Assembly (NCBI RefSeq): GCF_002906575.1
Contig: NZ_CP026310.1
Location: 62,001-126,000, forward strand
Source of the DNA: Salinigranum rubrum
GTDB lineage: Archaea; Halobacteriota; Halobacteria; Halobacteriales; Haloferacaceae
Direction: 5' to 3'
DNA length: 64,000 bases
The notes below the pieces were generated by a model that was not told the DNA's origin, did no database searches, and saw only the letters and a list, made by a program, of their open reading frames with translations. The first letter of the stretch is position 1; each line of letters begins with the position of its first letter. The translations under genes and the position numbers were made by a program. Positions 1-64,000 of the stretch are shown in pieces.

Positions 1-205
1 CCATCTCTTGTTGACTCAATCAGCGGAGTGCGACCTGCGCTGGCGGTCTTTCCGTACTGCTCGCCAATCTCCTTGAAAACCTCGTTTCCGATGACTCTCC
101 CCTTGTCCAGTGGAGTGTACACGGTCAGAACGATACCGTTCTCGATGCAGAACTCGAGTATCTCGAACGAGGACTGTGATGGGATCAGAAAGACGGTCGT
201 TGCGA
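1..205 (-). pseudogene. Aldo/keto reductase remnant
   Basis: Reading the minus strand from about 205 to 1 gives LEFCIENGIVLTVYTPL, then DKGRVIGNEVFKEIGEQYGK, which matches the C-terminal half of haloarchaeal aldo/keto reductases (the usual form is LLEFCRENDIVLTAYSPLAKG). After YGKTA the frame must shift by one to give AQVALR, and the following conserved Trp codon is TGA. The fragment therefore carries a frameshift and a nonsense mutation, and has no start. It also runs off the window edge. The family reduces carbonyls with NADPH; this copy cannot be functional as read. Identification is by motif recognition only. Confidence 0.6.
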
Positions 206-302
206 GGGAGATCGTCCCGAGTAAAAATCTAGTTTATATTGAATATAAAAGAACTAGTATTTAATCGATGCGAGATTGCCTACGTGAGCCGTTTTGAGAC
301 GC

Positions 303-1068
303 TCACCAGTGTCTGCTTACGCCAAGTGAGACACCTGCAGCCGATGCAACCTCTTTTTGAGTCCTTTCCTCGCATTCTACCAGATAAATAACCGCTGCTG
401 CTACGCCTGCTGGATTCCGTCCGATACTCAGGCCGGCTCTCTGAGATGCTCGTGTCAGTGTGATGTCACTAGTGACTGTAGCCTCATCACAGCCGAGTGC
501 ACTGCAAATTCCCTCCACATAGGCCTCTGGAAGGCATTCTGTATCCTGAATTTGAAGCTCGCGTTGGATCTGTTTGGTGAGTTTTCCGATAATCCGAGGG
601 TTCTCTCCGGTCCGAGAGGCGATTCGATTAATCGGGAGTGGCTCCCCCACCTGTCTGGTTGCCAAACACACCACGGCATTGATTTACCTCCTCTGTTCGC
701 CGTCCCTCAATCAGACCCTGCTGGACCGCCTCTGCGTAGATTTCCGCAGCCTGCAACCGTACGTCAGACGAGAGATTGGCCCGCTCTCCGATGAACTCAA
801 GATACTCGAGTGACATAGCAAGTCGGTGCTCTGTACTGTTCCGCGCCTTGTGAAACTCTGACCATCTCGGTTTCTTCTCCGGAACCTCTGCTACATCCAC
901 ACCAACGTTTCTATGCTCACGGAGAGTCTCATCTAACCGTTCTTGATGAATAACGAATCCACACGCGTTACAGAACGCATCAATCTGCTCAAAGGATTCA
1001 TCAACAGGGCTCTCCTCGCACGCAGGGCAAACTAACCCACAATCCATGACGAATTTGCTGGGCACCAT
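303..1068 (-). pseudogene. TFB (transcription initiation factor IIB) paralogue, frameshifted
   Basis: The N-terminal piece has a zinc ribbon (CPAC, 17 residues, CNAC) and the start of the first cyclin fold up to EGRRTEEVN. The C-terminal piece continues in another frame from VCLATRQVGEPLPI through the second cyclin fold to AGVS. TFB recruits RNA polymerase to TATA/BRE promoters through TBP, and haloarchaea carry many paralogues. Around 668-680 four extra bases seem to separate the halves. The C-terminus ends early (VSLGVSRHW) compared with normal family members, so two lesions are likely. It is the last gene of an operon in which each stop codon directly abuts the next start (here TAA then ATG). 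Confidence 0.75.
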
Positions 1069-1941
1069 TTAATCACTCGACCCTTGAGTTTCGCTGAGAC
1101 GATCCTGACTACGTAGCACCTGAGAATGTTGAACCGATGGTGAGGGTCCCCCCAGAGAAGCTGGCACTCCATCTGCAGCACAACTCGGACAATCCGGTAA
1201 CCATGACAGCGATTGCTCCCACTCAATCTCTCCCCACAGCTGTCGCTCTCCACATGCTTCGCAAATCCAGTCGTACACACCATGAGATCGGGCAAGGTCC
1301 GGATACTCACCTGCGATTTCTGGCGTAAGCTTTGTCTCCGGGTAAGCCTCTAAATACTCGACGAGCTTCTTCCGTGGATACTCGATTAACCCCGGGAGTA
1401 ACCCGACTGAGCCTACATCATTGTAACTCGTCTCACCCTGTCCGCAGCGCTCTCGGTATGAACAGAACTCACACTCCCACTGAAACGTCGGGTTCGGCGG
1501 TGGAAGTTCACTGTCCAGTCGATACGTGGTGTGCTGTACCGCCCACTCAACGACGGTGTCTGTCCAGAACTCCGGATCGAACTCCACATGAAAACACCTG
1601 AGGTCAAGCGACGTTCGTCCACCGTAGAGAATGACCGCGTCAGTGACCGACCGGTCGTACTTCTCAGACAACCCCCACATATACGCATGCGCCTGCGCAC
1701 GATGATGTCGATTCGGCGCGTCCACATTCTCCACCGACTGCTTCGTCTTAATCTCAGTCAGCAGCAGTGGCTCTCCACAACGAGACTCACTTCGGTTATT
1801 CCTTACTGATGGACTTGCTTCGCACCCTGTGCCTCTGGAGAGCGGCTTGAGTGAAATCCTGCGGTTTACGCGGAGTTGGTGGTCCGTGAGCGAACTTGTG
1901 AACTCGCATAGGCTCTGATAGCGCTGATGGTACTTACTCAA
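1069..1941 (-). CDS. Cas4/RecB-like PD-(D/E)XK nuclease family protein
   Basis: The 290-residue product contains the E-x-K active-site strand (LLLTEIKTKQ), a QxxxY-like helix (AQAHAYMWGLSEKY) and a cysteine group (CEFCSYRERC) as in the Fe-S binding C-terminus of Cas4-like nucleases. A second C-x2-C pair (CEAC, then CPSC) lies near the end. The segment before EIKTK is low-complexity-like and I do not see the expected upstream catalytic Asp, so the N-terminal third may be truncated or out of frame. The start is TTG at 1941, immediately after the TGA of the upstream gene. It sits between an HTH gene and a TFB remnant, with no CRISPR array in the window. A role in mobile-element DNA processing is inference. 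Confidence 0.6.
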   Translation of the reverse strand: MSKYHQRYQSLCEFTSSLTDHQLRVNRRISLKPLSRGTGCEASPSVRNNRSESRCGEPLLLTEIKTKQSVENVDAPNRHHRAQAHAYMWGLSEKYDRSVTDAVILYGGRTSLDLRCFHVEFDPEFWTDTVVEWAVQHTTYRLDSELPPPNPTFQWECEFCSYRERCGQGETSYNDVGSVGLLPGLIEYPRKKLVEYLEAYPETKLTPEIAGEYPDLARSHGVYDWICEACGERQLWGEIEWEQSLSWLPDCPSCAADGVPASLGGPSPSVQHSQVLRSQDRLSETQGSSD

Positions 1942-2346
1942 TCAGCCATTGACAGACTCAGTACTCTCGTCTTCATCCTGTGCGTCTGGTTCGTATAAAA
2001 TATCGACAGTCGGTCGATTTGTCGCCACAAGCAGAACCGCAAGTTGAAGATTTTTTCCAGGGGACACAACTTGCCTCTGTGAGTCATAGATTATTATCCC
2101 CGCATCTGTGAGCGTGGGAAGATGCGTCTGAGAAAGCGCATTGTACGCGTTTCGATAGGGCTCCCCTGTCGCCTGCTCAACCGGGAGATCGTGCTCCCAC
2201 GCGGTGATTTGACTTGCGAGAAACCGGACTGAGATTGCTTTGTTCTCTCTTTCAGCCATAAGTTGAATTACACGACGACGGCGAGCAGCTCGTAGTGCGT
2301 GATGAATAATGGACAGGTGTTTCTCCACCGTGTCTTCGTCACTCAT
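1942..2346 (-). CDS. Haloarchaeal winged-helix protein (DUF7344-like)
   Basis: This 134-residue protein has an arginine-rich helix after the N-terminus (LRAARRRRVIQLM), a FLASQIT helix and then RNAYNALSQTHLPTLTDAGIIIYD, the pattern of haloarchaeal ArsR-like winged-helix domains in which two helices are followed by a beta wing. The tail is acidic. It is probably a DNA-binding regulator of its own operon, since it is the first of three genes joined without spacing (HTH, nuclease, TFB). The target is unknown. Confidence 0.6.
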   Translation of the reverse strand: MSDEDTVEKHLSIIHHALRAARRRRVIQLMAERENKAISVRFLASQITAWEHDLPVEQATGEPYRNAYNALSQTHLPTLTDAGIIIYDSQRQVVSPGKNLQLAVLLVATNRPTVDILYEPDAQDEDESTESVNG

Positions 2347-2518
2347 CTTCTGATCACCCCTTCACTGATGTCTGCGAGGAGGTGTCCTGACCCGAACCGT
2401 CGCCCGTGAACGTTCTCGAGTTCGCCATTGGTCGTGATTATCTCCTTCGTGCGTGCTAATTAATTTACTCCTTTGAAAGAGCAAATTCCTAACACAGCTC
2501 CGACTCGCTATCCGGGTG

Positions 2519-2773
2519 ATGAGTGATGGTGCAGGTCGGCCTCCGTCCGTTTCAAACAAAGAGATTCTTGACGTATTTCGAGAAGCAGCTGATCCAGTTC
2601 TCACGACATCCGAAGTGGCTGCTGAACTCCCAATCGAACGGCGTGGTCTTCTAGACCGGCTCAAGAATCTGGAAGCGGACGGAACGTTACAGTCGAAGTC
2701 TGTTGGAGGACGGAGTGTCGTCTGGTGGCATCCGAAATATACGAAGAAGATGCAACCCACAGAGGACGAATAG
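2519..2773 (+). CDS. Small winged-helix DNA-binding protein
   Basis: The 84-residue protein reads like a MarR/ArsR-type winged helix: NKEILDVFREAADPVLTTSE, a recognition segment ELPIERRGLLDRLKNLEADG and a wing (SKSVGGRSVVWW). The ATG at 2519 is preferred over the GTG directly before it. It is divergent from the 2346-1942 operon, so the two HTH proteins could share a control region at about 2350-2515. Regulated genes are not apparent. Confidence 0.6.
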   Translation: MSDGAGRPPSVSNKEILDVFREAADPVLTTSEVAAELPIERRGLLDRLKNLEADGTLQSKSVGGRSVVWWHPKYTKKMQPTEDE

Positions 2774-2881
2774 CGTATTCAGGTCCGCCATGAAATCTTG
2801 ACTTCGTATCAGAAGTTGGTTATCGTATCTGACACGGCGTATTTACATTCAAATACTTGTTCGCAGACAGAACACTCATAC

Positions 2882-3403
2882 ATGGCGACACAAGAGGCAA
2901 TCAAACCGCACCTCGCAGACGGAGAAACAATCAACAGTGCCCGCGCCAGCGGCACCGACGCCATCGTCGTCACCGACCGACGCATCCTCGACATCAAACA
3001 ACACAACGCTAACTCCGGACGCGAGCACCAATTCGTTAACAGCACCCTGTTCACAGGCGATAACGTCGCCGGTGTCCGCATCACCGAGATCGGCAAGGAA
3101 CCAGTCGACATCGAACGCATCCTTCTCGCCGTCTTCGTCGGCATTGGAGGCGTCATCGCAGGCTTTCTCGCCAACGAAATCATCCCAGACATCGGCAATC
3201 TACTAGCCGTCTTCATCGGACTCACAGGCCTCGCAATCGCCGTCGCGATGACATACGAAGCATTCCAAACCGAAGATGGACACATCAAGATCTCACTGCT
3301 CTCACTCAATGGTGACACGTTTGAGGCGCTGACCCTCGCCGAGGACGAAGCCGACGTCGCCGCCTCAATTTCGGAAGCAGTCGGCAACGCTCATCCGGCT
3401 TAA
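2882..3403 (+). CDS. Hypothetical membrane protein
   Basis: From the ATG at 2882 the 173-residue protein begins with a soluble domain of PH-like appearance (TDAIVVTDRRILDIKQHN, which resembles the start of bacterial PH-domain membrane proteins). Two hydrophobic helices follow (ILLAVFVGIGGVIAGFL and LLAVFIGLTGLAIAVAM), then a short acidic C-terminus. An upstream in-frame extension to 2798 is AT-rich and unlikely to be coding. Function unknown. Confidence 0.55.
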   Translation: MATQEAIKPHLADGETINSARASGTDAIVVTDRRILDIKQHNANSGREHQFVNSTLFTGDNVAGVRITEIGKEPVDIERILLAVFVGIGGVIAGFLANEIIPDIGNLLAVFIGLTGLAIAVAMTYEAFQTEDGHIKISLLSLNGDTFEALTLAEDEADVAASISEAVGNAHPA

Positions 3404-3521
3404 TACGACGCAATCCCCCTTCGTAACCTCAATGAGAACTTGTGCTAGTCAATCATCTGGACGTCTCAGAGATGGGACGACGACCACCGTAAAGAGGCGC
3501 GTCATGACGTCGTCACACATA

Positions 3522-3562
3522 TTAACCAACACGATGTCCTGTCTGCCAATTCTGTTGGTTAA
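3522..3562. repeat. Inverted repeat TTAACCAACA / TGTTGGTTAA (copy 1)
   Basis: TTAACCAACA (3522-3531) and its exact reverse complement (3553-3562) are separated by 21 bases ending in GCCAATTC. A second copy with the same arms and a 20-base spacer ending in GCCAAT lies at 53463-53502. The site is in the gene-free stretch 3404-3712, about 150 bases upstream of the primase remnant. It could be an operator or replication-related site. Confidence 0.6.
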
Positions 3563-3715
3563 GGTGATGACTGCCGAAAGGTACAGACGACTGAGTGATT
3601 TGTAACCACACCAATTGAACGATGAATACCGACTCCCTTTGCTTCCAGCTATTCCTATCCCGTTGTCAATTAGTTAAGCTCGCCGCATTTAAGCCTGGTC
3701 TGTTAGCCAGGGTTG

Positions 3716-4378
3716 ATGAGAATGAGTAGTATTCATTCATTGAAACAACAGAACCGTTGGATTGCCTGGCGATTTCCCCGGTGTAACTCGCTCAACTGCA
3801 ATAAACCACAGGAGCAGGGATGCGGTTCATGTCCCCTCAAAGAGAGACCAAAACCGACCGCGCCGATCCAAGCCTCTGACTGCACAGAATACGCATCGAT
3901 GGAGGACCCCACAACTTGGGTCAGTTACGACGAAGCAGTCATCTACCACAAGCGCTCGGACACGACGACAGACGGTGTCGCGTACATGCTCTCACCGTCC
4001 GAACCAACAGTCGGACTCGTTCTCAAACGCTGCCACGACCCCGAGACAGGTACCATCGACACGTGGGCGCGAGAAATCGTTGATCGAGTAGACACATACA
4101 CCGAGATTTCGGAAACCGGGACTGGTCTTCGACTGTTCGCAGCGACGACTGATCCGAATTCCTCAGGATCGACCTAGGTGGCGACATCTGAGCTATCAAG
4201 GAGTCTTGATATTGAACAAGATCAAATCTCAATACACGAAGACGCCACCTACCTCATCTACACCCGACAGCAGTTACCTGGCACTCCAGATGAAGTTCAA
4301 ACCCGTCCTGAAGCCATCAACGAAATTTGCGCGACATATCTTAATGTAGACGACCGAGGTAGTGTTGTTCACTCATGA
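3716..4378 (+). pseudogene. Primase/polymerase-domain protein remnant
   Basis: The first part carries the N-terminal module of haloarchaeal phage/plasmid primase-like proteins: RWIAWRF, a cysteine group (CNSLNC, CGSC), WVSYDEAVIYH, then DPETGTIDTWAREIVDRVDT and YTEISETGTGLRLF. It stops at TAG 4175-4177 and resumes in the same frame with SIHEDATYLIYTRQQLPGTP, which matches the next part of the family where the sequence normally reads YDSGRYFTVTGRHVPGTP. The linking segment and everything after about residue 220 are missing, and the usual acidic catalytic stretch (VGVDLDDC) reads VGLVLKRC. Clearly a truncated, inactivated copy. Confidence 0.6.
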
Positions 4379-4501
4379 CCTCTACTCAGCGTAGGCTAGA
4401 CCGACGTCATTTGGCATAGCGACATCAAACTGGCCTACCGAGAAATACGACTACATCGACAGTCACATTAGGTGAGTATACGACCCAACGGCTGAGTTCG
4501 A

Positions 4502-4900
4502 ATGAGCGACGACGGCCCTCGCGACTACGACAAAGAGTTCACCGTCCAAGTTGACCGCTGGGCCCGCCGTCGACTCGGAATCGACGTTGAACGGGGGAAG
4601 GTAACACGCTTTGTCGTACAACTCGAGTACCTCGTTGACCCGCTCGTCGATGAGTGGGCGACCGTCGTTCGATACGATCACGATGAAGAAGGAAGCGACG
4701 AAGCGACGCACGACGTCACCGAGGAGGGGTTACACATCGACATCTACCGCGCCGGCCAGAAGATCGATAGCCACGAACTCACTCCGCCGCTCTCAGCGAA
4801 TCAGGCACTCGATGCTGCCGAAGACCATTTGAACACGCACCTGAATGGGTACATACGGAGATTTGAACAATGGCACGGGATCAATCGCGACGCCCCATGA
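4502..4900 (+). CDS. Conserved haloarchaeal hypothetical protein
   Basis: The product has 132 residues, is acidic and has no membrane segment or signal peptide. It starts MSDDGPRDYDKEFTVQVDRW, continues with a beta-rich core (FVVQLEYLVDPLVDEWATVV, then GLHIDIY) and ends in a helix (ANQALDAAEDHLNTHLNGYI). I believe it belongs to an uncharacterised haloarchaeal family found on plasmids and islands (DUF7718-like). Its stop overlaps the next start (ATGA), so the two are probably co-translated, a layout also used by toxin-antitoxin pairs; I see no toxin motif. Confidence 0.6.
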   Translation: MSDDGPRDYDKEFTVQVDRWARRRLGIDVERGKVTRFVVQLEYLVDPLVDEWATVVRYDHDEEGSDEATHDVTEEGLHIDIYRAGQKIDSHELTPPLSANQALDAAEDHLNTHLNGYIRRFEQWHGINRDAP

Positions 4901-5061
4901 CCGACGCCAAAATCGAGGAACTGCGCGAGAAGATGCAGGATCAGCGCAGCGACATTCGCGATTACCTCGAAAGCGAAGGCGTCGACGTGAGTTCGTGGGA
5001 GGTCCCGGATGAGGCCAGTGCCGATTCTGACGCCGAACGTGATACAGCTGATTCTGACTGA
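4897..5061 (+). CDS. Small acidic hypothetical protein
   Basis: This is a 54-residue protein: MTDAKIEELREKMQDQR, a predicted amphipathic helix, followed by an acidic Ser/Asp tail. The ATG at 4897 overlaps the previous stop in an ATGA arrangement. An alternative ATG at 4870 would add nine residues. Always read together with the preceding gene; function unknown. Confidence 0.5.
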   Translation: MTDAKIEELREKMQDQRSDIRDYLESEGVDVSSWEVPDEASADSDAERDTADSD

Positions 5062-5134
5062 ACGCGAACCGGACTGACGTCGTTGAGCGGCAGAGAGACC
5101 GAGATGGTCGTGCAGGGGGGCCGCTCGGTGGCGC

Positions 5135-5347
5135 CTATACAGTGAACTGTTGAATTCCGACCCTGGTTCCGACTAAACCGAAGTAACCGGCATGGCTTTC
5201 AGAAGCAATGGGCTGGAGATGCGCCAGTTCTTGTTTCCAGAGAGCTCCCATTAACTCAGGGTGCTGGTCGTATCCAAATTGAACTGCTTGACGGCTTCGT
5301 CGGATCAATTTATCATGCTCCCGAAGAGAATACCTGCGAACGCAACT
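5135..5347 (-). pseudogene. Possible coding remnant
   Basis: The minus strand is open from 5347 to the TAG at 5135-5137 and reads protein-like text (REHDKLIRRSRQAVQFGYDQ, then HPELMGALWKQELAHLQP, ending VGTRVGIQQFTV). No good start codon precedes it (the first ATG is internal). It overlaps the following small membrane-protein frame. I do not recognise the family; it may be the 3' end of a decayed gene. Confidence 0.25.
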
Positions 5348-5493
5348 TCAATAAGGAGGATAACGATGAGCAGACTATGAGACGAGACCCCGCTACCACA
5401 GAGACCGATCATCCCGAATGTCACTAAGCCTAGGCCCATCAGGAGAATACCGGCCTGCCGTGGACCAATCATCTCGCGCACGTTCTTTATCAT
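5305..5493 (-). CDS. Small two-helix membrane protein
   Basis: The 62 residues contain two clear hydrophobic helices (AGILLMGLGLVTFGMIGLC and LLIVILLIEVAFAGILFGS) preceded by a short basic/polar start (MIKNVREMIGPRQ). Small two-helix proteins are common in haloarchaea. It overlaps an open frame in another phase on the same strand, so the call is tentative. Function unknown. Confidence 0.4.
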   Translation of the reverse strand: MIKNVREMIGPRQAGILLMGLGLVTFGMIGLCGSGVSSHSLLIVILLIEVAFAGILFGSMIN

Positions 5494-5680
5494 ACCCCAA
5501 TCAATTCACACAGGTAATCTATAGTAGTAATTGAAAGAGATCACTCAGCCAGTGAGGTCTCTCGTACGCCTGCTGAGAGACCGAGAGCACTGAATTCGGT
5601 GTGAAGAATCTTCAAACACATAGTTACGGACGCTGGTATAGATCAAGGAGGTGGATTTGAGCTGGTGAGACGGTAGTTTC

Positions 5681-5833
5681 CTACTTTCGCATCGTCCGTT
5701 GCTTCCCACAGCCGGAGCAGCGGAGTGTCACACTATGTCTCCCTTCACTGACGACCGAATACCCCTTTCTTCGTCCAGTGATGGTTTTTTTCATTCTCTG
5801 TCCACAACTTGTGCATTGGGCTTTGAATCCCAT
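5681..5833 (-). CDS. 50-residue double-CxxC zinc-finger microprotein
   Basis: The ATG at 5833 opens a 50-codon frame ending at TAG 5681-5683. It begins MGFKAQCTSCGQRMKK and later reads LRCSGCGKQRTMRK. Two CxxC knuckles (CTSC at residues 7-10, CSGC at 39-42) are spaced like a zinc ribbon, with a basic linker between. Small zinc-finger proteins of this build are numerous in haloarchaea and some affect biofilm or swarming. An in-frame TAA closes the frame just upstream, which supports this start. It has no obvious operon partner. Confidence 0.6.
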   Translation of the reverse strand: MGFKAQCTSCGQRMKKTITGRRKGYSVVSEGRHSVTLRCSGCGKQRTMRK

Positions 5834-5947
5834 ACTCTGTTATGACAATCAGTTTTTCATAAGTATATGGGTAATATGATTTTCTTAATCAGTTACTTAG
5901 TGGGATCAACGTCGGACTTCGGTGCTTCGTAGTCTAATCCGAAACCG

Positions 5948-6133
5948 ATGATGGGACCCTTGTTGATTGCGAGATATTTGTTTGACGAAGTCAAGACATT
6001 CGCTAGGATCTAGATAGATGAGATCATTGAACGACTGACAGAGTCTGATCTCCTCGAACCGGTGACAGACACGAGACTGTCCAGAGTGACTCCTGCACAT
6101 GAACTCAATGATTCAAGATTTATGCCCAGGTAA
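5948..6133 (+). pseudogene. Decayed coding stretch, interrupted by TAG
   Basis: One frame reads MMGPLLIARYLFDEVKTFAR, then TAG, then DEIIERLTESDLLEPVTD and RLSRVTPAHELNDSRFMPR before TAA at 6131. The second half has the rhythm of a winged-helix wing ending. I cannot name the family. The internal TAG makes it nonfunctional unless it is only the 3' half of something shorter. Confidence 0.3.
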
Positions 6134-6180
6134 CCGAAAGAAAATAAGCTGGCTATCTTCAAACGCCGGACAGGCGAACG

Positions 6181-6384
6181 ATGATAGCTTTGCCCTCCTC
6201 TCCGCAGGTATGTATGAATCCCTCGTCCTTCCATCAGCGCTCACGAAGTCATGCGAGCGTCGCACTGATGCTGGCCGGGTGTGCAGTCATGATCGATGGA
6301 ACCAATGATCCTTTTGTTTTGGTTGGATTGGTCATCGTAGCGGCGTTAATAACTCTCAATCTCTGTGCGTGGGACACACTGTGA
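6181..6384 (+). CDS. Possible small membrane protein upstream of DUF2079 gene
   Basis: The frame ends in a single hydrophobic helix (FVLVGLVIVAALITLNLCAW), and its TGA overlaps a GTG start of the next gene (GTGA at 6381-6384), which suggests translational coupling. The N-terminal half is low-complexity and the true start may be an internal ATG. Weak call, based only on hydrophobicity and the overlap. Confidence 0.25.
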   Translation: MIALPSSPQVCMNPSSFHQRSRSHASVALMLAGCAVMIDGTNDPFVLVGLVIVAALITLNLCAWDTL

Positions 6385-7961
6385 CCGACCCGTTCAGCAA
6401 CCAATTCGGAAAGGGACGGATCCCTCCCGCTAAGCGTCTCGTAGGCGATTATAAAACCAAGATCGTGCTGGCTCTGTCGGCTGCGCTATTCATTGGTTCT
6501 TTTGTTTACCTGTCGTACCGGTACCAGACGTTCCTCCTGTATGGAGGTGACTTCGGCGACTACGTCCACCTTTTCTCAACAACGGTCCATGGGACCGGAT
6601 TTCTTCAGCAGGCGAAATTCCGCGCAGGGCTTAGTTCCTATTGGGGGGCACACTTCGCCGTCACGCTCCTCGGCCTCGTTCCTGTGTTCGCACTCTTCCA
6701 GACACCGTACACCCTGCTCGCAGCTCAGTCGCTCGCCCTCGCCACGAGTGTGTCGGTTCTCTGGGCCGCCGCTCGGAGTCAACTCGCAGACGACCGGGTT
6801 GCGGGTCTGGTTGTCGTCTCGTACGCACTGAATCCGTACCTCTGGTCGGCGTGGGGGAACGGGTTTTACGAACAGGCAGTGCTCCCCGCGCTCGTGTTTG
6901 GCACGTACTACGCATACCGCAAGCGCTCCTTCTACGCGTTTCTCGGTGGGGTCGCTCTAATCGCGCTGACTAACGAGTTCGCGACACTGATGCTAGGTGG
7001 ATTCCTTGCTGGGCTAGCGCTGGTGGCGTTCCGTCGGAACCGTCTCCGTAGTGAGGGACGTCTCTTCGTCATCTGCTTCGCCATCGTTGTCGCGGTCAAG
7101 TTCGTCTCCGGAGTGGTCATCTCGTACTTCAACGACACACCAGGCATACCGATGGCCTCCCTCGCAGCTCCACTCGCTCCTGTCATTGAGGGACCACGGA
7201 CGACCGTCACTACCCTCCTTGGCACGGTTGTATCGAATCCAGACCTTCTGATGGAATTGTTCACGCTCAGCCTCTCAGGAAAGGTCTTGGGTCTGTTCTT
7301 CGTGCTCATCCCTGTGTTCTTCGTCGCGGCCCTCGATGAGACGACGCTCGGTGCGCTCGCGCCGTTCTTGATTTTCGGCTGGCTGTTCGCCGGCAAGTCC
7401 GGCTACTACCAGTTCGCCGGCCACTACCCGCTCTACGTCCTGCCCTTCCTCTACGTCGGTCTGATCCGTGTTTTCGACCGACTCTCAGTCACCATCCCCT
7501 CCCGGGAACTATTCGCCCGAATGACGATTCTCGTCTTGGTGATCTCGGCCGGTGTCGGTATCGTCGCCCTTCAGGGACCGTTTGGCCTCGGAGAGATCAA
7601 AGCACCGGGTGAACGTAATCGGTTGGTGGATGATGCCATCGACACCGTACCCCGAGACGCGACACTCGTCACACAAAACGACGTCTATCCGCTTGTTTCG
7701 GCCCGTCCGACCGCTAGGTACGTCGCCGCACCAGCGCAGTTCGAGCGCTATCAGGAGGAGCACGGCGTGGTGCGCCCGGACTATATCCTCGTGGATCACC
7801 ACTCGAAGTTCTGGTCGCAAAAACTCACGGAGGGCTTCGGTGACCGTCTCGGGACGGAGTATGGCCGCTACCGGGCTGAAGGAGAGATTGTCCTCTGGAA
7901 GCGAGGGTACAGTGGACCGGTACAGCCACTGTCGAACACCACAGCGACGAACGCTGACTGA
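6381..7961 (+). CDS. DUF2079 family multi-spanning membrane protein
   Basis: The protein is about 526 residues with roughly ten hydrophobic segments. It starts with one membrane helix followed by a short extracytoplasmic loop FLLYGGDFGDYVHLF and a conserved HFAV after the loop, both typical of DUF2079 proteins, which are related to GT-C glycosyltransferase folds. The C-terminal 110 residues are soluble and contain PRDATLVTQNDVYPLVSARP, also usual for the family. GTG at 6381 or 6369 are both possible starts. The position beside S-layer-like gene A and upstream of the glycan cluster suggests surface sugar transfer; the substrate is unknown. Confidence 0.75.
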   Translation: MTDPFSNQFGKGRIPPAKRLVGDYKTKIVLALSAALFIGSFVYLSYRYQTFLLYGGDFGDYVHLFSTTVHGTGFLQQAKFRAGLSSYWGAHFAVTLLGLVPVFALFQTPYTLLAAQSLALATSVSVLWAAARSQLADDRVAGLVVVSYALNPYLWSAWGNGFYEQAVLPALVFGTYYAYRKRSFYAFLGGVALIALTNEFATLMLGGFLAGLALVAFRRNRLRSEGRLFVICFAIVVAVKFVSGVVISYFNDTPGIPMASLAAPLAPVIEGPRTTVTTLLGTVVSNPDLLMELFTLSLSGKVLGLFFVLIPVFFVAALDETTLGALAPFLIFGWLFAGKSGYYQFAGHYPLYVLPFLYVGLIRVFDRLSVTIPSRELFARMTILVLVISAGVGIVALQGPFGLGEIKAPGERNRLVDDAIDTVPRDATLVTQNDVYPLVSARPTARYVAAPAQFERYQEEHGVVRPDYILVDHHSKFWSQKLTEGFGDRLGTEYGRYRAEGEIVLWKRGYSGPVQPLSNTTATNAD

Positions 7962-8110
7962 TTCCTTCGACTATCGTCTTCGACTGCCGTGAACTGCAGT
8001 AATTTGACCTGTCTCTCTTGGACCCTTCTTCGGCACGCCTTGAACCCCCACGCTGTTCTTCTTGTCCAATCGAGACTCTCGTCAGCGTCGCCACTCCACA
8101 CCTGGTCATT

Positions 8111-8117
8111 AAAAAAA
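8111..8117 (-). terminator. Poly-T terminator of S-layer-like gene A
   Basis: A run of seven T on the minus strand, after CGCGG, lies about 45 bases past the stop codon of the gene read on that strand. Archaeal termination typically uses such T-runs without a strong hairpin. Confidence 0.5.
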
Positions 8118-8162
8118 CCGCGAACGAAAGAACCAGTTCCGCTGGTCAGTCGGCCTTCAATT

Positions 8163-10424
8163 CTAGCCGCGCCGGTACGCGAGCAACGCCGCGCCGAAAA
8201 GCGCGACGAGTGCCACGACACTACCGAACCCAGGCATTGAGGTAGATGTCGTCTGCGTCGGCGTACTGGGCTCAGGAGTCTCTGTCGGCGTACTGGGCTC
8301 AGCCGTTTCTGTTGGCGTGCTAGGCTCAGGCGTCTCCGTCGGTGTCTCCGTCACGGGCGTCTCCGACGGCGTGTTGAGCACATTGACTAACTCGAACTCA
8401 ACCGTGGCCGAAGTCTCATCGTCGGTCGCTCGCAGTGTGTACGTCCCGGTTTCGACGTCAGACAGGTCGAGTGACGCTGACCACTCGTTAGCCGTTCCGT
8501 TGACCTCCGTGTCTGTCGAGGTGACTACGTTGTCATTCGCATCTAAGACTTCGATGAAGACGACAGTTTCGTCTTCGCGGTTTGAGGTGCCCGAGACGGT
8601 AACCTCTCCTTGAGCGACCTGTCCGTCAGTGGTGAAGTCCTCGACTGAGAGCTGCGGGTTCTCTGCCTGGAGCGTCAGCTCGATTACTTGGTCATCCACG
8701 CCTGCGCCTGTGTACGCTTCTTTGATGATCGCGACAGCTTGCTGTGGTACTTCATCGCCGGTGATTTCACCGCCGACGTTCGCATTGTCGGCATTCTCCG
8801 CGGCATAGGTTCCGTCTCGGCCTTCACCCACGACGATGAACGTATGCGTGCCACGGTCATCGATGCCGTCGAATTCCTCGCTGAACTCTTCATCGTCGAC
8901 GTCGGCTGAAACGAATTGGACGTTCCCGCGCGGCCCAACCTTGTAGATTCGGATATTGTTACCCTGTCCGAGCGCCGTGCCCGACACGGTGACGCCATCA
9001 CCAACGTTGGCAGCAATTTGCTGACTCGACAGCTGTGCGGTTAGATCACCCTCAACCGACCGCACGTCGAAGGCTGCCTCAGTTTCGAGATCGCCGAACT
9101 CGTTGTCCGTGAGTGTCTCGGGGAACTGGTCGTTGGAATTAAGCGCTTCTTCGTTAACGATTGCGAGACGGTAGCTGTTGGGGATGTGGAGTGGGCTTGA
9201 CGCGGTCAGTTCGAGAACAAATCTTCCGTCGGTGTCGATGTCGACGGGATTCTCGTCACCTTCGAGACGCTCCCAATCATCGTCGATGCGGGCATAGGCT
9301 GCAACCTCGTCGGATTCGATAGCCGTGCCTTCGACGGTGAAGTCCTCACTGACCCGGACGACGTCCGGTGCGGACGTGATGTTGATCGACTGTTCCTCAA
9401 CTGAGAGTTCGGTGCTATCCTCGGCAGTAGTGTTGATATCTGTTCCTGGTGCTAGTTCCACGTCGATAGTGTCGGTGTCGAGGTGTGTGGTCTGGATGCG
9501 AGCCGAAGCCTCGCCGTCGTCACCGAGCGCGAGTGCGGCAGCAACCCATTCCGTGCCCTCGTCATCGGTCGCGTTGGTTACACCGGGCGGATTCTCAACG
9601 TCACCGGTCTGTGGGAAGACGTCGTTCGGGTCACTGTAACTGTCCAGCAGGGCGCTCCGCTCAATACGGATGTGAACCGTCTCACCAGGGTTGCCGGTTG
9701 CAGTGGCGACTACCGAGTCACCCTGTGTGGCTGTCGTTTGGCCCAACGTGAGGGTATTCTCCTGATCAGTGATGGTGAACGTAACGGAACGTGTGGTCCC
9801 GTCAAGGTCATCTTCACCTTCAACCGTCAGTGTGTATTCGCCTGAATCGAGGTCGGTGAGACCGGTGAGGGTGGCAACGTCATCAGAGGTTTCCAATTCA
9901 AGATCGGTACCGAGCTGATCTTGAATCTCGAAACCATCCTCGTCTTCGACCGTAATCGTGACGTTTTCGTACTGTGCGAAGTTCCACTCAGCGGTCACGT
10001 TCAGCGTGTCCTGGTCGTTTGTAACGGTGCTATTGGTCACGTCAGCACCGTTCGGGATTTCCAACGTGACATCCGAGATTTCGGGTTCTTGAACGCTGAC
10101 GAGGAGCTGGCCGTCGGACTGATTGGAGTAGCCACCCTGTTCGAAGCCGTTGGATGTCGTTACATCGGCACTCTCGAGATTATTGACGCTTGCGAGTCCT
10201 CCGTCTGCCTCGCCAGCAACACCGATGAAGCTGGTTGTGAGGCCGGGGACCTCAGAGAGATTGACGTCTTCATCTCCAAGGTATACTGTTGTGGGTGCCG
10301 TGTTTCCGGCGAAGTTGTTTTGCGCACTGGCTGTACCGGCGAACGTGATGGTTCCTCCGAAAATGGAGGTCACCATCAGCGCTGTAAGTACGATCGCGCG
10401 TAACTTGTCGTTGGGACCGATCAT
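8163..10424 (-). CDS. S-layer-like surface glycoprotein A, PGF-CTERM anchored
   Basis: This 753-residue secreted protein has a haloarchaeal surface-glycoprotein signal (LRAIVLTALMVTSIFGGTI ending SAQ), serial beta-sandwich-type repeats rich in Asp/Glu, many N-x-S/T sequons (NVTITVED, NITSAP, NGTAN), a Thr/Pro/Glu stalk of repeated PSTPTETPE units and a C-terminal MPGFG motif plus one membrane helix ending in YRRG. PGF-CTERM proteins are cut and lipid-linked by archaeosortase A. Blocks such as EVAAYARIDDDWE and GTSNRED are shared with genes B and C in this window. It faces the glycan cluster from one side, divergent to gene B on the other. Predicted to assemble in or under the S-layer. Confidence 0.85.
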   Translation of the reverse strand: MIGPNDKLRAIVLTALMVTSIFGGTITFAGTASAQNNFAGNTAPTTVYLGDEDVNLSEVPGLTTSFIGVAGEADGGLASVNNLESADVTTSNGFEQGGYSNQSDGQLLVSVQEPEISDVTLEIPNGADVTNSTVTNDQDTLNVTAEWNFAQYENVTITVEDEDGFEIQDQLGTDLELETSDDVATLTGLTDLDSGEYTLTVEGEDDLDGTTRSVTFTITDQENTLTLGQTTATQGDSVVATATGNPGETVHIRIERSALLDSYSDPNDVFPQTGDVENPPGVTNATDDEGTEWVAAALALGDDGEASARIQTTHLDTDTIDVELAPGTDINTTAEDSTELSVEEQSINITSAPDVVRVSEDFTVEGTAIESDEVAAYARIDDDWERLEGDENPVDIDTDGRFVLELTASSPLHIPNSYRLAIVNEEALNSNDQFPETLTDNEFGDLETEAAFDVRSVEGDLTAQLSSQQIAANVGDGVTVSGTALGQGNNIRIYKVGPRGNVQFVSADVDDEEFSEEFDGIDDRGTHTFIVVGEGRDGTYAAENADNANVGGEITGDEVPQQAVAIIKEAYTGAGVDDQVIELTLQAENPQLSVEDFTTDGQVAQGEVTVSGTSNREDETVVFIEVLDANDNVVTSTDTEVNGTANEWSASLDLSDVETGTYTLRATDDETSATVEFELVNVLNTPSETPVTETPTETPEPSTPTETAEPSTPTETPEPSTPTQTTSTSMPGFGSVVALVALFGAALLAYRRG

Positions 10425-10552
10425 GATTGTGTGGAGTGCGAGTTAACAACGCACCTTTCGTCCACTCGTCGAACGCGGTACAGTGGAGGTACTCAGCTAC
10501 GCTGTAATGGGAAGGGACCCGCCAAGATTTGAACGGGTCTTACATATATGCC
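10425..10552 (-). promoter_or_regulatory. Promoter and leader of S-layer-like gene A
   Basis: On the minus strand CATATATG (about 10541-10550) is a plausible TATA box about 120 bases before the ATG, implying a leader of about 95 bases. The leader holds GAAAGGTGCGTTGTTAACT (10459-10441), which matches the leaders of genes B (35128-35145) and C (37668-37684) in GAAAGG..CGTTGT. The transcription start is inferred. Confidence 0.5.
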
Positions 10553-10678
10553 TTGTGCGGTCAGAGATTTTATGATACCGTTGGTACTGAGAGCTTCTCT
10601 CATAGAGTCCGTAAACCGGTCCTCACACGGTCTCTAATCACAACAACCCTTCCGGGTGCAGCGGTGAGCACGTATTGC

Positions 10679-11140
10679 TCACGAACACTCTCGGAGATGA
10701 CGGACGAATCGACGAGCGCTCACTTCCTCACCACAATCCGGGCACTTACGAAGCGGATCCTTGCCAGCGTCTTCAGGGGCCTGTTGATGCGACTTGATCC
10801 CATGTTCCGCCGCGCACTGCTTCCACGCCTTTACCCACTCTTCGTCGTAATCCGCTGCGATACGGCGCGTGATAGAGCTCTGTGATAACTCCGTGAGCCA
10901 CTCAGCATTCGCTGCAACCCAGGTTTCGACAACTACAACGGGGTTATGACTCGGTAAATATACCACTGGGGCTGCTTTCGCCGACCCGAACAAGCCACGT
11001 CGAGGCGAAAATACCCTGACTGTGGGGTCACGAGTAACAACCCAGTCCTCTACAGGCACTTCCGGTCGCGGTGTCGGTCCGTGTTCTTCCAGATAGGCCT
11101 TGAGCTTGTCTCCCCCTGACTGTTCTTCCGACGAACCCAT
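10679..11140 (-). CDS. Hypothetical protein with C-terminal C2HC zinc finger
   Basis: From the ATG at 11140 (MGSSEEQSGGDKLKAYLEEH) the protein has 153 residues. Its middle contains VVYLPSHNPVVVVETWVAAN and an Arg/Trp-rich helix, and it ends in CPDCGEEVSARRFVRHLREC, a C-x2-C-x12-H-x3-C finger. An upstream in-frame extension to 11245 would overlap the 3' end of the preceding gene. The gene follows the HTH/LAGLIDADG-like gene on the same strand and may be co-transcribed. DNA or RNA binding is likely from the finger, but no target is known. Confidence 0.6.
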   Translation of the reverse strand: MGSSEEQSGGDKLKAYLEEHGPTPRPEVPVEDWVVTRDPTVRVFSPRRGLFGSAKAAPVVYLPSHNPVVVVETWVAANAEWLTELSQSSITRRIAADYDEEWVKAWKQCAAEHGIKSHQQAPEDAGKDPLRKCPDCGEEVSARRFVRHLRECS

Positions 11141-11226
11141 ATTCGAACATGCACCTTTGAGTGAATAAATCCCCTCTCCGGAGTCTATTTTCGTCCTTTG
11201 ACGAACCGCGATAAGCAATCCACCTA

Positions 11227-12081
11227 CTACTTTTTGACGTCCCACTCTACAGAACCGGAAAGTGCTTCGGCGGTTGCCTTTCTAAGGAAAACCCCGTTCT
11301 CTCGAACTTTCGCTGATTCACCCGTCACAGTCTCAATAAGCACCGCAAGCGACTGTAAGTACGTTTGGGATCGTTCTTCTCGGATGTCGATTGTCCCTTT
11401 CTCACTCACCGACCCGCGGAGCGCAACGTACAATTCGACGAACTCTCGTTGGCATTCAGGATGGTTTGAGAGATGTTCAGGAATCGTAAACTCTGCTTCC
11501 GTCTTCCGACCTTTCGGAACTCCAAGTACGTAGAGAGCCCTCCCCAGCAGGAGATTATGTTCTGCTGGTTCGATCATCGTGGCCCGCTGTGGGTCGTTCT
11601 CGCTCACCAATTTCGTCTTCCCACAGAGGACTTCAAATGCTGTTTCGATGCTATTGCGGGTCGCATCGTCCAAATCGTCATCAATTGTGATCCGTACCTC
11701 AAACGACTGCGAAAGTGTTCCGCCACTGAGAATTCCTGCGATGATGAGATTGAACGCTCGCCCGATTTCGGAGTTCCATGAAGCGTCGAACCAGCCCAGC
11801 GCGTCCGCCGTTTCGATCTGCCTCACTACTGTCTGTTTACGTCCGTTGTACCATCGTTTCACCCGGTTTGGAGGCAAGCCGAAGGTGGTTGCTGCATCGG
11901 TCCAGGTTGCTTCCGGGTTTCGATCAGCGTACTCTACGACCAGTAAATACTGGTCAACGGCCTCCCATCCACTCTCGAACCCCTGTGGTGAATAGGTGTT
12001 CGCGAGCGCCTGCGGGGAGAGGACGGAATCAGTCATTACGCCGGAACTGTACGTGGAGGATGAAATGGCTACGGATTCCAT
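11227..12081 (-). CDS. HTH plus LAGLIDADG-like domain protein
   Basis: The 284-residue protein has an N-terminal helix-turn-helix (ATWTDAATTFGLPPNRVKRW, then YNGRK) followed by two halves that resemble degenerate LAGLIDADG modules: FNLIIAGILSGGTLSQSFEV leading into a beta strand, and later FVELYVALRGSVSEKGTIDI. LAGLIDADG folds with an added HTH occur in WhiA-type regulators and homing-endonuclease descendants. The usual acidic catalytic residues are absent (SGG instead of DGD), so a regulatory rather than nuclease role is inferred. The start could also be ATG 12036. The same-strand C2HC finger gene follows. Family assignment is by eye and moderate. Confidence 0.5.
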   Translation of the reverse strand: MESVAISSSTYSSGVMTDSVLSPQALANTYSPQGFESGWEAVDQYLLVVEYADRNPEATWTDAATTFGLPPNRVKRWYNGRKQTVVRQIETADALGWFDASWNSEIGRAFNLIIAGILSGGTLSQSFEVRITIDDDLDDATRNSIETAFEVLCGKTKLVSENDPQRATMIEPAEHNLLLGRALYVLGVPKGRKTEAEFTIPEHLSNHPECQREFVELYVALRGSVSEKGTIDIREERSQTYLQSLAVLIETVTGESAKVRENGVFLRKATAEALSGSVEWDVKK

Positions 12082-12258
12082 TGTTAATCATAACCGGTCG
12101 GGATTCACAACACCGGGAGATACTGGCTGATTCGGCGTACTTGTAATTTTGAGATTTCACTCACGCCTCTCGCTCTCAGACCTGAACCAGCGATCACTCG
12201 ATCTGTGTGGGGTGTCCAACGAAACTCCGATTACCAACCAACGAGATTGGGTAGTTTG

Positions 12259-12684
12259 ATGGGCTCAAAACGACTGGTGGTTCCATTGTGTTCTAAGCCG
12301 CTTCGGTGGCTTATTGTAGCTGCTGTAGTAATTACCATCTTGATCTTTTCAGTGGTGACTCCTCCGGTAAATATGCAATCTCCAGGCCAATCAGACAAAG
12401 TGCTTCACTTTCTCGCGTACTTTGGCCTCGCTGGAACACTCGCGTACGCAACAATTGAATTTCAGGCACGTCCCCGACTCAGGACACTTGTCGTTTTTGG
12501 CGGCGCATTCGGTGTCGGGCTAGGGATTGAAATTCTTCAAGGAACTCTTTCGTACCGATTCTTCACCATCGGCGATATAGTGGCAAACAGTCTGGGTGCG
12601 GGTTTGATGCTTTTGTGGTTACCACTCGAACAGTACATAGAATACATTCCTCTGAGAGATTACGTCTCTGTAACAGAGGGATGA
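12259..12684 (+). CDS. VanZ-like membrane protein
   Basis: The product has about 141 residues from ATG 12259 and four membrane helices. It shows VanZ-family signatures: DKVLHFLAYFGLAGTLAY after the first loop, GIEILQG in helix three and FFTIGDIVANSLGAG before the last helix. The family is widespread near polysaccharide loci in haloarchaea; its molecular role is unproven. It opens the glycan cluster. Confidence 0.75.
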   Translation: MGSKRLVVPLCSKPLRWLIVAAVVITILIFSVVTPPVNMQSPGQSDKVLHFLAYFGLAGTLAYATIEFQARPRLRTLVVFGGAFGVGLGIEILQGTLSYRFFTIGDIVANSLGAGLMLLWLPLEQYIEYIPLRDYVSVTEG

Positions 12685-12874
12685 TTTTAAATTAAGATTC
12701 AGTTGGTATCCGGTGTGATGTTATCAGTCAACAGAGAACCATCATTGAGAATAACAATTCAATCTAGCTCTTTTATCGGCTTATCGTAACAATCGATATT
12801 GTTTATGAATATCTACTGCTTACTAACAGTCACAACCATGGCATTCTTTACAATGTCGTCCACTGCTCTGATAC

Positions 12875-13291
12875 ATGTCTGAGTTGGGGACGCGGGTGCG
12901 TATTGCTGCACACAAGTCGGCCGTCGGAGCACTACTCTCCAGCGTGAGTGAGAGTCGATTCGTCTCACTGATACAAGATTCGAGTGTTCAACTTGGACAC
13001 ATCATTCGACGCTCGTACCTCTATCGGTGGCTAGCAACAGAGCCTGGGCGCGAGGTCGTTGTCATCGACCTTTACGAGACATGGACCGCCGGGCCTATGC
13101 TTAGACTGACTAATCAAATTGTTAACCGCCTTACTCCCTACTGGAGGCGATCAGCACTTAGCCGTGGTCTCAAGCGAGTAATGACTGGGGTGGAACAGGC
13201 GGCCGAGACGCGAGCCGGTCAGTTAATCACGCGAGTACTTTTTCCACCCTCGGATTCTGGGACTCCCGATAAGGAACACCGCTCAGAGTGA
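12875..13291 (+). CDS. Conserved hypothetical protein of glycan cluster
   Basis: This is a 138-residue soluble basic protein (MSELGTRVRIAAHKSAVGAL) with a central VVVIDLYETWTAGPMLRL, an Arg-rich stretch (YWRRSALSRGLKRV) and an acidic tail. I recall similar small proteins upstream of haloarchaeal exopolysaccharide genes, but no function is established. Possibly a cytoplasmic accessory or regulatory factor of the cluster. Confidence 0.5.
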   Translation: MSELGTRVRIAAHKSAVGALLSSVSESRFVSLIQDSSVQLGHIIRRSYLYRWLATEPGREVVVIDLYETWTAGPMLRLTNQIVNRLTPYWRRSALSRGLKRVMTGVEQAAETRAGQLITRVLFPPSDSGTPDKEHRSE

Positions 13292-13499
13292 CTCATTTAT
13301 TTTTATAACGTGGACCGGAGTGATTTTTGACAGATTAGACAGATGAGGCTGTTTAGCTGAATATCTAACCGTATCAACCAATTTCCCCCACTTGATTTAC
13401 ACCCGTCATGAGCCGAACAGGCAGTAACTCTGTTCCGGAACGGTTTTGCGTGTTCCACAATTGGGTCTGCGTAACGTTCACTATGTTGGGTGGTGGCTG

Positions 13500-14600
13500 A
13501 TGGAGATACTTGATGAGGATGGCAATCTACTTGGAGTCGTCAACATTGTTGACGCATTCGTAATTATATTCATTCTTGCGGTCATCATAGGCGGCGTTAC
13601 ACTCGTGTTTGGTGAGGATAACGCTGATGAGGAGCCAACTCTTGGGACGACTCACGTTACGCTTGATTTTGGCACTCAACCGGCATTCATCGCCTCGGAA
13701 ATCAATACTGGAGATACCTACTCTGCAGGCGGAAACAGCCAGCTCACGCTGACTGATGTTTACTTTGCGTCACAGGGTAACGGTACCCGTATTATCGCTC
13801 GTGCAGCACTACAGGCCCCTGTAAGTGGTGACAGCATTTCGTATAGCGATGCACCCCCACGGCTTGGCCGAACGCTCGAGGTCACGACCGACCGATATCA
13901 AGTGAGTGGACAGATCCAGTCAGTTGGGCAGAATGAGTCCCTTGTACGCGAGGATTCAGCTGTGGTGCTGGAGAGTGTAATGGGAACTGCGGAGGCTCGT
14001 GAGGTGACGGCGGGAGATCAAGTGCGACTCGGTGGACGAACTGTCGCAACTATTGAGAACGTAAATAAATTTGCTACACAAGACCCCGATCAAACGCGTC
14101 TCGTGGTCGGGGTGTCCTTGCAGACCCTCGCATTGAATGGGCAACAACAATTCGGGACGACCCCGATTCAGCAGGGCACAGCAATTATGCTTGACACCGG
14201 CGAGTACACCTTCTCGGGCCCAATTCAGCGTGTAGGGACTTCGCAACCACTTGAATCAGTTACCACTCGAACAGTAAAAGTTCAGATGAGCGATATTCGG
14301 GAAGAACGGGCCAGTGCAATTCAGCCAGGGATGACTGAGCAGAACGGTGACTTGACTACTGCACGGGTGACTGACGTGGAAATAAGACCTTCACCCATGA
14401 TCTTGACCGCGGACAACGGGTCGGTGAACGTCGCCGAGCATCCTGTCAACCGAGATGTGGTGATTACTATGGAGCTACGAATGCAGGAGACGAGAAACGG
14501 TGTTAGATTCAAGGGCCAGTCGTTACGTCAGGGCAGTACCGTCGTTTTCGACCTCGGGACGATTAGTATCGAAGCATCCGTTGTCAATGTTAGTGCCTAG
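13500..14600 (+). CDS. DUF4330 family membrane-anchored protein
   Basis: The ATG at 13500 gives 366 residues. The N-terminus MEILDEDGNLLGVVNIVDAF followed by one membrane helix (VIIFILAVIIGGVTLVFG) is the DUF4330 signature (GKxNxxD before the helix). The remainder is extracytoplasmic and built of repeated beta units (VSGQIQSVGQ, FSGPIQRVGT, and SVTTRTVKVQMSDI), suggesting three related modules. DUF4330 genes cluster with polysaccharide export genes in bacteria and archaea, so a role in glycan assembly or secretion is inferred. Confidence 0.7.
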   Translation: MEILDEDGNLLGVVNIVDAFVIIFILAVIIGGVTLVFGEDNADEEPTLGTTHVTLDFGTQPAFIASEINTGDTYSAGGNSQLTLTDVYFASQGNGTRIIARAALQAPVSGDSISYSDAPPRLGRTLEVTTDRYQVSGQIQSVGQNESLVREDSAVVLESVMGTAEAREVTAGDQVRLGGRTVATIENVNKFATQDPDQTRLVVGVSLQTLALNGQQQFGTTPIQQGTAIMLDTGEYTFSGPIQRVGTSQPLESVTTRTVKVQMSDIREERASAIQPGMTEQNGDLTTARVTDVEIRPSPMILTADNGSVNVAEHPVNRDVVITMELRMQETRNGVRFKGQSLRQGSTVVFDLGTISIEASVVNVSA

Positions 14601-14777
14601 CTGGGAAGCGGTATCCGTCCGATACGGTATGGGCAGTGGGAGGTCAGTTTACAACCAAAGCTGGACATTGAATTCACTCCACTACCGTGTAGGAACTAAT
14701 CACACGGGTTTGTTTGAGCCCATACAGTCGCTTGATTATTACTCTCCAAAAATGAGATGGTGTGAGGCAAATCAACC

Positions 14778-15584
14778 GTGAGCAATCTCTCTGTACTACT
14801 TCCAGTAGCTGCCACAAGTGATACAGATGGGTTACGGCGAGCTCATCGAAGTGTTACTGAACAAACCTCGCCTCCCGACGAGATCGTCTTAGTAACGAAT
14901 CAGCCGCTCACAGATGATGTTGAGACTGCGATTAACAATATAGTTGCCATGAACTCAAATAGTCGCCACGAACACATTCCTGGTGCCCGGGGATTAGGTG
15001 GTGTACTTGAATCTGGTCTCGAAAAGTGCTCCAAACCATTTGTTGCACGAATGGACGCTGATGATATAGCGAAACCCGAGCGATTTGCTGATCAGCTTGT
15101 CGTCCTCAGAGAAACAGGAGCTGATATTGTTGGGTCTCACCTTGCGGAATTTCGTGACGACCCTGAGCGGCCAGAGCGGATACGTAAGGTGCCAGTGACA
15201 CATGATGAAATTGCTGGGTGGATGCCGTGGCGGTGTCCAATGAACCATCCCACAGTGATGTTTGATCGCGAAGCCGTTCTTGACGTGGGAGGGTATCGTA
15301 CTTTTCCGATGATGGAGGACTGGGATTTGTGGGCCCGATGTCTCGCTGCTGGACTTCGATTCCGAAACTTGGATCGGGTGTTAGTCCACGCAAAGATCTG
15401 TGGTCTCAACGACCGTAGAGGCGGTTTAGACTATGTGCGTGCTGAGGTCCGGATGGCACAGGAACTTCGAAAACTGGGTATTTCATCTCGACGTGATATG
15501 ATACGACATCTCAGTCTTCGCGGTCCACCGCGGCTGTTACCACCGAAACTCCGTGAGAGAGTCTATCAGAGGTTCGCCCGGTGA
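14778..15584 (+). CDS. Family 2 glycosyltransferase
   Basis: The 268-residue GT-A protein starts at GTG 14778. LSVLLPVAATSDTDGLRRAH is the nucleotide-binding start and VARMDADDIAKPERF the DxD-type metal/sugar-nucleotide site (DADD). The acceptor region contains MNHPTVMFDREAVLDVGGY and a typical MEDWDLWARCLAAG. It has no membrane helix, so it is cytosolic or peripheral, adding one sugar to the lipid-linked glycan. Sugar and acceptor are unknown. Followed by a convergent sulfatase-like gene. Confidence 0.85.
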   Translation: MSNLSVLLPVAATSDTDGLRRAHRSVTEQTSPPDEIVLVTNQPLTDDVETAINNIVAMNSNSRHEHIPGARGLGGVLESGLEKCSKPFVARMDADDIAKPERFADQLVVLRETGADIVGSHLAEFRDDPERPERIRKVPVTHDEIAGWMPWRCPMNHPTVMFDREAVLDVGGYRTFPMMEDWDLWARCLAAGLRFRNLDRVLVHAKICGLNDRRGGLDYVRAEVRMAQELRKLGISSRRDMIRHLSLRGPPRLLPPKLRERVYQRFAR

Positions 15585-15673
15585 TGGTTATGTTCTCCTA
15601 ACCGGTTCCAGATCCGTTATTTAAGACGGAGTTTCCCAACCGGAGCAGTGTTCGACCGACCGAAAATTTGAAA

Positions 15674-16594
15674 TCACATCTTATATCCGAGTGTCTTGAG
15701 ACGCTCATCAACCTCGTAAGCGTGTAACGTATCTCTTGCGCGATGAGGCTGTTCGGCGATTATCTCCTTCCGTATCCCGCTCGTATGTATGTGCCATGGG
15801 ACGTTGGTTAGAATCTCGCTCCAGATTCCGGCTGGATGACCATATTCACGGATAGGGATGTACTCATGACGCTCTCCAAGCATTTCGCCATGATCGGCAG
15901 TTACTGCCGTCTTTCCCTGTAAGTCTGGAAGGAGGTTTTCGACGGCTTTGAGGACATGGTCGACGTTTTCACTGTACGCTTCCATTACCAGGTCCCGTGT
16001 GGATGCAGGTTCGTTTTGGACGACTTCCCGAAGGGAGGAAGAGTTGGTTTGGAAGTATTTCTTCCCCGTTGGCCCTACGAACGGATGGTGTGGTTGGATA
16101 TAGTGGACAATTAGTCGCTTATTGGGGTATTTTTCGTTAGCCTGCCTCGCCACGTTCGTAATGGTATCTGCCAATACAATATTATGTTCCGGGTCAGAAT
16201 ACTTTCGCTCAGGACTACTCAGCAGGTCAATGAGATCGTGTACTTCTGCGTTAATTTCGTCTTTTAACTTGAGAAACCAACTATTCGCAGTTACGTACAC
16301 CGTGTCGTGAAGTTGACGATCCCGGAAGTTGTATTCGATGAATTCAGGTGTGCAGGAACCGAGTGTAGTCCGCGAATAGAGCTCTCCGGGGAGTTCAGAC
16401 TGCCGCTCAAAGAAGTCATATCGACAGGCATCAAGAATAAGAAGATTATCCCAATCCTTTTCAAAAATCGATTGGCCATCGGGATTACTGCCGTGGCGTC
16501 CGAATGATGAGTGTAGTAGTTGGTTAAGCTCACGGAGAACAAGCTCTGGTTCCTTTGTCGCTCGCTTTAGACCTGATAGATTGTAAGCATCCAT
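15674..16594 (-). CDS. Sulfatase-like alkaline-phosphatase-superfamily protein
   Basis: The 306-residue protein has the metal-binding start LLILDACRYDFFERQ, a probable nucleophile region RTTLGSCTPEF, IVHYIQPHHPFVGP and the conserved TADHGEMLGERHEYIP, then HPAGIWSEILTNVPW. It lacks the C/S-x-P-x-R motif of formylglycine sulfatases, so a hydrolase or transferase on phosphate or sulfate esters of surface glycans is more likely than a classical sulfatase. Homologues are frequent in haloarchaeal exopolysaccharide loci. Soluble, with no signal peptide. Confidence 0.7.
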   Translation of the reverse strand: MDAYNLSGLKRATKEPELVLRELNQLLHSSFGRHGSNPDGQSIFEKDWDNLLILDACRYDFFERQSELPGELYSRTTLGSCTPEFIEYNFRDRQLHDTVYVTANSWFLKLKDEINAEVHDLIDLLSSPERKYSDPEHNIVLADTITNVARQANEKYPNKRLIVHYIQPHHPFVGPTGKKYFQTNSSSLREVVQNEPASTRDLVMEAYSENVDHVLKAVENLLPDLQGKTAVTADHGEMLGERHEYIPIREYGHPAGIWSEILTNVPWHIHTSGIRKEIIAEQPHRARDTLHAYEVDERLKTLGYKM

Positions 16595-16858
16595 GAGTAA
16601 TAGATCTTTAATCTTGAGTTCGAGTGGTTAATTCGTTGTGAAGCATGGTATATAACCTTAAAAATGATTTTTCTAACAGATCTGAATATACGTGATTGAT
16701 GTTGAATTGAAATGGCCTGTTGAGAGTTCTTTGCGGACAATACATCACTTCACCAAGGTTCCGATGCTGCTCAGTATAATGTTTTCGTTCGAATAATTTC
16801 GTTTGTAATGCCCATGAATCATAATGCTTAATCAATTTCGCGGTGTCATGAGGTGATA

Positions 16859-17949
16859 ATGGATGTTGACGTTTCGTTGTTCGTGCAGACTCTTGAGATC
16901 GGGGGGCTCAACGAGTTGTGGTGAATCTGGCTAATGGATTTGCGTCAGCGGGTTATACAACGGACCTAGTGCTCGTGACAAAGTCTGGTGAACTTCTTTC
17001 GGAAGTGAGTGAAACGGTCCGGACTGTTGACTTAGGAGCGAGTAGAACGGCTACGAGTATTCCACAGCTCCGTCAGTATCTCCGAAATGTATCACCGTCA
17101 ACGATGATTTCGGCGATGACCCACACAAACGTCGCTGCTTTGATTGCAAACGGCCTCGCTGGTGGCTCTACCAATATGATTGTTACCGAGCACGGTGACT
17201 TCGTCAAACGGTACAAGTACATGACTGAAGGTAGGAAGGAACGGTTTGTGGCCGCTATCGCGGGACTTCTCTACCCTAGAGCCGACTGTGTAGTAGCGAA
17301 CTCACAAACGGTGAAAAACGGGATTGTAAACAATACAAGGGTGTCCGAGAGCTCTGTCTACGTGATTCCAAATCCGGTCGTCACAGACGATTTGAAACGG
17401 CAAAAGGAACTACCGGTAGACGAATGGTTTGAACAACTTGACGAACCGATTATAATCAGCGTGGGTCGTCTTGTCCCGAAGAAGGATTACCCGACACTAC
17501 TCCAGGCGTTCAGGCAACTCCGCGAAAATACGGCGGCAACACTGGTAATCATCGGTGACGGACGGTCACGACCCGATTTAGAAGCGCTTGCTGATGAGCT
17601 AGGTATCAATGATTACGTCGTGTTCGCCGGTGAGTTGCAAAACCCCTTCCCATACATGTCACAATCTTCTGTATTTGCGCTGCCCTCAGCAACTGAGGCT
17701 TTCGGGAACGTCATTGTTGAAGCGATGGCGTGTGGCTGTCCCGTTGTCGCCACGCGAAGTTCAACCGGTCCTGTCAAAATACTAAACAACGGTGAATACG
17801 GTCGGCTAACGCCTGTCGGTGACGCAAACGCTATGGCTGAAGCCCTCCGAGCTGAGTTAGCTGCACCCACTTCGAAATCGGCCTTACAAGCGCGTGCGAT
17901 GGATTTCTCTATTGATGCCGTTCTCCCTCTGTTTGAGAAACTCATTTGA
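16859..17949 (+). pseudogene. Family 4 glycosyltransferase, frameshifted at a six-G run
   Basis: The ATG at 16859 reads VSLFVQTLEIGG, then leaves frame at the G run 16901-16906 and stops within eight codons. Adding one G gives GGAQRVVVNLANGFA, the exact N-terminal donor-fold motif of GT4 enzymes, and joins the 343-codon remainder from 16918. That part holds PIIISVGRLVPKKDYPTLL, VIIGDGRSRPDLE, FALPSATEAFGNVIVEAMAC and the E-x7-E pattern. The corrected protein of about 363 residues is normal length. Either a base is missing in the assembly or the gene is off by slippage at the run. Likely job: retaining sugar transfer in the cytosol. Confidence 0.85.
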
Positions 17950-17953
17950 AACG

Positions 17954-18904
17954 CTAAGCAGTCACTCGTCGACGGAGCGATGCTGGCAACATGAGCAGTC
18001 CGCACCCGTACCACGCACGAATACTGCCAGGTGAAGCCCTTACTGCAGCAAGAAAACGACGTCCAGCCTGCAGTCTTTGACCTTGATCCAGCAGTAACCG
18101 TCCGGCCATGTATTGGTACATCGATCGTTCTTTGGCAGGACGGGATTCTTGACTGACTTTTTCGGCTGCCTGAGCAATACGTTCGTCTAACGGTGTGTCT
18201 TCTTCGGCCATTTCACCGGCATATGCGGCGTAAACACTCTTAAGCTGGTCACGCCTGAATTTTTCAGGTGAGATACGATACTCGAGCAGTTGCTCTGGAA
18301 GCACATACAAAAACTGTGGACCGTATTCTCGTGCCATCCGAACCCAGAGGTCGAGATCTTGTGCGTATCTGAAGGCTGGTCTGTAACCGTCTAACGCACG
18401 GACGGAGTCTCGTCGTATCATCACCGATGGGTGGGCAACTCTAGGACCTTCTTGTTGCATTGTATCAGGGTCACGCTCACCAGAGGGGAAATTCCGGTCA
18501 CCGAAATACTCCCCATTCATACCGATAACGCGAATATCACAGCCGACAACATGAACATCGGGATTCATCTCGAGAAACTCGACCTGACGCTCGAACCGCT
18601 CCGGTAGCGATCTGTCATCAGCATCCATCCGTGCGATGTATTTGCCGTTGGCCGCCTCAATCCCTCTGTTTAGAGTCGCTGGAAGCCCCTGGTTTGTCTC
18701 GTTGGTAAAATGTTCGACTCGGTCATCTAGATTCGCATACCGTTCAATGATTTCTGGTGTTCTGTCGGTTGATCCGTCGTCTATAATCAAGAACTCGAAG
18801 TCCTCGAAAGTCTGATCAAGAATACTCTCGATAGCGGTTGATAGATATTTAGCGTCGTTGTATACGCCCATGACGACCGAAATCTCCAACGACGCCTCTG
18901 TCAT
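17954..18904 (-). CDS. Family 2 glycosyltransferase
   Basis: The 316-residue GT-A enzyme has ISVVMGVYNDAKYLSTAIES, FLIIDDGSTDRTPEII, and KYIARMDADDRSLPERFERQ (the DADD metal site), then VAHPSVMIRR and YAQDLDLWVRMA. A helical tail of about 80 residues follows (AERVSQESRPAKER, MAGRLLLDQGQR). Its ATG directly follows the TAG of the gene upstream, so the two form a translationally coupled pair. It adds a sugar to the growing glycan; specificity unknown. Confidence 0.88.
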   Translation of the reverse strand: MTEASLEISVVMGVYNDAKYLSTAIESILDQTFEDFEFLIIDDGSTDRTPEIIERYANLDDRVEHFTNETNQGLPATLNRGIEAANGKYIARMDADDRSLPERFERQVEFLEMNPDVHVVGCDIRVIGMNGEYFGDRNFPSGERDPDTMQQEGPRVAHPSVMIRRDSVRALDGYRPAFRYAQDLDLWVRMAREYGPQFLYVLPEQLLEYRISPEKFRRDQLKSVYAAYAGEMAEEDTPLDERIAQAAEKVSQESRPAKERSMYQYMAGRLLLDQGQRLQAGRRFLAAVRASPGSIRAWYGCGLLMLPASLRRRVTA

Positions 18905-19792
18905 CTATATTTCATCTTCGAAGTAGCTCTCGATGGTTTCCGGATGATCTTCACTGTATTCGTGCATCTCATATTGATGTTCATTAGGGCGCTCTCTATC
19001 GCCAAGTTCGTATCCTTCTTTGAATCGATCGGGGTCCAACGACTCAATCTTGTAGTGGTTGTAGGTCCCAATCGGCTCAGTATCGACATGGTGAATATAT
19101 CGCTGGTCAGTCCAGCGACTTTCCAGTGACTGATCGGTCCGGGTTTCACCTTCAAGGATGAGATCCCTGGTTGGCTGAATCATTGTGTCAGAAAAGATCT
19201 TATGTGGCATATTGTTGTAGGTGCGCTGTTCATAGTCTGAAGTGTACCGACTGAATGAAGTGAAAAATGTTCGTTCTTCGGCCGTGAGAAGCCCGAAGTC
19301 AGTCTCCTCTGTTGTGAGTGAAAATTTGTCAATAGTTTCGTCGGAGTAGAACTGATCAGCATCGTAAGTCATGAACCATCGCCCAGGCTCCCACTTTGTT
19401 GACTGACTAATCATGTGTGTGAAAGTCAACGCTTGATTTAATCGATAGGCAGCTATCCGTGCAGATTTGTATGTCGTATTCATTCTTGGGACAGTAAACA
19501 GATTCCGCAGCGAAGAGTGGGCGTGTCCTCGGAGCATGGACAATACGCCCCTCGGCCGCCACGGTCTTTGCGCAGAAATCATAGTTGCGTTATCTCGACT
19601 TGAGACAAAATCCGCGATTATTTTTCTAGTTCCATCTGTTGAGCGATTCTTTCGCTTCGGATCGAAACAGCCATCACAGATTATCACCTCAACAGGGTTG
19701 ATTCGACGAATCTGTTCGAGCGAGGGCTCAATCCACTGCCGCTCATTCCAATACGTCGCCAGGAGTATGATATCGTTCTGTGGTATCGTCAT
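18905..19792 (-). CDS. Glycosyltransferase-family-2-like protein
   Basis: The 295 residues start IILLATYWNERQWIEPSLEQ, continue with VEVIICDGCFDPKRKNRSTD and contain GRWFMTYDADQFYSDETID, where DAD is the probable DxD site. These are GT-A features in a variant family with a long insertion between the nucleotide-binding strand and the DxD. The C-terminus is charged (EYSEDHPETIESYF). First gene of a pair with the downstream GT2. Acceptor unknown. Confidence 0.7.
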   Translation of the reverse strand: MTIPQNDIILLATYWNERQWIEPSLEQIRRINPVEVIICDGCFDPKRKNRSTDGTRKIIADFVSSRDNATMISAQRPWRPRGVLSMLRGHAHSSLRNLFTVPRMNTTYKSARIAAYRLNQALTFTHMISQSTKWEPGRWFMTYDADQFYSDETIDKFSLTTEETDFGLLTAEERTFFTSFSRYTSDYEQRTYNNMPHKIFSDTMIQPTRDLILEGETRTDQSLESRWTDQRYIHHVDTEPIGTYNHYKIESLDPDRFKEGYELGDRERPNEHQYEMHEYSEDHPETIESYFEDEI

Positions 19793-20026
19793 GAACCGTC
19801 CAAGTTGTTCCGAGTTTCAGTACCAGTGAGTGAGAATCTATTGTGAAACATGGCCGTTCCACGCTTTATATTATCTGAAATAGTTATCTTGCAGTTACGT
19901 ATTGAACTCAGGATCCAAACTGGCGAACAAGTGGCTGTTCTGATAGCTTCTTGACCCACGATTGCTGACGTCGGATATCTTTCCAAGAGGCTTAACTGTG
20001 TCACTCGCAGTATAAGACACCGAAAG

Positions 20027-21295
20027 ATGGATGACAGCTCATCTAACCTCGCTTTGCAGGAAGACATTGGTCTCTTCTGGACATCTACAGCGATTCTCAT
20101 TATTCTCGCTGTATTCGGTGTAGGACTCGCTGGAGTCGCAGTTGGTCCGTTTGAGGTTCCTCCGTTCATCTTGTACTTGGTTGTTCACGTGATTCTAATG
20201 ATTGCGTTAATAATCTCTCGTTCGGAGTATGTCCTCGATTTTCCGGGCCCCATGCTTACGCTACTCTTCTTCGCGATGTATGTACTCGTGAGTTCTCTTT
20301 GGGCGTCTGATACCGTGTTGGCGATGAAAGAGATGAGCCTCATCGTTACATCAATTCTGACAGGGTTGTTCGTATATTGGAGTGTCTCCAGCCGACAAGT
20401 ACTCTCAAAATATCTCTCAGTCCTGAAACTCTTGGCACTCATTGGAATCGTGATTGCGGTAGTTGAGATCACGACGGGAGTGCATCTCCCTGTGAGCAAA
20501 CGACACGGAACTGTGTCTTATTATACAAGTACTGCGTGGTACGTTAATGAAAACGACTTCAGTATGTTTCTGTCGATGGTCTCGTTTCTATTTTTCGCAA
20601 AAGGGCTGTCGGCCGAAAGCATCAGCAGCCGAGGACTCGGCATTGTGGCCTTCTTAGCGTGTTCGATTATTCTGATAGTGAATGATGCTCGGGCTTCACT
20701 ACTGGCAGTTCTCGTCGTTGGCCTAATACTAATAGGCCTCCACTCCGGACGGAACGTGCTACGTCGATTAGTCTCCAAACCATTCCGGACGCCAGTGTTT
20801 ACGGCCAGTGCATTGCTTGGGGCCTCTGCTTTCGTCGGTCTCGGCTTAATAATGTCAAACCCATTTAATTCTCAGTTTTCGTATTCACTATGGTTCCGTT
20901 GGCAAGCTCTGGAGGCAGGTGTCTTCTTACTGTTCAACACAGTCGTCGGAACTGGTGTCGGAAATTTCCCAATACAATGGAGCCAGATTAACATTCCCCC
21001 CGCTGTCGAGGCAAATGCACACAACTGGTTTGTAACCCTCATCAGTGAATACGGGTTCATCGGTAGTATACTGTTCCTATTAGCATACGGAAAATGTCTT
21101 GACGGTCTCCTCAGACAATACCTCCGCTATCGGGATCCTACGGCATTAGCACTCCTCGGCTCACTATTATCGTTCAGCCTTGCTGGACTCGGTCCAAGTG
21201 ATTCAATGACGTTCCAAATCCAGTGGATTGTACTCGGACTGGCGATGGCCGTCATATTCCGTGTTCCAGGGTCAGATGTTACAGTCCCAGATTAA
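20027..21295 (+). CDS. O-antigen-ligase/Wzy-like polymerase
   Basis: The 422-residue protein has about ten to eleven membrane helices. A long loop before the last helices contains FRWQALEAGVFLLFNTVVGT, GVGNFPIQ and AHNWFVTLISEYGFIGSILF, the hallmark of the O-antigen ligase/Wzy superfamily, in which the loop Arg and His act in polymerising or ligating polyprenyl-linked repeat units on the outer face of the membrane. It is followed by an ABC transporter and sits centrally in the cluster, pointing to a repeat-unit polysaccharide. Confidence 0.82.
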   Translation: MDDSSSNLALQEDIGLFWTSTAILIILAVFGVGLAGVAVGPFEVPPFILYLVVHVILMIALIISRSEYVLDFPGPMLTLLFFAMYVLVSSLWASDTVLAMKEMSLIVTSILTGLFVYWSVSSRQVLSKYLSVLKLLALIGIVIAVVEITTGVHLPVSKRHGTVSYYTSTAWYVNENDFSMFLSMVSFLFFAKGLSAESISSRGLGIVAFLACSIILIVNDARASLLAVLVVGLILIGLHSGRNVLRRLVSKPFRTPVFTASALLGASAFVGLGLIMSNPFNSQFSYSLWFRWQALEAGVFLLFNTVVGTGVGNFPIQWSQINIPPAVEANAHNWFVTLISEYGFIGSILFLLAYGKCLDGLLRQYLRYRDPTALALLGSLLSFSLAGLGPSDSMTFQIQWIVLGLAMAVIFRVPGSDVTVPD

Positions 21296-21426
21296 TAATA
21301 CCGGAGACGGAGAGTAAGCCGCTGACGGGTTGAACGTTCTAACCAGTCTCCGACGGAAAATTCGTCCCAGAATACCGACGAGATTATGAACTCCCATGCC
21401 TCACGAAGCGATACCTGCATTCTCCG

Positions 21427-23238
21427 ATGTCTACTAGAAAATCTACCGACCTCTCACGAAGACGGAAGCTCAGCGCACTATTGGACATCGCACGGTACAA
21501 TCCACGACTAACGACTCTGATCGTCGTTCTTGGTATTGTGGCGGCAATTCTTGAAGGAGTCGGACTCAGTTTCATTCTACCGATTATTGAACTGATTCAG
21601 GCCGAAGCTCCAGCTCAGAATGCGGATGGTCTGCTCCGTGTATTCATTAATGCCTATCAGATAGTCGGTATTCCGTTTACATTGGAGTTCATCGTTCTCG
21701 GAGTTGCGGCCATCATGACAATCCGATACACGATGACCTTTGTCGTCGCTTGGCTTCGAGAGGCGCTCCGCAACTATTACATCCGCGACTTACAGATACG
21801 GGCGTTCGAAGAAACTCTTGGAGTCGAAATTGACTACTTCGACGAGGAGGGGTCCGATGACATCCTTAACGCTCTAATTACGCAAACATACTACGCTGGC
21901 AATTCCATCGTTCACGCAGTAAACCTGTTACAATTGCTCTTCCTCTCTCTGGTCTATTTCGTGGTTGCTCTCACTCTTGCACCGATTCTCACTCTCGTCG
22001 CCGTCTGTATTCTCGGTGGAATTACACTTCTATTACGGTTCATTATTGAGCCTGGGTACGAGATTGGAAACCGAGTCGCCAAAGCGAACGAACGTCGCCA
22101 AGAAGCAGCACAAGCGGGAACTCAAGGGATTAGAGATGTCCGAATATTCGGTTTGGGGAACGAATTACGAACCGATTTCATTGAGGCAGTTGAGCAATAC
22201 ACTACGGCTCAAATATCTCTTCGGAGGAACGAAGCAGCAATAGACAATTTCTACAATTACGCAGTTGCGATCTTCATATTCGTCTTGATTTATCTGGCCT
22301 TCACTTTCGCAGAGCTCTCTTTTGGGCAGCTTGGACTCTTCCTTATTGCAATGTTCCGACTTGGACCGAAAGTGAGTGCTGTAAACCAAAAGTTCTACCA
22401 AGTTGAAAACAATCTTCCCCACCTTATCCGCACAAACGAGTTTATCGAAGAGCTTGAATCGAATCAAGAGAAAAATACTCCTGTACGGGAAGTTCCCTCG
22501 CAAATCAATCGTGTTACGTTTGACGACGTCACGTTTTCATATGCCGATGATGAAATGGTCCTGCGCGGTATCGACTTTGAGGTTACAAAAGGAGAGTTCG
22601 TCGCGTTTGTCGGCCAGTCTGGAGCGGGAAAATCGACCATTGTCGCTCTTCTAGCTCGACTCTACGAAGTAGATGGTGGTGAGATCCGAGCGAACGATAT
22701 TCCTCTCAACGAGATGGATGTCAAAGAATGGCGCGAAAGAATCGCTGTCGTGAGACAGAATCCGTTCATATTCAATGACACACTTCGGTATAACCTCACA
22801 GTGGGAAAGCGAAACGCATCAAAGGAGGACCTAAACCGTGTTTGTCAGATTGCTCAAGTTGATGAATTCCTTTGCGATCTCCCGGAAGGGTATGATACTA
22901 TCTTGGGCGATGAAGGTGTCCGTCTGTCTGGTGGGCAAAAACAGCGACTTGCTCTAGCACGTGCACTGCTGAAGGATGCGGACTTGTTGCTGTTGGATGA
23001 GGCGACGAGTGATTTGGATTCGAATCTGGAACGTGAGGTTCAGACCGGTATTGAATCCATGGAACGTGACTACGCCATCATCGCGATCGCCCACCGCTTG
23101 TCGACTATCGAGAATGCCGACCATATCTACACTGTAGAGGACGGGTTAATCACGGAAAGAGGCGATCATGACGACCTCGTCAGGAACGAAGGTAAGTATG
23201 CAGAAATGTATGAAGTTCAGTCAAAGTCTAGCTCATAA
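21427..23238 (+). CDS. ABC transporter, fused permease and ATPase (flippase type)
   Basis: The 603-residue half-transporter has six membrane helices (residues about 30-310) followed by a nucleotide-binding domain. Walker A is GQSGAGKST, the Q-loop VRQNPFIF, the signature LSGGQKQR, Walker B LLLLDEATSDLD and the switch AIAHRLSTI. The build is MsbA/PglK-like, a homodimeric exporter that flips lipid-linked oligosaccharides. The position next to the Wzy-like gene supports glycan flipping. Start ATG 21427; an acidic inter-domain linker is visible. Confidence 0.88.
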   Translation: MSTRKSTDLSRRRKLSALLDIARYNPRLTTLIVVLGIVAAILEGVGLSFILPIIELIQAEAPAQNADGLLRVFINAYQIVGIPFTLEFIVLGVAAIMTIRYTMTFVVAWLREALRNYYIRDLQIRAFEETLGVEIDYFDEEGSDDILNALITQTYYAGNSIVHAVNLLQLLFLSLVYFVVALTLAPILTLVAVCILGGITLLLRFIIEPGYEIGNRVAKANERRQEAAQAGTQGIRDVRIFGLGNELRTDFIEAVEQYTTAQISLRRNEAAIDNFYNYAVAIFIFVLIYLAFTFAELSFGQLGLFLIAMFRLGPKVSAVNQKFYQVENNLPHLIRTNEFIEELESNQEKNTPVREVPSQINRVTFDDVTFSYADDEMVLRGIDFEVTKGEFVAFVGQSGAGKSTIVALLARLYEVDGGEIRANDIPLNEMDVKEWRERIAVVRQNPFIFNDTLRYNLTVGKRNASKEDLNRVCQIAQVDEFLCDLPEGYDTILGDEGVRLSGGQKQRLALARALLKDADLLLLDEATSDLDSNLEREVQTGIESMERDYAIIAIAHRLSTIENADHIYTVEDGLITERGDHDDLVRNEGKYAEMYEVQSKSSS

Positions 23239-23271
23239 TAATTGTGATCGCGCCGCTGGGTGCCATACAAT

Positions 23272-24216
23272 CTAATTGTCAAGAATCGCGTCGAGCACTT
23301 CCTGATGATCAAGATACCACTCTATTGTTTCATCAATCCCTTCAGCGAATGAATACTTCGGGCTGTATCCTACGAGCTTGTTCGCACGTGAGATGTCGGC
23401 AATATATCGGCTTACTTCTCCGGTTCGGTTGGGTTCGACGTGAACGTCCACGTTTGCTCCAACCGCGTTGACGACCGTTCGCGCCAGTTCAAGCAATGAC
23501 GTTCCCTCTCCAGAAGCGATGTTGAGGGTAGTTCCCTGAACTTTCTCGAAGGAGTCAACCACATCGGCGATGCCCGAAACACAGTCGTCAATATATGTGA
23601 AATCCAGCACTTTATCTGCGCCGTAGACTGTTAAGTCACGGCCATCGACAGCTTGTGCAATAAATAATGGAACGACTCGGTTTGAGTTGTCGTACCGACC
23701 GTAGACATTGGAGAATCGGAGAAGCGACGTGTTGATACCGTAGCATTTCTCGTACGCTTTTACCATTGCTTCACCACCGATTTTACTCGCGGTATACGGG
23801 GATTCACAGGAATCAGTATATGTGTCTTCTTCATCGTAGATTAGCTTCCCATTGTTTCCGTATACCTCTCGACTGCTTGAAAAGACGAAGTCTTGAACTC
23901 CGTTACGCCGAGCAAACTCCAGCATATTAAATGTCATATCGAAGTTGTCACGTGCTCTCTCAGGGTTGCGAACTAGTTGGTGAACACGGGCATTAGCGCT
24001 AAGGTGGACAACCATATCAACATCAGTTTCAAGATCCATGACCTCATCTTCATCACGGAGGTCGACGAGTTCGGTGACGTCGTCAACTCGGTCTGACCAG
24101 CGATTTTCAGTTACATCGACACCGTGGACGTCATAGCCCGAGTCTAACAAGCGAAGTACGAGCTCTGTTCCGACAGTTCCGCTTGACCCTGTCACGAGCA
24201 CTGAATTGCGAGACAT
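23272..24216 (-). CDS. NAD-dependent sugar epimerase/dehydratase
   Basis: This 314-residue extended short-chain dehydrogenase has the Rossmann motif VLVTGSSGTVGTELV, DMVVHLSANARVHQLV, the catalytic SSSREVYG (Ser) and SPYTASKIGGEA (YxxxK), then LLRFSNVYGRYDNSNRVVPL. This is the pattern of UDP-glucose/GlcNAc 4-epimerase-like enzymes, which supply an activated sugar to the neighbouring transferases. The exact nucleotide sugar cannot be read from sequence. Confidence 0.87.
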   Translation of the reverse strand: MSRNSVLVTGSSGTVGTELVLRLLDSGYDVHGVDVTENRWSDRVDDVTELVDLRDEDEVMDLETDVDMVVHLSANARVHQLVRNPERARDNFDMTFNMLEFARRNGVQDFVFSSSREVYGNNGKLIYDEEDTYTDSCESPYTASKIGGEAMVKAYEKCYGINTSLLRFSNVYGRYDNSNRVVPLFIAQAVDGRDLTVYGADKVLDFTYIDDCVSGIADVVDSFEKVQGTTLNIASGEGTSLLELARTVVNAVGANVDVHVEPNRTGEVSRYIADISRANKLVGYSPKYSFAEGIDETIEWYLDHQEVLDAILDN

Positions 24217-24503
24217 ATCTCGCCAGAGAATTTCGGGTCATTAATTACTTCGGCTTTTGTGTTCGTCTCCCTATCCCGCCACTCTAAGAATGCGACTTTG
24301 AAGACAGCTGAATGCTCTGAATCTAGTCTCAATCAATGTACTACCAGTGCGCCATTTTGACGACTTGACGTAATCCATTTTTAGTGGGGCCTGTAAGACT
24401 CTCTGATGCCCATGCAGACTCCGATACAGTTTTTCACCGCAGTTCAGCTTTATATTCAATCTACTTGGGCGATATTCTCCGTGAAATGGAGGGTCAAGTA
24501 ACG

Positions 24504-25373
24504 ATGGCAGACGATGCACCTGCTGCCATCACATTCGGTGACGCCGATTACTTCGCGACTATTTCGAAATCAGTGGAAAAATTCCACTCGATCTACCCGA
24601 CTGGGAAAGCATACGTATACGATTGGGGCCTCACTGAGGCTCAAAGAGAGGAGTTGCGTTCATACGGTCCCACCGAAGTGATTTCTTGGGGCTGGCGAGA
24701 AATGAGTCGTCACTACGTTCTTACGTTGGGTGAGTATCTTACAGGTTCTCCAGCGTGGCGCTGGGCTGAGTCCGTGCCAATTGCTGGGGGATTCCTTCGT
24801 GAGCGGGTAGCACCGTATGTACAGCGTGAGCGGTCTGAGTGGTATTATTGTCAAAAACCATATATGATTCGGGATTGTGTGGCCCGTGGATCGGGAAGAA
24901 AGCTTATTTTTCTAGACGGAGATGCAGTAATAATCAACGAACTCCCGATACTTGCCGATGATTCAGTTGATATCGGGGTTACACTCCGACCGCATGAAGA
25001 AATTGAAGCAGCTCGTGAACGAGGAGATTATCATGTTTTGAACGCTGGCGTGCTCATTTTCAACTGCTCCGCAGAGAAGGTGCACGCATTCACCTCAGAG
25101 TGGATTGATCGAATGCATGACTGTGACCTCCCACTTAGAGAACAAAGTAGCTTGAGCAAACTCATCCAATCTATCGATCCAAATATTTATCAAAATTTCG
25201 GGAATACGGGCGTTCTTTCGGTATCTGGGCAGAACATTCGAGTCAAAATCCTTGACATGCGTGAGTACAATTATAACTGGATAGAGGACGGATGGGATCG
25301 ATCAAAGAACAGAATCCTTCACTTCAAGAGCGGGCGACATGATGAGGTTGGTGATTTACTTTCCGATTTGTAG
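24504..25373 (+). CDS. Nucleotide-diphospho-sugar transferase (GT8-like)
   Basis: The ATG at 24504 follows GGAGGG by ten bases and is preferred to ATG 24486. The 289-residue product has AAITFGDADYFATISKSVEK, a tyrosine-rich donor region, KLIFLDGDAVIINELPIL (D-G-D metal site), HVLNAGVLIFNCS and a C-terminal FKSGRHDEVGD. These are features of GT8-like or glycogenin-like folds acting with a divalent metal. Cytosolic. It starts a run with two methyltransferase genes. Confidence 0.7.
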   Translation: MADDAPAAITFGDADYFATISKSVEKFHSIYPTGKAYVYDWGLTEAQREELRSYGPTEVISWGWREMSRHYVLTLGEYLTGSPAWRWAESVPIAGGFLRERVAPYVQRERSEWYYCQKPYMIRDCVARGSGRKLIFLDGDAVIINELPILADDSVDIGVTLRPHEEIEAARERGDYHVLNAGVLIFNCSAEKVHAFTSEWIDRMHDCDLPLREQSSLSKLIQSIDPNIYQNFGNTGVLSVSGQNIRVKILDMREYNYNWIEDGWDRSKNRILHFKSGRHDEVGDLLSDL

Positions 25374-25449
25374 GTAGAATTTGACTATTCTCCACCTGTA
25401 CGTAGCCATTGTCGACAGATACATTATCACCTAGTACAAGTCGTTCGTC

Positions 25450-26190
25450 ATGCCCTCTGAGGTTCGGAAGGCCTTCAAAATTCTCCGTTCGGACGGACTT
25501 ATCCCTCTAGTACGCAAAGGCGTTCCCTTCGTCCATGATAATTATATCTCCTCACACTTACCGCGTGCTGTCGTGCAATACAACGGTGTAGCGGTGAAGG
25601 CTGGACGTCTATTTGATACATCGTTACCGTGGCGAGAGGGCCACCGACCACAGTTTGAATCCGGGCTAATATCTGCGATCTCACGGCATGTCTCATCAGG
25701 AGACGATGTTGTAATCGTCGGTGGGGGATGGGGTGTCACTGCTGTTGCTGCCGCTAAGCAGGTTGGTGATTCTGGGTCTGTAACAGTCTTTGAGGGTGCC
25801 AAACGCGAAGTAAAGAGAGTCAAAGAGACAGTGGCGCTCAATTCTGTGTCAGATATTGTTGAAGTTCATCATGCCATTGTTGGACCGGAGATCCATCTGA
25901 AATCTGCAGCAGGAGATCCCGCTCGTGTACCACCCGATCAGTTACCCCGTTGTGATGTCTTAGAACTAGATTGTGAAGGGTCTGAAATTGATATATTAAA
26001 AAATCTCTCTTCACGACCGGAGTACGTTTTTGTGGAAACACATGGTATTTACGAGGCTCCGACCGACGAGGTTAGAAAAGTTCTCGAAGAACTAGATTAC
26101 GAAATCACTCACTGTGAGATTGGGGCTGAAGACTACCGTACTGATTGCGAGGAGTACGATATCTACGTTCTAACCGGGCAACGAATTTAA
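25450..26190 (+). CDS. FkbM family methyltransferase
   Basis: The 246-residue protein has the SAM-binding motif DDVVIVGGGWGVTAVAAAKQ, a VTVFEGAKREVKRVKETV segment, and CDVLELDCEGSEIDILKNL followed by YVFVETHGIYEA, the two FkbM signatures. FkbM enzymes O-methylate sugars or other hydroxyls. Close spacing to the next methyltransferase gene (about 25 bases) suggests an operon that decorates the glycan. Confidence 0.85.
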   Translation: MPSEVRKAFKILRSDGLIPLVRKGVPFVHDNYISSHLPRAVVQYNGVAVKAGRLFDTSLPWREGHRPQFESGLISAISRHVSSGDDVVIVGGGWGVTAVAAAKQVGDSGSVTVFEGAKREVKRVKETVALNSVSDIVEVHHAIVGPEIHLKSAAGDPARVPPDQLPRCDVLELDCEGSEIDILKNLSSRPEYVFVETHGIYEAPTDEVRKVLEELDYEITHCEIGAEDYRTDCEEYDIYVLTGQRI

Positions 26191-26215
26191 ATAATAATAA
26201 CAGAGGGCAAGAAAT

Positions 26216-27037
26216 ATGTCAACGAACGTGTCTCGGATCCTATCTGGTCAGGCGCAGGGTAGAGTGAGAGTTGATAAACTGGTCAAGCAAGCTGCTGAAT
26301 GTGAAGCACGTCTCGCAGCAATCGTCGAGGAGGTGCCATACGATGAAAAAGGCGTGTTTAACAGCGAACTCTTGTTGTTCATCAGTGTGGTTGAGATCCT
26401 TAATCCTGACAGAATCGTTGAAAGTGGACGGGCTCGCGGCCACAGTACAAAGATACTTGCTCGGTATTTCGAAGAACATGATATTGATATCGTTAGTATT
26501 GAACAAGCGAGGGGGACTGATGACGACAAGATTGCTCGAGACAAACTCGACGGCCACAGACAGGTACAGCTTAAATACGGTGATTCACGCGAAATCGTAG
26601 AACCTGTGCTAAAGCCCTCCACAGTCGTTCTGATAGACGGTCCCAAGGGAGATGAAGCGCTTAAACTGGCACTGAAGTTGTTGAAACGCGACGAGGTTGC
26701 AGCAGCCTTCGTTCACGACCTCCATCGTAATACACTTCACCGCGATTTGGGAGAGTTGTTATTCAATTATACATATTTCTCAGACGACGAAATATTTGTT
26801 GAGAAGTTTAGTCATTTAGACGATTCTTGTTGGGAAGTCCTCGGCGACGATTGGGCACCTTATCTACGGAAAGGTGAGGAGATAGAGAGTTATGCGTCGA
26901 CGTTTGGGGTATTCTTCAACGGCGATCAGCCGATAGACCCGCTACGAGAGGACAATTACCGGAAGTTCCTTCAGTGGCACGAGTGCGACTTGCAATCTCA
27001 CGTCAAAAGTGCTATCAAGGCACGATTGCCGTTTTAG
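26216..27037 (+). CDS. Class I SAM-dependent methyltransferase-like protein
   Basis: The 273 residues contain DRIVESGRARGHSTKILARY (glycine-rich SAM loop, normally ESGxxxGxST), VSIEQARGTDDDK and STVVLIDGPKGDEALKLAL, the arrangement of CmcI/rhamnosyl O-methyltransferase-like proteins. The tail contains aromatic and acidic segments (YRKFLQWHECDLQ). It probably methylates a sugar of the surface glycan together with the FkbM enzyme upstream. Function is inferred from fold and place. Confidence 0.65.
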   Translation: MSTNVSRILSGQAQGRVRVDKLVKQAAECEARLAAIVEEVPYDEKGVFNSELLLFISVVEILNPDRIVESGRARGHSTKILARYFEEHDIDIVSIEQARGTDDDKIARDKLDGHRQVQLKYGDSREIVEPVLKPSTVVLIDGPKGDEALKLALKLLKRDEVAAAFVHDLHRNTLHRDLGELLFNYTYFSDDEIFVEKFSHLDDSCWEVLGDDWAPYLRKGEEIESYASTFGVFFNGDQPIDPLREDNYRKFLQWHECDLQSHVKSAIKARLPF

Positions 27038-27070
27038 TAAATACGGACAGTCCGAACTCGAATCCTCTAT

Positions 27071-28473
27071 TTAATCGACGAGATATCCCATGTTTCTGAG
27101 CGACTGACGCGCCGATGGGGGTAGCTCTTTTATCCGCCGTTCGTTTGAATAGGGACGGCCCAGGGTATCCCAGAAGGCAGTGAGTTCGTCATTGAGCCGA
27201 TCGGCGACAATGGGTTGATTGTCTACTACATTTGTCTCCTCGTCAGGAAGTTCGTAAAGAACCGTTCGTGAATCACTCTTCTCATATTTGTGTGTAGTTG
27301 TCCTGATCGCTGTGAGGTCTCCTCGGTGCAACCACTGAGGGTTGAACTCAGGAGCGTACTCGTCGAACCACTCAAGATGCTGTTCGACACGACTGCCCCC
27401 GCGTTGAATGAAACAGTAGTCCCGTGTCTCATGCCTCAGATCAATGCCCTGTAGTGTTGACTGATCGGCGCCAACCTCAGCTAAAAGTGTCCTGACGACA
27501 TCAATCGGCTGGATTAAATCCCCCTCATATTCTGTTACATCTGTCGGTCCGGCAACGATCATTGGGACATGAGATACCGCATCATGGGTTACTAGTTTGT
27601 GAGCGTACAGTCCCCGCTCTCCAAACAATTCACCGTGATCGCCAGTTACCACCACAACAGTATTGTCAGTACGAGAGCGAACCCATTCGATGAGTTCCCC
27701 GATGCACTTATCGACGTATGCGATTGTTGCATCATACATTGCGATTAAACCATTTAATTCCACTTCTGTCAGCTCAAACGCACCGGATACGAACTCGTTC
27801 AGGTTCTCTGTCAATCGAATCGCAACGTCTCGTGCCTCTGATGCAGAAATCGAGAGATTTGACGTATATCGGTCGAGAAACGGAAGAGGTGGGGTATACG
27901 GGTGGTGGGTGTCATTGTAGTGTGCGTAGACGAAGACGCTATTATCTCTGCTGGAGTGCTGATTGAAGGCCCGTTTCACCGTTTCATTGACGAGGTATGA
28001 TGTTGAGTGTTTCGTGGTATCGGCTGTTAGACCACCTCCATGACGACGGATACGCAAAAGGTACTTAATCAGATCCGTTGGATGAACTGCTTCGCGGAGT
28101 GTATCGCTGATGATGTATTGAAACTGATCGAAGCCTCTGTCCAACCCGGTCGCCGGCCCCATGTATGCGACCGTGGACACCCCCGCGGTCTCGTACTCGC
28201 GTTCACCGAGCAGCTCGGGACTGTCGGAAGATCGTCGGGGATGACATCAGACCCCATACCTGCCTGGTGATGTGATGGGTAGGTTCCCGTGAGTATCGAA
28301 GCGCTCGCCGGTCGTGTCCAGATACCGTGTGAAAAACATTTGTCGAACGAGACAGCACTAGACTCTGCTGCGATCGACTGAAGAAACGGTGTAGTATCTC
28401 GCTTATATCCGGAAAGAGAGGTATGATCGAAACGGAGACTCTCAAGTGTGAGCCATACGATGTTAGGAGGCAT
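27071..28473 (-). pseudogene. Sulfatase-like hydrolase/transferase, one-base frameshift
   Basis: The upstream part starts MPPNIVWLTLESLRFDHTSL and reads SHGIWTRPASASILTGTYPS. It leaves frame at the GGG 28217-28219 (CCC in the coding strand). One more C gives TVPELLGEREYETAGVSTVA and connects to the rest, with YAHYNDTHHPYTPP, VVVTGDHGELFGERGLYAH and VSHVPMIVAGP. The combined protein of about 467 residues is complete for the family. The nucleophile position of C/S-x-P-x-R is Thr (TRPAS), as in phosphoethanolamine or phosphoglycerol transferase relatives, so a sulfatase name would mislead. Likely decorates surface glycans. Confidence 0.8.
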
Positions 28474-28606
28474 TGAAGAATTGTTATATCAGCTACTGGT
28501 AAATCGGTTGCGGGGTTGAGTTCAAGTGCCTCCTACTAATTGGCACAATCATCCTGTTACTACACGCTCTCGTCACACCATGGAACGACCATTGACGCAG
28601 AGGTAT

Positions 28607-29740
28607 TCAAGAATCCGGAATAACCTCTTCGTACAGCGACTCGTAGCGCTGAGTCATAATCTCCGCGTTTAATTCAATATCGACGATTTCACGAGCTGGC
28701 ACTCGTCGTTCCTTGGCAGTACCAACTACACGGTCAAGCGTCCGGGCCAACGCAGCCACGTTTGAGGTCTCAAACAATTCTCCAGCGGCGGGGTTCACAC
28801 CAAGAATCTCCCGGTGAGGATTGATATCCGATAGAACAATGGGCGTACCTGTCGCCAGCGCTTCCATGACGGCGTTGGGTAGTCCCTCTGAGTGAGACGC
28901 GGAAACGAATACATCTGCTGCCTTCAAATACTGCCCCACATCTGAGACGTGGCCAAGAACCTCCACTGACTCGTTAGCGGCTGATCGACATTGATCTTTC
29001 AACGGACCATCGCCAAGAAGCAAGAGCTTCCCAGCTGAGCTCACCCCACTACGTAAAAACCCTTCAATTACTGTCACGGGATCCTTCCGCTTAATTAGTC
29101 CACCAACTGAGACGACGACCGTTTCATCGGTGTCGATACCCAACCTCTCTCTTATTCGGCGGCGCTCGGCAGGAGTAGGTGGTTGGTAAGCATATGCGTC
29201 GACACCGTTGCGGATTGCGTCCGTGGTGACTGCTCGGCCAGCATACTTCTCTCGAATCGTTTCCGAACAGGCTACCGCTCGGTCAGCACGGCGAGCGGCA
29301 CGGAACTGTTGCCAAACCATCAGCCGCCCGAGTACGCTGCCATATCGTGGAATGTAATCCTCCGGTGGAAAGTTTCTGAGTGTCGTAACGTGGGGGTACC
29401 CGGCCAGACAATGGACTGCCATCGAATCTGATCTGATGCCTTGAGTGTGGATAAGATCCGGCTCAATCTGCTGTGTAATTGACTTCAACCGTGAAGGCCC
29501 TAAAATGAGTCCACTAGCTCTAGAGAGGCTAAGAGAAACGACAGGGATGTCATTCTCTTCAAATGTATATTCGTAGGATTCTGCTGGTTCAGGCGACAGC
29601 GTCACGATGTGGGGTGACCATCGGTCGCGGTTTAGGTTCGTGACGATGTTCAATAGCTGTCTAGTCGGTCCCGTTGCAGCAAGGGTTGATACGATATACT
29701 GGACACACAGTCGCTGATCAGAAATACACATGTGTTTCAT
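28607..29740 (-). CDS. Family 4 glycosyltransferase
   Basis: The 377-residue GT-B enzyme has QYIVSTLAATGPTRQLLNIV, DLIHTQGIRSDSMAVHCLAG, RNGVDAYAYQPPTPAERRRI, VVVSVGGLIKRKDPVTVIEG, LLLLGDGPLKDQCR and SASHSEGLPNAVMEALATGT, the complete set of GT4 donor-site motifs. Length is normal. Cytosolic or membrane-peripheral retaining transferase. ATGs at 29740 and at codon 4 are both usable. Confidence 0.88.
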   Translation of the reverse strand: MKHMCISDQRLCVQYIVSTLAATGPTRQLLNIVTNLNRDRWSPHIVTLSPEPAESYEYTFEENDIPVVSLSLSRASGLILGPSRLKSITQQIEPDLIHTQGIRSDSMAVHCLAGYPHVTTLRNFPPEDYIPRYGSVLGRLMVWQQFRAARRADRAVACSETIREKYAGRAVTTDAIRNGVDAYAYQPPTPAERRRIRERLGIDTDETVVVSVGGLIKRKDPVTVIEGFLRSGVSSAGKLLLLGDGPLKDQCRSAANESVEVLGHVSDVGQYLKAADVFVSASHSEGLPNAVMEALATGTPIVLSDINPHREILGVNPAAGELFETSNVAALARTLDRVVGTAKERRVPAREIVDIELNAEIMTQRYESLYEEVIPDS

Positions 29741-29858
29741 CTACTGTGGACTCGTCGGGTGAGTCGACTTGTCCTTCCGCTCGAATACGATTAGTCCTCG
29801 TGTGTCGATTAACCATTCTATTATTGAATGCTTCAGTGTAGACTTCTACAGGCCGGAC

Positions 29859-31269
29859 TCACTTTCTGAGGAGTTCTGCTACGTCTGCCAATACCTTCCA
29901 CACCTGACGCAGAACTATTTTCAAATCAAACCAGAACGACTGATTGCGGATGTACTCGATGTCGTACCGAATCTTTGACTCCGGACTGGTCGACGTCACG
30001 TCGTTGATCTGTGCTAAACCAGTCAATCCCGGCTTAACAAACCAACGACGCCGCCACTGGTCTGTCTGATTCTCTAATAGGGTCTCTTCGTCTACCCACG
30101 CAGCTCGTGGACCGACTACACTCATTCTTCCTTCGAGAATCGCAAGAAACTGTGGGATTTCGTCTAGATGCGTCCGACGAAGAACCCGACCAAACCGGGT
30201 GATGTGGTTGTTTTCTGTATCATCAACCGGTTTGGCATCTTCACTTTCAGGAACCATCGTTCGGAATTTCGCCACGGTGAACGTGTCACCGAAAGCAGCC
30301 GTCCGTGTCTGTCTATAGAATATCGGACCACCACCATCCAATTTAATTCCCACCGCAATTCCCACCAGTAACGGGCTTAACACCAGCAGTGCAATCCCAG
30401 CAAACGTTAGGTCAAACGCCCGCTTCATGAGGTGATCTTGCCAGTCCCATGGCTCCAAATCAATGTCTACTAGCTCACCTTCGGCGCCCCCACTGGTCAA
30501 CACCACGTCAACGTGATCTCGGTGAACTTTCGCTGCCACGCCGTGCTCATAGCACGTGTCAAGCGCGCCGAAGAACTCTGCGCGATCAGGGTGCGCGAAT
30601 GCCAGCACTGCAGTTCCAACATCGTACTCAATCAGGATTTCATCTAACCGCGACAACCCCCAAGACACGCTAATTCGTCTAAATCTTTAGGCACCCCCCG
30701 TCCGCTATTTCAGGTGCGGTTAATTGGGGCTCTTGGGTTCCGAAGTATGCCGACGGAGGCGAGACGTATCCAAGAACACTCCCGTCAATCACCTCAAGAA
30801 TATCTTTCATTGTCTCGGGATCGTCACCGATGATGATGGTCCGTCCACTCTTAAGATATGGTCGACGGCGAATCAGCACGAACCAGGTGGGGACTGTGAT
30901 CAGCAAGATTGTACCGGAGACAATCAGGGTTGCTCGGGGTAATCGGAAAGAGAAATCGAAGTACCCGATAGTCGCCAGTGCTAACAACCCAACAGCAACA
31001 CGACGAAACGCTTGTAGACCGATGTCCAGAATCCGGCGCGGCCGAGGCTTGTACAGCGGTGCTAATGCCCCAGTCAAGACAACTGCTACCGTCCCCGCTT
31101 CCACATGGTAGCTGCCAGTTCCAGTGGCGTCGAATGGTAGGTGGCCAATGATTGGTAGCCAACGGAATAACTCCTGTACAACTTCAAGTGCTGCGATAGA
31201 AACTGCTAGAAGTGCAAGAGCTGCTGTCCCTACGACACCAGCAACCCGGTACCGCAGCCCGCCGTCCAT
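29859..31269 (-). pseudogene. Polyprenyl glycosyl-1-phosphate transferase, frameshifted
   Basis: The N-terminal 190 codons encode four or five membrane helices and a Rossmann-like entry (GRTIIIGDDPETMKDIL). The C-terminal part has DHLMKRAFDLTFAGIALLVL, RQTRTAAFGDTFTVAKFRTM, THLDEIPQFLAILEGRMSVV and VKPGLTGLAQI, the catalytic core of WbaP/PglC-type enzymes that start glycan synthesis on the polyprenyl carrier. In the coding strand one extra G is needed in each of two runs: six G (plus-strand C 30694-30699) and five G (C 30657-30661). This gives DGGVPKDLDELACLGGLSRL and restores a protein of about 470 residues. As assembled the product would be split. Confidence 0.85.
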
Positions 31270-31473
31270 ACTGTATTCTCACAATAACCCTGCGTTTAAA
31301 GGCTTGTAATCTTATCGACATCCCAGTCAGTTGTGTGTACTCAATGCTTGAGTAGCATTACTTCGATTATACACAGAATACTGCTGACTCCAGAGAGTGG
31401 CCCGAATTCTGTTTGCCGATATACACAGAAGCGAGTGTCTTATACTGTAGTTGGTGAGCATGTACTACAACAA

Positions 31474-32289
31474 ATGGTTGATGAGACCTTGATCGCTTTC
31501 GTCGCTGGACTTCTGCAGGGTATCTTTGAGTGGCTTCCAATCTCAAGCGAGGGGAATATCGCCATTGTCCTTACGTCACTTGGAGCTACTCCCACCGCTG
31601 CCGTCTCATTCGCACTGTTTCTGCATGCAGGTACGGCAATCTCAGCGATGACATATTATCGGGGCGAAATAGCCAAAATACTCCTATCAGTCTCTGAACT
31701 GGACCTTGGACGACCGTTTTCCCAGTCAACGGCTGTCCTATCCTTTCTTTGTGTAGCAACGCTCACATCGGGAGTCGTTGGATTACTCGCGTACGCTGCG
31801 CTTGAATCGCTCGTCTCAGCAGTTACCGGCGGTCTTTTCGTCGCACTCATTGGGATATTGTTAATCGCGACAGGGTTACTCCAACGATATGCGAGGACGA
31901 CCTCGCTACAGCCTCCACGCCAACCATCTGTCGTTGACGGCGTGCTTATCGGAGCGTTGCAAGGACTTGCGATACTTCCTGGTGTTTCTCGGTCTGGGAC
32001 AACCGCCAGTGTATTATTGCTCCGCGGGTACGATGGCGAGACATCGCTTCGTCTCTCTTTCCTACTAAGCATCCCTGCTGCACTGGGTGGTGGGTTGCTG
32101 GGATATCTCGAATCTGGAGGACTGTCCGGTATCGGAGCAGTCCCTGCGGCCATCGCACTTGGGACTGCCGCGATAGTTGGCTATGTTACCATCGATGCAC
32201 TCATGCGTCTCGTCCAGCGAATCGACTTTTGGCTCGTTTGTGTCGTCCTCGGATGTCTGGCAGTTCTTGGTGGGACCTTACTCCTCTGA
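31474..32289 (+). CDS. uppP: Undecaprenyl-diphosphatase (UppP/BacA family)
   Basis: From ATG 31474 the 271-residue membrane protein has the catalytic GLLQGIFEWLPISSEGNIAI (the E and SSE of motif 1) and LPGVSRSGTTASVLLLRGY (motif 2 Ser and Arg), plus seven or eight helices. The family removes a phosphate from polyprenyl diphosphate released after glycan transfer, recycling the carrier for the glycosylphosphotransferase next door. A longer in-frame N-terminus to 31333 has no membrane or motif content. Its 3' end overlaps the converging AglB-like frame. Confidence 0.87.
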   Translation: MVDETLIAFVAGLLQGIFEWLPISSEGNIAIVLTSLGATPTAAVSFALFLHAGTAISAMTYYRGEIAKILLSVSELDLGRPFSQSTAVLSFLCVATLTSGVVGLLAYAALESLVSAVTGGLFVALIGILLIATGLLQRYARTTSLQPPRQPSVVDGVLIGALQGLAILPGVSRSGTTASVLLLRGYDGETSLRLSFLLSIPAALGGGLLGYLESGGLSGIGAVPAAIALGTAAIVGYVTIDALMRLVQRIDFWLVCVVLGCLAVLGGTLLL

Positions 32290-34680
32290 ACAGTCGGCAG
32301 AATTGCACCGAAACCGCTTACCGCGCTTGTACGAGGGCTCCAGATTCAACGTCATCAGTGGTAACTGACACTTTCGTATCCCGATAGTGTAGGTTCCCGC
32401 ATACGGCACTATGACGCGAAATGTCCCGTTTTCTGTAACGTGCGTTCGCCGTGTGTAGGTGAACTCCGCGTTTGGAATCGAGACTTCTGTTGAGATAGTA
32501 ACCGTGGATCCGGGTTCGGCTGTGCCGTTGATCACTGCTCCTTCAACGGGTCTAAAAACAACATGGGAGCGATCGTTGCTTCGATATACCGCTTGATAGT
32601 GACCGGCCCCACCGCGCTCCAGTGTCGCACTCCCAAGTGATTCATACAAAATCGCGTGGGTAGTCTGTTGGTATCCGTCTTCACCCTGACTGGGTACCGA
32701 GGTCATCACGATGTAGTCTACCCTCCCCCCTAATCTGTCATACCAAGAGTCCGGTTGTGTAGCACTCACGAACTGGGGATAGATCGATTGTGCGAATCCA
32801 TACGACTCGGAGTTGCCACTGACGAACGCATTATACATCCGATTTTGGCCCCAGTCACTGAACACGTACACTGAGCTGAGACTTGACCCAGACTGTGTCG
32901 CGTGGTTCTCGACCCACGTTGCAGTCCGGTAGGCTTCGTCACTGTAGACGGATTTGTTCGTCTGCACTGGCCCTTGTATCATTCCAAACCCACCAATCAG
33001 TAAGAAAACGACCACGAGTATCCCAATCGTCTGTCTATCAGGGATGGTCAGCGGGTCAGTCACAGCGCTGGGAGGACGAGAGTCAACCGAAGTAGATGCG
33101 TCGAGTATTGTCGGACGTGGAACTGCATCGACGATGGATCCGAGATGGACGAGCGCAAGTCCGGCAAATGGTGCCAGCACAATCGAAAGTTCGCCCGCGA
33201 ATCTGACTTGTATTACCGCGAGCACCGCGAATACTGATGCATAGGTCCCGATGAGTAAGAGTGCTAGTGACTCGGTTCGATAGCCTGTGTAGAGACTCCA
33301 CGGAACATACGGAAGCGCAAAGAACAGTACGAATCCGAAAAAGAGGGCGGGTCCGAAAAAAGTGCCATACTGCGGGCTGAAAATTGAGATCGTCTCGGCG
33401 ATTCCTTCAGTATAAGTGAGACCAACCAGACGGGCCAATTCACTTGAGAACTCAGCTGCGAACTCGGGGAGTGTCACCAAGGTAACGGCGAGAACGGTGA
33501 CGCCACCAAACAATACGCCTCCGGCGGTCACTCGAGGTGAAAAGCTGTAGCGGGTTGCGACCACACCGACCAGGAAGACAACGCCAACCCCGATGAATAA
33601 CAGCGTCGGGGTCAACACTACCTGCAGTGGTTGCCATCCGAGTATCAAGTGGCCGGCCCACACGAGCACACTTGCTAGTCCAAGTCCAACGGTGATTGGT
33701 GTGAGTACCGGAACTGGAGAGAAATCGTGTGCTCGAGCAGTTGTCACAGCAGCAAGGCTAAACAATGCAATAGGGAGTAAGAGGAGAGGCCCAGCGTTCC
33801 ATGCTAATGTTTGGGCGGCAACGCCCACAGCAAAGACACCCATCCAAAACAGCGTGGTGGCTGAAACAACGCTACGTTCACGGGGATTACGTCTCGTGAG
33901 TGCTACGCCGCTCAAAAGCGTTAGTGCTAGCCACAGGTAATCGAACGCGTGGTGATCAGCGAAGCCAAGAGCGGTGCGGAAGACATGAACTGGCGTTATC
34001 GCCAACAGTAGAGCTGCTGCTAGTGCAATCCGGCGTTCGCCAGTCACCCGACGAGTGATTTCGTACGCAAGTGGAATCGTGAGTAGCCCGCTGACGAGAG
34101 GGTACAGTGCAAGCACCGTGTACCCAGTCGTTGCACTCCCACCCAGTACGGCCGTGATCGTCCATACGGCCGCAATAAAAAGTGGCTCACCAGCCTGAAT
34201 CCCGGTAGGAACAGCCAGTGGGCCCGCTTCAGCAAGGGCTAATTGGCGGATCCAGTGACGATAAAAATACGGATCGTTACCGAGGAACACAATGTGTTCT
34301 CCGCGGAAGACACTCGGTGCCGTGTAGCCTCGGAATAGGGCCGCGAGGATGATGACGACGGCGAGAGCTCCACCCCACCGTGAGGAGAGGCTTGGAAGTG
34401 AGAGAACGAGCGACGTTTCCGAGTTACTCACGGGGGAAGCGGACGTTTCTCCATCGAGCCTTCGGCGAACAGCTTCAGGATCTGCCACTTCGTACTCACC
34501 ATCTCGCTTCGCGACGATCCCTCGAGAAACCATCTCACCGAAAGCTCCTGAGTCAACGGGGACGTCATCGAACGACCACGTCTCGTGTGCTGCGTCAACG
34601 GCCAGAATTTCACGGAGGTCACTCTTTAGATGGGGTTTTTCCTCCAGAAGAGTGGCAACGGCCGTATCGACATCAGACAT
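32278..34680 (-). CDS. AglB/STT3-like oligosaccharyltransferase, 3' end frameshifted
   Basis: The 800-codon frame has a soluble N-terminal wHTH-like segment of about 90 residues, then about twelve membrane helices and a C-terminal globular domain. STT3 features: FLGNDPYFYRHWIRQLALAE (first Asp of the metal site), ALGFADHHAFDYLWL, ETISIFSPQYGTFFGP, and VYVFSDWGQNRMYNAFVSG where canonical enzymes have WWDYG. Near the end, after GTYTIG, adding one G to the run complementary to 32380-32382 gives DTKVSVTTDDVESGALVQAR and a stop at 32318, typical for the family. The present tail (KCQLPLMTLNLEPSYKRGKR) looks like wrong-frame text. It transfers lipid-linked glycan to Asn of secreted proteins. Confidence 0.82.
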   Translation of the reverse strand: MSDVDTAVATLLEEKPHLKSDLREILAVDAAHETWSFDDVPVDSGAFGEMVSRGIVAKRDGEYEVADPEAVRRRLDGETSASPVSNSETSLVLSLPSLSSRWGGALAVVIILAALFRGYTAPSVFRGEHIVFLGNDPYFYRHWIRQLALAEAGPLAVPTGIQAGEPLFIAAVWTITAVLGGSATTGYTVLALYPLVSGLLTIPLAYEITRRVTGERRIALAAALLLAITPVHVFRTALGFADHHAFDYLWLALTLLSGVALTRRNPRERSVVSATTLFWMGVFAVGVAAQTLAWNAGPLLLLPIALFSLAAVTTARAHDFSPVPVLTPITVGLGLASVLVWAGHLILGWQPLQVVLTPTLLFIGVGVVFLVGVVATRYSFSPRVTAGGVLFGGVTVLAVTLVTLPEFAAEFSSELARLVGLTYTEGIAETISIFSPQYGTFFGPALFFGFVLFFALPYVPWSLYTGYRTESLALLLIGTYASVFAVLAVIQVRFAGELSIVLAPFAGLALVHLGSIVDAVPRPTILDASTSVDSRPPSAVTDPLTIPDRQTIGILVVVFLLIGGFGMIQGPVQTNKSVYSDEAYRTATWVENHATQSGSSLSSVYVFSDWGQNRMYNAFVSGNSESYGFAQSIYPQFVSATQPDSWYDRLGGRVDYIVMTSVPSQGEDGYQQTTHAILYESLGSATLERGGAGHYQAVYRSNDRSHVVFRPVEGAVINGTAEPGSTVTISTEVSIPNAEFTYTRRTHVTENGTFRVIVPYAGTYTIGIRKCQLPLMTLNLEPSYKRGKRFRCNSADCSEE

Positions 34681-34875
34681 CTATCTGCCCTTCCAGACGC
34701 TGGATTATATGTCCCTCGGTCATCCGTAATCTTTCGCGAGTGTAGAACATTGTGGCCAGTACCACTTGCCTCATTTCATACGCACGCGTGAGCCGAGACA
34801 AAGCGCGCGCGATTGAGCTACCCAGTTTCGGTACTGAACTGGTATTTAACCGGAGTGCCCGCCACTAATAGTGCA

Positions 34876-34897
34876 TTAGGCCTATTCTGGGGCCTAA
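34876..34897. repeat. Inverted repeat TTAGGCC / GGCCTAA
   Basis: Seven-base perfect arms flank an eight-base spacer in the 485-base region between the divergent AglB-like gene and S-layer-like gene B. It could be an operator or RNA hairpin. The rest of this intergenic region holds the gene B promoter and nothing else I recognise. Confidence 0.35.
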
Positions 34898-35019
34898 ATT
34901 CAGCAGTTCACCCGGAGCCGGTCGACGCTATATGTTTAAATTCGTGAGGGTGGTTCGCAAGGAGATTGTCGGACGTGCGAATTGCGCGACAAATACTTTG
35001 TGGCGAGGGATTTCGGCAT

Positions 35020-35165
35020 TTGCGTTTATAACACAAAACTTATACCGGACTCGCTGTTCAAGTGTGACTGTACCCCTACCCATGGCAGCGGTACCGAGTA
35101 TGCGAGGCCACACAGTGGCCGTCGGGCAGAAAGGTTCGTTGTCGACTTGCAATCCATAGCAAACC
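35020..35165 (+). promoter_or_regulatory. Promoter and conserved leader of S-layer-like gene B
   Basis: ACAAAACTTATA (35034-35044) lies about 125 bases before the ATG and matches ACAAAACTTATT at the same distance before gene C; an alternative TATA box is GTTTATAAC at about 35023. The leader contains AGAAAGGTTCGTTGTCGA (35128-35145) and TGCAATCCATAGCAAACC just before the ATG, both repeated before gene C and partly before gene A. The start site is inferred from the TATA spacing. Confidence 0.55.
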
Positions 35166-37412
35166 ATGACAGATTCAAACAACAAAATCCGTGCTGTCGT
35201 GCTGGCAGCGCTGATGGTCACCTCCGTTTTCGCAGGGACCATCGCGTTCGCAGGTACGGCTGCCGCGGAAAACACGAACGCAGGCACTTCCGCGCCTGTG
35301 ACGGTCTACCTTGGAGACTCGGTAGACATTAGTGGCGTACCGGGTGTCGAAAGTACAATGATTGGTGTCGCTGGTGACGCTGACGGGTCCACCGCAGAGG
35401 CCCAGACCAGCGGACTCACCGACATTGATTCATCGAACGGCTGGGAGACGGGTGCATACTCGAACCAGTCCGACGGTGACGTCATCATCAGTGTTCGTGA
35501 ACCGACAATCTCGGATCTCACCCTCGAGACTGACAACGGCGCCGACGTGACTGACGGTACTGTCACGAACGACGCCGACAACCTGACCGTCTCGGCTGAG
35601 TGGAACTTCGCTCGGTACGAGAACCTCACCATCACCATCGAGGACGAGGAGGGTCTTGAGGTCCAGAGCCAGCTCGGCAACGTCGTTGAACTCGAGAACA
35701 CCGGTGACAGCACGACGCTCACTGGTCTCGACGACCTCGACACTGGCGAGTACACCGTGACGGTCGAGGGCGAAGAGGACCTTGACGGAACCACTCGCTC
35801 TGCGACCTTCACGATCCGTGATGAGACGAACACCATCTCGCTGAGCGAGACGACCGTCACGAAGGGCGACAGCGCTGTCGCTACCGTGACCGGTGAGCCC
35901 GGTGAGCAGGTGCACGTCCGGATCGATCAGGACGACCTCGAAGACAGCTACAACGACCCGAACGACGTCTTCGCGAACACGGGCGACGTTGAGGTTGGCC
36001 CGGCTAACTTCACCGACAACGAAGGTCAGGACTGGGTCGCTGTTGTCCTTGGCCTCGGCGACGACGGTGAGGCGCAGACCCGCATCGAAACCGGTGCAAT
36101 TGACACTGGTACCATTGAAATCGAGCTCGCGCAGGGCGCTGACATCAACAACAGTGCTGAGGACTCCGCAGACCTGACTGTTGAAGAGCGGTCGATCAAC
36201 ATCACGTCCGCGCCGAACGTCGTCCGTGTCGGCGAGGAGTTCGACATTGAGGGCACTGCGGCAGAGTCTGACGAGGTCGCAGCCTACGCCCGCATCGACG
36301 AAACGTGGGAAGTCATCAGCGGTGACGAGAACCCCGTTGACGTCGACTCGAACGGCGAGTTCCTGCTGGAGCTTGAGGCTTCCAGCCCGCTCAACCTCCC
36401 TGACAGCTACCGTGTTGCTGTCGTCAACGAAGAGGCACTTGAGGGCGGGAGCTTCCCGAACACGCTCAGCAACGACGAGTTCGGTGACCTGGACACTGAA
36501 ACCACCATCACCATCCGCACGGTCGAAGGTGACCTGACGGCTCAGCTGTCCAGCCAGTCCATCGCTGCGAACGTCGGTGACGAAGTCACTGTCTCGGGAA
36601 CCGCTCTCGGGCAGGGCGACGAAGTCCGCATCTACAAGGTCGGTCCGCGTGGTGACGTGCAGTTCCAGTCGACCGACATTGATGATGAAGCGTTCGAAGA
36701 GGACTTCGACAACATCAACAACCGCGGCACGCACACGTTCCTGATCGTTGGCCAGGGCCGCGACGGGAACTACGCGGCTACGGAAACCGAAGTCAACAAC
36801 GAGATTACGGGTGACGAGACGCCCCAGCAGGCCGTTGAGATCCTCAACGACCTGTACTCGGGCGCTGGTGTCGACGACCAGGTCGTTGAGCTGACCCTCT
36901 CCGCGGAGAACCCGCAGCTCTCGATCAACGACTTCACCACGGACGGGCAGGTCGCCCAGGGTGAGGTCACTGTCTCGGGTACCTCGAACCGCGAGGACGG
37001 CACGACCGTCTTCATCGAGGTCCTCGGCCAGAACGAGAACGTCATCGCTTCGACTGAGGCTGAGGTCAACGGCTCGACCAGCGAGTGGGACGCCACGATC
37101 GACATGTCGGATGTCGAGACGGGCACCTACACGCTGCGTGCTGACGACGACGAATCCTCCTCGTCGCTCGAGTTCGAGCTCGTCGAGTCGGTGAGCACGC
37201 CGACCGAGGAGCCGACGCCGACCGAAGAGCCGACCGAGGAGCCGACTGACGAGGCAACGCCGACCGAGGAGCCGACTGACGAGGCAACGCCGACCGAGGA
37301 GCCGGCGACCGACGAGCCGACTGAGACGTCCACGTCGACGCCCGGCTTCGGTGTCGTCGTCGCGCTCATCGCGCTCATCGCTGCGGCGCTGCTCGCAGTC
37401 CGCCGCGACTAA
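35166..37412 (+). CDS. S-layer-like surface glycoprotein B, PGF-CTERM anchored
   Basis: The 748-residue protein has signal peptide IRAVVLAALMVTSVFAGTIA ending TAAA, acidic beta-sandwich repeats, sequons such as NLTVSAE, NITSAP and NGSTS, a linker made of repeated EEPTDEATPT units, and the C-terminal STPGFGVVVALIALIAAALLA plus VRRD anchor. Codon use is strongly biased to C-ending codons compared with genes D and E, consistent with high expression, so this is the best candidate for the main S-layer protein. N-glycosylation by the AglB-like enzyme and anchoring by archaeosortase are known for Haloferax S-layer protein and inferred here. A strong hairpin/T-tail terminator follows. Confidence 0.88.
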   Translation: MTDSNNKIRAVVLAALMVTSVFAGTIAFAGTAAAENTNAGTSAPVTVYLGDSVDISGVPGVESTMIGVAGDADGSTAEAQTSGLTDIDSSNGWETGAYSNQSDGDVIISVREPTISDLTLETDNGADVTDGTVTNDADNLTVSAEWNFARYENLTITIEDEEGLEVQSQLGNVVELENTGDSTTLTGLDDLDTGEYTVTVEGEEDLDGTTRSATFTIRDETNTISLSETTVTKGDSAVATVTGEPGEQVHVRIDQDDLEDSYNDPNDVFANTGDVEVGPANFTDNEGQDWVAVVLGLGDDGEAQTRIETGAIDTGTIEIELAQGADINNSAEDSADLTVEERSINITSAPNVVRVGEEFDIEGTAAESDEVAAYARIDETWEVISGDENPVDVDSNGEFLLELEASSPLNLPDSYRVAVVNEEALEGGSFPNTLSNDEFGDLDTETTITIRTVEGDLTAQLSSQSIAANVGDEVTVSGTALGQGDEVRIYKVGPRGDVQFQSTDIDDEAFEEDFDNINNRGTHTFLIVGQGRDGNYAATETEVNNEITGDETPQQAVEILNDLYSGAGVDDQVVELTLSAENPQLSINDFTTDGQVAQGEVTVSGTSNREDGTTVFIEVLGQNENVIASTEAEVNGSTSEWDATIDMSDVETGTYTLRADDDESSSSLEFELVESVSTPTEEPTPTEEPTEEPTDEATPTEEPTDEATPTEEPATDEPTETSTSTPGFGVVVALIALIAAALLAVRRD

Positions 37413-37423
37413 CTAACCACGAC

Positions 37424-37475
37424 TGACCGGCGAAACCGGTCACAGCGGTTCCGCCTCACGGCGGTTTATTTTATT
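37424..37475 (+). terminator. Tandem hairpins and T-rich tail after gene B
   Basis: TGACCGG-CGAAA-CCGGTCA (37424-37442) is followed by CCGCC-TCAC-GGCGG and TTTATTTTATT (37451-37475). The second hairpin with its T-rich tail is a good terminator; the first may protect the mRNA end. Confidence 0.6.
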
Positions 37476-37570
37476 AGGAGCTATCCATGGAGTGGCAACA
37501 CTACCCGAGCAAAACTCGTCAGCAACTCGATCCTCTGGGTTGACCGTGTCCGGTCCTCAAATACAGAAAT

Positions 37571-37700
37571 ACAAAACTTATTACAAAGTCTGCGCATGGC
37601 TGGGATGTACTCATTACCAATGACGACGTAACCGAGTGACCTGTCTCACTACATTGATTGACGGGTCGAAAGGATACGTTGTCGTGCAATCCAGCAAACT
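37571..37700 (+). promoter_or_regulatory. Promoter and conserved leader of S-layer-like gene C
   Basis: ACAAAACTTATTACAA about 125 bases before the ATG resembles the gene B promoter. The leader contains GAAAGGATACGTTGTCG (37668-37684) and TGCAATCCAGCAAACT before the ATG, near-copies of the gene B leader. This lets gene C be transcribed independently of the gene B terminator. Confidence 0.55.
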
Positions 37701-40169
37701 ATGACAGACCGGAATCACAAAATTCGCGCTGCCGTTCTCGCAGCGCTGCTGGTCCTCTCCGTCTTTGCAGGGACCGTCACGTTCGTGGGCACCGCGGCTG
37801 CTATTGGAACAGACATCTCGGGTGCCTCTGTCACCAACGCACCCATAGACGACTCCAGCGCTGATCAGACAGTCCCATTCGACGCATTGAACCCTTCGAG
37901 TAGTGACGGTGCCGACCTCAGGGCCGCCAGTCGCTCAATCAATAGTGGTGGCACGGTCTACATCGGTGAGGAAGACGTTGATCTGACGTCCCTTCCCGGA
38001 GTCTCCGCCGGCAATCCCGCGATCTTCACAGGTGTCAGTGGCAGCGCCGACGGTTCGGCGGCCTCCGTCTCCGACGGTGCCTCCGCCGACATCACGTCGG
38101 CCAACAACTTCGAGCCCGGTGGCTATGACTCGCCCGCTGCTGGTGGCGGCGGCGCTGAGCTGTTCGTCGTCGAACCGCTGGTCTCGGATCTGACCATCTA
38201 CTCCGGCGCCGGCACAGACAGACCGGACGTCACGGACGGTTCGATCCTCACCGACACGGACACCATCACGATCGAGGCCGACTGGAACTTTGACGACGCT
38301 GAGAACGTCTCCATCACCATTGAGGACGAGGATGGTCTCGAAGTTCAGTCGCAGCTCACCTCGAACACCGGTCTTCTTGAGTTGGGTACCTCCGGTGGAA
38401 ACGTCGAACTTTCAGGCCTCTCGGACCTCGAAACGGGCGAGTACCTCGTCACGGTCAAGGGTGTTGACAATCTCGACAGCGCGTCGCGTAGTGCGACGTT
38501 CACTATCCGCGATGAATCGCAGAGCATCTCGCTGAGTGAATCGAGCGTCACACAGGGTGAGAACGTTGTCGCAACGACCATCGGGGCACCCGGTGCGTAC
38601 GGTCTCGTCCGCATCGACAGCGACCATGTGGAGAACCTTCCGGATGGCGTCGAAGCGAACAGTGACGCAAGTGCTGAAAACGTCTTCGCTAACACTGGCG
38701 ATGTTGCTGGGCTTCGCGGTGCAGCGTCCGTCGGCGCCACGGACGACGATTACGTTGGTGCCATCGTCGATCTTGGTGATACAGGCGATGCACAGGTCCG
38801 AATCAACACCGAGTACCTCGACACTTCGACGGTCGATGTCGAATTCGTCGAACTTGATGAGTCCAACATCGACGACAGCAACGTCGCTGCTGGCTTCGAC
38901 GCAAACTCCGATGATAACGCTGAATTGACTATCGAAGACAAGGCGATCAGCATTGTATCCATCCCGAGCGTCGTTCGCGTCGGTGAGGACTTCGAGGTGG
39001 AGGGTACGGCTGCCGAGTCTGATGAAGTCGCAGCATATGCCCGTATCGACGACGACTGGGAGCTTCTCGATGGTGACGAGAACCCGGTCCGCGTCGATTC
39101 GGACGGGTCCTTTGTACTGGAACTGACCGCATCAAGCCCGATCAACCTCCCTGACAACTATCGCGTCGCCGTCGTAACTGAGGAAGCATGGGGTGTCGGC
39201 GATGCTAATGCAGACGAGTTCCCCACGACTCTCGACAGCGATGCGTTTGGTGAGCTCGAGACAAAAGAAACCGTTTCCATCCGGACGGTCGAGAGTGACC
39301 TGACGGCGCAGCTGTCCAGCCAGTCCATCGCGGCCGACGTGGACGACGAAATCACTGTTTCAGGACTGGCGCTTGGACAGGGCAATGAAGTCCGGATCTA
39401 CAAGGTGGGGCCGCGCGGCGACGTGCAGTTCCAGTCAGCCAACATCGATGATGGGGAGTTCGAGGCTGATTTCTCGGCCATCTCCCACCGCGGCACTCAC
39501 ACCTTCCTCGTCATCGGTGAGGGCCGCGACGGGAACTACGCTGTGACCGAAACCGAAGCGACTCGCGAACTCTCGGGTGAGGAGACGCCCCGGCAGGCCG
39601 TCGCAATCATCAACGACCTGTACTCTGGTGCTGGTGTCGACGACCAGATCGTCGAACTGACCCTGCAGGCAGAGAACCCGCAACTGTCGATCGACGACTT
39701 CGCCACGGACGGACAAGTCGCTCAAGGCGAGGTCACCGTCTCGGGTACCTCGAACCGCGAGGACGGCACGACCGTCTTTATCGAGATCCTCGGCGACAAC
39801 AAGAACGTGATTACCTCGAAGGAGGCCGAGGTCAACGGCTCGACCGGCGCATGGTCGGCCACACTCGATATGTCCGGCTCCGAGACTGGTACGTACACGC
39901 TGCGTGCTGATGACGATGAGACGGCGGCCTCACTCGAGTTCGAGCTCGTCGAGTCGCTGAGCACGCCGGTTGAAGGGCCTATGGAAGAGACCGAGGAGTC
40001 GACTGAATCTACGGACCAGTCGACTGGATCGACCATGACCTCTACACCGACTGAATCAACCGTGACGTCCGAACCGACTGGAACGTCCGCGTCGGCGCCT
40101 GGTTTCGGTGTCGTTGTGACCCTGGTTACGCTCATGGTCGCGGCGCTCCTTGCAATCCGACGCGACTAA
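37701..40169 (+). CDS. S-layer-like surface glycoprotein C, PGF-CTERM anchored
   Basis: The 822-residue paralogue of B has signal peptide IRAAVLAALLVLSVFAGTVT, an extra Ser/Asp-rich insert of about 40 residues after the signal, then the same domain order (TISLSE-like SISLSESSVTQGE, EVAAYARIDDDWE, DLTAQLSSQSIA, GTSNREDGTTVFIE). The shorter linker is Ser/Thr/Glu-rich (STESTDQSTGST) and the anchor is SAPGFGVVVTLVTLMVAALLA. DNA patches of tens of bases are identical to gene B around the GTSNRED and linker regions. Secreted and probably lipid-anchored; may substitute for B or form a mixed lattice. Confidence 0.87.
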   Translation: MTDRNHKIRAAVLAALLVLSVFAGTVTFVGTAAAIGTDISGASVTNAPIDDSSADQTVPFDALNPSSSDGADLRAASRSINSGGTVYIGEEDVDLTSLPGVSAGNPAIFTGVSGSADGSAASVSDGASADITSANNFEPGGYDSPAAGGGGAELFVVEPLVSDLTIYSGAGTDRPDVTDGSILTDTDTITIEADWNFDDAENVSITIEDEDGLEVQSQLTSNTGLLELGTSGGNVELSGLSDLETGEYLVTVKGVDNLDSASRSATFTIRDESQSISLSESSVTQGENVVATTIGAPGAYGLVRIDSDHVENLPDGVEANSDASAENVFANTGDVAGLRGAASVGATDDDYVGAIVDLGDTGDAQVRINTEYLDTSTVDVEFVELDESNIDDSNVAAGFDANSDDNAELTIEDKAISIVSIPSVVRVGEDFEVEGTAAESDEVAAYARIDDDWELLDGDENPVRVDSDGSFVLELTASSPINLPDNYRVAVVTEEAWGVGDANADEFPTTLDSDAFGELETKETVSIRTVESDLTAQLSSQSIAADVDDEITVSGLALGQGNEVRIYKVGPRGDVQFQSANIDDGEFEADFSAISHRGTHTFLVIGEGRDGNYAVTETEATRELSGEETPRQAVAIINDLYSGAGVDDQIVELTLQAENPQLSIDDFATDGQVAQGEVTVSGTSNREDGTTVFIEILGDNKNVITSKEAEVNGSTGAWSATLDMSGSETGTYTLRADDDETAASLEFELVESLSTPVEGPMEETEESTESTDQSTGSTMTSTPTESTVTSEPTGTSASAPGFGVVVTLVTLMVAALLAIRRD

Positions 40170-40460
40170 CCGATCCACGACTGTTCGGCGACTGCAATCA
40201 CTTTGACCCGCCGTCGGACGGGTTTAGGTTACTTTGACTGCCTATTCGACAGGACATTTCCCCGCCAATCAGTGGTGAGACAGACATCGCCTGGCGTCTA
40301 CGGTTCACGTCGGTGACTCTCGAGCACCACCGGACCGGTTCCGTGGCATTTATGCAACTGTGTTTGTCCTACTACAATCAATGTTGTCTCCCTGCTCGGA
40401 GAAGTTGAGACGCCGAATCCCTCTCTCGTCGCCGTATTCGATGCATACAAGGAATCGGAT

Positions 40461-43150
40461 ATGATGATGAGAACGGTTGTGACCGTGTCCATTCTCGTCG
40501 TAGCGGCTGTTGTCGGTGTCCTCGGCGCCACACCAGCAACTGGCACGGCGACCAACATCACTGGGACGGCGGTCACGCCGTCAACGGTGACGACTGGTGA
40601 CGCGACAACAATCTCGGTTTCATTGACCGTTGAGGGAGTGGATACGGGCGACGGCACGACGGATGGATCTGTCACGCTCTCTGTTCCTGACGCCGTCAAC
40701 CTATCGAACACGCGAACGACGGACATCTCTGTGGGACCTAACGCCTCGAATAATCGGGGCATGATTGATGTCGACGCCCGGACAGTCACTGTCTCCTGGG
40801 ATGATGACACAGGCACGCCCGGTGAGAATTTCTCAATCTCCTTTGATCTCGAAGGAATAGTTGTCGGGCGAACAGGAGACACGGCTGTCACCGCCGCAGT
40901 CGATGCCGACGCCACCGGCGGTGCGGAGGTGACCGCCACTGTCGGAACCATTACCACGATTGCCTCGAAGAGCGACCGGAGTGTCACTGAGACACCCGCG
41001 ACGCTGTACTTCAGCGAGCACGATGTTGACCTGACCGCGATTTCAGGAGCAAATCCTGCCGGAAGTCCACAGCGGTTCTACGGTGTCACTGGCGAGGCTG
41101 AGGGGGTATCGCACAGACAGAAGATACGCTTGCGGTCGATTTGACGGCTGCGAATGGGTTCGAGACTGGAGGATATGCTTTCGATTCGTCTGCTGAGACG
41201 CTACAAGTGAGTGTTGTCAGACCGCGGGTGTCCGATATTGAGATATCTCCGGGAGCAACAGTATCGACAGTCAACGTCGCGAATAAATCGATCCCTCGTG
41301 GAACAAGCGAACTGACTGTCGGCGTAGACACGAACTTCGAGGAGGCCGAAAACGTGACCCTCACGGTCGTTGATGAAGACGGATTGGATGTCACAGGGCA
41401 ACTCACAGACTCTCCGACCGTAACCAGCAATGCAGGAAGTGTAACACTCAACGTGAGCAGTCTCGACACTGGCCTGTATAATGTGACCGCAGAAGGGGCT
41501 GATGACCTCGATACAGCTTCACGGACAGTCACTTTCCGCGTACGTGACTCAGAAAAAGTCGTTTCACTCTCAAAGACGCGCGTTACGCGTGGCGAAAGCA
41601 CGATCGTTACCGTCGCCGGAGAGCCCGGTGCTGTTAGATACGTGCGCATCAGTACAACGACCCTCCGAGAGGGAGCAGTAGTCAACACCCCAACCGCACG
41701 CTCGGTGTTCGACGATACAGAGGCGGTCCAATCAATCGGGGCCGATAGCGATCTAGGTGTGGTATATGCAGTAGTCGCCCTGGATGACGACGGGTTAGCT
41801 GATCTCCGACTCCAGAGTGAACGAATCGCGACGGGGTCGGTTGACGTAGAGCTTGCTGAAAGACTGGCAGGGACATCTGAAGACGAAGCAGAACTGGAGA
41901 TATTCGAGCGCCGTCTTACTATCCGCGGCCCGCAATCGGCGGCTATCGGCGAAGCTCTCACGATTTCTGGTACCGCCGTTGAGAGCGATCGCGTCAAGCT
42001 CTACGCCGCAACAGATGGCTCGTATATCCCATTGTACACTGACGAAGCTGAACTTGCTGAACCAGAAGTTGCAAACGATGGAACATGGGAAAGTGAGATC
42101 GAAACGAATCGAGTTATCAACCTCCCCGGAACCTATCGAATCGCTGCGGTCGCAGACCCAGGATCGGCGCAACTCGGAGCGACAGAATCGATCGATAGCG
42201 ACACGTTCCGCATGTTCGAAGTCCGTAGTACCACATCGTTGCAGATGAGTACCGGATCACTCACGGCGAATATATCCCGGAACGAGATCGCGGCGACGGG
42301 AGACGATGTGGTGAGCATATCCGGGACAGCGGTCGGCCAAGGTGACAACGTCCGCGTGTATCTTGTCGGTCCGCGTGGGAGGTTTCTTGGAACTGATGGC
42401 ACTACCGGCCAAGTAGAATCAATCGATATCGATGGAGATCGGTTCACCGAGGATTACGGCGCGTTCGACACTCGGGGCAGATATACGTTCCTCGTCATCA
42501 GCAAAGGTCGTGATGGGGAGTACGCGTCCGATTATGGATTCGGTGAGAGTGCGTTGCAGCCGGGGCTCACGTCACAACAAGCTGTTGAGATCATCAACGA
42601 CGAGTACACGGGTGCTGGTGTCGACGACCAGATCGTTGAACTAACCCTCCACGCAGAGAGCCCATCACTGACAGTGGATGACTTCACTACGAACGGACAG
42701 GTTGTCGCAAGAAAGGTTACGGTTTCAGGAAACTCAAACAGAGAACGTGGCACGGATATCTTCATTGAGGTACTCAGAAATGATCACAGTGTCATCACCT
42801 CATCTGAAGCGAAAGTCGATGGTTCCAACGGCATGTGGTCAACGAAAATAGATCTATCTGCTGTCGAAACGGGTACGTACACACTACATACGAATAGTGG
42901 AGAGATCTCTACTTCGCTTGAATTCGAGCTGGTCGAATCAATAGACATTCCAACCCAAACGCCGACGAGGAAACCGGATGATGAGCGTACGACAAGATCG
43001 ACCGAGATGCCGGTGGAGGAGTCAACTGAGACAACGATGAGAGAACCAAGCGATACGCCTGCAACATCGACATCGATGGTTGGTTTCGGTGTCACCACAG
43101 CTTTCATTGCGCTCTGTATCATCGTGTGCTTCGCCGCCCGTCGCAGGTGA
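40461..43150 (+). pseudogene. S-layer-like surface protein D, one-base frameshift
   Basis: It starts MMMRTVVTVSILVVAAVVGV with a cleavable signal ending GTA, then a 150-residue domain not present in A-C (TVTTGDATTISVSLTVEG, FSISFDLEGIVVG, like dockerin-associated or cohesin-type beta folds). The usual S-layer-like body follows from LYFSEHDVDLTAI. At the G run 41102-41106 one more G gives EGGIAQTEDTLAVDLTAANG and joins the two frames into about 895 residues. The body diverges from B and C in sequence and codon use. The C-terminus has MVGFGVTTAFIALCIIVCFA and RRR, so the anchor motif is VGF rather than PGF, possibly weakening archaeosortase processing. Confidence 0.8.
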
Positions 43151-43472
43151 GCTGGTCGGCTCAGTCTGTGGAGTTAGTCCTGTGGCAATCGCCCAGTTCT
43201 CACACTGATTGTCCCGGTGTGGGTACAAGGCTTGACACGGTATAGAACACCATAACCAATATATTCCTCAAGCTATACCATTATGTGGGCGCCGAGGCGC
43301 CTGGCATCAATCAGGGTATTGGTGTCTGTCATGGTTCCTTATTTCGGAGGGACCGCAATCGCAGCCCCGCTTAGGGACCGGGGCTCTTCGACCGGGACGG
43401 AGCGATTTCATCCGGAGTGGTGGCTATATTGGCGTTCGAGCCTTCGATCATGCAGATGGCGCAGATATAAAA

Positions 43473-44540
43473 TCAACGCTCTATGATTGTTTGCGATTCT
43501 TTAGTTTTCTCCACCGCAAGAGTGCGAAGTGACAATACAGTCGGATCAAGGGTCGTGCTGTCACCACTCGTTCTCCTGATCGCCTCAAGCTTCTTCCGTG
43601 CGGAACGAAGGTGAGTACGTGCGTCTTTGGCGGCGTCTTTCGCTCGCGAAACGTGGCGGTCTTCCGTATATATCCACGCTTTACCCTGTCGCAAAAACTT
43701 GATTCCCTCTATGAAGTCCTGAAGCGCATCGTCCAATTCAGCGTACACTGCAATATCGCTCGCGAGTTGGTTGATTTTTGCTTCATACTGTTCCTCCGAG
43801 ACTGATTCGATAGCAACCATGTCCTGAGCCGTGGCGGACTGGAGAAGATCACCATGTCGACGTACAGCCAACCGCTGCGTTTTCACGAAATTACCAGTAT
43901 GCGAAGCCGCTACCTCGTGAGAGTCTTGCTCGAATGCTTCAAAAGCATCCATCAATTCGATGTACCCTTCGACTACTGCGAGCTGTGTTTGTATTGTGTG
44001 TCGAAGAAATTGCCAACACCGAGCCATCTGATCAGCCTGAACCCGCTGATCCTGATTGGCAGCCGAATCTGCAGCGTTTATGTAGCCATCTTGTGCCTTC
44101 GCAAGCGCGATCCGAATTCCGTACATTGAACTAACGAGATCAGTACTGGCAGCTGTAACGTCAGTGATTTCACCCCCATATTGACCGATAAACGCCTCGA
44201 CGACGGCTGTGAACCGCTGATCTGCGGACTCCAACCGTTCAAGTCCATAAATCTCCTCGTCGGTTAATTTCACCTGATTTGAGGTCTCTGTGCTGGTCTC
44301 AACGGACACAGACACGTTCTCCTCAGGGGTGGGCGTAGATTCGTCAGAGATAGGAATCGCTTCCTCCACAGGAGGCGACTGTGGCGTTGGAGACAGTGGA
44401 GAGGGTGTGCTCACAACCCCTGATAATTCATCAGTAGCAAGTGCTTCTGCTTGGCCCGCCTCAGTATCAAGGGAGACACGACTAGAGCATCCTGCTGTCA
44501 ACCCTAGTCCGAGCGTGGCAAGAAGATCGCGCCTATTCAT
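43473..44540 (-). CDS. Predicted lipoprotein with helical domain
   Basis: The 355-residue protein starts MNRRDLLATLGLGLTAGCSS: a twin-arginine-like signal (NRRDLLA) with lipobox LTAGC. A Pro/Thr-rich spacer (STPSPLSPTPQSPP) leads to an all-helical domain of about 250 residues. A paralogous design (lipobox, Thr linker, helical body) is found in the 45755-46777 gene, the two flanking S-layer-like gene E in opposite orientations. Likely anchored outside the membrane, possibly touching the S-layer. No enzymatic motif is seen. Confidence 0.7.
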   Translation of the reverse strand: MNRRDLLATLGLGLTAGCSSRVSLDTEAGQAEALATDELSGVVSTPSPLSPTPQSPPVEEAIPISDESTPTPEENVSVSVETSTETSNQVKLTDEEIYGLERLESADQRFTAVVEAFIGQYGGEITDVTAASTDLVSSMYGIRIALAKAQDGYINAADSAANQDQRVQADQMARCWQFLRHTIQTQLAVVEGYIELMDAFEAFEQDSHEVAASHTGNFVKTQRLAVRRHGDLLQSATAQDMVAIESVSEEQYEAKINQLASDIAVYAELDDALQDFIEGIKFLRQGKAWIYTEDRHVSRAKDAAKDARTHLRSARKKLEAIRRTSGDSTTLDPTVLSLRTLAVEKTKESQTIIER

Positions 44541-44752
44541 GAGGGACGTATAGTGTCACGAACCGCTAAAGTATAGACCAAATAATAGTTTGCCAAGCGA
44601 TTAAGCTCAAAATACCCGGATACACGGTGAATGCCCTTTTGCGGTTAGTAACCGATACACTCAGCGCGAGGAACCCTGATGGTCACGCCAAAGAGGACGT
44701 CATTGATCCGAACACGCAACTAAAGAATCACGAAACCCTATAGTGATACCAG

Positions 44753-45696
44753 ATGATGAACGCCCTCAGAACGGTCCTTACTCTGTTAGTAGCTCTCCTC
44801 GTAGTCTCTGGAGGTGCTGTTGCAGTATCATCCCCTCGAGACCAACCCACAGATACCACTCCCCAGTTCGGGTATTCGTCGGCGAGACACTCGACATCTC
44901 CGCCGTGGAATTGACCGGTGGTGGAACAGTCGGAACCTCAAGCACTACGCTGATTGGGGTTGCCGGCGACGCTGACGGAGAGGTTCAAACAGTTCCTGAC
45001 CCTACCACTGCGGATTTCAGTGACTTTTCAACCGGAACATATGGTGTCTCTGGAGATTCTGATGAAGACCCAGAACTAGTGGTGACACAGCCACGAGTGA
45101 CTGAGGTCACCATTGAAAATCGAAATGGGGCGAATGTAACGAATGCGTGGGACCCATCTGGTGAGGGTCTTACCGTTACTGCGCGGTATAATTTCGCCAC
45201 AGCTGATCGTCTCGACGTGACTGTTGAAGCTCCTGATGGTCTCGATATCACTGCATCAGTCGCCTCTTCGGACCGAATCACGACAGATGGTGGGTCGATT
45301 CAACTGGACCTCTCCGATCAAGAAGACGGTACCTTCCAGGTGATCCTCGAAGGCAGTGATCTTGAAGACGCTACTCGAACAGTAACCGTTCGTACGGGAC
45401 CACGCGAAACCGCCACTGCTACACCATCGACGCCAACCGCTACACCGTCGCCTACGCCCACTGCAACACCGACAGAGACCCCCGACCCAACGCTATCACC
45501 AACTGAGACACCGTCACGAATCCCCTCTCCAACAGCGACACCAACGCCGACCGTGACGTCCGAACCGACATCAACAGCAACTGAGACTCCGACACCGGCG
45601 CCTACCACATCGACAACGACACCCGGGTTCGGGAGTATGATCGCGCTCTTCGCGCTTTTATCGTTGACAGCATATCTGCTACGACGAGATCAGTGA
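44753..45696 (+). pseudogene. Short S-layer-like protein E, PGF-CTERM, one-base frameshift
   Basis: ATG 44753 encodes a good signal peptide (NALRTVLTLLVALLVVSGGA ending VAV) that runs out of frame at the C run 44861-44864. One more C gives DTTPPVRVFVGETLDISAVE and continues to the body. The protein of about 313 residues retains only the N-terminal S-layer-like module (LIGVAGDADGEVQ, VTEVTIENRNGANVTN) and lacks the central domains of A-C. It has a long PT-repeat stalk (TPTATPSPTPTATPTETP) and the anchor TTPGFGSMIALFALLSL plus RRDQ. Flanked by two lipoprotein genes. Confidence 0.75.
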
Positions 45697-45754
45697 AGAG
45701 AGACTGACTCGTTGTACCCCAGTTTTTTCTCACATGATAACATGATTGACTTAT

Positions 45755-46777
45755 ATGCATCGACGGTCCCTCCTAATCGCAGCGACAACTCTCCTCTCTG
45801 GTTGCGGAGGAATTCCCTCATCAACTACAGAGACGTCAACCCCGACAGAACTCGCGACGGATTCCACGACCACCCTTCCCCCAACTTCGTCTCCAACGAT
45901 TACACCTACTCAAACTGAGACACCAACTGACACAGAAACAGCGACTGAAACACGAACGTCTACTCAGACAGAAACCGAGACGCCTGATCTGACTGATCGG
46001 GAAGAGCGTGCACTCAGACTAATCAACCGTGCAATCCGAGAGCTAAACCAAGCCGTGTTCATCTATGCAAAGACCGAGGGCGGATCTTTACTCGATATTT
46101 CTGCCTCTACAGACACATTTCCACGAGTTTCAGTCGTTCAAGAAATTTCTGATGCACAGGGAGAAATTTCCGACGCAAAACCGTTGGTGAGTGACCGGCA
46201 GCGACCAACTTTCGACCAGGTAATAACTGCTCGTAAGTTTCTGTCATATTGTACACAAATCCAAACTTACATAATCGAGGCCTATAGTCAAGTCGTTAAC
46301 GGCCGCGACGGGGTCGAAAACGAAAGAGAAGGCGCGATCGAATCTGCAGTAGTGGCACTGGAGGATAATACTGAAGATGCGACTAGATTTCTAACTCGTA
46401 TTCGGAGTGAAACCACCGCCGAGGAGGTGTCTATCGTGCCAGCAATTCCCGCAGAGGATTATACCGCGAAAGTCGCTCAGTTCGATGCCGAGATATCGGG
46501 ATTCGAAGCTCTCTCCGGTTTTTTAGAATCGATGCGTGAGGCAATCGGGGAACTCAACGACGCCCAACGGTTCGACAGAGTCGATCGCGAGCGTTCGGCG
46601 CGAGAAAGTGCACAGAGAGCCGTCGAAGATTTCGAGCGACTCTCCAGAGAGATTCAGACGTTCTTGGACAACCTTTCTGAATCTGGTGCCTCGCTTCGTG
46701 AGCTCACGAATAGCTTGATCGAGATCTCAGAAAACAAGAGAGAACTTGCAAGCGAGATACTCGAACAGAACAGCTGA
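45755..46777 (+). CDS. Predicted lipoprotein with helical domain (paralogue)
   Basis: From ATG 45755 the 340-residue protein starts MHRRSLLIAATTLLSGCGG (lipobox LSGC after a twin-arginine-like HRRS). A Thr-rich spacer with TETPTDTETATETRTSTQTE follows, then about 250 residues of helix (LINRAIRELNQAVFIYAK, FDAEISGFEALSGFLESM). It resembles the protein at 43473-44540 in layout and lies about 60 bases after gene E, so it may be co-expressed with it. Function unknown; the extracytoplasmic location is clear. Confidence 0.7.
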   Translation: MHRRSLLIAATTLLSGCGGIPSSTTETSTPTELATDSTTTLPPTSSPTITPTQTETPTDTETATETRTSTQTETETPDLTDREERALRLINRAIRELNQAVFIYAKTEGGSLLDISASTDTFPRVSVVQEISDAQGEISDAKPLVSDRQRPTFDQVITARKFLSYCTQIQTYIIEAYSQVVNGRDGVENEREGAIESAVVALEDNTEDATRFLTRIRSETTAEEVSIVPAIPAEDYTAKVAQFDAEISGFEALSGFLESMREAIGELNDAQRFDRVDRERSARESAQRAVEDFERLSREIQTFLDNLSESGASLRELTNSLIEISENKRELASEILEQNS

Positions 46778-46789
46778 TTGAGTGATTCG

Positions 46790-47510
46790 CCACCTTCGGC
46801 ATCGAAATGGACTGTGAACCACCCGAACCGCCTGAGAAACTCGAGAAATGTGTCGGTATCGACGTTGGGATTCTCAAGTACGCCCACGACACCGACGGGA
46901 CCGCCGTCGGGTCGCTTGATCTCTCCGATGTACGGGAGCGACTTGAACGCGAGCAGCGGAAACTTTCGCACAAACAGCACGGGTCGAACCACTGGAAGAA
47001 GCAATGGCGGCGGGTCACGGAGTGTCACGCCGACCTCCGACAGAAGCGCCGCAACTTCCTCCACAAGCTCTCGAACTACTACGCTCGGGAGTACGACCTC
47101 GTGGCGGTGAAAGAATCGCCGTCGAACAGTCGCAACACGGCGCCGGCGACGTGGCGAACGTTCCTCTCGTTGCTCGAATGCAAGTGCGAACGCGAAGGGA
47201 CGCACTTCGTGGCAGTCAACCCGAAGAGAACGATAAAAGAGTGCGCGTGGCGTGCGGTGTCTTGACGAAGAAGCCGCTGTGGGTCCGTGATCATTCGTGT
47301 CCTACCTGCGGGTTCGAGGCAGACAGGGACGCGAACGCGGCGTGGAACATTCTTTCTCGCGGTCTGGAAGACGTAGGAGTGGGACACTCCGAAAGAACGC
47401 CGTGGAGCCTGCAATCCTTGTGGATACGTCCGTATCTGCAAAGCGCGTCGTGGAATCAGAAGCCCAACCCTCAAGGAGCGAACGAAAAAGCGGTGAGCGA
47501 GTAAGGTAGG
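46790..47510 (+). pseudogene. tnpB: TnpB (IS200/IS605 family) remnant
   Basis: The first frame has the RuvC start CVGIDVGILKYAHDTDG, EREQRKLSHKQHGSNHWKKQ, DLVAVKESPSN (second acidic residue) and GTHFVAVNPKRTIKECA. The next frame continues LTKKPLWVRDHSCPTCGFEA and DRDANAAWNIL (last Asp, zinc ribbon). A third frame holds VDTSVSAKRVVE. At least two frameshifts are needed, and the N-terminal 180 or so residues are absent, with the remnant directly abutting the lipoprotein gene. TnpB is an RNA-guided nuclease that keeps the element at its donor site; this one cannot work. Confidence 0.8.
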
Positions 47511-47614
47511 GTAGTTCACGACGACTGATGGGCTTCGTTAAGTTTGCAGCGTGTGATTCAATAGTTTGAATTACGACCGCCATTCAAGTAGAATATCTAT
47601 CGCTACCCAACGTG

Positions 47615-48430
47615 ATGAAGCCGAACGACGAGTCCATCTGGATTGATATATCCGAGAATATACGTGTCTCTGACATCTCATTGCTATTGACGGTACCGCT
47701 TGTGCTCCTGGCGGTGTACCTCCTCCCAATGTCAATGCAGCAATCGTTGCTGCTGGAGTTCGACAATCCGTCGATCATACAACTCTGGAGTTCTTCGTAT
47801 GTGCACGACGGATATATACACCTCATCACAAATATCGCACTGTACGGTTTGTGTGTCTTTCCCAGTTACCTATTTCTCATACTGGCAAATGAGAGACAGC
47901 TATTTCGGTATATCTTTCTTGTATTTTTATTTATCGGCCCACCTGTAATTGCGTTGGTACTCATTATCCGCCTGCACGGGGGAACTGGAGCAGGATTTTC
48001 AGGGATTGCGGCGGCCTTCGTCGGCCTTATTCCAGTGTCGATAGTCATGTTCATTCGTAAGCGTGTCTCGAGTGCGGTGTATCCGTCGGTTGGAATGGTG
48101 TTCTTCCTTGTCGTCTTGGCAGTGGTGGGAGCGACCTACTCCGGCGTGCCTGCAGCTGTTGGCCTTCTCGTACTCTCAGGCTTGTTCCTCCACCACCACT
48201 TCCACTTGATCGGTCAGGAGGAGGTGCAGCGGCTCGTCTCTGAACTGCCGTTGATGAAGGGCTATTTTATGCTAATGGTGGTTGCCATGACATTCTTTCT
48301 AGTTTCACCAGTTTTTCTCTTTCCTGAAAATGTTATCCAGAATAATCACACTGTGAGTGCATTCGTGCACTATGTAGGCCTTTGCTTTGGGTACCTCGGA
48401 TCAACACTGATTTGCATATACATAGAGTGA
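47615..48430 (+). CDS. Rhomboid-family intramembrane protease
   Basis: The 271-residue protein has six or seven helices. LWSSSYVHDGYIHLITNIAL is the family's H-x3-N-type loop (HLxxN), GGTGAGFSGIAAAFVGLIPV carries the catalytic Ser in G-x-S-G, and SAFVHYVGLCFGYL the catalytic His in the last helix. The order matches rhomboid serine proteases that cut within membrane helices. In Haloferax a rhomboid mutant is reported to alter S-layer glycosylation; relevance to this locus is inference. ATG 47615 is preferred over the GTG just before it. Confidence 0.7.
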   Translation: MKPNDESIWIDISENIRVSDISLLLTVPLVLLAVYLLPMSMQQSLLLEFDNPSIIQLWSSSYVHDGYIHLITNIALYGLCVFPSYLFLILANERQLFRYIFLVFLFIGPPVIALVLIIRLHGGTGAGFSGIAAAFVGLIPVSIVMFIRKRVSSAVYPSVGMVFFLVVLAVVGATYSGVPAAVGLLVLSGLFLHHHFHLIGQEEVQRLVSELPLMKGYFMLMVVAMTFFLVSPVFLFPENVIQNNHTVSAFVHYVGLCFGYLGSTLICIYIE

Positions 48431-48435
48431 CTTCT

Positions 48436-48455
48436 CCCACGACGAAAGTCGTGGG
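48436..48455. mobile_element. Solitary IS200/IS605-type terminal hairpin
   Basis: CCCACGAC-GAAA-GTCGTGGG is a perfect eight-base stem with a GAAA loop, flanked by CTTCT and CTTTCTCCTTG, a pattern I associate with ends of haloarchaeal IS200/IS605 elements. No transposase is attached here; the TnpB remnant is 0.9 kb away. It could also terminate the rhomboid gene, whose stop is five bases upstream. Confidence 0.5.
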
Positions 48456-48543
48456 CTTTCTCCTTGATTCAGTGTAAGGGCTCTCTATCGTTACACCCAG
48501 TGGCCGTCGGGTTTCACCGACGATTATCGGTGTTTCGACCCAG

Positions 48544-50787
48544 TCACTCTCGACGGGTGAACAGGAACACCGCGAGGGCGACGGAGATGAGCACCGCGAT
48601 GGGACCGAAGCCAGGGAATTGAGTCGATGATGCGGCCGGCGTCGGAGTCGACTCAGCGGGTTCGACGACGGTTATCCTCGCGGTTTCGGAGTCAACCCGC
48701 GCCGTGTACGTCCCCGGTGCGACGATATTGTGTACGAACTCAACTCTCGTCACACCGTTCGCCGGCACCGTGACTTCCTGGGAGCTCACGACCTCACCGA
48801 ACAGCTCAAGTTCGATCGTATGCGTGTCCGCCACCGACTGGGGGTTCTCGACCGTCACCACGATGGTCGCTGCAACGTCCGTAGAGATACGGTCAGACTG
48901 GAACGAGACATCGGTCACGACCGTGTCATCGCCGGTCGGCACGGTCATGTTCGAACTGTTCGACTCCGAAGTCAGGATGGAACTGGAGTTTTCGACCGGC
49001 GTCGACGTCGGCGTCGCGGAAGCGGTCGGCGTCTCCGACTTGTTCTCGTCGGTGGAGACGTCAGGGACACCACCACCACCGCCACCTCCACCACCCGGAG
49101 CCTCGTTCTCGTCCGAGTCGTCCCCGTCAGAATCTTCGGGTGTCGAACTATCCGTCTCGGTTGATTCGTCCGTCGATGAATCGGTCGAATTCGGCGTTGC
49201 TGTCGGGGTCGATAGCCCCGTGGCCGACTGATAGTCGTGGGTGTACTGGAGATCAACGAGTGGCTCGGGAGTCACCTCTGCGGTGTCGTTGCCGAATCCG
49301 ATCGTGACTGTGTTCGTCCCGGCCTGTATCCAGTCTGCATCCGCCGATAGTGAGGCCGTCTCGCCGGGAGCGAGTGTCCCAGAGTGGCTCGTCGGATTTC
49401 CGTTGACTTCGACGACCGGATCGACGGTCACGGTACGTTCGGACATCGACAGCGTATAGCTAATCTCTCCGGCCCCAGCCGCGCTGAAGCTAAGTGACGT
49501 CGCGTCGGTCGTCACCGGGAAGGAGACCGTCGAGCCGTCTGACAGCCCGCTCGCGGATGTGCCGTCGTCCGCAGACACCTCAATGTTCGTCGGCGGAACT
49601 GTCGTGAGCGTCGCCGACGAACCGGACGTTGGGTAGAACCCGAGACTGTCCTGTCGCCCGTCATTGGTCGCTCTGACTTCGAGGGTGACCTCGGACGCCG
49701 TGCCGGGGCTCCATCCGTCGAGGTTGACTATACCACACTCTACGTCACCACTCGCACTGACACTAAAACTCCCAGCATTCGTTCGATAAACCGCGCCATC
49801 CCGACTGTCGCCCCTGATGACAGATACCTCAAGCGTCGCAGTCCGTCCTTCAGCCGCAGTGTTCACACAAACGCGTGCGCTCTCGAGGGGTGTTTCGGGG
49901 GCGGAGAATACCGCGACGCCGACGTTTCCGAAGTCCAGGTCCGCAGCCTCCGTCGCGGTCGGTGACAGTGTCTCTGGTGAGGTCGTAATCGATAATCGGG
50001 GCGCTCCTGCTTCGGGCCCGGTCGGGTCGACGTTCCCACCGATTGCGAGCGTGTCTGAGTCGGATAGCCCGAAAGTGCCCCGATACGTCTGTGGGACAGT
50101 CCGTTCGACACCCGTGACGGAGATCTCGAAGTTCGTCACGGCGTCGGGATCAGACACCTCGTACTCGTAGCTGGAACCGGCTGTCGCGTTCGTGACCGTG
50201 AGCGACACACCCGAATCAGTCGACGTGAGCGACGTGTCAGATTCCGGGTCGTCGGGTGGGTCAGTCGGCTCCGGCGTGGGCGTCTCCGTTGGCGTCGGCT
50301 CCGGCGTTGATTGTGGTGGCGGTGGTGGGTCCGGGGTCTCTGTCGGCTCTTCCGTTGGTTCTTCGGTCGGAGTTTCGGTTGGTTCTTCGGTCGGAGTTTC
50401 GGTTGGTTCCTCAGTGGGCTCTTCGGTCGGTGTCTCGGTGGGTTCTTCCGTTGAGGTCTCCGTCGGCTCTTCCGTTGGTTCCTCAGTAGGTTCTTCCGTC
50501 GAGGTCTCCGTCGGCTCTTCCGTTGGTTCCTCGGTGGGTTCTTCCGTCGAGGTCTCTGTTGGTTCCTCAGTCGGCTCCGGCGTCGATTCTTGCTCAGGAT
50601 CACTTGGTTCCTCAGTCTGCGTCTCCGTCGGCTCCTCTGTTGGGTCGTCGCTCTGATTGACCCCCGAATCGGGCGGGGCTGAGTCGGACGATGCAACGAG
50701 CGAGGCAGCTCCCGAGAAACTGAACACCGCAGCGGCAATCAGGAGGGCGACCACCAACCCCACCGTGGTGAAGACGTGACGGGTCAT
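48544..50787 (-). CDS. Large PGF-CTERM surface protein with PTE repeats
   Basis: The 747-residue protein has signal peptide TTVGLVVALLIAAAVFSFSG and then an N-terminal stalk of repeated EEPTETSTEEPTEEP units (residues about 50-165). Beta-rich domains follow, with four Cys (VCVNTAAEGR, VECGIVNLDGW), then a Gly-rich GGGGGGGGVPD segment and a CARDB-like module (VVTDVSFQSDRISTDV, VEFVHNIVAPGTYTARV). The anchor is FPGFGPIAVLISVALAVFLF plus TRRE. The stalk repeat is at the N-terminus, unlike the S-layer-like proteins, where it precedes the anchor. Probable cell-surface adhesin or envelope protein; not homologous to A-E outside the anchor. Confidence 0.75.
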   Translation of the reverse strand: MTRHVFTTVGLVVALLIAAAVFSFSGAASLVASSDSAPPDSGVNQSDDPTEEPTETQTEEPSDPEQESTPEPTEEPTETSTEEPTEEPTEEPTETSTEEPTEEPTEEPTETSTEEPTETPTEEPTEEPTETPTEEPTETPTEEPTEEPTETPDPPPPPQSTPEPTPTETPTPEPTDPPDDPESDTSLTSTDSGVSLTVTNATAGSSYEYEVSDPDAVTNFEISVTGVERTVPQTYRGTFGLSDSDTLAIGGNVDPTGPEAGAPRLSITTSPETLSPTATEAADLDFGNVGVAVFSAPETPLESARVCVNTAAEGRTATLEVSVIRGDSRDGAVYRTNAGSFSVSASGDVECGIVNLDGWSPGTASEVTLEVRATNDGRQDSLGFYPTSGSSATLTTVPPTNIEVSADDGTSASGLSDGSTVSFPVTTDATSLSFSAAGAGEISYTLSMSERTVTVDPVVEVNGNPTSHSGTLAPGETASLSADADWIQAGTNTVTIGFGNDTAEVTPEPLVDLQYTHDYQSATGLSTPTATPNSTDSSTDESTETDSSTPEDSDGDDSDENEAPGGGGGGGGGVPDVSTDENKSETPTASATPTSTPVENSSSILTSESNSSNMTVPTGDDTVVTDVSFQSDRISTDVAATIVVTVENPQSVADTHTIELELFGEVVSSQEVTVPANGVTRVEFVHNIVAPGTYTARVDSETARITVVEPAESTPTPAASSTQFPGFGPIAVLISVALAVFLFTRRE

Positions 50788-50908
50788 GATTCAAGAGGAC
50801 CGTTCGAGACGTCCGCGACGCCTGTGATTGGTCGTGCCATACATCTCAGCCGAAGATTAAATCAGTCTTTCTATGTTTGAAATTTATTCACGAATAGCGT
50901 ACAGTCTG

Positions 50909-51560
50909 TTATTGGGGAGTATTGGCCGGCATCACGATGCCGAGGCCGAGGTCCCGAGTCGAGGCCGGTAGCTCTGCGTCGATAAGGAAAGAGGAGCTGA
51001 AGCTTCCCCTCACTGGATCACTGTTCGACGCGTTCGTGGTCGCCTGCTTACTCGTCGACTGCGACGTATGCCATTCGCTCACGAAATCGAGCATGGCCTC
51101 CGAGCCTCAACCGACGGGAACTGATTGTCGCGGTCCTCGTGGTGCTCCGAAAGCGCCTCCTTGGCGCGATTCAATCGAGCTGTATTCGCTCGTCGTCGAC
51201 GCACCAACCGAGGAACGCTCGGACGATGGTAAAGTACGGGCCGTTTGCGTGGACTGACGCGGTCGAGAGAGAGAGAGAGTCATCGTCGTCTTAGACCGCG
51301 GACGCGCCCGCGGAGATGCTGTGCATATCGACGGCAGTCAATGACCTCCAAATCCTCGAGAGTCGTGACTCCACGCTGCTCCTCGAGATACTTTTTGAAC
51401 GCGTTGAGGACGATCTGGTTGTTCGCCCGGTAGTTGCCGGAGTCGAGGCTGGCCAGCCGCGCGTCGATGGCGGCGTCGAGGTCGGTTTCAGCGCTTGAAC
51501 CCCGGTCTCAGCGTCTGTCATCGATTCGGATGCGGAGACGGCGGACACCCATCTCAATTT
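50909..51560 (-). pseudogene. Tyrosine recombinase (integrase) remnant
   Basis: In changing minus-strand frames one reads DAAIDARLASLDSGNYRANN, NAFKKYLEEQRGVTTLEDLE, RRYAQHLRGRVRG, then VHANGPYFTIVRAFLGWCVD, AKEALSEHHEDRDNQF, and MLDFVSEW / AYVAVDE. These follow the order of the SAM-like N-terminal domain of haloarchaeal XerC/D-like integrases. Several frameshifts and stops occur (for example TGA after DERIQLD), and the catalytic C-terminal domain (R-H-R-Y) is missing. It marks an old integration event beside the plasmid-like genes. Confidence 0.65.
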
Positions 51561-51590
51561 ACTGTGTCTTTCTGTCCTAAGACACAGTAA
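51559..51590. repeat. Perfect 12-base inverted repeat
   Basis: TTACTGTGTCTT (51559-51570) and AAGACACAGTAA (51579-51590) flank eight bases. It sits at the 5' end of the integrase remnant and could be its operator, a recombination arm site or a terminator of the opposing strand. Confidence 0.55.
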
Positions 51591-51662
51591 TGTTCAATAC
51601 GTCCCTATCAGCCGATTTCGGCCGACTGACCGGCCACAGGCCCCGAACAACCGAGTCATATA

Positions 51663-51680
51663 CTGTATAGTGCTATACAG
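51663..51680. repeat. Palindrome CTGTATAG-TG-CTATACAG
   Basis: Perfect eight-base arms with a two-base centre lie 137 bases downstream of the ParA-partner gene. The length and symmetry suit a dimeric DNA-binding protein; a partition site or operator is possible. Confidence 0.5.
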
Positions 51681-51816
51681 AATACTCCAAGCAGGAGTTG
51701 AGGACGCACCCGACGAAAGATCAAATGTGACGGCACCTGATGCTGATCTTAGAGCTGTCGACAGTCAGGGTCGTGTAATTCTTGTTCCCGAAGTGGTTCA
51801 CGGCCATCTACGCTAT

Positions 51817-52296
51817 CTACTTTTCGTCGATGCTGTATCCCATCCGGACGAGTTCTACGAGCACATCCTCTCTGTTCCGCAAGGCAGCCCGATAAACCGC
51901 CTCACGTAAATCGAATTTAGGGACACTTCGTCCAACCGCAGCCTCAGCCTCCGAGAGCAACTCCCGTTCCCCGTCCACAACGTCATCATGGACAAAGAAA
52001 GTGAGCCGCTCTTCGCGTTCGAATTGGACTGACCGATCCTGGACTGCCCGACGAACGATATACGGTTGCTGACTTCCCGAACCATCCGACTCTGTCTGGG
52101 AACTACCACCAGTCATCTTACCAGAGTCAGAGGGAGCAGGTTCGGTTCCCTCGGTGGGTTCTTGTTGTTCGGCTGGCGTCGAGTTCACATTATCTGATGA
52201 CGATTCGCTCGAGGTCTGTTCGTCTTGAGTGTCGGGCTTTTCGTCGGTGTCGTCACCCCAAAGGTCGTCGCCTGACCCCGATTTAAGCCCGGTCAT
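51817..52296 (-). CDS. ParA partner protein, acidic linker plus C-terminal domain
   Basis: The 159 residues begin MTGLKSGSGDDLWGDDTDEK, run through a long disordered Ser/Glu/Pro-rich segment and end in a compact domain (FEREERLTFFVHDDVVDGER, FDLREAVYRAALRNREDVLV). The C-terminal region looks like a ribbon-helix-helix or ParB-substitute module. Its ATG overlaps the end of the ParA gene (52293-52296), as for haloarchaeal plasmid ParA-partner pairs. Probable DNA-binding adaptor of the partition ATPase; the binding site may be the iterons upstream of parA or the palindromes downstream. Confidence 0.6.
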   Translation of the reverse strand: MTGLKSGSGDDLWGDDTDEKPDTQDEQTSSESSSDNVNSTPAEQQEPTEGTEPAPSDSGKMTGGSSQTESDGSGSQQPYIVRRAVQDRSVQFEREERLTFFVHDDVVDGERELLSEAEAAVGRSVPKFDLREAVYRAALRNREDVLVELVRMGYSIDEK

Positions 52297-53189
52297 GCTT
52301 TCACCTCCGTCTCGTCACGGTCCAATTCACCTGGATTTGGTGGGTTTGGAGCCTCGATGTTCCCTTCTGACTCTAAGTGGCGGGCGAGTCGGTCGAATTG
52401 AGCGAGGGTTTCGAGTTCGTAGTCGCGTCGCTGGTTCCGATGTTCTTGGATGTAACGATAGGCGCTACATTTCTCTCGCCAGCATCCTTCAAGCAACGAT
52501 GTGCGATCGCCGAAGACGACTGGAGTGTCGAATCCTTGCTCTTCAATCTCTCCAATAATCGCTTTTTGATCGCGAGTCCCTTTCACGCGGTTCGGGACGA
52601 CCGCTAACACTCCGATGTTGATTTCTAGTTGACTCTCGAGGTTCGTTACGAGGTCGTTCAAGCCACTTACCGACGCTTGCCCCTTACCCGATGGCTCGAA
52701 CGGAAGAACGATATTTCTCGTCGCGTCTAGGGCATTGTAGAGGTGTGGACCGGAGCTTGCAGGTGGATCCACGATGAGAACGTCGTACTGTTTATGGATT
52801 TCTGCCTCACGAAGAACCCGCTGTAACTGGGTGTACATCGGGAATGACTCTCCGAAATCGCTCCGTGCATCGCGTTCCTTCCGGAGTGCCTCGGCTAAGT
52901 CCTCCAACCGGTTATGTTCCGGGATGATGTCGACCCCGTGTTCGACCGTCTTGATAAGATCGGTTAATTCACCACTGTTACGATTAACGAGGTGGTGAAC
53001 AAGAGTGTCAACCTCGCTGTTGGCACGGTCCTGGTCGACGTCAAAGAGGTAGCTCAGGTCTCCGTCTTGCGGGTCAAGCGGAACTGCGAGCACGTCGAGT
53101 CCGGCTCTGGCGTGTGCTACGGCCAGATTTGCTGTCATCGTCGTTTTGCCGACGCCACCTGCCTCACTGTACACCGCGTACGAGAGCAT
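52293..53189 (-). CDS. parA: ParA-type partition ATPase
   Basis: This 298-residue protein has Walker A AGGVGKTTMTANLAVAHARA, a PLDPQDGDLSYLF switch region, YDVLIVDPPASSGPHLYNAL (Walker B) and LPFEPSGKGQASVSGL. The deviant Walker signature Lys two positions before GG is replaced (SEAGGVGKTT instead of KGGVGKT), seen in some archaeal plasmid ParA proteins. ParA ATPases segregate plasmids by dynamic nucleoid binding. Thirteen-base iterons lie upstream and the partner gene overlaps downstream, which makes a complete partition cassette. Confidence 0.82.
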   Translation of the reverse strand: MLSYAVYSEAGGVGKTTMTANLAVAHARAGLDVLAVPLDPQDGDLSYLFDVDQDRANSEVDTLVHHLVNRNSGELTDLIKTVEHGVDIIPEHNRLEDLAEALRKERDARSDFGESFPMYTQLQRVLREAEIHKQYDVLIVDPPASSGPHLYNALDATRNIVLPFEPSGKGQASVSGLNDLVTNLESQLEINIGVLAVVPNRVKGTRDQKAIIGEIEEQGFDTPVVFGDRTSLLEGCWREKCSAYRYIQEHRNQRRDYELETLAQFDRLARHLESEGNIEAPNPPNPGELDRDETEVKA

Positions 53190-53206
53190 AGGAAAACCCT
53201 CAGTTG

Positions 53207-53240
53207 CTACAAATATAAGATTACGTCAGACGCTACAAAT
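53207..53240 (-). repeat. Two inverted iteron half-copies in the parA leader
   Basis: CTACAAAT at 53207-53214 and 53233-53240 is the reverse complement of ATTTGTAG, the core of the 13-base iterons, at a spacing of 26 (two units). It lies just before the parA start, so binding would repress the gene. Confidence 0.45.
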
Positions 53241-53288
53241 GCACTAAACAACTGATTACAACAATTCAATCAATCATTTAATACAACT

Positions 53289-53404
53289 ATTTGTAACAAG
53301 CGTTTGCAACATGCATTTGGAATATGCACTTGTAACAGACAATTCATACACTAACATGAACCAATGTTTGCAGCGCTAATTTGTAACAAGCATTTGTAAC
53401 ACAT
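53289..53404 (+). repeat. Seven 13-base iterons (ATTTGTAACAAGC type)
   Basis: Units start at 53289, 53302, 53315 and 53328, then 53366, 53379 and 53392, each 13 bases apart within a block. Examples are ATTTGTAACAAGC (units 1 and 6 identical), GTTTGCAACATGC and ATTTGGAATATGC. This is the organisation of plasmid centromere or replication-control iterons. They lie 100-215 bases upstream of parA and are the likely binding array of its partner. Confidence 0.7.
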
Positions 53405-53462
53405 ATTTTGAAGGAGAACTCACTCTTGCATCGCTAGACGCGAGGCGGGCTTGTCGACACGG

Positions 53463-53643
53463 TTAACCAACAAGGTGATAGAGAGAGCCAATTGTTGGTT
53501 AAGCTTGGCGCTCTTACGTAAAGCTACGGAGACGCAACAGAGCAAGCGTCCCGATTCGCTGCTGTCTATCGATGTCTCATATGCTACCCAACATAGAGAC
53601 TCCAGATCGACTCATTCCGTAGCTTTGCGTAAGAGCGAAGCTT
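53463..53643. repeat. Nested inverted repeats, MITE-like, including TTAACCAACA copy 2
   Basis: TTAACCAACA (53463-53472) pairs with TGTTGGTTAA (53493-53502), the same arms as at 3522-3562. Directly after it, GCGCTCTTACGTAAAGCTAC (within 53501-53530) pairs imperfectly with GTAGCTTTGCGTAAGAGCG (within 53616-53643), giving arms of about 29 bases around an 85-base spacer. The second pair resembles terminal repeats of a small non-autonomous element. No gene is present. Confidence 0.5.
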
Positions 53644-53811
53644 GATCTGCAATAGAAACGCCGGACACGACCCTAAACCCAGAGTTCCACTGCATGGGTC
53701 TACGGGCCTGCAACCGTAGAGTGAATGAGAACCGTACGATGTTGTATCTCCTCCCTGCTCGCATCTTTTCTTCGTCGCTCTCTGAAGAAGGAGGCTAGCG
53801 CCTCGATTCGG

Positions 53812-54030
53812 CTAAATCCATCCGCGTACCGATCGCAGTATATACCCAAGTATCACCCCTGTAAACAGGACCAGCGGCCCGTCAGACATCTCGCCTCGAT
53901 AAACTAGGAAAGCTATGCCGATGTAAAGCACGAGTACGAGTATCGTAGCGGTAATAAGGACAATTACTCGCCAAGCTGTAATTCCTGCATCCTGCAGTCG
54001 AGTCTTGGCTACGTCTGTTTGCATATCCAT
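53812..54030 (-). CDS. Small membrane protein
   Basis: The 72 residues have two hydrophobic helices (VIVLITATILVLVLYIGIAF and GPLVLFTGVILGYILRSV) after a polar N-terminus (MDMQTDVAKTRLQDAG). ATG 54030. No partner gene in an operon. Function unknown; possibly a plasmid-borne accessory membrane peptide. Confidence 0.45.
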   Translation of the reverse strand: MDMQTDVAKTRLQDAGITAWRVIVLITATILVLVLYIGIAFLVYRGEMSDGPLVLFTGVILGYILRSVRGWI

Positions 54031-54291
54031 GAATTCTGTTGAGTAGTCATCAAACTCGCGGTTACTCTTCCGAAACAGACTTCCAGCCGATCCTCACTAC
54101 TCAAGTGAGATTGAACATATATCAGACAACGACTCTCCGAAAACACGGAGCGCCGAATTAAGTGAGTTCAAATCACACAAGAATGGATAATCTCGTGGTA
54201 TTATGGACATAGCAAGTTCTGCAGAACAAAAGAGTTCGTCAACCGAGTCGCGCTGCGGAATCATGATGACGAGTGTTGCCTGAGGGAGGAA

Positions 54292-54441
54292 ATGCGTCAG
54301 CTCAAAGCGTTCATCCGGCTAAATCTACGGTTGGTTGAGGAGGATGCCTTGTTCAGACTGAGAATGACAACTACAAATCGAGGGGCAACTGAAATAATGA
54401 CAGAAATGGTCTCGAGTGGCCTCACGCCCCGCGCTCAGTAA
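54292..54441 (+). CDS. Possible 49-residue protein
   Basis: ATG 54292 directly follows GGGAGGAA and opens MRQLKAFIRLNLRLVEEDAL up to TAA 54439-54441. The frame stays open about 40 codons further upstream without a start, so it may be the tail of a decayed gene. Unrecognised. The surrounding stretch 54031-54461 holds nothing else I can identify. Confidence 0.2.
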   Translation: MRQLKAFIRLNLRLVEEDALFRLRMTTTNRGATEIMTEMVSSGLTPRAQ

Positions 54442-54461
54442 CGAATGAGGAAACTTGGTGG

Positions 54462-54737
54462 TCAAGTAGTTTCATCAGTGTCCTCGACATCGGAGAGGTT
54501 GCTGAGTGCCTCCTGTTGTCGTGCCGTAAGTCCTTCACTCATCCGACCGCGAGACGCTTTGACTGCTTGCTCAAGTTCTTTAGTTTCGTCCGCGTCAAGC
54601 GTCCCGAATCCTTCACGCCAATCGGCTGCCGTCTCGTCCAGAAGCCGAGTTATCAAGTCTGTGAAACTCTCATCGTCTCGTTTACGAGCTTTCAGACGTT
54701 CATACACGTCTTCTGTAAGATCGATAGTTGTTCCCAT
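54462..54737 (-). CDS. VapB-type antitoxin (DUF217-like), orphan
   Basis: The 91-residue protein starts MGTTIDLTEDVYERLKARKR and continues DDESFTDLITRLLDETA, the ribbon-helix-helix pattern of haloarchaeal antitoxin VapB proteins, with an acidic tail expected to bind the PIN toxin. No PIN-domain toxin gene follows within the expected overlap; only the doubtful 54292-54441 frame on the other strand is nearby. Either the toxin was lost or the antitoxin acts as a stand-alone regulator. Confidence 0.7.
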   Translation of the reverse strand: MGTTIDLTEDVYERLKARKRDDESFTDLITRLLDETAADWREGFGTLDADETKELEQAVKASRGRMSEGLTARQQEALSNLSDVEDTDETT

Positions 54738-55039
54738 GACTTGTGTTTACCCCCGTGGACACAAAAGCAGTGACAAAGCCATCGGAACACCGGGGCGTGG
54801 AGCCTAGTTGAGAAGATGCGATGGAGAAATTGAGGCGGATGGAACCTCCACGCGCTGTGTGCGAGAAGAATTCTCGAATTGAATAGGGTATCTTAATCGA
54901 TGCATCCAGATGCGCACAGGGCGACAACAAGGTCGAAAGAGAGGCTGGCTAGGACTACCAGGACGAGAGGGGCCAAGGACGAACTCCAGTCACCCTGGCA
55001 ACCTACCAAGAAGCAAACCTGTCGTGGGGAGACTGACCC

Positions 55040-55151
55040 CCCCACGTTTCCGACGTCTCCGCCGGACCCATCGAACCCCACGTTTCCGTCGTAACTTTTG
55101 GCCCCCTCATTTCCGTCGTTTCCTTACGCCTCACCCCACATTTCCGTCGTT
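55040..55151 (+). repeat. Origin recognition boxes, group of four
   Basis: Four direct copies of CCCCACGTTTCCGWCGT lie at about 55040, 55076, 55102 and 55134 (variants CATTTCCGTCGT in the last two), immediately downstream of the orc1 stop. They match the core of haloarchaeal ORB elements bound by Orc1/Cdc6. No gene occupies 54738-55177. Confidence 0.75.
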
Positions 55152-55177
55152 CAGGGAGTCCAGTGAGTGGGGAGAAG

Positions 55178-56410
55178 CTACTCTCGAGTCCAGTCCTGCA
55201 TCCGACTGTCCTCAAGGATCGTTTCGCGAACGACTTGCAGGTCTTCGATGAGACGGTTCTGAAGATGAATTCCACCTGCACTACCCTTGTTGATCTTTTC
55301 AATTTCGATGACCCCGAGGAACGCTTGTTCTTTTAGAATGTCGCGGAATCGTCGAACCGAGAGGATGTCCATATCGAGGTGGTTGCAGATTCGTTCGTAC
55401 TGGTCGTACACCCGGCTCGTGAGGAAGGCTTCGTCGTTGGAGTTGACGCTTAATTCGGTCAGTGCGAGTAGCGCGGCTTTCGCTTGCGTGGGCGCACCGT
55501 TCACGAGTTCTCTAAACCGGTCCTTTTCGGCATGTTGCTGAGCTTGCCGAACGTGTTCCTCCGTCACTTGCTCTGCACCGGCCTCAAATGCGACCTCCCC
55601 AGCATGACGAAGAATATCAATCGCCTTCCGAGCGTCGCCGTGTTCCTGCGCAGCAAAAGCAGCTGAGAGCGGAATCACGTCCTCGGAAAGAACGTCGTCC
55701 TGGAAGGCGTCCTCCCGATTGAACATGATTTCGCGAAGCTGGTTCGCATCGTACGGTTTGAAGAACAGTTCCTTGTGCTGGAAGCTGCTTTTCACGCGCT
55801 CGTTGACGTTATCGACATACTGAATCTTGTTACTGATCGCGATGATGCCTACACTACAGTTAATCTTCCCTGCTTCCTCAGCTCGTGAGAGTTTCATCAG
55901 GACGCTATCGTCATTCATTAGATCGATCTCGTCCAAGATGATGATCACAGAATCAAATTGTGCGTCAAGCGTCTTCCAGAGGAGTTTGTAATACTTCGAC
56001 GTGCTGAGACCAGTGTGAGGGACGGTGATTCCAGTAGTTGATTCATCGTTCAATTTCGCCGCAAGAGATGAGACAGCTTGAGTCTCGGTATTGTCCTCAG
56101 CACAATCAATATACGCTGTTCCAATCTCTACACCGTCTTGGGCGGCATTTTGCGCCCGTTGACTGACGTGTTTTGAAACAAGAGATTTACCAGTCCCTGT
56201 CTTCCCGTAGATCATCACGTTCTCTGGAGAGTACCCGTGGACAGCGCCGTTGAGACGTTTGGCGAGTTTCGAGATCTCCTCATCGCGACCGACGATCCGG
56301 TCAGCTTCCGGAACGTGACCGATTTTCAGGAGATCCTTGTTCGCGAAGATACGATGCCCGGATTCAAACAGTGGGTCGTCGACAGAACTGGGTGAAGAGT
56401 CGGGCGTCAT
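55178..56410 (-). CDS. orc1: Orc1/Cdc6 replication initiator
   Basis: The 410-residue AAA+ protein has MIYGKTGTGKSLVSKHVSQR (Walker A), SVIIILDEIDLMNDD (Walker B), VGIIAISNKIQYVD (sensor 1) and EHGDARKAIDILRHAGEVAF (sensor 2), followed by a C-terminal winged helix (SVRRFRDILKEQAFLGVIEI). It binds ORB repeats and opens the origin. Repeats flank the gene on both sides, with an AT-rich stretch upstream, so this is an autonomous origin-initiator unit of the kind found on haloarchaeal plasmids and secondary chromosomal origins. Start ATG 56410. Confidence 0.88.
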   Translation of the reverse strand: MTPDSSPSSVDDPLFESGHRIFANKDLLKIGHVPEADRIVGRDEEISKLAKRLNGAVHGYSPENVMIYGKTGTGKSLVSKHVSQRAQNAAQDGVEIGTAYIDCAEDNTETQAVSSLAAKLNDESTTGITVPHTGLSTSKYYKLLWKTLDAQFDSVIIILDEIDLMNDDSVLMKLSRAEEAGKINCSVGIIAISNKIQYVDNVNERVKSSFQHKELFFKPYDANQLREIMFNREDAFQDDVLSEDVIPLSAAFAAQEHGDARKAIDILRHAGEVAFEAGAEQVTEEHVRQAQQHAEKDRFRELVNGAPTQAKAALLALTELSVNSNDEAFLTSRVYDQYERICNHLDMDILSVRRFRDILKEQAFLGVIEIEKINKGSAGGIHLQNRLIEDLQVVRETILEDSRMQDWTRE

Positions 56411-56462
56411 TAAGTATCACACGATGTGAGCGGATGGAGTATAAATCTAGTGGAGGAAACCA

Positions 56463-56635
56463 CCCCACGTTTCCGACGTTACTTATCCAGGATCAGCCGT
56501 AAAATGGCTTAATTCGGTGAAATCGGACTACTGATAATATAACCGCATTTCCGACGTAGGGGTAGAAAACCTAGAGACGGTAGCGTGGTCATGATTTCGA
56601 AGCTCGTACCCACACACCCTACATTTCCGTCGTAA
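56463..56635 (+). repeat. Origin recognition boxes, group of three
   Basis: Direct copies CACCCCACGTTTCCGACGTTAC (core shown only; 56463-56482), CCGCATTTCCGACGTA (56543-56558) and ACATTTCCGTCGTAA (56615-56635) lie 50-225 bases upstream of the orc1 ATG. They share orientation with the downstream group. Confidence 0.72.
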
Positions 56636-56739
56636 TCGCATACCGGCAGGGGAGGGGAGTTGAAGAGGACGTCCACGACGGAAGAACCGGGACAAGAGCG
56701 CTATTGCCGTCCACAAATAGACGTCTGAAGGAAGATCTA

Positions 56740-56930
56740 AAGAGGTTTGTTTCGCCTGAGGAGAGCGAAGTACCTCTTCTCCTTATACCAAGCGAAGCAT
56801 GCTTAATGAGCGTTTCTCACTGATACTATTTTAATCTATGTCAGACAGATCTTAGTTTATATCTAGATAATCTTTAACATAATATTGCTAATATCTGTAT
56901 ACTACTGATCTTGGTCTCGTCCTACGCTGT
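56740..56930. other. AT-rich stretch, putative DNA unwinding element
   Basis: Between two inverted ORB groups, the sequence becomes strongly A+T-rich (for example TTTATATCTAGATAATC and TTAACATAATATTGC). This is the expected place for origin melting. Compared with the G+C-rich surroundings the contrast is obvious by eye; no gene is present. Confidence 0.6.
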
Positions 56931-56940
56931 CGTAGGGAAA

Positions 56941-57020
56941 CGACGGAAACATGGGGGGTGTGATGGACTTAGTATCGGTCCTACCTCCTTCACAGCCTCA
57001 AGTTACGACGGAAACGTGGG
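56941..57020 (-). repeat. Origin recognition boxes, inverted group of two
   Basis: CGACGGAAACATGGGG (56941-56956) and TTACGACGGAAACGTGGG (57003-57020) are reverse complements of the ORB core and face the AT-rich stretch from the far side, giving the inverted arrangement typical of archaeal origins. Confidence 0.72.
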
Positions 57021-57353
57021 TGGGTGTCTTCCCTCCCCAATCGGTCTGATATCTCCTCGAGACGACTCTCACATTCCTTTTTCCCAGACAGCGCTTCGTC
57101 TTACGTGGCAACGTCCAAGTCTCTATTGCGAGGCTCGTCGGTGTTACGAGGTTCGCCGGGGGCCGGTGGTTCGTAGGACATCGGTTGCTCTCGCGTCGTT
57201 CGTACGTAGCAGCGTGGAGCAGCCCAATATTCGGTGCATTCCGGCGAGTATCGGCGGAATATTTTTTATGTCAGCAGCGTCCGGCCGGTTGATTCGCCAG
57301 CGCGGCCAGCGCGTCGAGTGTGGCGTGTTCGAACTGAGAGGGAGCCACTTGAT

Positions 57354-57515
57354 GTGAGCATCGAGCGGCGACTCAAGGAGTTCTGGACGCAGATGACGTG
57401 CCCACGTTGTACCATCCGAGCATCCACACGTGAGAATCCTCTGCTTATGGCGTTTCAGTATCTGGATCGTGTCGCTGAGTTGATGCGGGAGGAGAGATTC
57501 GGTGCTCTTGATTGA
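57354..57515 (+). CDS. Possible 53-residue protein with one CxxC
   Basis: GTG 57354 opens MSIERRLKEFWTQMTCPRCT and ends MREERFGALD. There is one CxxC and a charged helix. No ribosome site is obvious and the family is not recognised. The rest of 57021-57353 holds only scattered frames without features. Confidence 0.3.
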   Translation: MSIERRLKEFWTQMTCPRCTIRASTRENPLLMAFQYLDRVAELMREERFGALD

Positions 57516-57973
57516 ATTGAAATGAGCTGTTGGCAGTTGGTGGTGCGAGGAGTGAAGTCAGACGAACGGCCTTCATCTCTGCAATGGTTGAAGTCACGTT
57601 AACTTTGCCGTGAGTTGTGGTAGACTGTTGTCTCCATCGCGGAGACCGTGGAACCAACACCGTGACAATCTCATATTTTAAATCTTCACCCGTCATTAAT
57701 AGATATCATCTGTCTATTCTGTTTGAAAATAAACATATATAAGGTGTCGACGAATATGTAACTCAAATAGCAAGGCTATGTGAAAGCAATTCGGTGTGAA
57801 ATTTCACACGCTTTTTCGCTAAAGCCTTTGATCGAGTGTGCAAGAGTGTATTGAAAAGACAAAAATACCTACTAAATTAAAGGTTTTTCATAAAAATGGG
57901 ATAGTTCTACTAGGGTTTTAACTTCTATCACTCCATACCAGAGACTAACAATGGCAATATGAGAAATGAACGG

Positions 57974-58101
57974 CCTGGCTGAAATCCAGGTCAACGGCCA
58001 GGTTAGTGCTCTCGCTTTGAGAGGCTGTGGAGCACTAACCCGATCGCCACCTCTGTGATAGAGGCGTGCTGGGGCTATACCAGCCCCGTTTAGCGTACGC
58101 T
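57974..58101 (+). ncRNA. Run of five stem-loops, candidate structured RNA
   Basis: Successive perfect stems: CCTGG/CCAGG (57974-57990), GGTTAGTGCTC/GAGCACTAACC (58001-58040, 11 base pairs), CCTCT/AGAGG (58050-58064), GGGGCT/AGCCCC (58071-58087) and the palindrome AGCGTACGCT (58092-58101). A further CCAGG at 57998-58002 could compete for the first stem. They lie about 100 bases before ATG 58211, with CGGAGGTGA at 58161-58169. Strand and function are uncertain: leader RNA, small RNA or single-strand replication structure. No coding potential on either strand explains the stems. Confidence 0.45.
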
Positions 58102-58210
58102 TTAGACGGTTAAAAACAATCGTGCATGGAGAGGGGGATTCATCCTGCTTTCTCAATTCCGGAGGTGAAATAGATTCAAATCTAGGAAATTGAACGAACC
58201 ACAGGCGGAT

Positions 58211-58708
58211 ATGGTAGCTGAACTGACGCAAGAAGAGATAATTCTGGTCGGCCTTCGAGCAACTGGGATCAGTGTTTCAGAGTTACAAAAATTCGATATT
58301 TCAACTGTTGATGACCTCGGAATAGTTCAAGGGGATACATTGAAAATTGGGGAAATTGATGTGGATAATTCGTCCGAGAAGCAGCGGCTAGTGAACCTGC
58401 TCTTGAAGAGTATCGAGAGCAGCCAATTGGCCAGATTTGATATACCATCGGGGAAGGTGCCACGCATACGGTTTCGGGATGGCGCCATCCGCGTAGGTGG
58501 ACTCGCCCAGCGCGCCGAATTCATCGAAGAACTCGTCGTGATCCATCATCAGTTCGTTCAATCGTTCGCGCTCACCGTCGGACTCCTCGGGCCGTATCGG
58601 CGTCGACTAAGCCGATGTTGGAAACGGTTTCGGTGGCCCGTCAGGAGAGAGCGCCGCTTTGCCCTCACGTCTCCGCTGTACCGCGCTTCGAGTGATGTAT
58701 CGAGATAA
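58211..58708 (+). CDS. Hypothetical protein, probably fused to foreign 3' end
   Basis: ATG 58211 begins MVAELTQEEIILVGLRATGI, and about 80 residues (to FDIPSGK) look like a normal acidic/helical protein with a helix-hairpin pattern (SVSELQKFDISTVDDLG). After about 58465 the frame reads Arg-rich text that is the antisense of a different gene fragment, and base composition jumps. I infer that a recombination junction truncated the gene and that the present C-terminus (WKRFRWPVRRERRFALTS) is accidental. Function unknown. Confidence 0.35.
   Translation: MVAELTQEEIILVGLRATGISVSELQKFDISTVDDLGIVQGDTLKIGEIDVDNSSEKQRLVNLLLKSIESSQLARFDIPSGKVPRIRFRDGAIRVGGLAQRAEFIEELVVIHHQFVQSFALTVGLLGPYRRRLSRCWKRFRWPVRRERRFALTSPLYRASSDVSR
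58470..58595 (-). pseudogene. Carboxymuconolactone-decarboxylase-like remnant
   Basis: The minus strand reads ERERLNELMMDHDEFFDEFG, then ALGESTYADGAIPKP, resembling the start of haloarchaeal carboxymuconolactone decarboxylase/AhpD-like proteins (RERLNDLVMDH, YxDGALDxKTKEL). The rest of the domain, with its CxxC, is missing where the low-G+C region begins. Probably cut by the recombination that joined the plasmid-like segment to the chromosome-like segment. Confidence 0.4.
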
Positions 58709-58719
58709 GTGTTTAGATA

Positions 58720-58983
58720 TCAAAGCCTCTCTTCGAGGTCCTTCCGTTCGAGTTCGGACGTGATTGCGGTAGGGCAGCGCTCATCGTTCTTCCATCGTGA
58801 CATTTCACGATCTCGCTCTCTGACGGGAGTCGAAAAAATCGGAATCGGTCGTGTAGTGGGCAACGTATCCCGAGGAGTCCAAGAGTGATCCCACTCAGTA
58901 TCGCTGGCGAAAATCGTTTTCGGTTCCGACTTGTTTCTCATCACCGGGAGACTGTTCCTCTTCTGTCTGGATACTGCTGTCAA
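58720..58983 (-). CDS. Doubtful open frame of 87 codons
   Basis: The frame reads basic and polar throughout (MTAVSRQKRNSLPVMRNKSE, ending ITSELERKDLEERL). It lacks the acidic character of genuine haloarchaeal proteins except at the end, and no family is recognised. It may be part of junction debris. Listed only because no other gene occupies 58720-59131. Confidence 0.15.
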   Translation of the reverse strand: MTAVSRQKRNSLPVMRNKSEPKTIFASDTEWDHSWTPRDTLPTTRPIPIFSTPVRERDREMSRWKNDERCPTAITSELERKDLEERL

Positions 58984-59131
58984 AATTTGGCAGCGAGATA
59001 ATATACAGAGAGTTCTGTATTCTTAAGTTCGGCACGGCGCTGTTCTCGATCGGACCTATCTATCATACACACATTCGAGTCGTTTTTCATCGACTCGGAA
59101 GGATGACGGCGGCGGTCGCCCGACGGCCTGA

Positions 59132-62100
59132 CTACAGGCGCTCGGCGACCGCTTCGATGGGGTGTGGCGGGATATCGTCGGTCCCGTCGCGATCACCTAG
59201 CTGCGAACGACACGACCCGCCGGGTGCGACGACCCGTTCGCCATCGCTCTCGTCGACCTCCTCGAACAGGAGGCGACCGATGGCCTTCGAGAGGTCGTAG
59301 TGCTCGTCGTGGTACCCGAAGCTCCCGGCCATCCCGCAACAGGTCGAGTCGAGGGGGGCGACGTCGTACCCGACGCGGCGAAGGACGCCAACCGCGTGAT
59401 GGTCCTTGTTCGTCGCTTTCTGGTTGCAGTGTCCGTGATAGCTCAGTGAGCCCGCCACACCGGACGTTCTGTCTTCGACCGGGAGCGACTCGTCGAGACG
59501 GTGAACGTCGAGATACTCCAAGACCCCGTAGGCGCTCTCGGCGACGAGTTCGACGTCTCGGCCGTCGAGCAAGTCTCGGTACTCGTCTTGGAACATCACG
59601 GCGTCGGACGGTTCGACGAAAACGATGTCCCAGCCGTTGGCCACGGCGTTCGCCATCCGGTCGACGTTCGTCCGCGCTCGCTCGGCGGCGAGGTCGAGCA
59701 TCCCCGTCGAGTAGGCGGCCCGACCCGACGGCGCGGTGTCGCCGGGAATGACGACGTGTACGCCCGCCGCTTCGAGCGCTTCGACGGCCGCTTTGCCCGC
59801 CGCGGGATACGAGTAGTTCGTGTACGTGTCGGGGAACAGGACGACTCGACGCTCGGCGTCGGCCCGGTCGATCGACGACCCGCCGCGCGCCGCGAACCAG
59901 TGCCGAAGGGTCTCCCGGCGGAAGCGAGGCAGTTCCCGCTCCGGTGCGATACCGAACAGTCTCTGCATGACGGTCCGCGCGCCCGGTATCTCGGTCGCCC
60001 AGTTCGAGACGGGTGCCAGCATCGATCCCACCTTCGACGCGGTGTCGATGTTTGCGAACAGGCGCTCGCGGAGGTCGACGCCCGCCTTCTCGTGGTGCTG
60101 GTGTTTCACTTCGGTCTTCAGTTTCGCCATGTCGACGCCGGTCGGACAGTCGCTCTTGCACCCCTTACACCCGATGCAGAGATCCAACACCTCCGACTGG
60201 AATCGATCCGAGTGAATCTCCTCTTCGGGCAAATCGCCGCTGATGGCCGAGCGCAGGAGGTTCGCCCGCCCGCGCGTCGTCTGCACCTCCTCTTTCGACG
60301 CGCGGTACGTGGGACACATCACCTCTTCGCCCGTCTGCCGGCAGGTGCCACAGCCGTTACAGAGTTCGACGAGGTGCGAGAATCCCCCCTCCTCGGAGAA
60401 GTCGAGCGTCGTCTGCGGCTCTATCGACTGGTACGCCGCCCCGTACCGCAGGTTCTCGCGCATGTCCGCGCCCACGCCGCGGTCCGTATCCGGTCCGACG
60501 TCGTCCGAACCGTCGCGGTAGACGACGTTGCCGGGGTGCATCCACCACTCGGGATCGAACGCGGTTTTTACCTCCTTGAACGCCCGCCAGAGGTCGTCGC
60601 CGTACATCTTCGGCGTGAATTCGGTGCGAGCCATCCCGTCGCCGTGTTCGCCCGAGAACGAACCGTTGTGTTCGAGGACCAGGTCGGTCACGTCGTCGGT
60701 GATGGAGTGCATCGCCTCGATTCCCGCCTCTTCTTTCAGGTTCAGAATCGGTCGGATGTGGAGCGTCCCCGACCCCGCGTGCGCGAAGTAAGCCGCCGAC
60801 GTGTCGTGATTGTGGAGGACGTCTTCGAACTTCTGGACGTACTCGGCCAACTCGGCCGGTGGAACGGTTGCGTCTTCGATGAACGGGTAGGGTTTCGGGT
60901 CGCCGTCCATGCCCATCAACAGCGGAATCGCGGCCTTACGGAGCTTCCAGATGTCGGCTTGCTCTTCGTCCGTGTACGCTTCGACGACGGCGAACGCCTC
61001 GCCGTCGTCGAGGAACCGGTCGTTCGTGGCCGCGATGGCCTCCTCGAAGTCCGCGTGGAGTTCCGAGTCGTATTCGAGCATGAGGGCCGCCTCCGTCCCC
61101 TCGGGGATCGGTTCGACGTACTGCGCGTAGCCGTCGGAGTCGGCGGCGAGTCGGAACACCTCGTCGTCCATCAACTCGACGGCGCTCACGTCGTACTCGA
61201 GTGCGACCGGAACGGCCTGCATGGCCTTCACCAAGTCGTCGAAGCAGTACAGCGCGAGCGCCGTCTCCTCGGGAACGGTCACGAGCGAGAGTTCGGCCTC
61301 GACGATGACGCCGAGCGTCCCTTCGGACCCGACGAACAGTTTCGCGAGGTTCATCACGCGCTCTCCGTCGGTGTTCTCGTAGACGACCCGGTCGAGGTTG
61401 TAGCCCGTGACTCGCCGTTTCAGGTCGGGGTACCGGGTCTCGATCTCGTCCGCGTTCTCCTCGACCACCTCGCGGACGGTGCGGTAGATGTGCGCCTCGC
61501 GGTCGTCCTTCGAGACGATGTCCTCCCACTCCGGAGAGTCGATCACGACTTCGCGGGCGTCGATGACCGATCCGTCCGAGAGAACGGCCGTCACGGCGTC
61601 GGTGTACGCGTCGGTGATGCCGTAGCGGACCGAGTGCGCCCCGGTGGAGTTGTTCCCGATCCCACCGCCGACCGTCGCGCGGTTGGACGACGCCGGGTCC
61701 GGCGCGAACTTCAGGCCGTAGTCCGCGAGTTCGTCGTCTAAGTCGTCCTGAACGACGCCGGGTTGGATCCGTGCGGTCTGTTCTTCGGGGTCGATATCGA
61801 GGACGCCGTCCATGTGCCGCGAGACGTCCAACACGACACACCCGGGACCCACCGTCTGTCCCGCGAGCGACGACCCCGTCCCGCGCGGGAGTATCGGGAC
61901 GCCGTGGTTCGTCGCCACCTCCACCGCCGACTGCACGTCGTCGATGTCCGTCGGGTACACGACCCCGGCGGGTCGCGCGCTGTAGATACTGCCGTCGGTC
62001 GCGTAGAGGACTTGCGTGTACTCGTCGAACTCCACCCTCCCATCGACTCGCGAGCGCAACTCGCTCGCCAGTTCGCGGTACTCCGCGACGTCCGGGCGAG

Positions 62101-62152
62101 GCTGGTCCAACTCTGTGGCAGACCAAGTAGCTGCGCCGTCTTCGATAGTCAT
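59132..62152 (-). CDS. FAD/Fe-S D-lactate (or glycolate) dehydrogenase
   Basis: ATG 62152 gives 1006 residues. The N-terminal FAD-binding domain has ILPRGTGSSLAGQTVGPGCV and RATVGGGIGNNSTGAHSVRY. The oxidase C-terminal domain (about 260-530) has AAYFAHAGSGTLHIRPIL and GSFSGEHGDGMART. Then come two 4Fe-4S motifs (CNGCGTCRQTGEEVMCP, CIGCKGCKSDCPTGVD) and a cysteine-rich domain ending TCCGMAGSFGYHDEHYDLSK. This GlcD-GlpC fusion oxidises D-2-hydroxyacids and feeds electrons to the respiratory chain. Haloferax DLD has the same build. An upstream extension to 62227 is unneeded. G+C-rich, chromosome-like. Confidence 0.88.
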   Translation of the reverse strand: MTIEDGAATWSATELDQPRPDVAEYRELASELRSRVDGRVEFDEYTQVLYATDGSIYSARPAGVVYPTDIDDVQSAVEVATNHGVPILPRGTGSSLAGQTVGPGCVVLDVSRHMDGVLDIDPEEQTARIQPGVVQDDLDDELADYGLKFAPDPASSNRATVGGGIGNNSTGAHSVRYGITDAYTDAVTAVLSDGSVIDAREVVIDSPEWEDIVSKDDREAHIYRTVREVVEENADEIETRYPDLKRRVTGYNLDRVVYENTDGERVMNLAKLFVGSEGTLGVIVEAELSLVTVPEETALALYCFDDLVKAMQAVPVALEYDVSAVELMDDEVFRLAADSDGYAQYVEPIPEGTEAALMLEYDSELHADFEEAIAATNDRFLDDGEAFAVVEAYTDEEQADIWKLRKAAIPLLMGMDGDPKPYPFIEDATVPPAELAEYVQKFEDVLHNHDTSAAYFAHAGSGTLHIRPILNLKEEAGIEAMHSITDDVTDLVLEHNGSFSGEHGDGMARTEFTPKMYGDDLWRAFKEVKTAFDPEWWMHPGNVVYRDGSDDVGPDTDRGVGADMRENLRYGAAYQSIEPQTTLDFSEEGGFSHLVELCNGCGTCRQTGEEVMCPTYRASKEEVQTTRGRANLLRSAISGDLPEEEIHSDRFQSEVLDLCIGCKGCKSDCPTGVDMAKLKTEVKHQHHEKAGVDLRERLFANIDTASKVGSMLAPVSNWATEIPGARTVMQRLFGIAPERELPRFRRETLRHWFAARGGSSIDRADAERRVVLFPDTYTNYSYPAAGKAAVEALEAAGVHVVIPGDTAPSGRAAYSTGMLDLAAERARTNVDRMANAVANGWDIVFVEPSDAVMFQDEYRDLLDGRDVELVAESAYGVLEYLDVHRLDESLPVEDRTSGVAGSLSYHGHCNQKATNKDHHAVGVLRRVGYDVAPLDSTCCGMAGSFGYHDEHYDLSKAIGRLLFEEVDESDGERVVAPGGSCRSQLGDRDGTDDIPPHPIEAVAERL

Positions 62153-62255
62153 GAATCTTTCTCGTATTCGACAATAAATAAACATTGTGTTGGGGAGGCA
62201 CACGCGACGTGCTGATATCCCACACATATTTCACGCGCCATCTCTGACATGGGAT

Positions 62256-62636
62256 ATGTCCGACGCAACGATACTGCACATGTGTCTGAACGTGGCAGAC
62301 GCCGCGGAGTCGATCGCGTTCTACGAGCAGTTCGGATTCTCCGAGTCGTGGCAGTTCACCACGGCGGACGACGAGACGACGAACTACTACGTGGCCGACG
62401 GGAGCGGCGTCGAACTCCAACTGTCCGAGACCAAGAACGAGACGGAGTTCGAGATGGGTACCGGGTGGGACCACCTCGCCCTCGGCGTCGAGGACGTGGA
62501 CGAGACGGTCGAACGGATCGACCACTACGGGGTCGAGAAAGAACCCGGTCCCCAACCGGAGGCGGGAGCGTACACCGCGTTCGTGGAGGACCCGGATGGC
62601 CACCTCGTCGAACTCATCGAACCGCTCGACGACTGA
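62256..62636 (+). CDS. VOC-superfamily (glyoxalase I-like) protein
   Basis: From ATG 62256 the 126-residue single-domain protein reads ILHMCLNVADAAESIAFYEQ, GVELQLSETKNE, GTGWDHLALGVEDVDETVER and AFVEDPDGHLVELIEP. His at LHM, Glu at VELQL, His at DHLAL and Glu in LVELIE occupy the metal positions of lactoylglutathione-lyase-like proteins. Divergent to the D-lactate dehydrogenase gene with about 100 bases between. Because glyoxalase pathways produce D-lactate, joint regulation is attractive but inferred. Confidence 0.85.
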   Translation: MSDATILHMCLNVADAAESIAFYEQFGFSESWQFTTADDETTNYYVADGSGVELQLSETKNETEFEMGTGWDHLALGVEDVDETVERIDHYGVEKEPGPQPEAGAYTAFVEDPDGHLVELIEPLDD

Positions 62637-62729
62637 ACAGGCCCGCTACCCCCGTCGGAATCCCGTAACGCGGGAACATCCCGTCTCGCTGGCTTCGAGG
62701 AGAGACGGAGACGCTCCCTGTAACGCCGC

Positions 62730-64000
62730 TCAGTTACCGACGTCGGTCGCGCGTTCGACGACGTCCGATCCGTACATCTCCGCGAGTTCGTTGTGCTGGT
62801 CGGGACGGTGCTCGTAGACGTCTTGGAACAGCGTGATCGGTGTCTGCGCCGCCTGATAGGTGGCTTCGTCCCACATCCGGTCTTTGCGTATTTCGACTTC
62901 GATGCCGTCGATGACTATCGTCGTCGACTGCGTCATGGCGATAGCGCCCTTCCCGGCCTCCTTGGCCGCCTCGAACTCCTCCATCGAGTCCACGATGTCG
63001 TCCATGCTGGGGACGTACGCAGTCATGTCCAGCAGCGTCTCGCGGAGTTCGTCGTCGTCGAGTTCGTCTTCGTCGCTCCCGACGCGGAGGGTGTAGCCGT
63101 CGCCCGTCTCTTCGAGAGAGACGTCGTCCCCGTCGTAGACCTGCCGCCCGTCTTCCTCGACGAGTTCGACCGATCTGTTATCGACTTCGAGGAGCCAACT
63201 CCCCGTCTTCGGCGGGAGCGGTGCCGTGTTGGCTTCGACCACCTGACCGGGCGTGAGCGACCAGATGCCGAGCATCCCCTTGGCTTGGTTGTCCCGCATC
63301 CGTTCGTGGTAGCCTTCGACGTCGCGGATGTCGTCGTAGGGACCGTCGACGGCGATGAGACCGGCCGCACTCGCGCCTCGCGAGGTGTTGTGGCGGAGTT
63401 CCGGCCACGCCGGGAGTTCACCGGTCGGCGTCATCGCGCGCATGTCCTTCGTGTAGTCGACTTCGCCGTCGACGAGGAGGAACAGGCGTTCGAGGTTGTT
63501 CGAGGGCTTGCCCATCTCCTCGCGGAGGTCGCCCATCGCCAACTCGGCTTCCCCGCTCTCGACGATGACTGACATCGAGAGACTGCCTTCTTCGAGACCG
63601 TATTCGTTCTCGACGATGGTGAAGAACTCGTCGGCCTTCTTCCAGTCGTCGATGTCGCCGACTTCGGGGATGACGAAGCCGTCGATGTGTTGGATCGCTC
63701 CCTTCTCCGGGTCGGCTATCTCCAGCATGTGCTGAAAGCCCTGATAGCGAGTCGCCGGCGACTCGCGGTGCCACACCATCCGCGGGTGAATCTCACCGGG
63801 GAAGTCCGCGCCGTTCTCCGAGACGACGTCGACGATGTTCTGGACACCCTCATCACGCATCGATGGTGCCGTTGCGTCCTCGTTGTCTGGAACCCAGACG
63901 TCGGGCGCGCTCATCCCGCTGAGTTGCGACGCGCTTCGGATCATCTTCGCGGAGTCGTCTTCGCCCTTGACCGCCGTCGGCGAGGTGAAGAACGTTCTGA
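62730..64000 (-). CDS. aceB: Malate synthase, haloarchaeal type (5' end outside window)
   Basis: The readable part (about 423 residues) begins at the window edge with RTFFTSPTAVKGEDDSAKMI and continues APDVWVPDNEDATAPSMRDE, HPRMVWHRESPATRYQGFQH, HIDGFVIPEVGDIDDWKKAD, RHNTSRGASAAGLIAVDGP and RPDQHNELAEMYGSDVVERA. It is closely similar to Haloferax volcanii AceB, a short malate synthase unlike bacterial A and G types. It condenses glyoxylate with acetyl-CoA. Only about ten N-terminal residues are missing. The ATG at 63944 is internal, not the start. Confidence 0.92.
   Translation of the reverse strand, partial: RTFFTSPTAVKGEDDSAKMIRSASQLSGMSAPDVWVPDNEDATAPSMRDEGVQNIVDVVSENGADFPGEIHPRMVWHRESPATRYQGFQHMLEIADPEKGAIQHIDGFVIPEVGDIDDWKKADEFFTIVENEYGLEEGSLSMSVIVESGEAELAMGDLREEMGKPSNNLERLFLLVDGEVDYTKDMRAMTPTGELPAWPELRHNTSRGASAAGLIAVDGPYDDIRDVEGYHERMRDNQAKGMLGIWSLTPGQVVEANTAPLPPKTGSWLLEVDNRSVELVEEDGRQVYDGDDVSLEETGDGYTLRVGSDEDELDDDELRETLLDMTAYVPSMDDIVDSMEEFEAAKEAGKGAIAMTQSTTIVIDGIEVEIRKDRMWDEATYQAAQTPITLFQDVYEHRPDQHNELAEMYGSDVVERATDVGN

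Follow-up and report, generated by a model that had tools for sequence, protein, structure and literature searches.

A candidate orphan structured RNA beside a probable replication origin in the haloarchaeon Salinigranum rubrum

In translational attenuators of the Erm type, translation of a leader peptide from a short upstream frame frees the Shine-Dalgarno (SD) sequence. In archaea, the fluoride riboswitch of Thermococcus kodakarensis was, as of 2021, the sole natural riboswitch shown experimentally (cited in PMC8241225), and in the synthetic theophylline riboswitch E of Haloferax volcanii the leader can bury a GGAGG SD and the start region in near-degenerate folds (PMC8241225). The role of SD pairing in haloarchaea is disputed (PMC3986360).

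Here we describe a candidate structured RNA encoded in a 64,000-nt stretch (the window) of a 237-kb contig of Salinigranum rubrum. Like riboswitch E, it is predicted to be able to bury its SD and start through near-degenerate folds, but it has no known aptamer and its SD would lie 21 to 42 nt from the start rather than about 7. Like the fluoride riboswitch, it would be an archaeal 5' RNA element with a defined structure, whereas its fold is much larger, it has no Rfam match and the orphan frame downstream is not a fluoride exporter. Upstream lies a short frame, and ribosomes translating it would mask the anti-SD strand, much as in the Erm-type attenuators, although the element has no conserved leader peptide and blocking the anti-SD strand left the SD paired in the folding model. 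Like haloarchaeal intergenic sRNAs, it is intergenic, structured and of plausible size, but it is a predicted RNA without a homologue. Its features, and those that adjoin it, are as follows.

57966..58058, plus strand: 30-codon frame, its stop codon (58056-58058) lying directly after the anti-SD strand, which ends at 58055
57968..58170, plus strand: the whole structured element, a predicted RNA of about 203 nt, defined by minimum free energy (MFE), z score, shuffles and unstructured flanks
57972..57992, plus strand: P1, a 7-bp hairpin, GGCCTGG/CCAGGTC (57972-57978/57986-57992), pair probability 0.56
58001..58040, plus strand: P2, a 12-bp hairpin (58001-58012/58029-58040; 11 bp perfect; inverted repeat I3), p 0.95
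58048..58055 and 58160-58167, plus strand: P3, the closing helix, with the anti-SD-like 5' strand CACCTCTG and the 3' strand CGGAGGTG
58061..58103, plus strand: P4, the stem GAGGCGTGC/GTACGCTTT with an inner stem TGGGGCT/AGCCCCG at 58070-58088, p 0.86
58106..58123, plus strand: P5, the hairpin ACGGTT/AATCGT, p 0.94
58128..58153, plus strand: P6, a stem with inner GGGA/TCCT, p 0.49 and 0.99
58154..58192, plus strand: alternative local hairpin TCAATTCC...GGAAATTGA covering the TTG start, from the MFE structure of a longer RNA
58161..58168, plus strand: SD GGAGGTGA, an 8/8 match to the haloarchaeal consensus (as given in PMC8241225)
58190..58471, plus strand: 5' part of an orphan open reading frame, start at TTG 58190 or ATG 58211
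58466..58590, minus strand: remnant of the N-terminal part of a carboxymuconolactone decarboxylase gene (PF02627), marking the junction

Folded as plus-strand RNA, 57968-58170 has an MFE of -88.2 kcal/mol, against a mean of -66.1 kcal/mol (sd 4.45) for shuffled sequences (z -4.97), and 0 of 1000 dinucleotide shuffles were equally stable; these energies were computed for standard salt rather than for molar KCl. The element ranks first among the 319 consecutive 200-nt windows of a plus-strand grid laid over the whole window, a grid that was phased to start on the element's site and somewhat favours its rank, and some other windows of the grid reach z around -4. The flanks at 57800-57960 and 58220-58400 fold no better than random on either strand (z +0.5 to +1.4), and the structured stretch thus has sharp limits. 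At its 3' edge, adding 15 nt strengthened the z score of the 3' domain (58041-58170) from -2.96 to -3.99, and further sequence weakened it again, the score peaking with the 3' end at 58170, immediately beyond the SD helix. The minus strand of the element also beats random (z about -3.4 to -3.8), mainly through symmetrical hairpins. For the 3' domain alone, z is -3.99 on the plus strand and -1.83 on the minus strand, a number of its base pairs being G-U on the former and A-C on the latter, and this preference favours an RNA made from the plus strand over an element acting at the DNA level.

The predicted layout has two parts, a 5' domain that consists of P1, with its competing pairings, and P2, and a branched 3' domain in which P3 encloses P4, P5 and P6. 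The initial annotation had described five consecutive stems, an 11-bp perfect stem, an alternative pairing and a ribosome-site-like sequence, all of which are present in 57968-58170. The competing CCTGG pairings that it had likened to a switch were likewise recovered, among CCTGG/CCAGG/GGCC repeats, with P1 (p 0.56) opposed by a pairing of GGCC at 57972-57975 with 57996-57999 (p 0.39); a AACGGCCTGG/AACGGCCAGG repeat spans 57969-58002. The 11-bp perfect stem (58001-58011/58030-58040) lies inside P2, which also holds an inner 4-bp stem (58014-58017/58022-58025). By itself the 11-bp stem is unremarkable: perfect inverted repeats that reach 11 bp or more, with loops no longer than 30 nt, occur at six separate places in the window. 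A 119-amino-acid frame on the minus strand over the element was set aside because it matches no family and its codon composition is uncharacteristic.

The fold of the SD region depends on where the RNA ends. P3 forms with p 0.94 in an RNA of 57965-58185, and its probability falls to 0.03 once the RNA runs to 58240, because 58154-58192 then folds into the local hairpin over the SD and the TTG; the CACCTCTG strand pairs further downstream in this extended RNA. In the long RNA the P3 fold and the alternative hairpin fold are 2.1 kcal/mol apart, which gives two near-equal structures, one with the SD buried and the other with the start region buried. In the folding model, opening the SD costs 5 kcal/mol and opening the SD together with the TTG costs 7.5 kcal/mol. 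Such near-degeneracy allows a bistability that is switch-like in the computed sense only, and the riboswitch-like alternation between folds in which the SD or the start is accessible or hidden is seen here by prediction only. The SD lies 21 nt from the TTG and 42 nt from the ATG, outside the 4 to 10 nt before the start of an intact gene that would be looked for in a riboswitch. This gap appears too long unless a small predicted hairpin between the SD and the TTG (58171-58184) is looped out, which could reduce it to about 7 nt.

The upstream 30-codon frame may encode a leader peptide or may be due to chance; nine ATG frames of at least 20 codons occur in 57500-58470, where such sizes are common. 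Attenuation through a leader peptide was rejected, since blocking everything 5' of and including 58071 still left the modelled SD about 71% paired; the SD stays paired because the local hairpin replaces P3. About 160 bp before the RNA, a perfect 16-bp palindrome, GTGTGAAATTTCACAC (57794-57809), is followed by a T-rich stretch and is possibly an operator or a terminator.

The orphan frame downstream is cut at about 58466-58470 and continues as a chimaera to 58708. Its G+C content by codon position (0.57/0.33/0.48) is protein-like and resembles that of the neighbouring orc1 (0.61/0.35/0.59), which suggests that it probably was once a gene. Searches of 167 genomes of the family and 292 of the class, together with plasmids, phages and IMG/VR, found no convincing relative, nor did scans for its peptide patterns across 85,000 species. 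A match of 38% in genome G182 runs, mostly antisense, across an apparent glutamate synthase locus and was taken as chance. The decarboxylase gene has an intact relative (locus L088 of genome G322) with 82% DNA identity from 58471, which bears out the initial annotation in placing an open frame truncated at a junction downstream of the element. At about 58466-58470 the sequence passes from the orphan frame into the start of the decarboxylase gene on the opposite strand, so that both genes are cut at one junction.

DNA searches with the element itself in 170 family and 391 class genomes, and searches with a covariance model (R1) in 167 and 391 genomes, yielded chance matches only; because R1 rests on a single sequence and the large genome searches were pre-filtered by similarity, distant relatives could be missed. 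The weak R1 matches (13-20 bits, E 0.01-0.9 per genome), mostly over the P1/P2 region, were rejected as chance hits in coding sequence, and all twelve that were checked lay within long open frames, most of them G+C-rich. At 58038-58064 a 27-nt match that recurred between genomes has an rRNA-like look and proved to be a coding motif of a phosphate-transporter ATPase, PstB-like as judged by eye. Plasmid and phage collections held no homologue, the element being on no other plasmid, and exact-pattern scans of viral contigs (IMG/VR) and of genome contigs (85,000 genomes) returned short chance matches only. In agreement with the initial annotation, which had recognized no known RNA family, Rfam 15 gave no match at the gathering threshold, those below it (E 0.86-5) being attributable to chance, and ARAGORN found no tRNA or tmRNA gene in the element. 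With no homologue in any collection searched, there is no covariation to compare.

The best reading of these data, which we hold tentatively, is that the plus strand encodes a discrete structured RNA, a candidate orphan some 200 nt long, and that this RNA most likely formed the 5' leader of an orphan gene starting at 58190 or 58211. The leader fold would bury either the SD GGAGGTGA, through 58048-58055/58160-58167, or the start region, through the hairpin at 58154-58192, and so lower translation until a ligand, a protein or the ribosome tipped the balance. The orphan gene would later have been cut by recombination into the decarboxylase gene, leaving the leader stranded beside the plasmid origin, probably without an intact target. 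In favour of a leader are the z of -4.97, the rank of 1/319, the peak at 58170, the plus-strand preference, the 8/8 SD, the near-degenerate folds, the protein-like codon composition downstream and the unstructured flanks. Against it stand the lack of homologue and covariation, the distance of the SD from either start (21/42 nt), the broken target gene and the sensitivity of the SD helix to the RNA end (p 0.94 versus 0.03). Two features of H. volcanii also count against it: most transcripts there are leaderless, leaders of more than 150 nt being rare (PMC4983044), and the SD was not used in a leader that was tested (PMC3986360). The initial annotation, which had offered a riboswitch-like leader, a small RNA or a single-strand origin, is as a whole partly supported. 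It is highly unlikely that the locus represents a new class of natural haloarchaeal translational RNA switch, carried by an unsampled haloarchaeal plasmid or virus, in which a large branched leader toggles between a buried SD and a buried start codon. If real, a haloarchaeal leader that hides a perfect SD would bear on archaeal riboswitches and on the role of the SD. At present the element is a single orphan prediction beside a broken gene, of value mainly because it offers RNA-seq and structure probing a target with clear boundaries.

A rather doubtful alternative is that the RNA is free-standing and non-coding, either a trans-acting sRNA or a plasmid or virus RNA, that it stops near 58170 and is unrelated to the frame downstream, GGAGGTG being merely the 3' strand of the closing helix. 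The sharp edges at 57968 and 58170, the two-domain fold, the weakening of z with downstream sequence and the poor SD-start spacing would all suit such an RNA, and H. volcanii has many non-coding transcription start sites (PMC4983044), but neither a homologue nor an Rfam match was found, no T-run directly follows 58170 and the TATA-like site TTTTAA at 57916 is weak. We also regard as unlikely a neutral fold, a chance cluster of several inverted repeats within a decayed intergenic fragment that has no RNA function. The element is an orphan in every collection searched and is flanked by a decayed piece of a transposase gene and by a truncated gene, its 11-bp stem is not rare in the window and other windows reach z -4; chance accounts poorly, however, for 0/1000 shuffles, first rank in 319 windows, the many simultaneous stems, the sharp edge and the strand asymmetry. 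Least probable of all is a DNA-level element, whether a single-strand origin, as the initial annotation had proposed, a nick site or plasmid recombination palindromes, because, although origin-like repeats beside orc1/cdc6 lie within about 1-1.5 kb and the minus strand also folds above random (z -3.4), the plus strand folds better, especially in a 3' domain that relies on G-U pairs present on that strand only (z about -4 versus -1.8), the replicon is of the Orc1/Cdc6 and ParA type, no rolling-circle Rep was found among the window proteins scanned (a subset of frames) and the element is absent from all other plasmids searched.

The element is part of an A+T-rich orphan fragment, about 950 bp long, that adjoins an Orc1/Cdc6 gene (orc1/cdc6, 55178-56410, minus strand) and origin-like repeats. 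Beside this gene, 56450-57030 contains repeated TTTCCGACGT / ACGACGGAAA motifs and is a probable replication origin with ORB-like repeats; a VapB-type antitoxin gene (PF02697; 54462-54737, minus strand) lies near it. To the left of the element, 57306-57442 holds a decayed zinc-ribbon transposase piece, IS1595-type as judged by eye only, that shares 73-78% identity with copies in a congener (G165) and on contig C4 of the same genome. Farther away, a short OrfB/TnpB-type frame (IS605, Cas12f-like) at 46807-47265 probably represents only part of a larger transposon gene.
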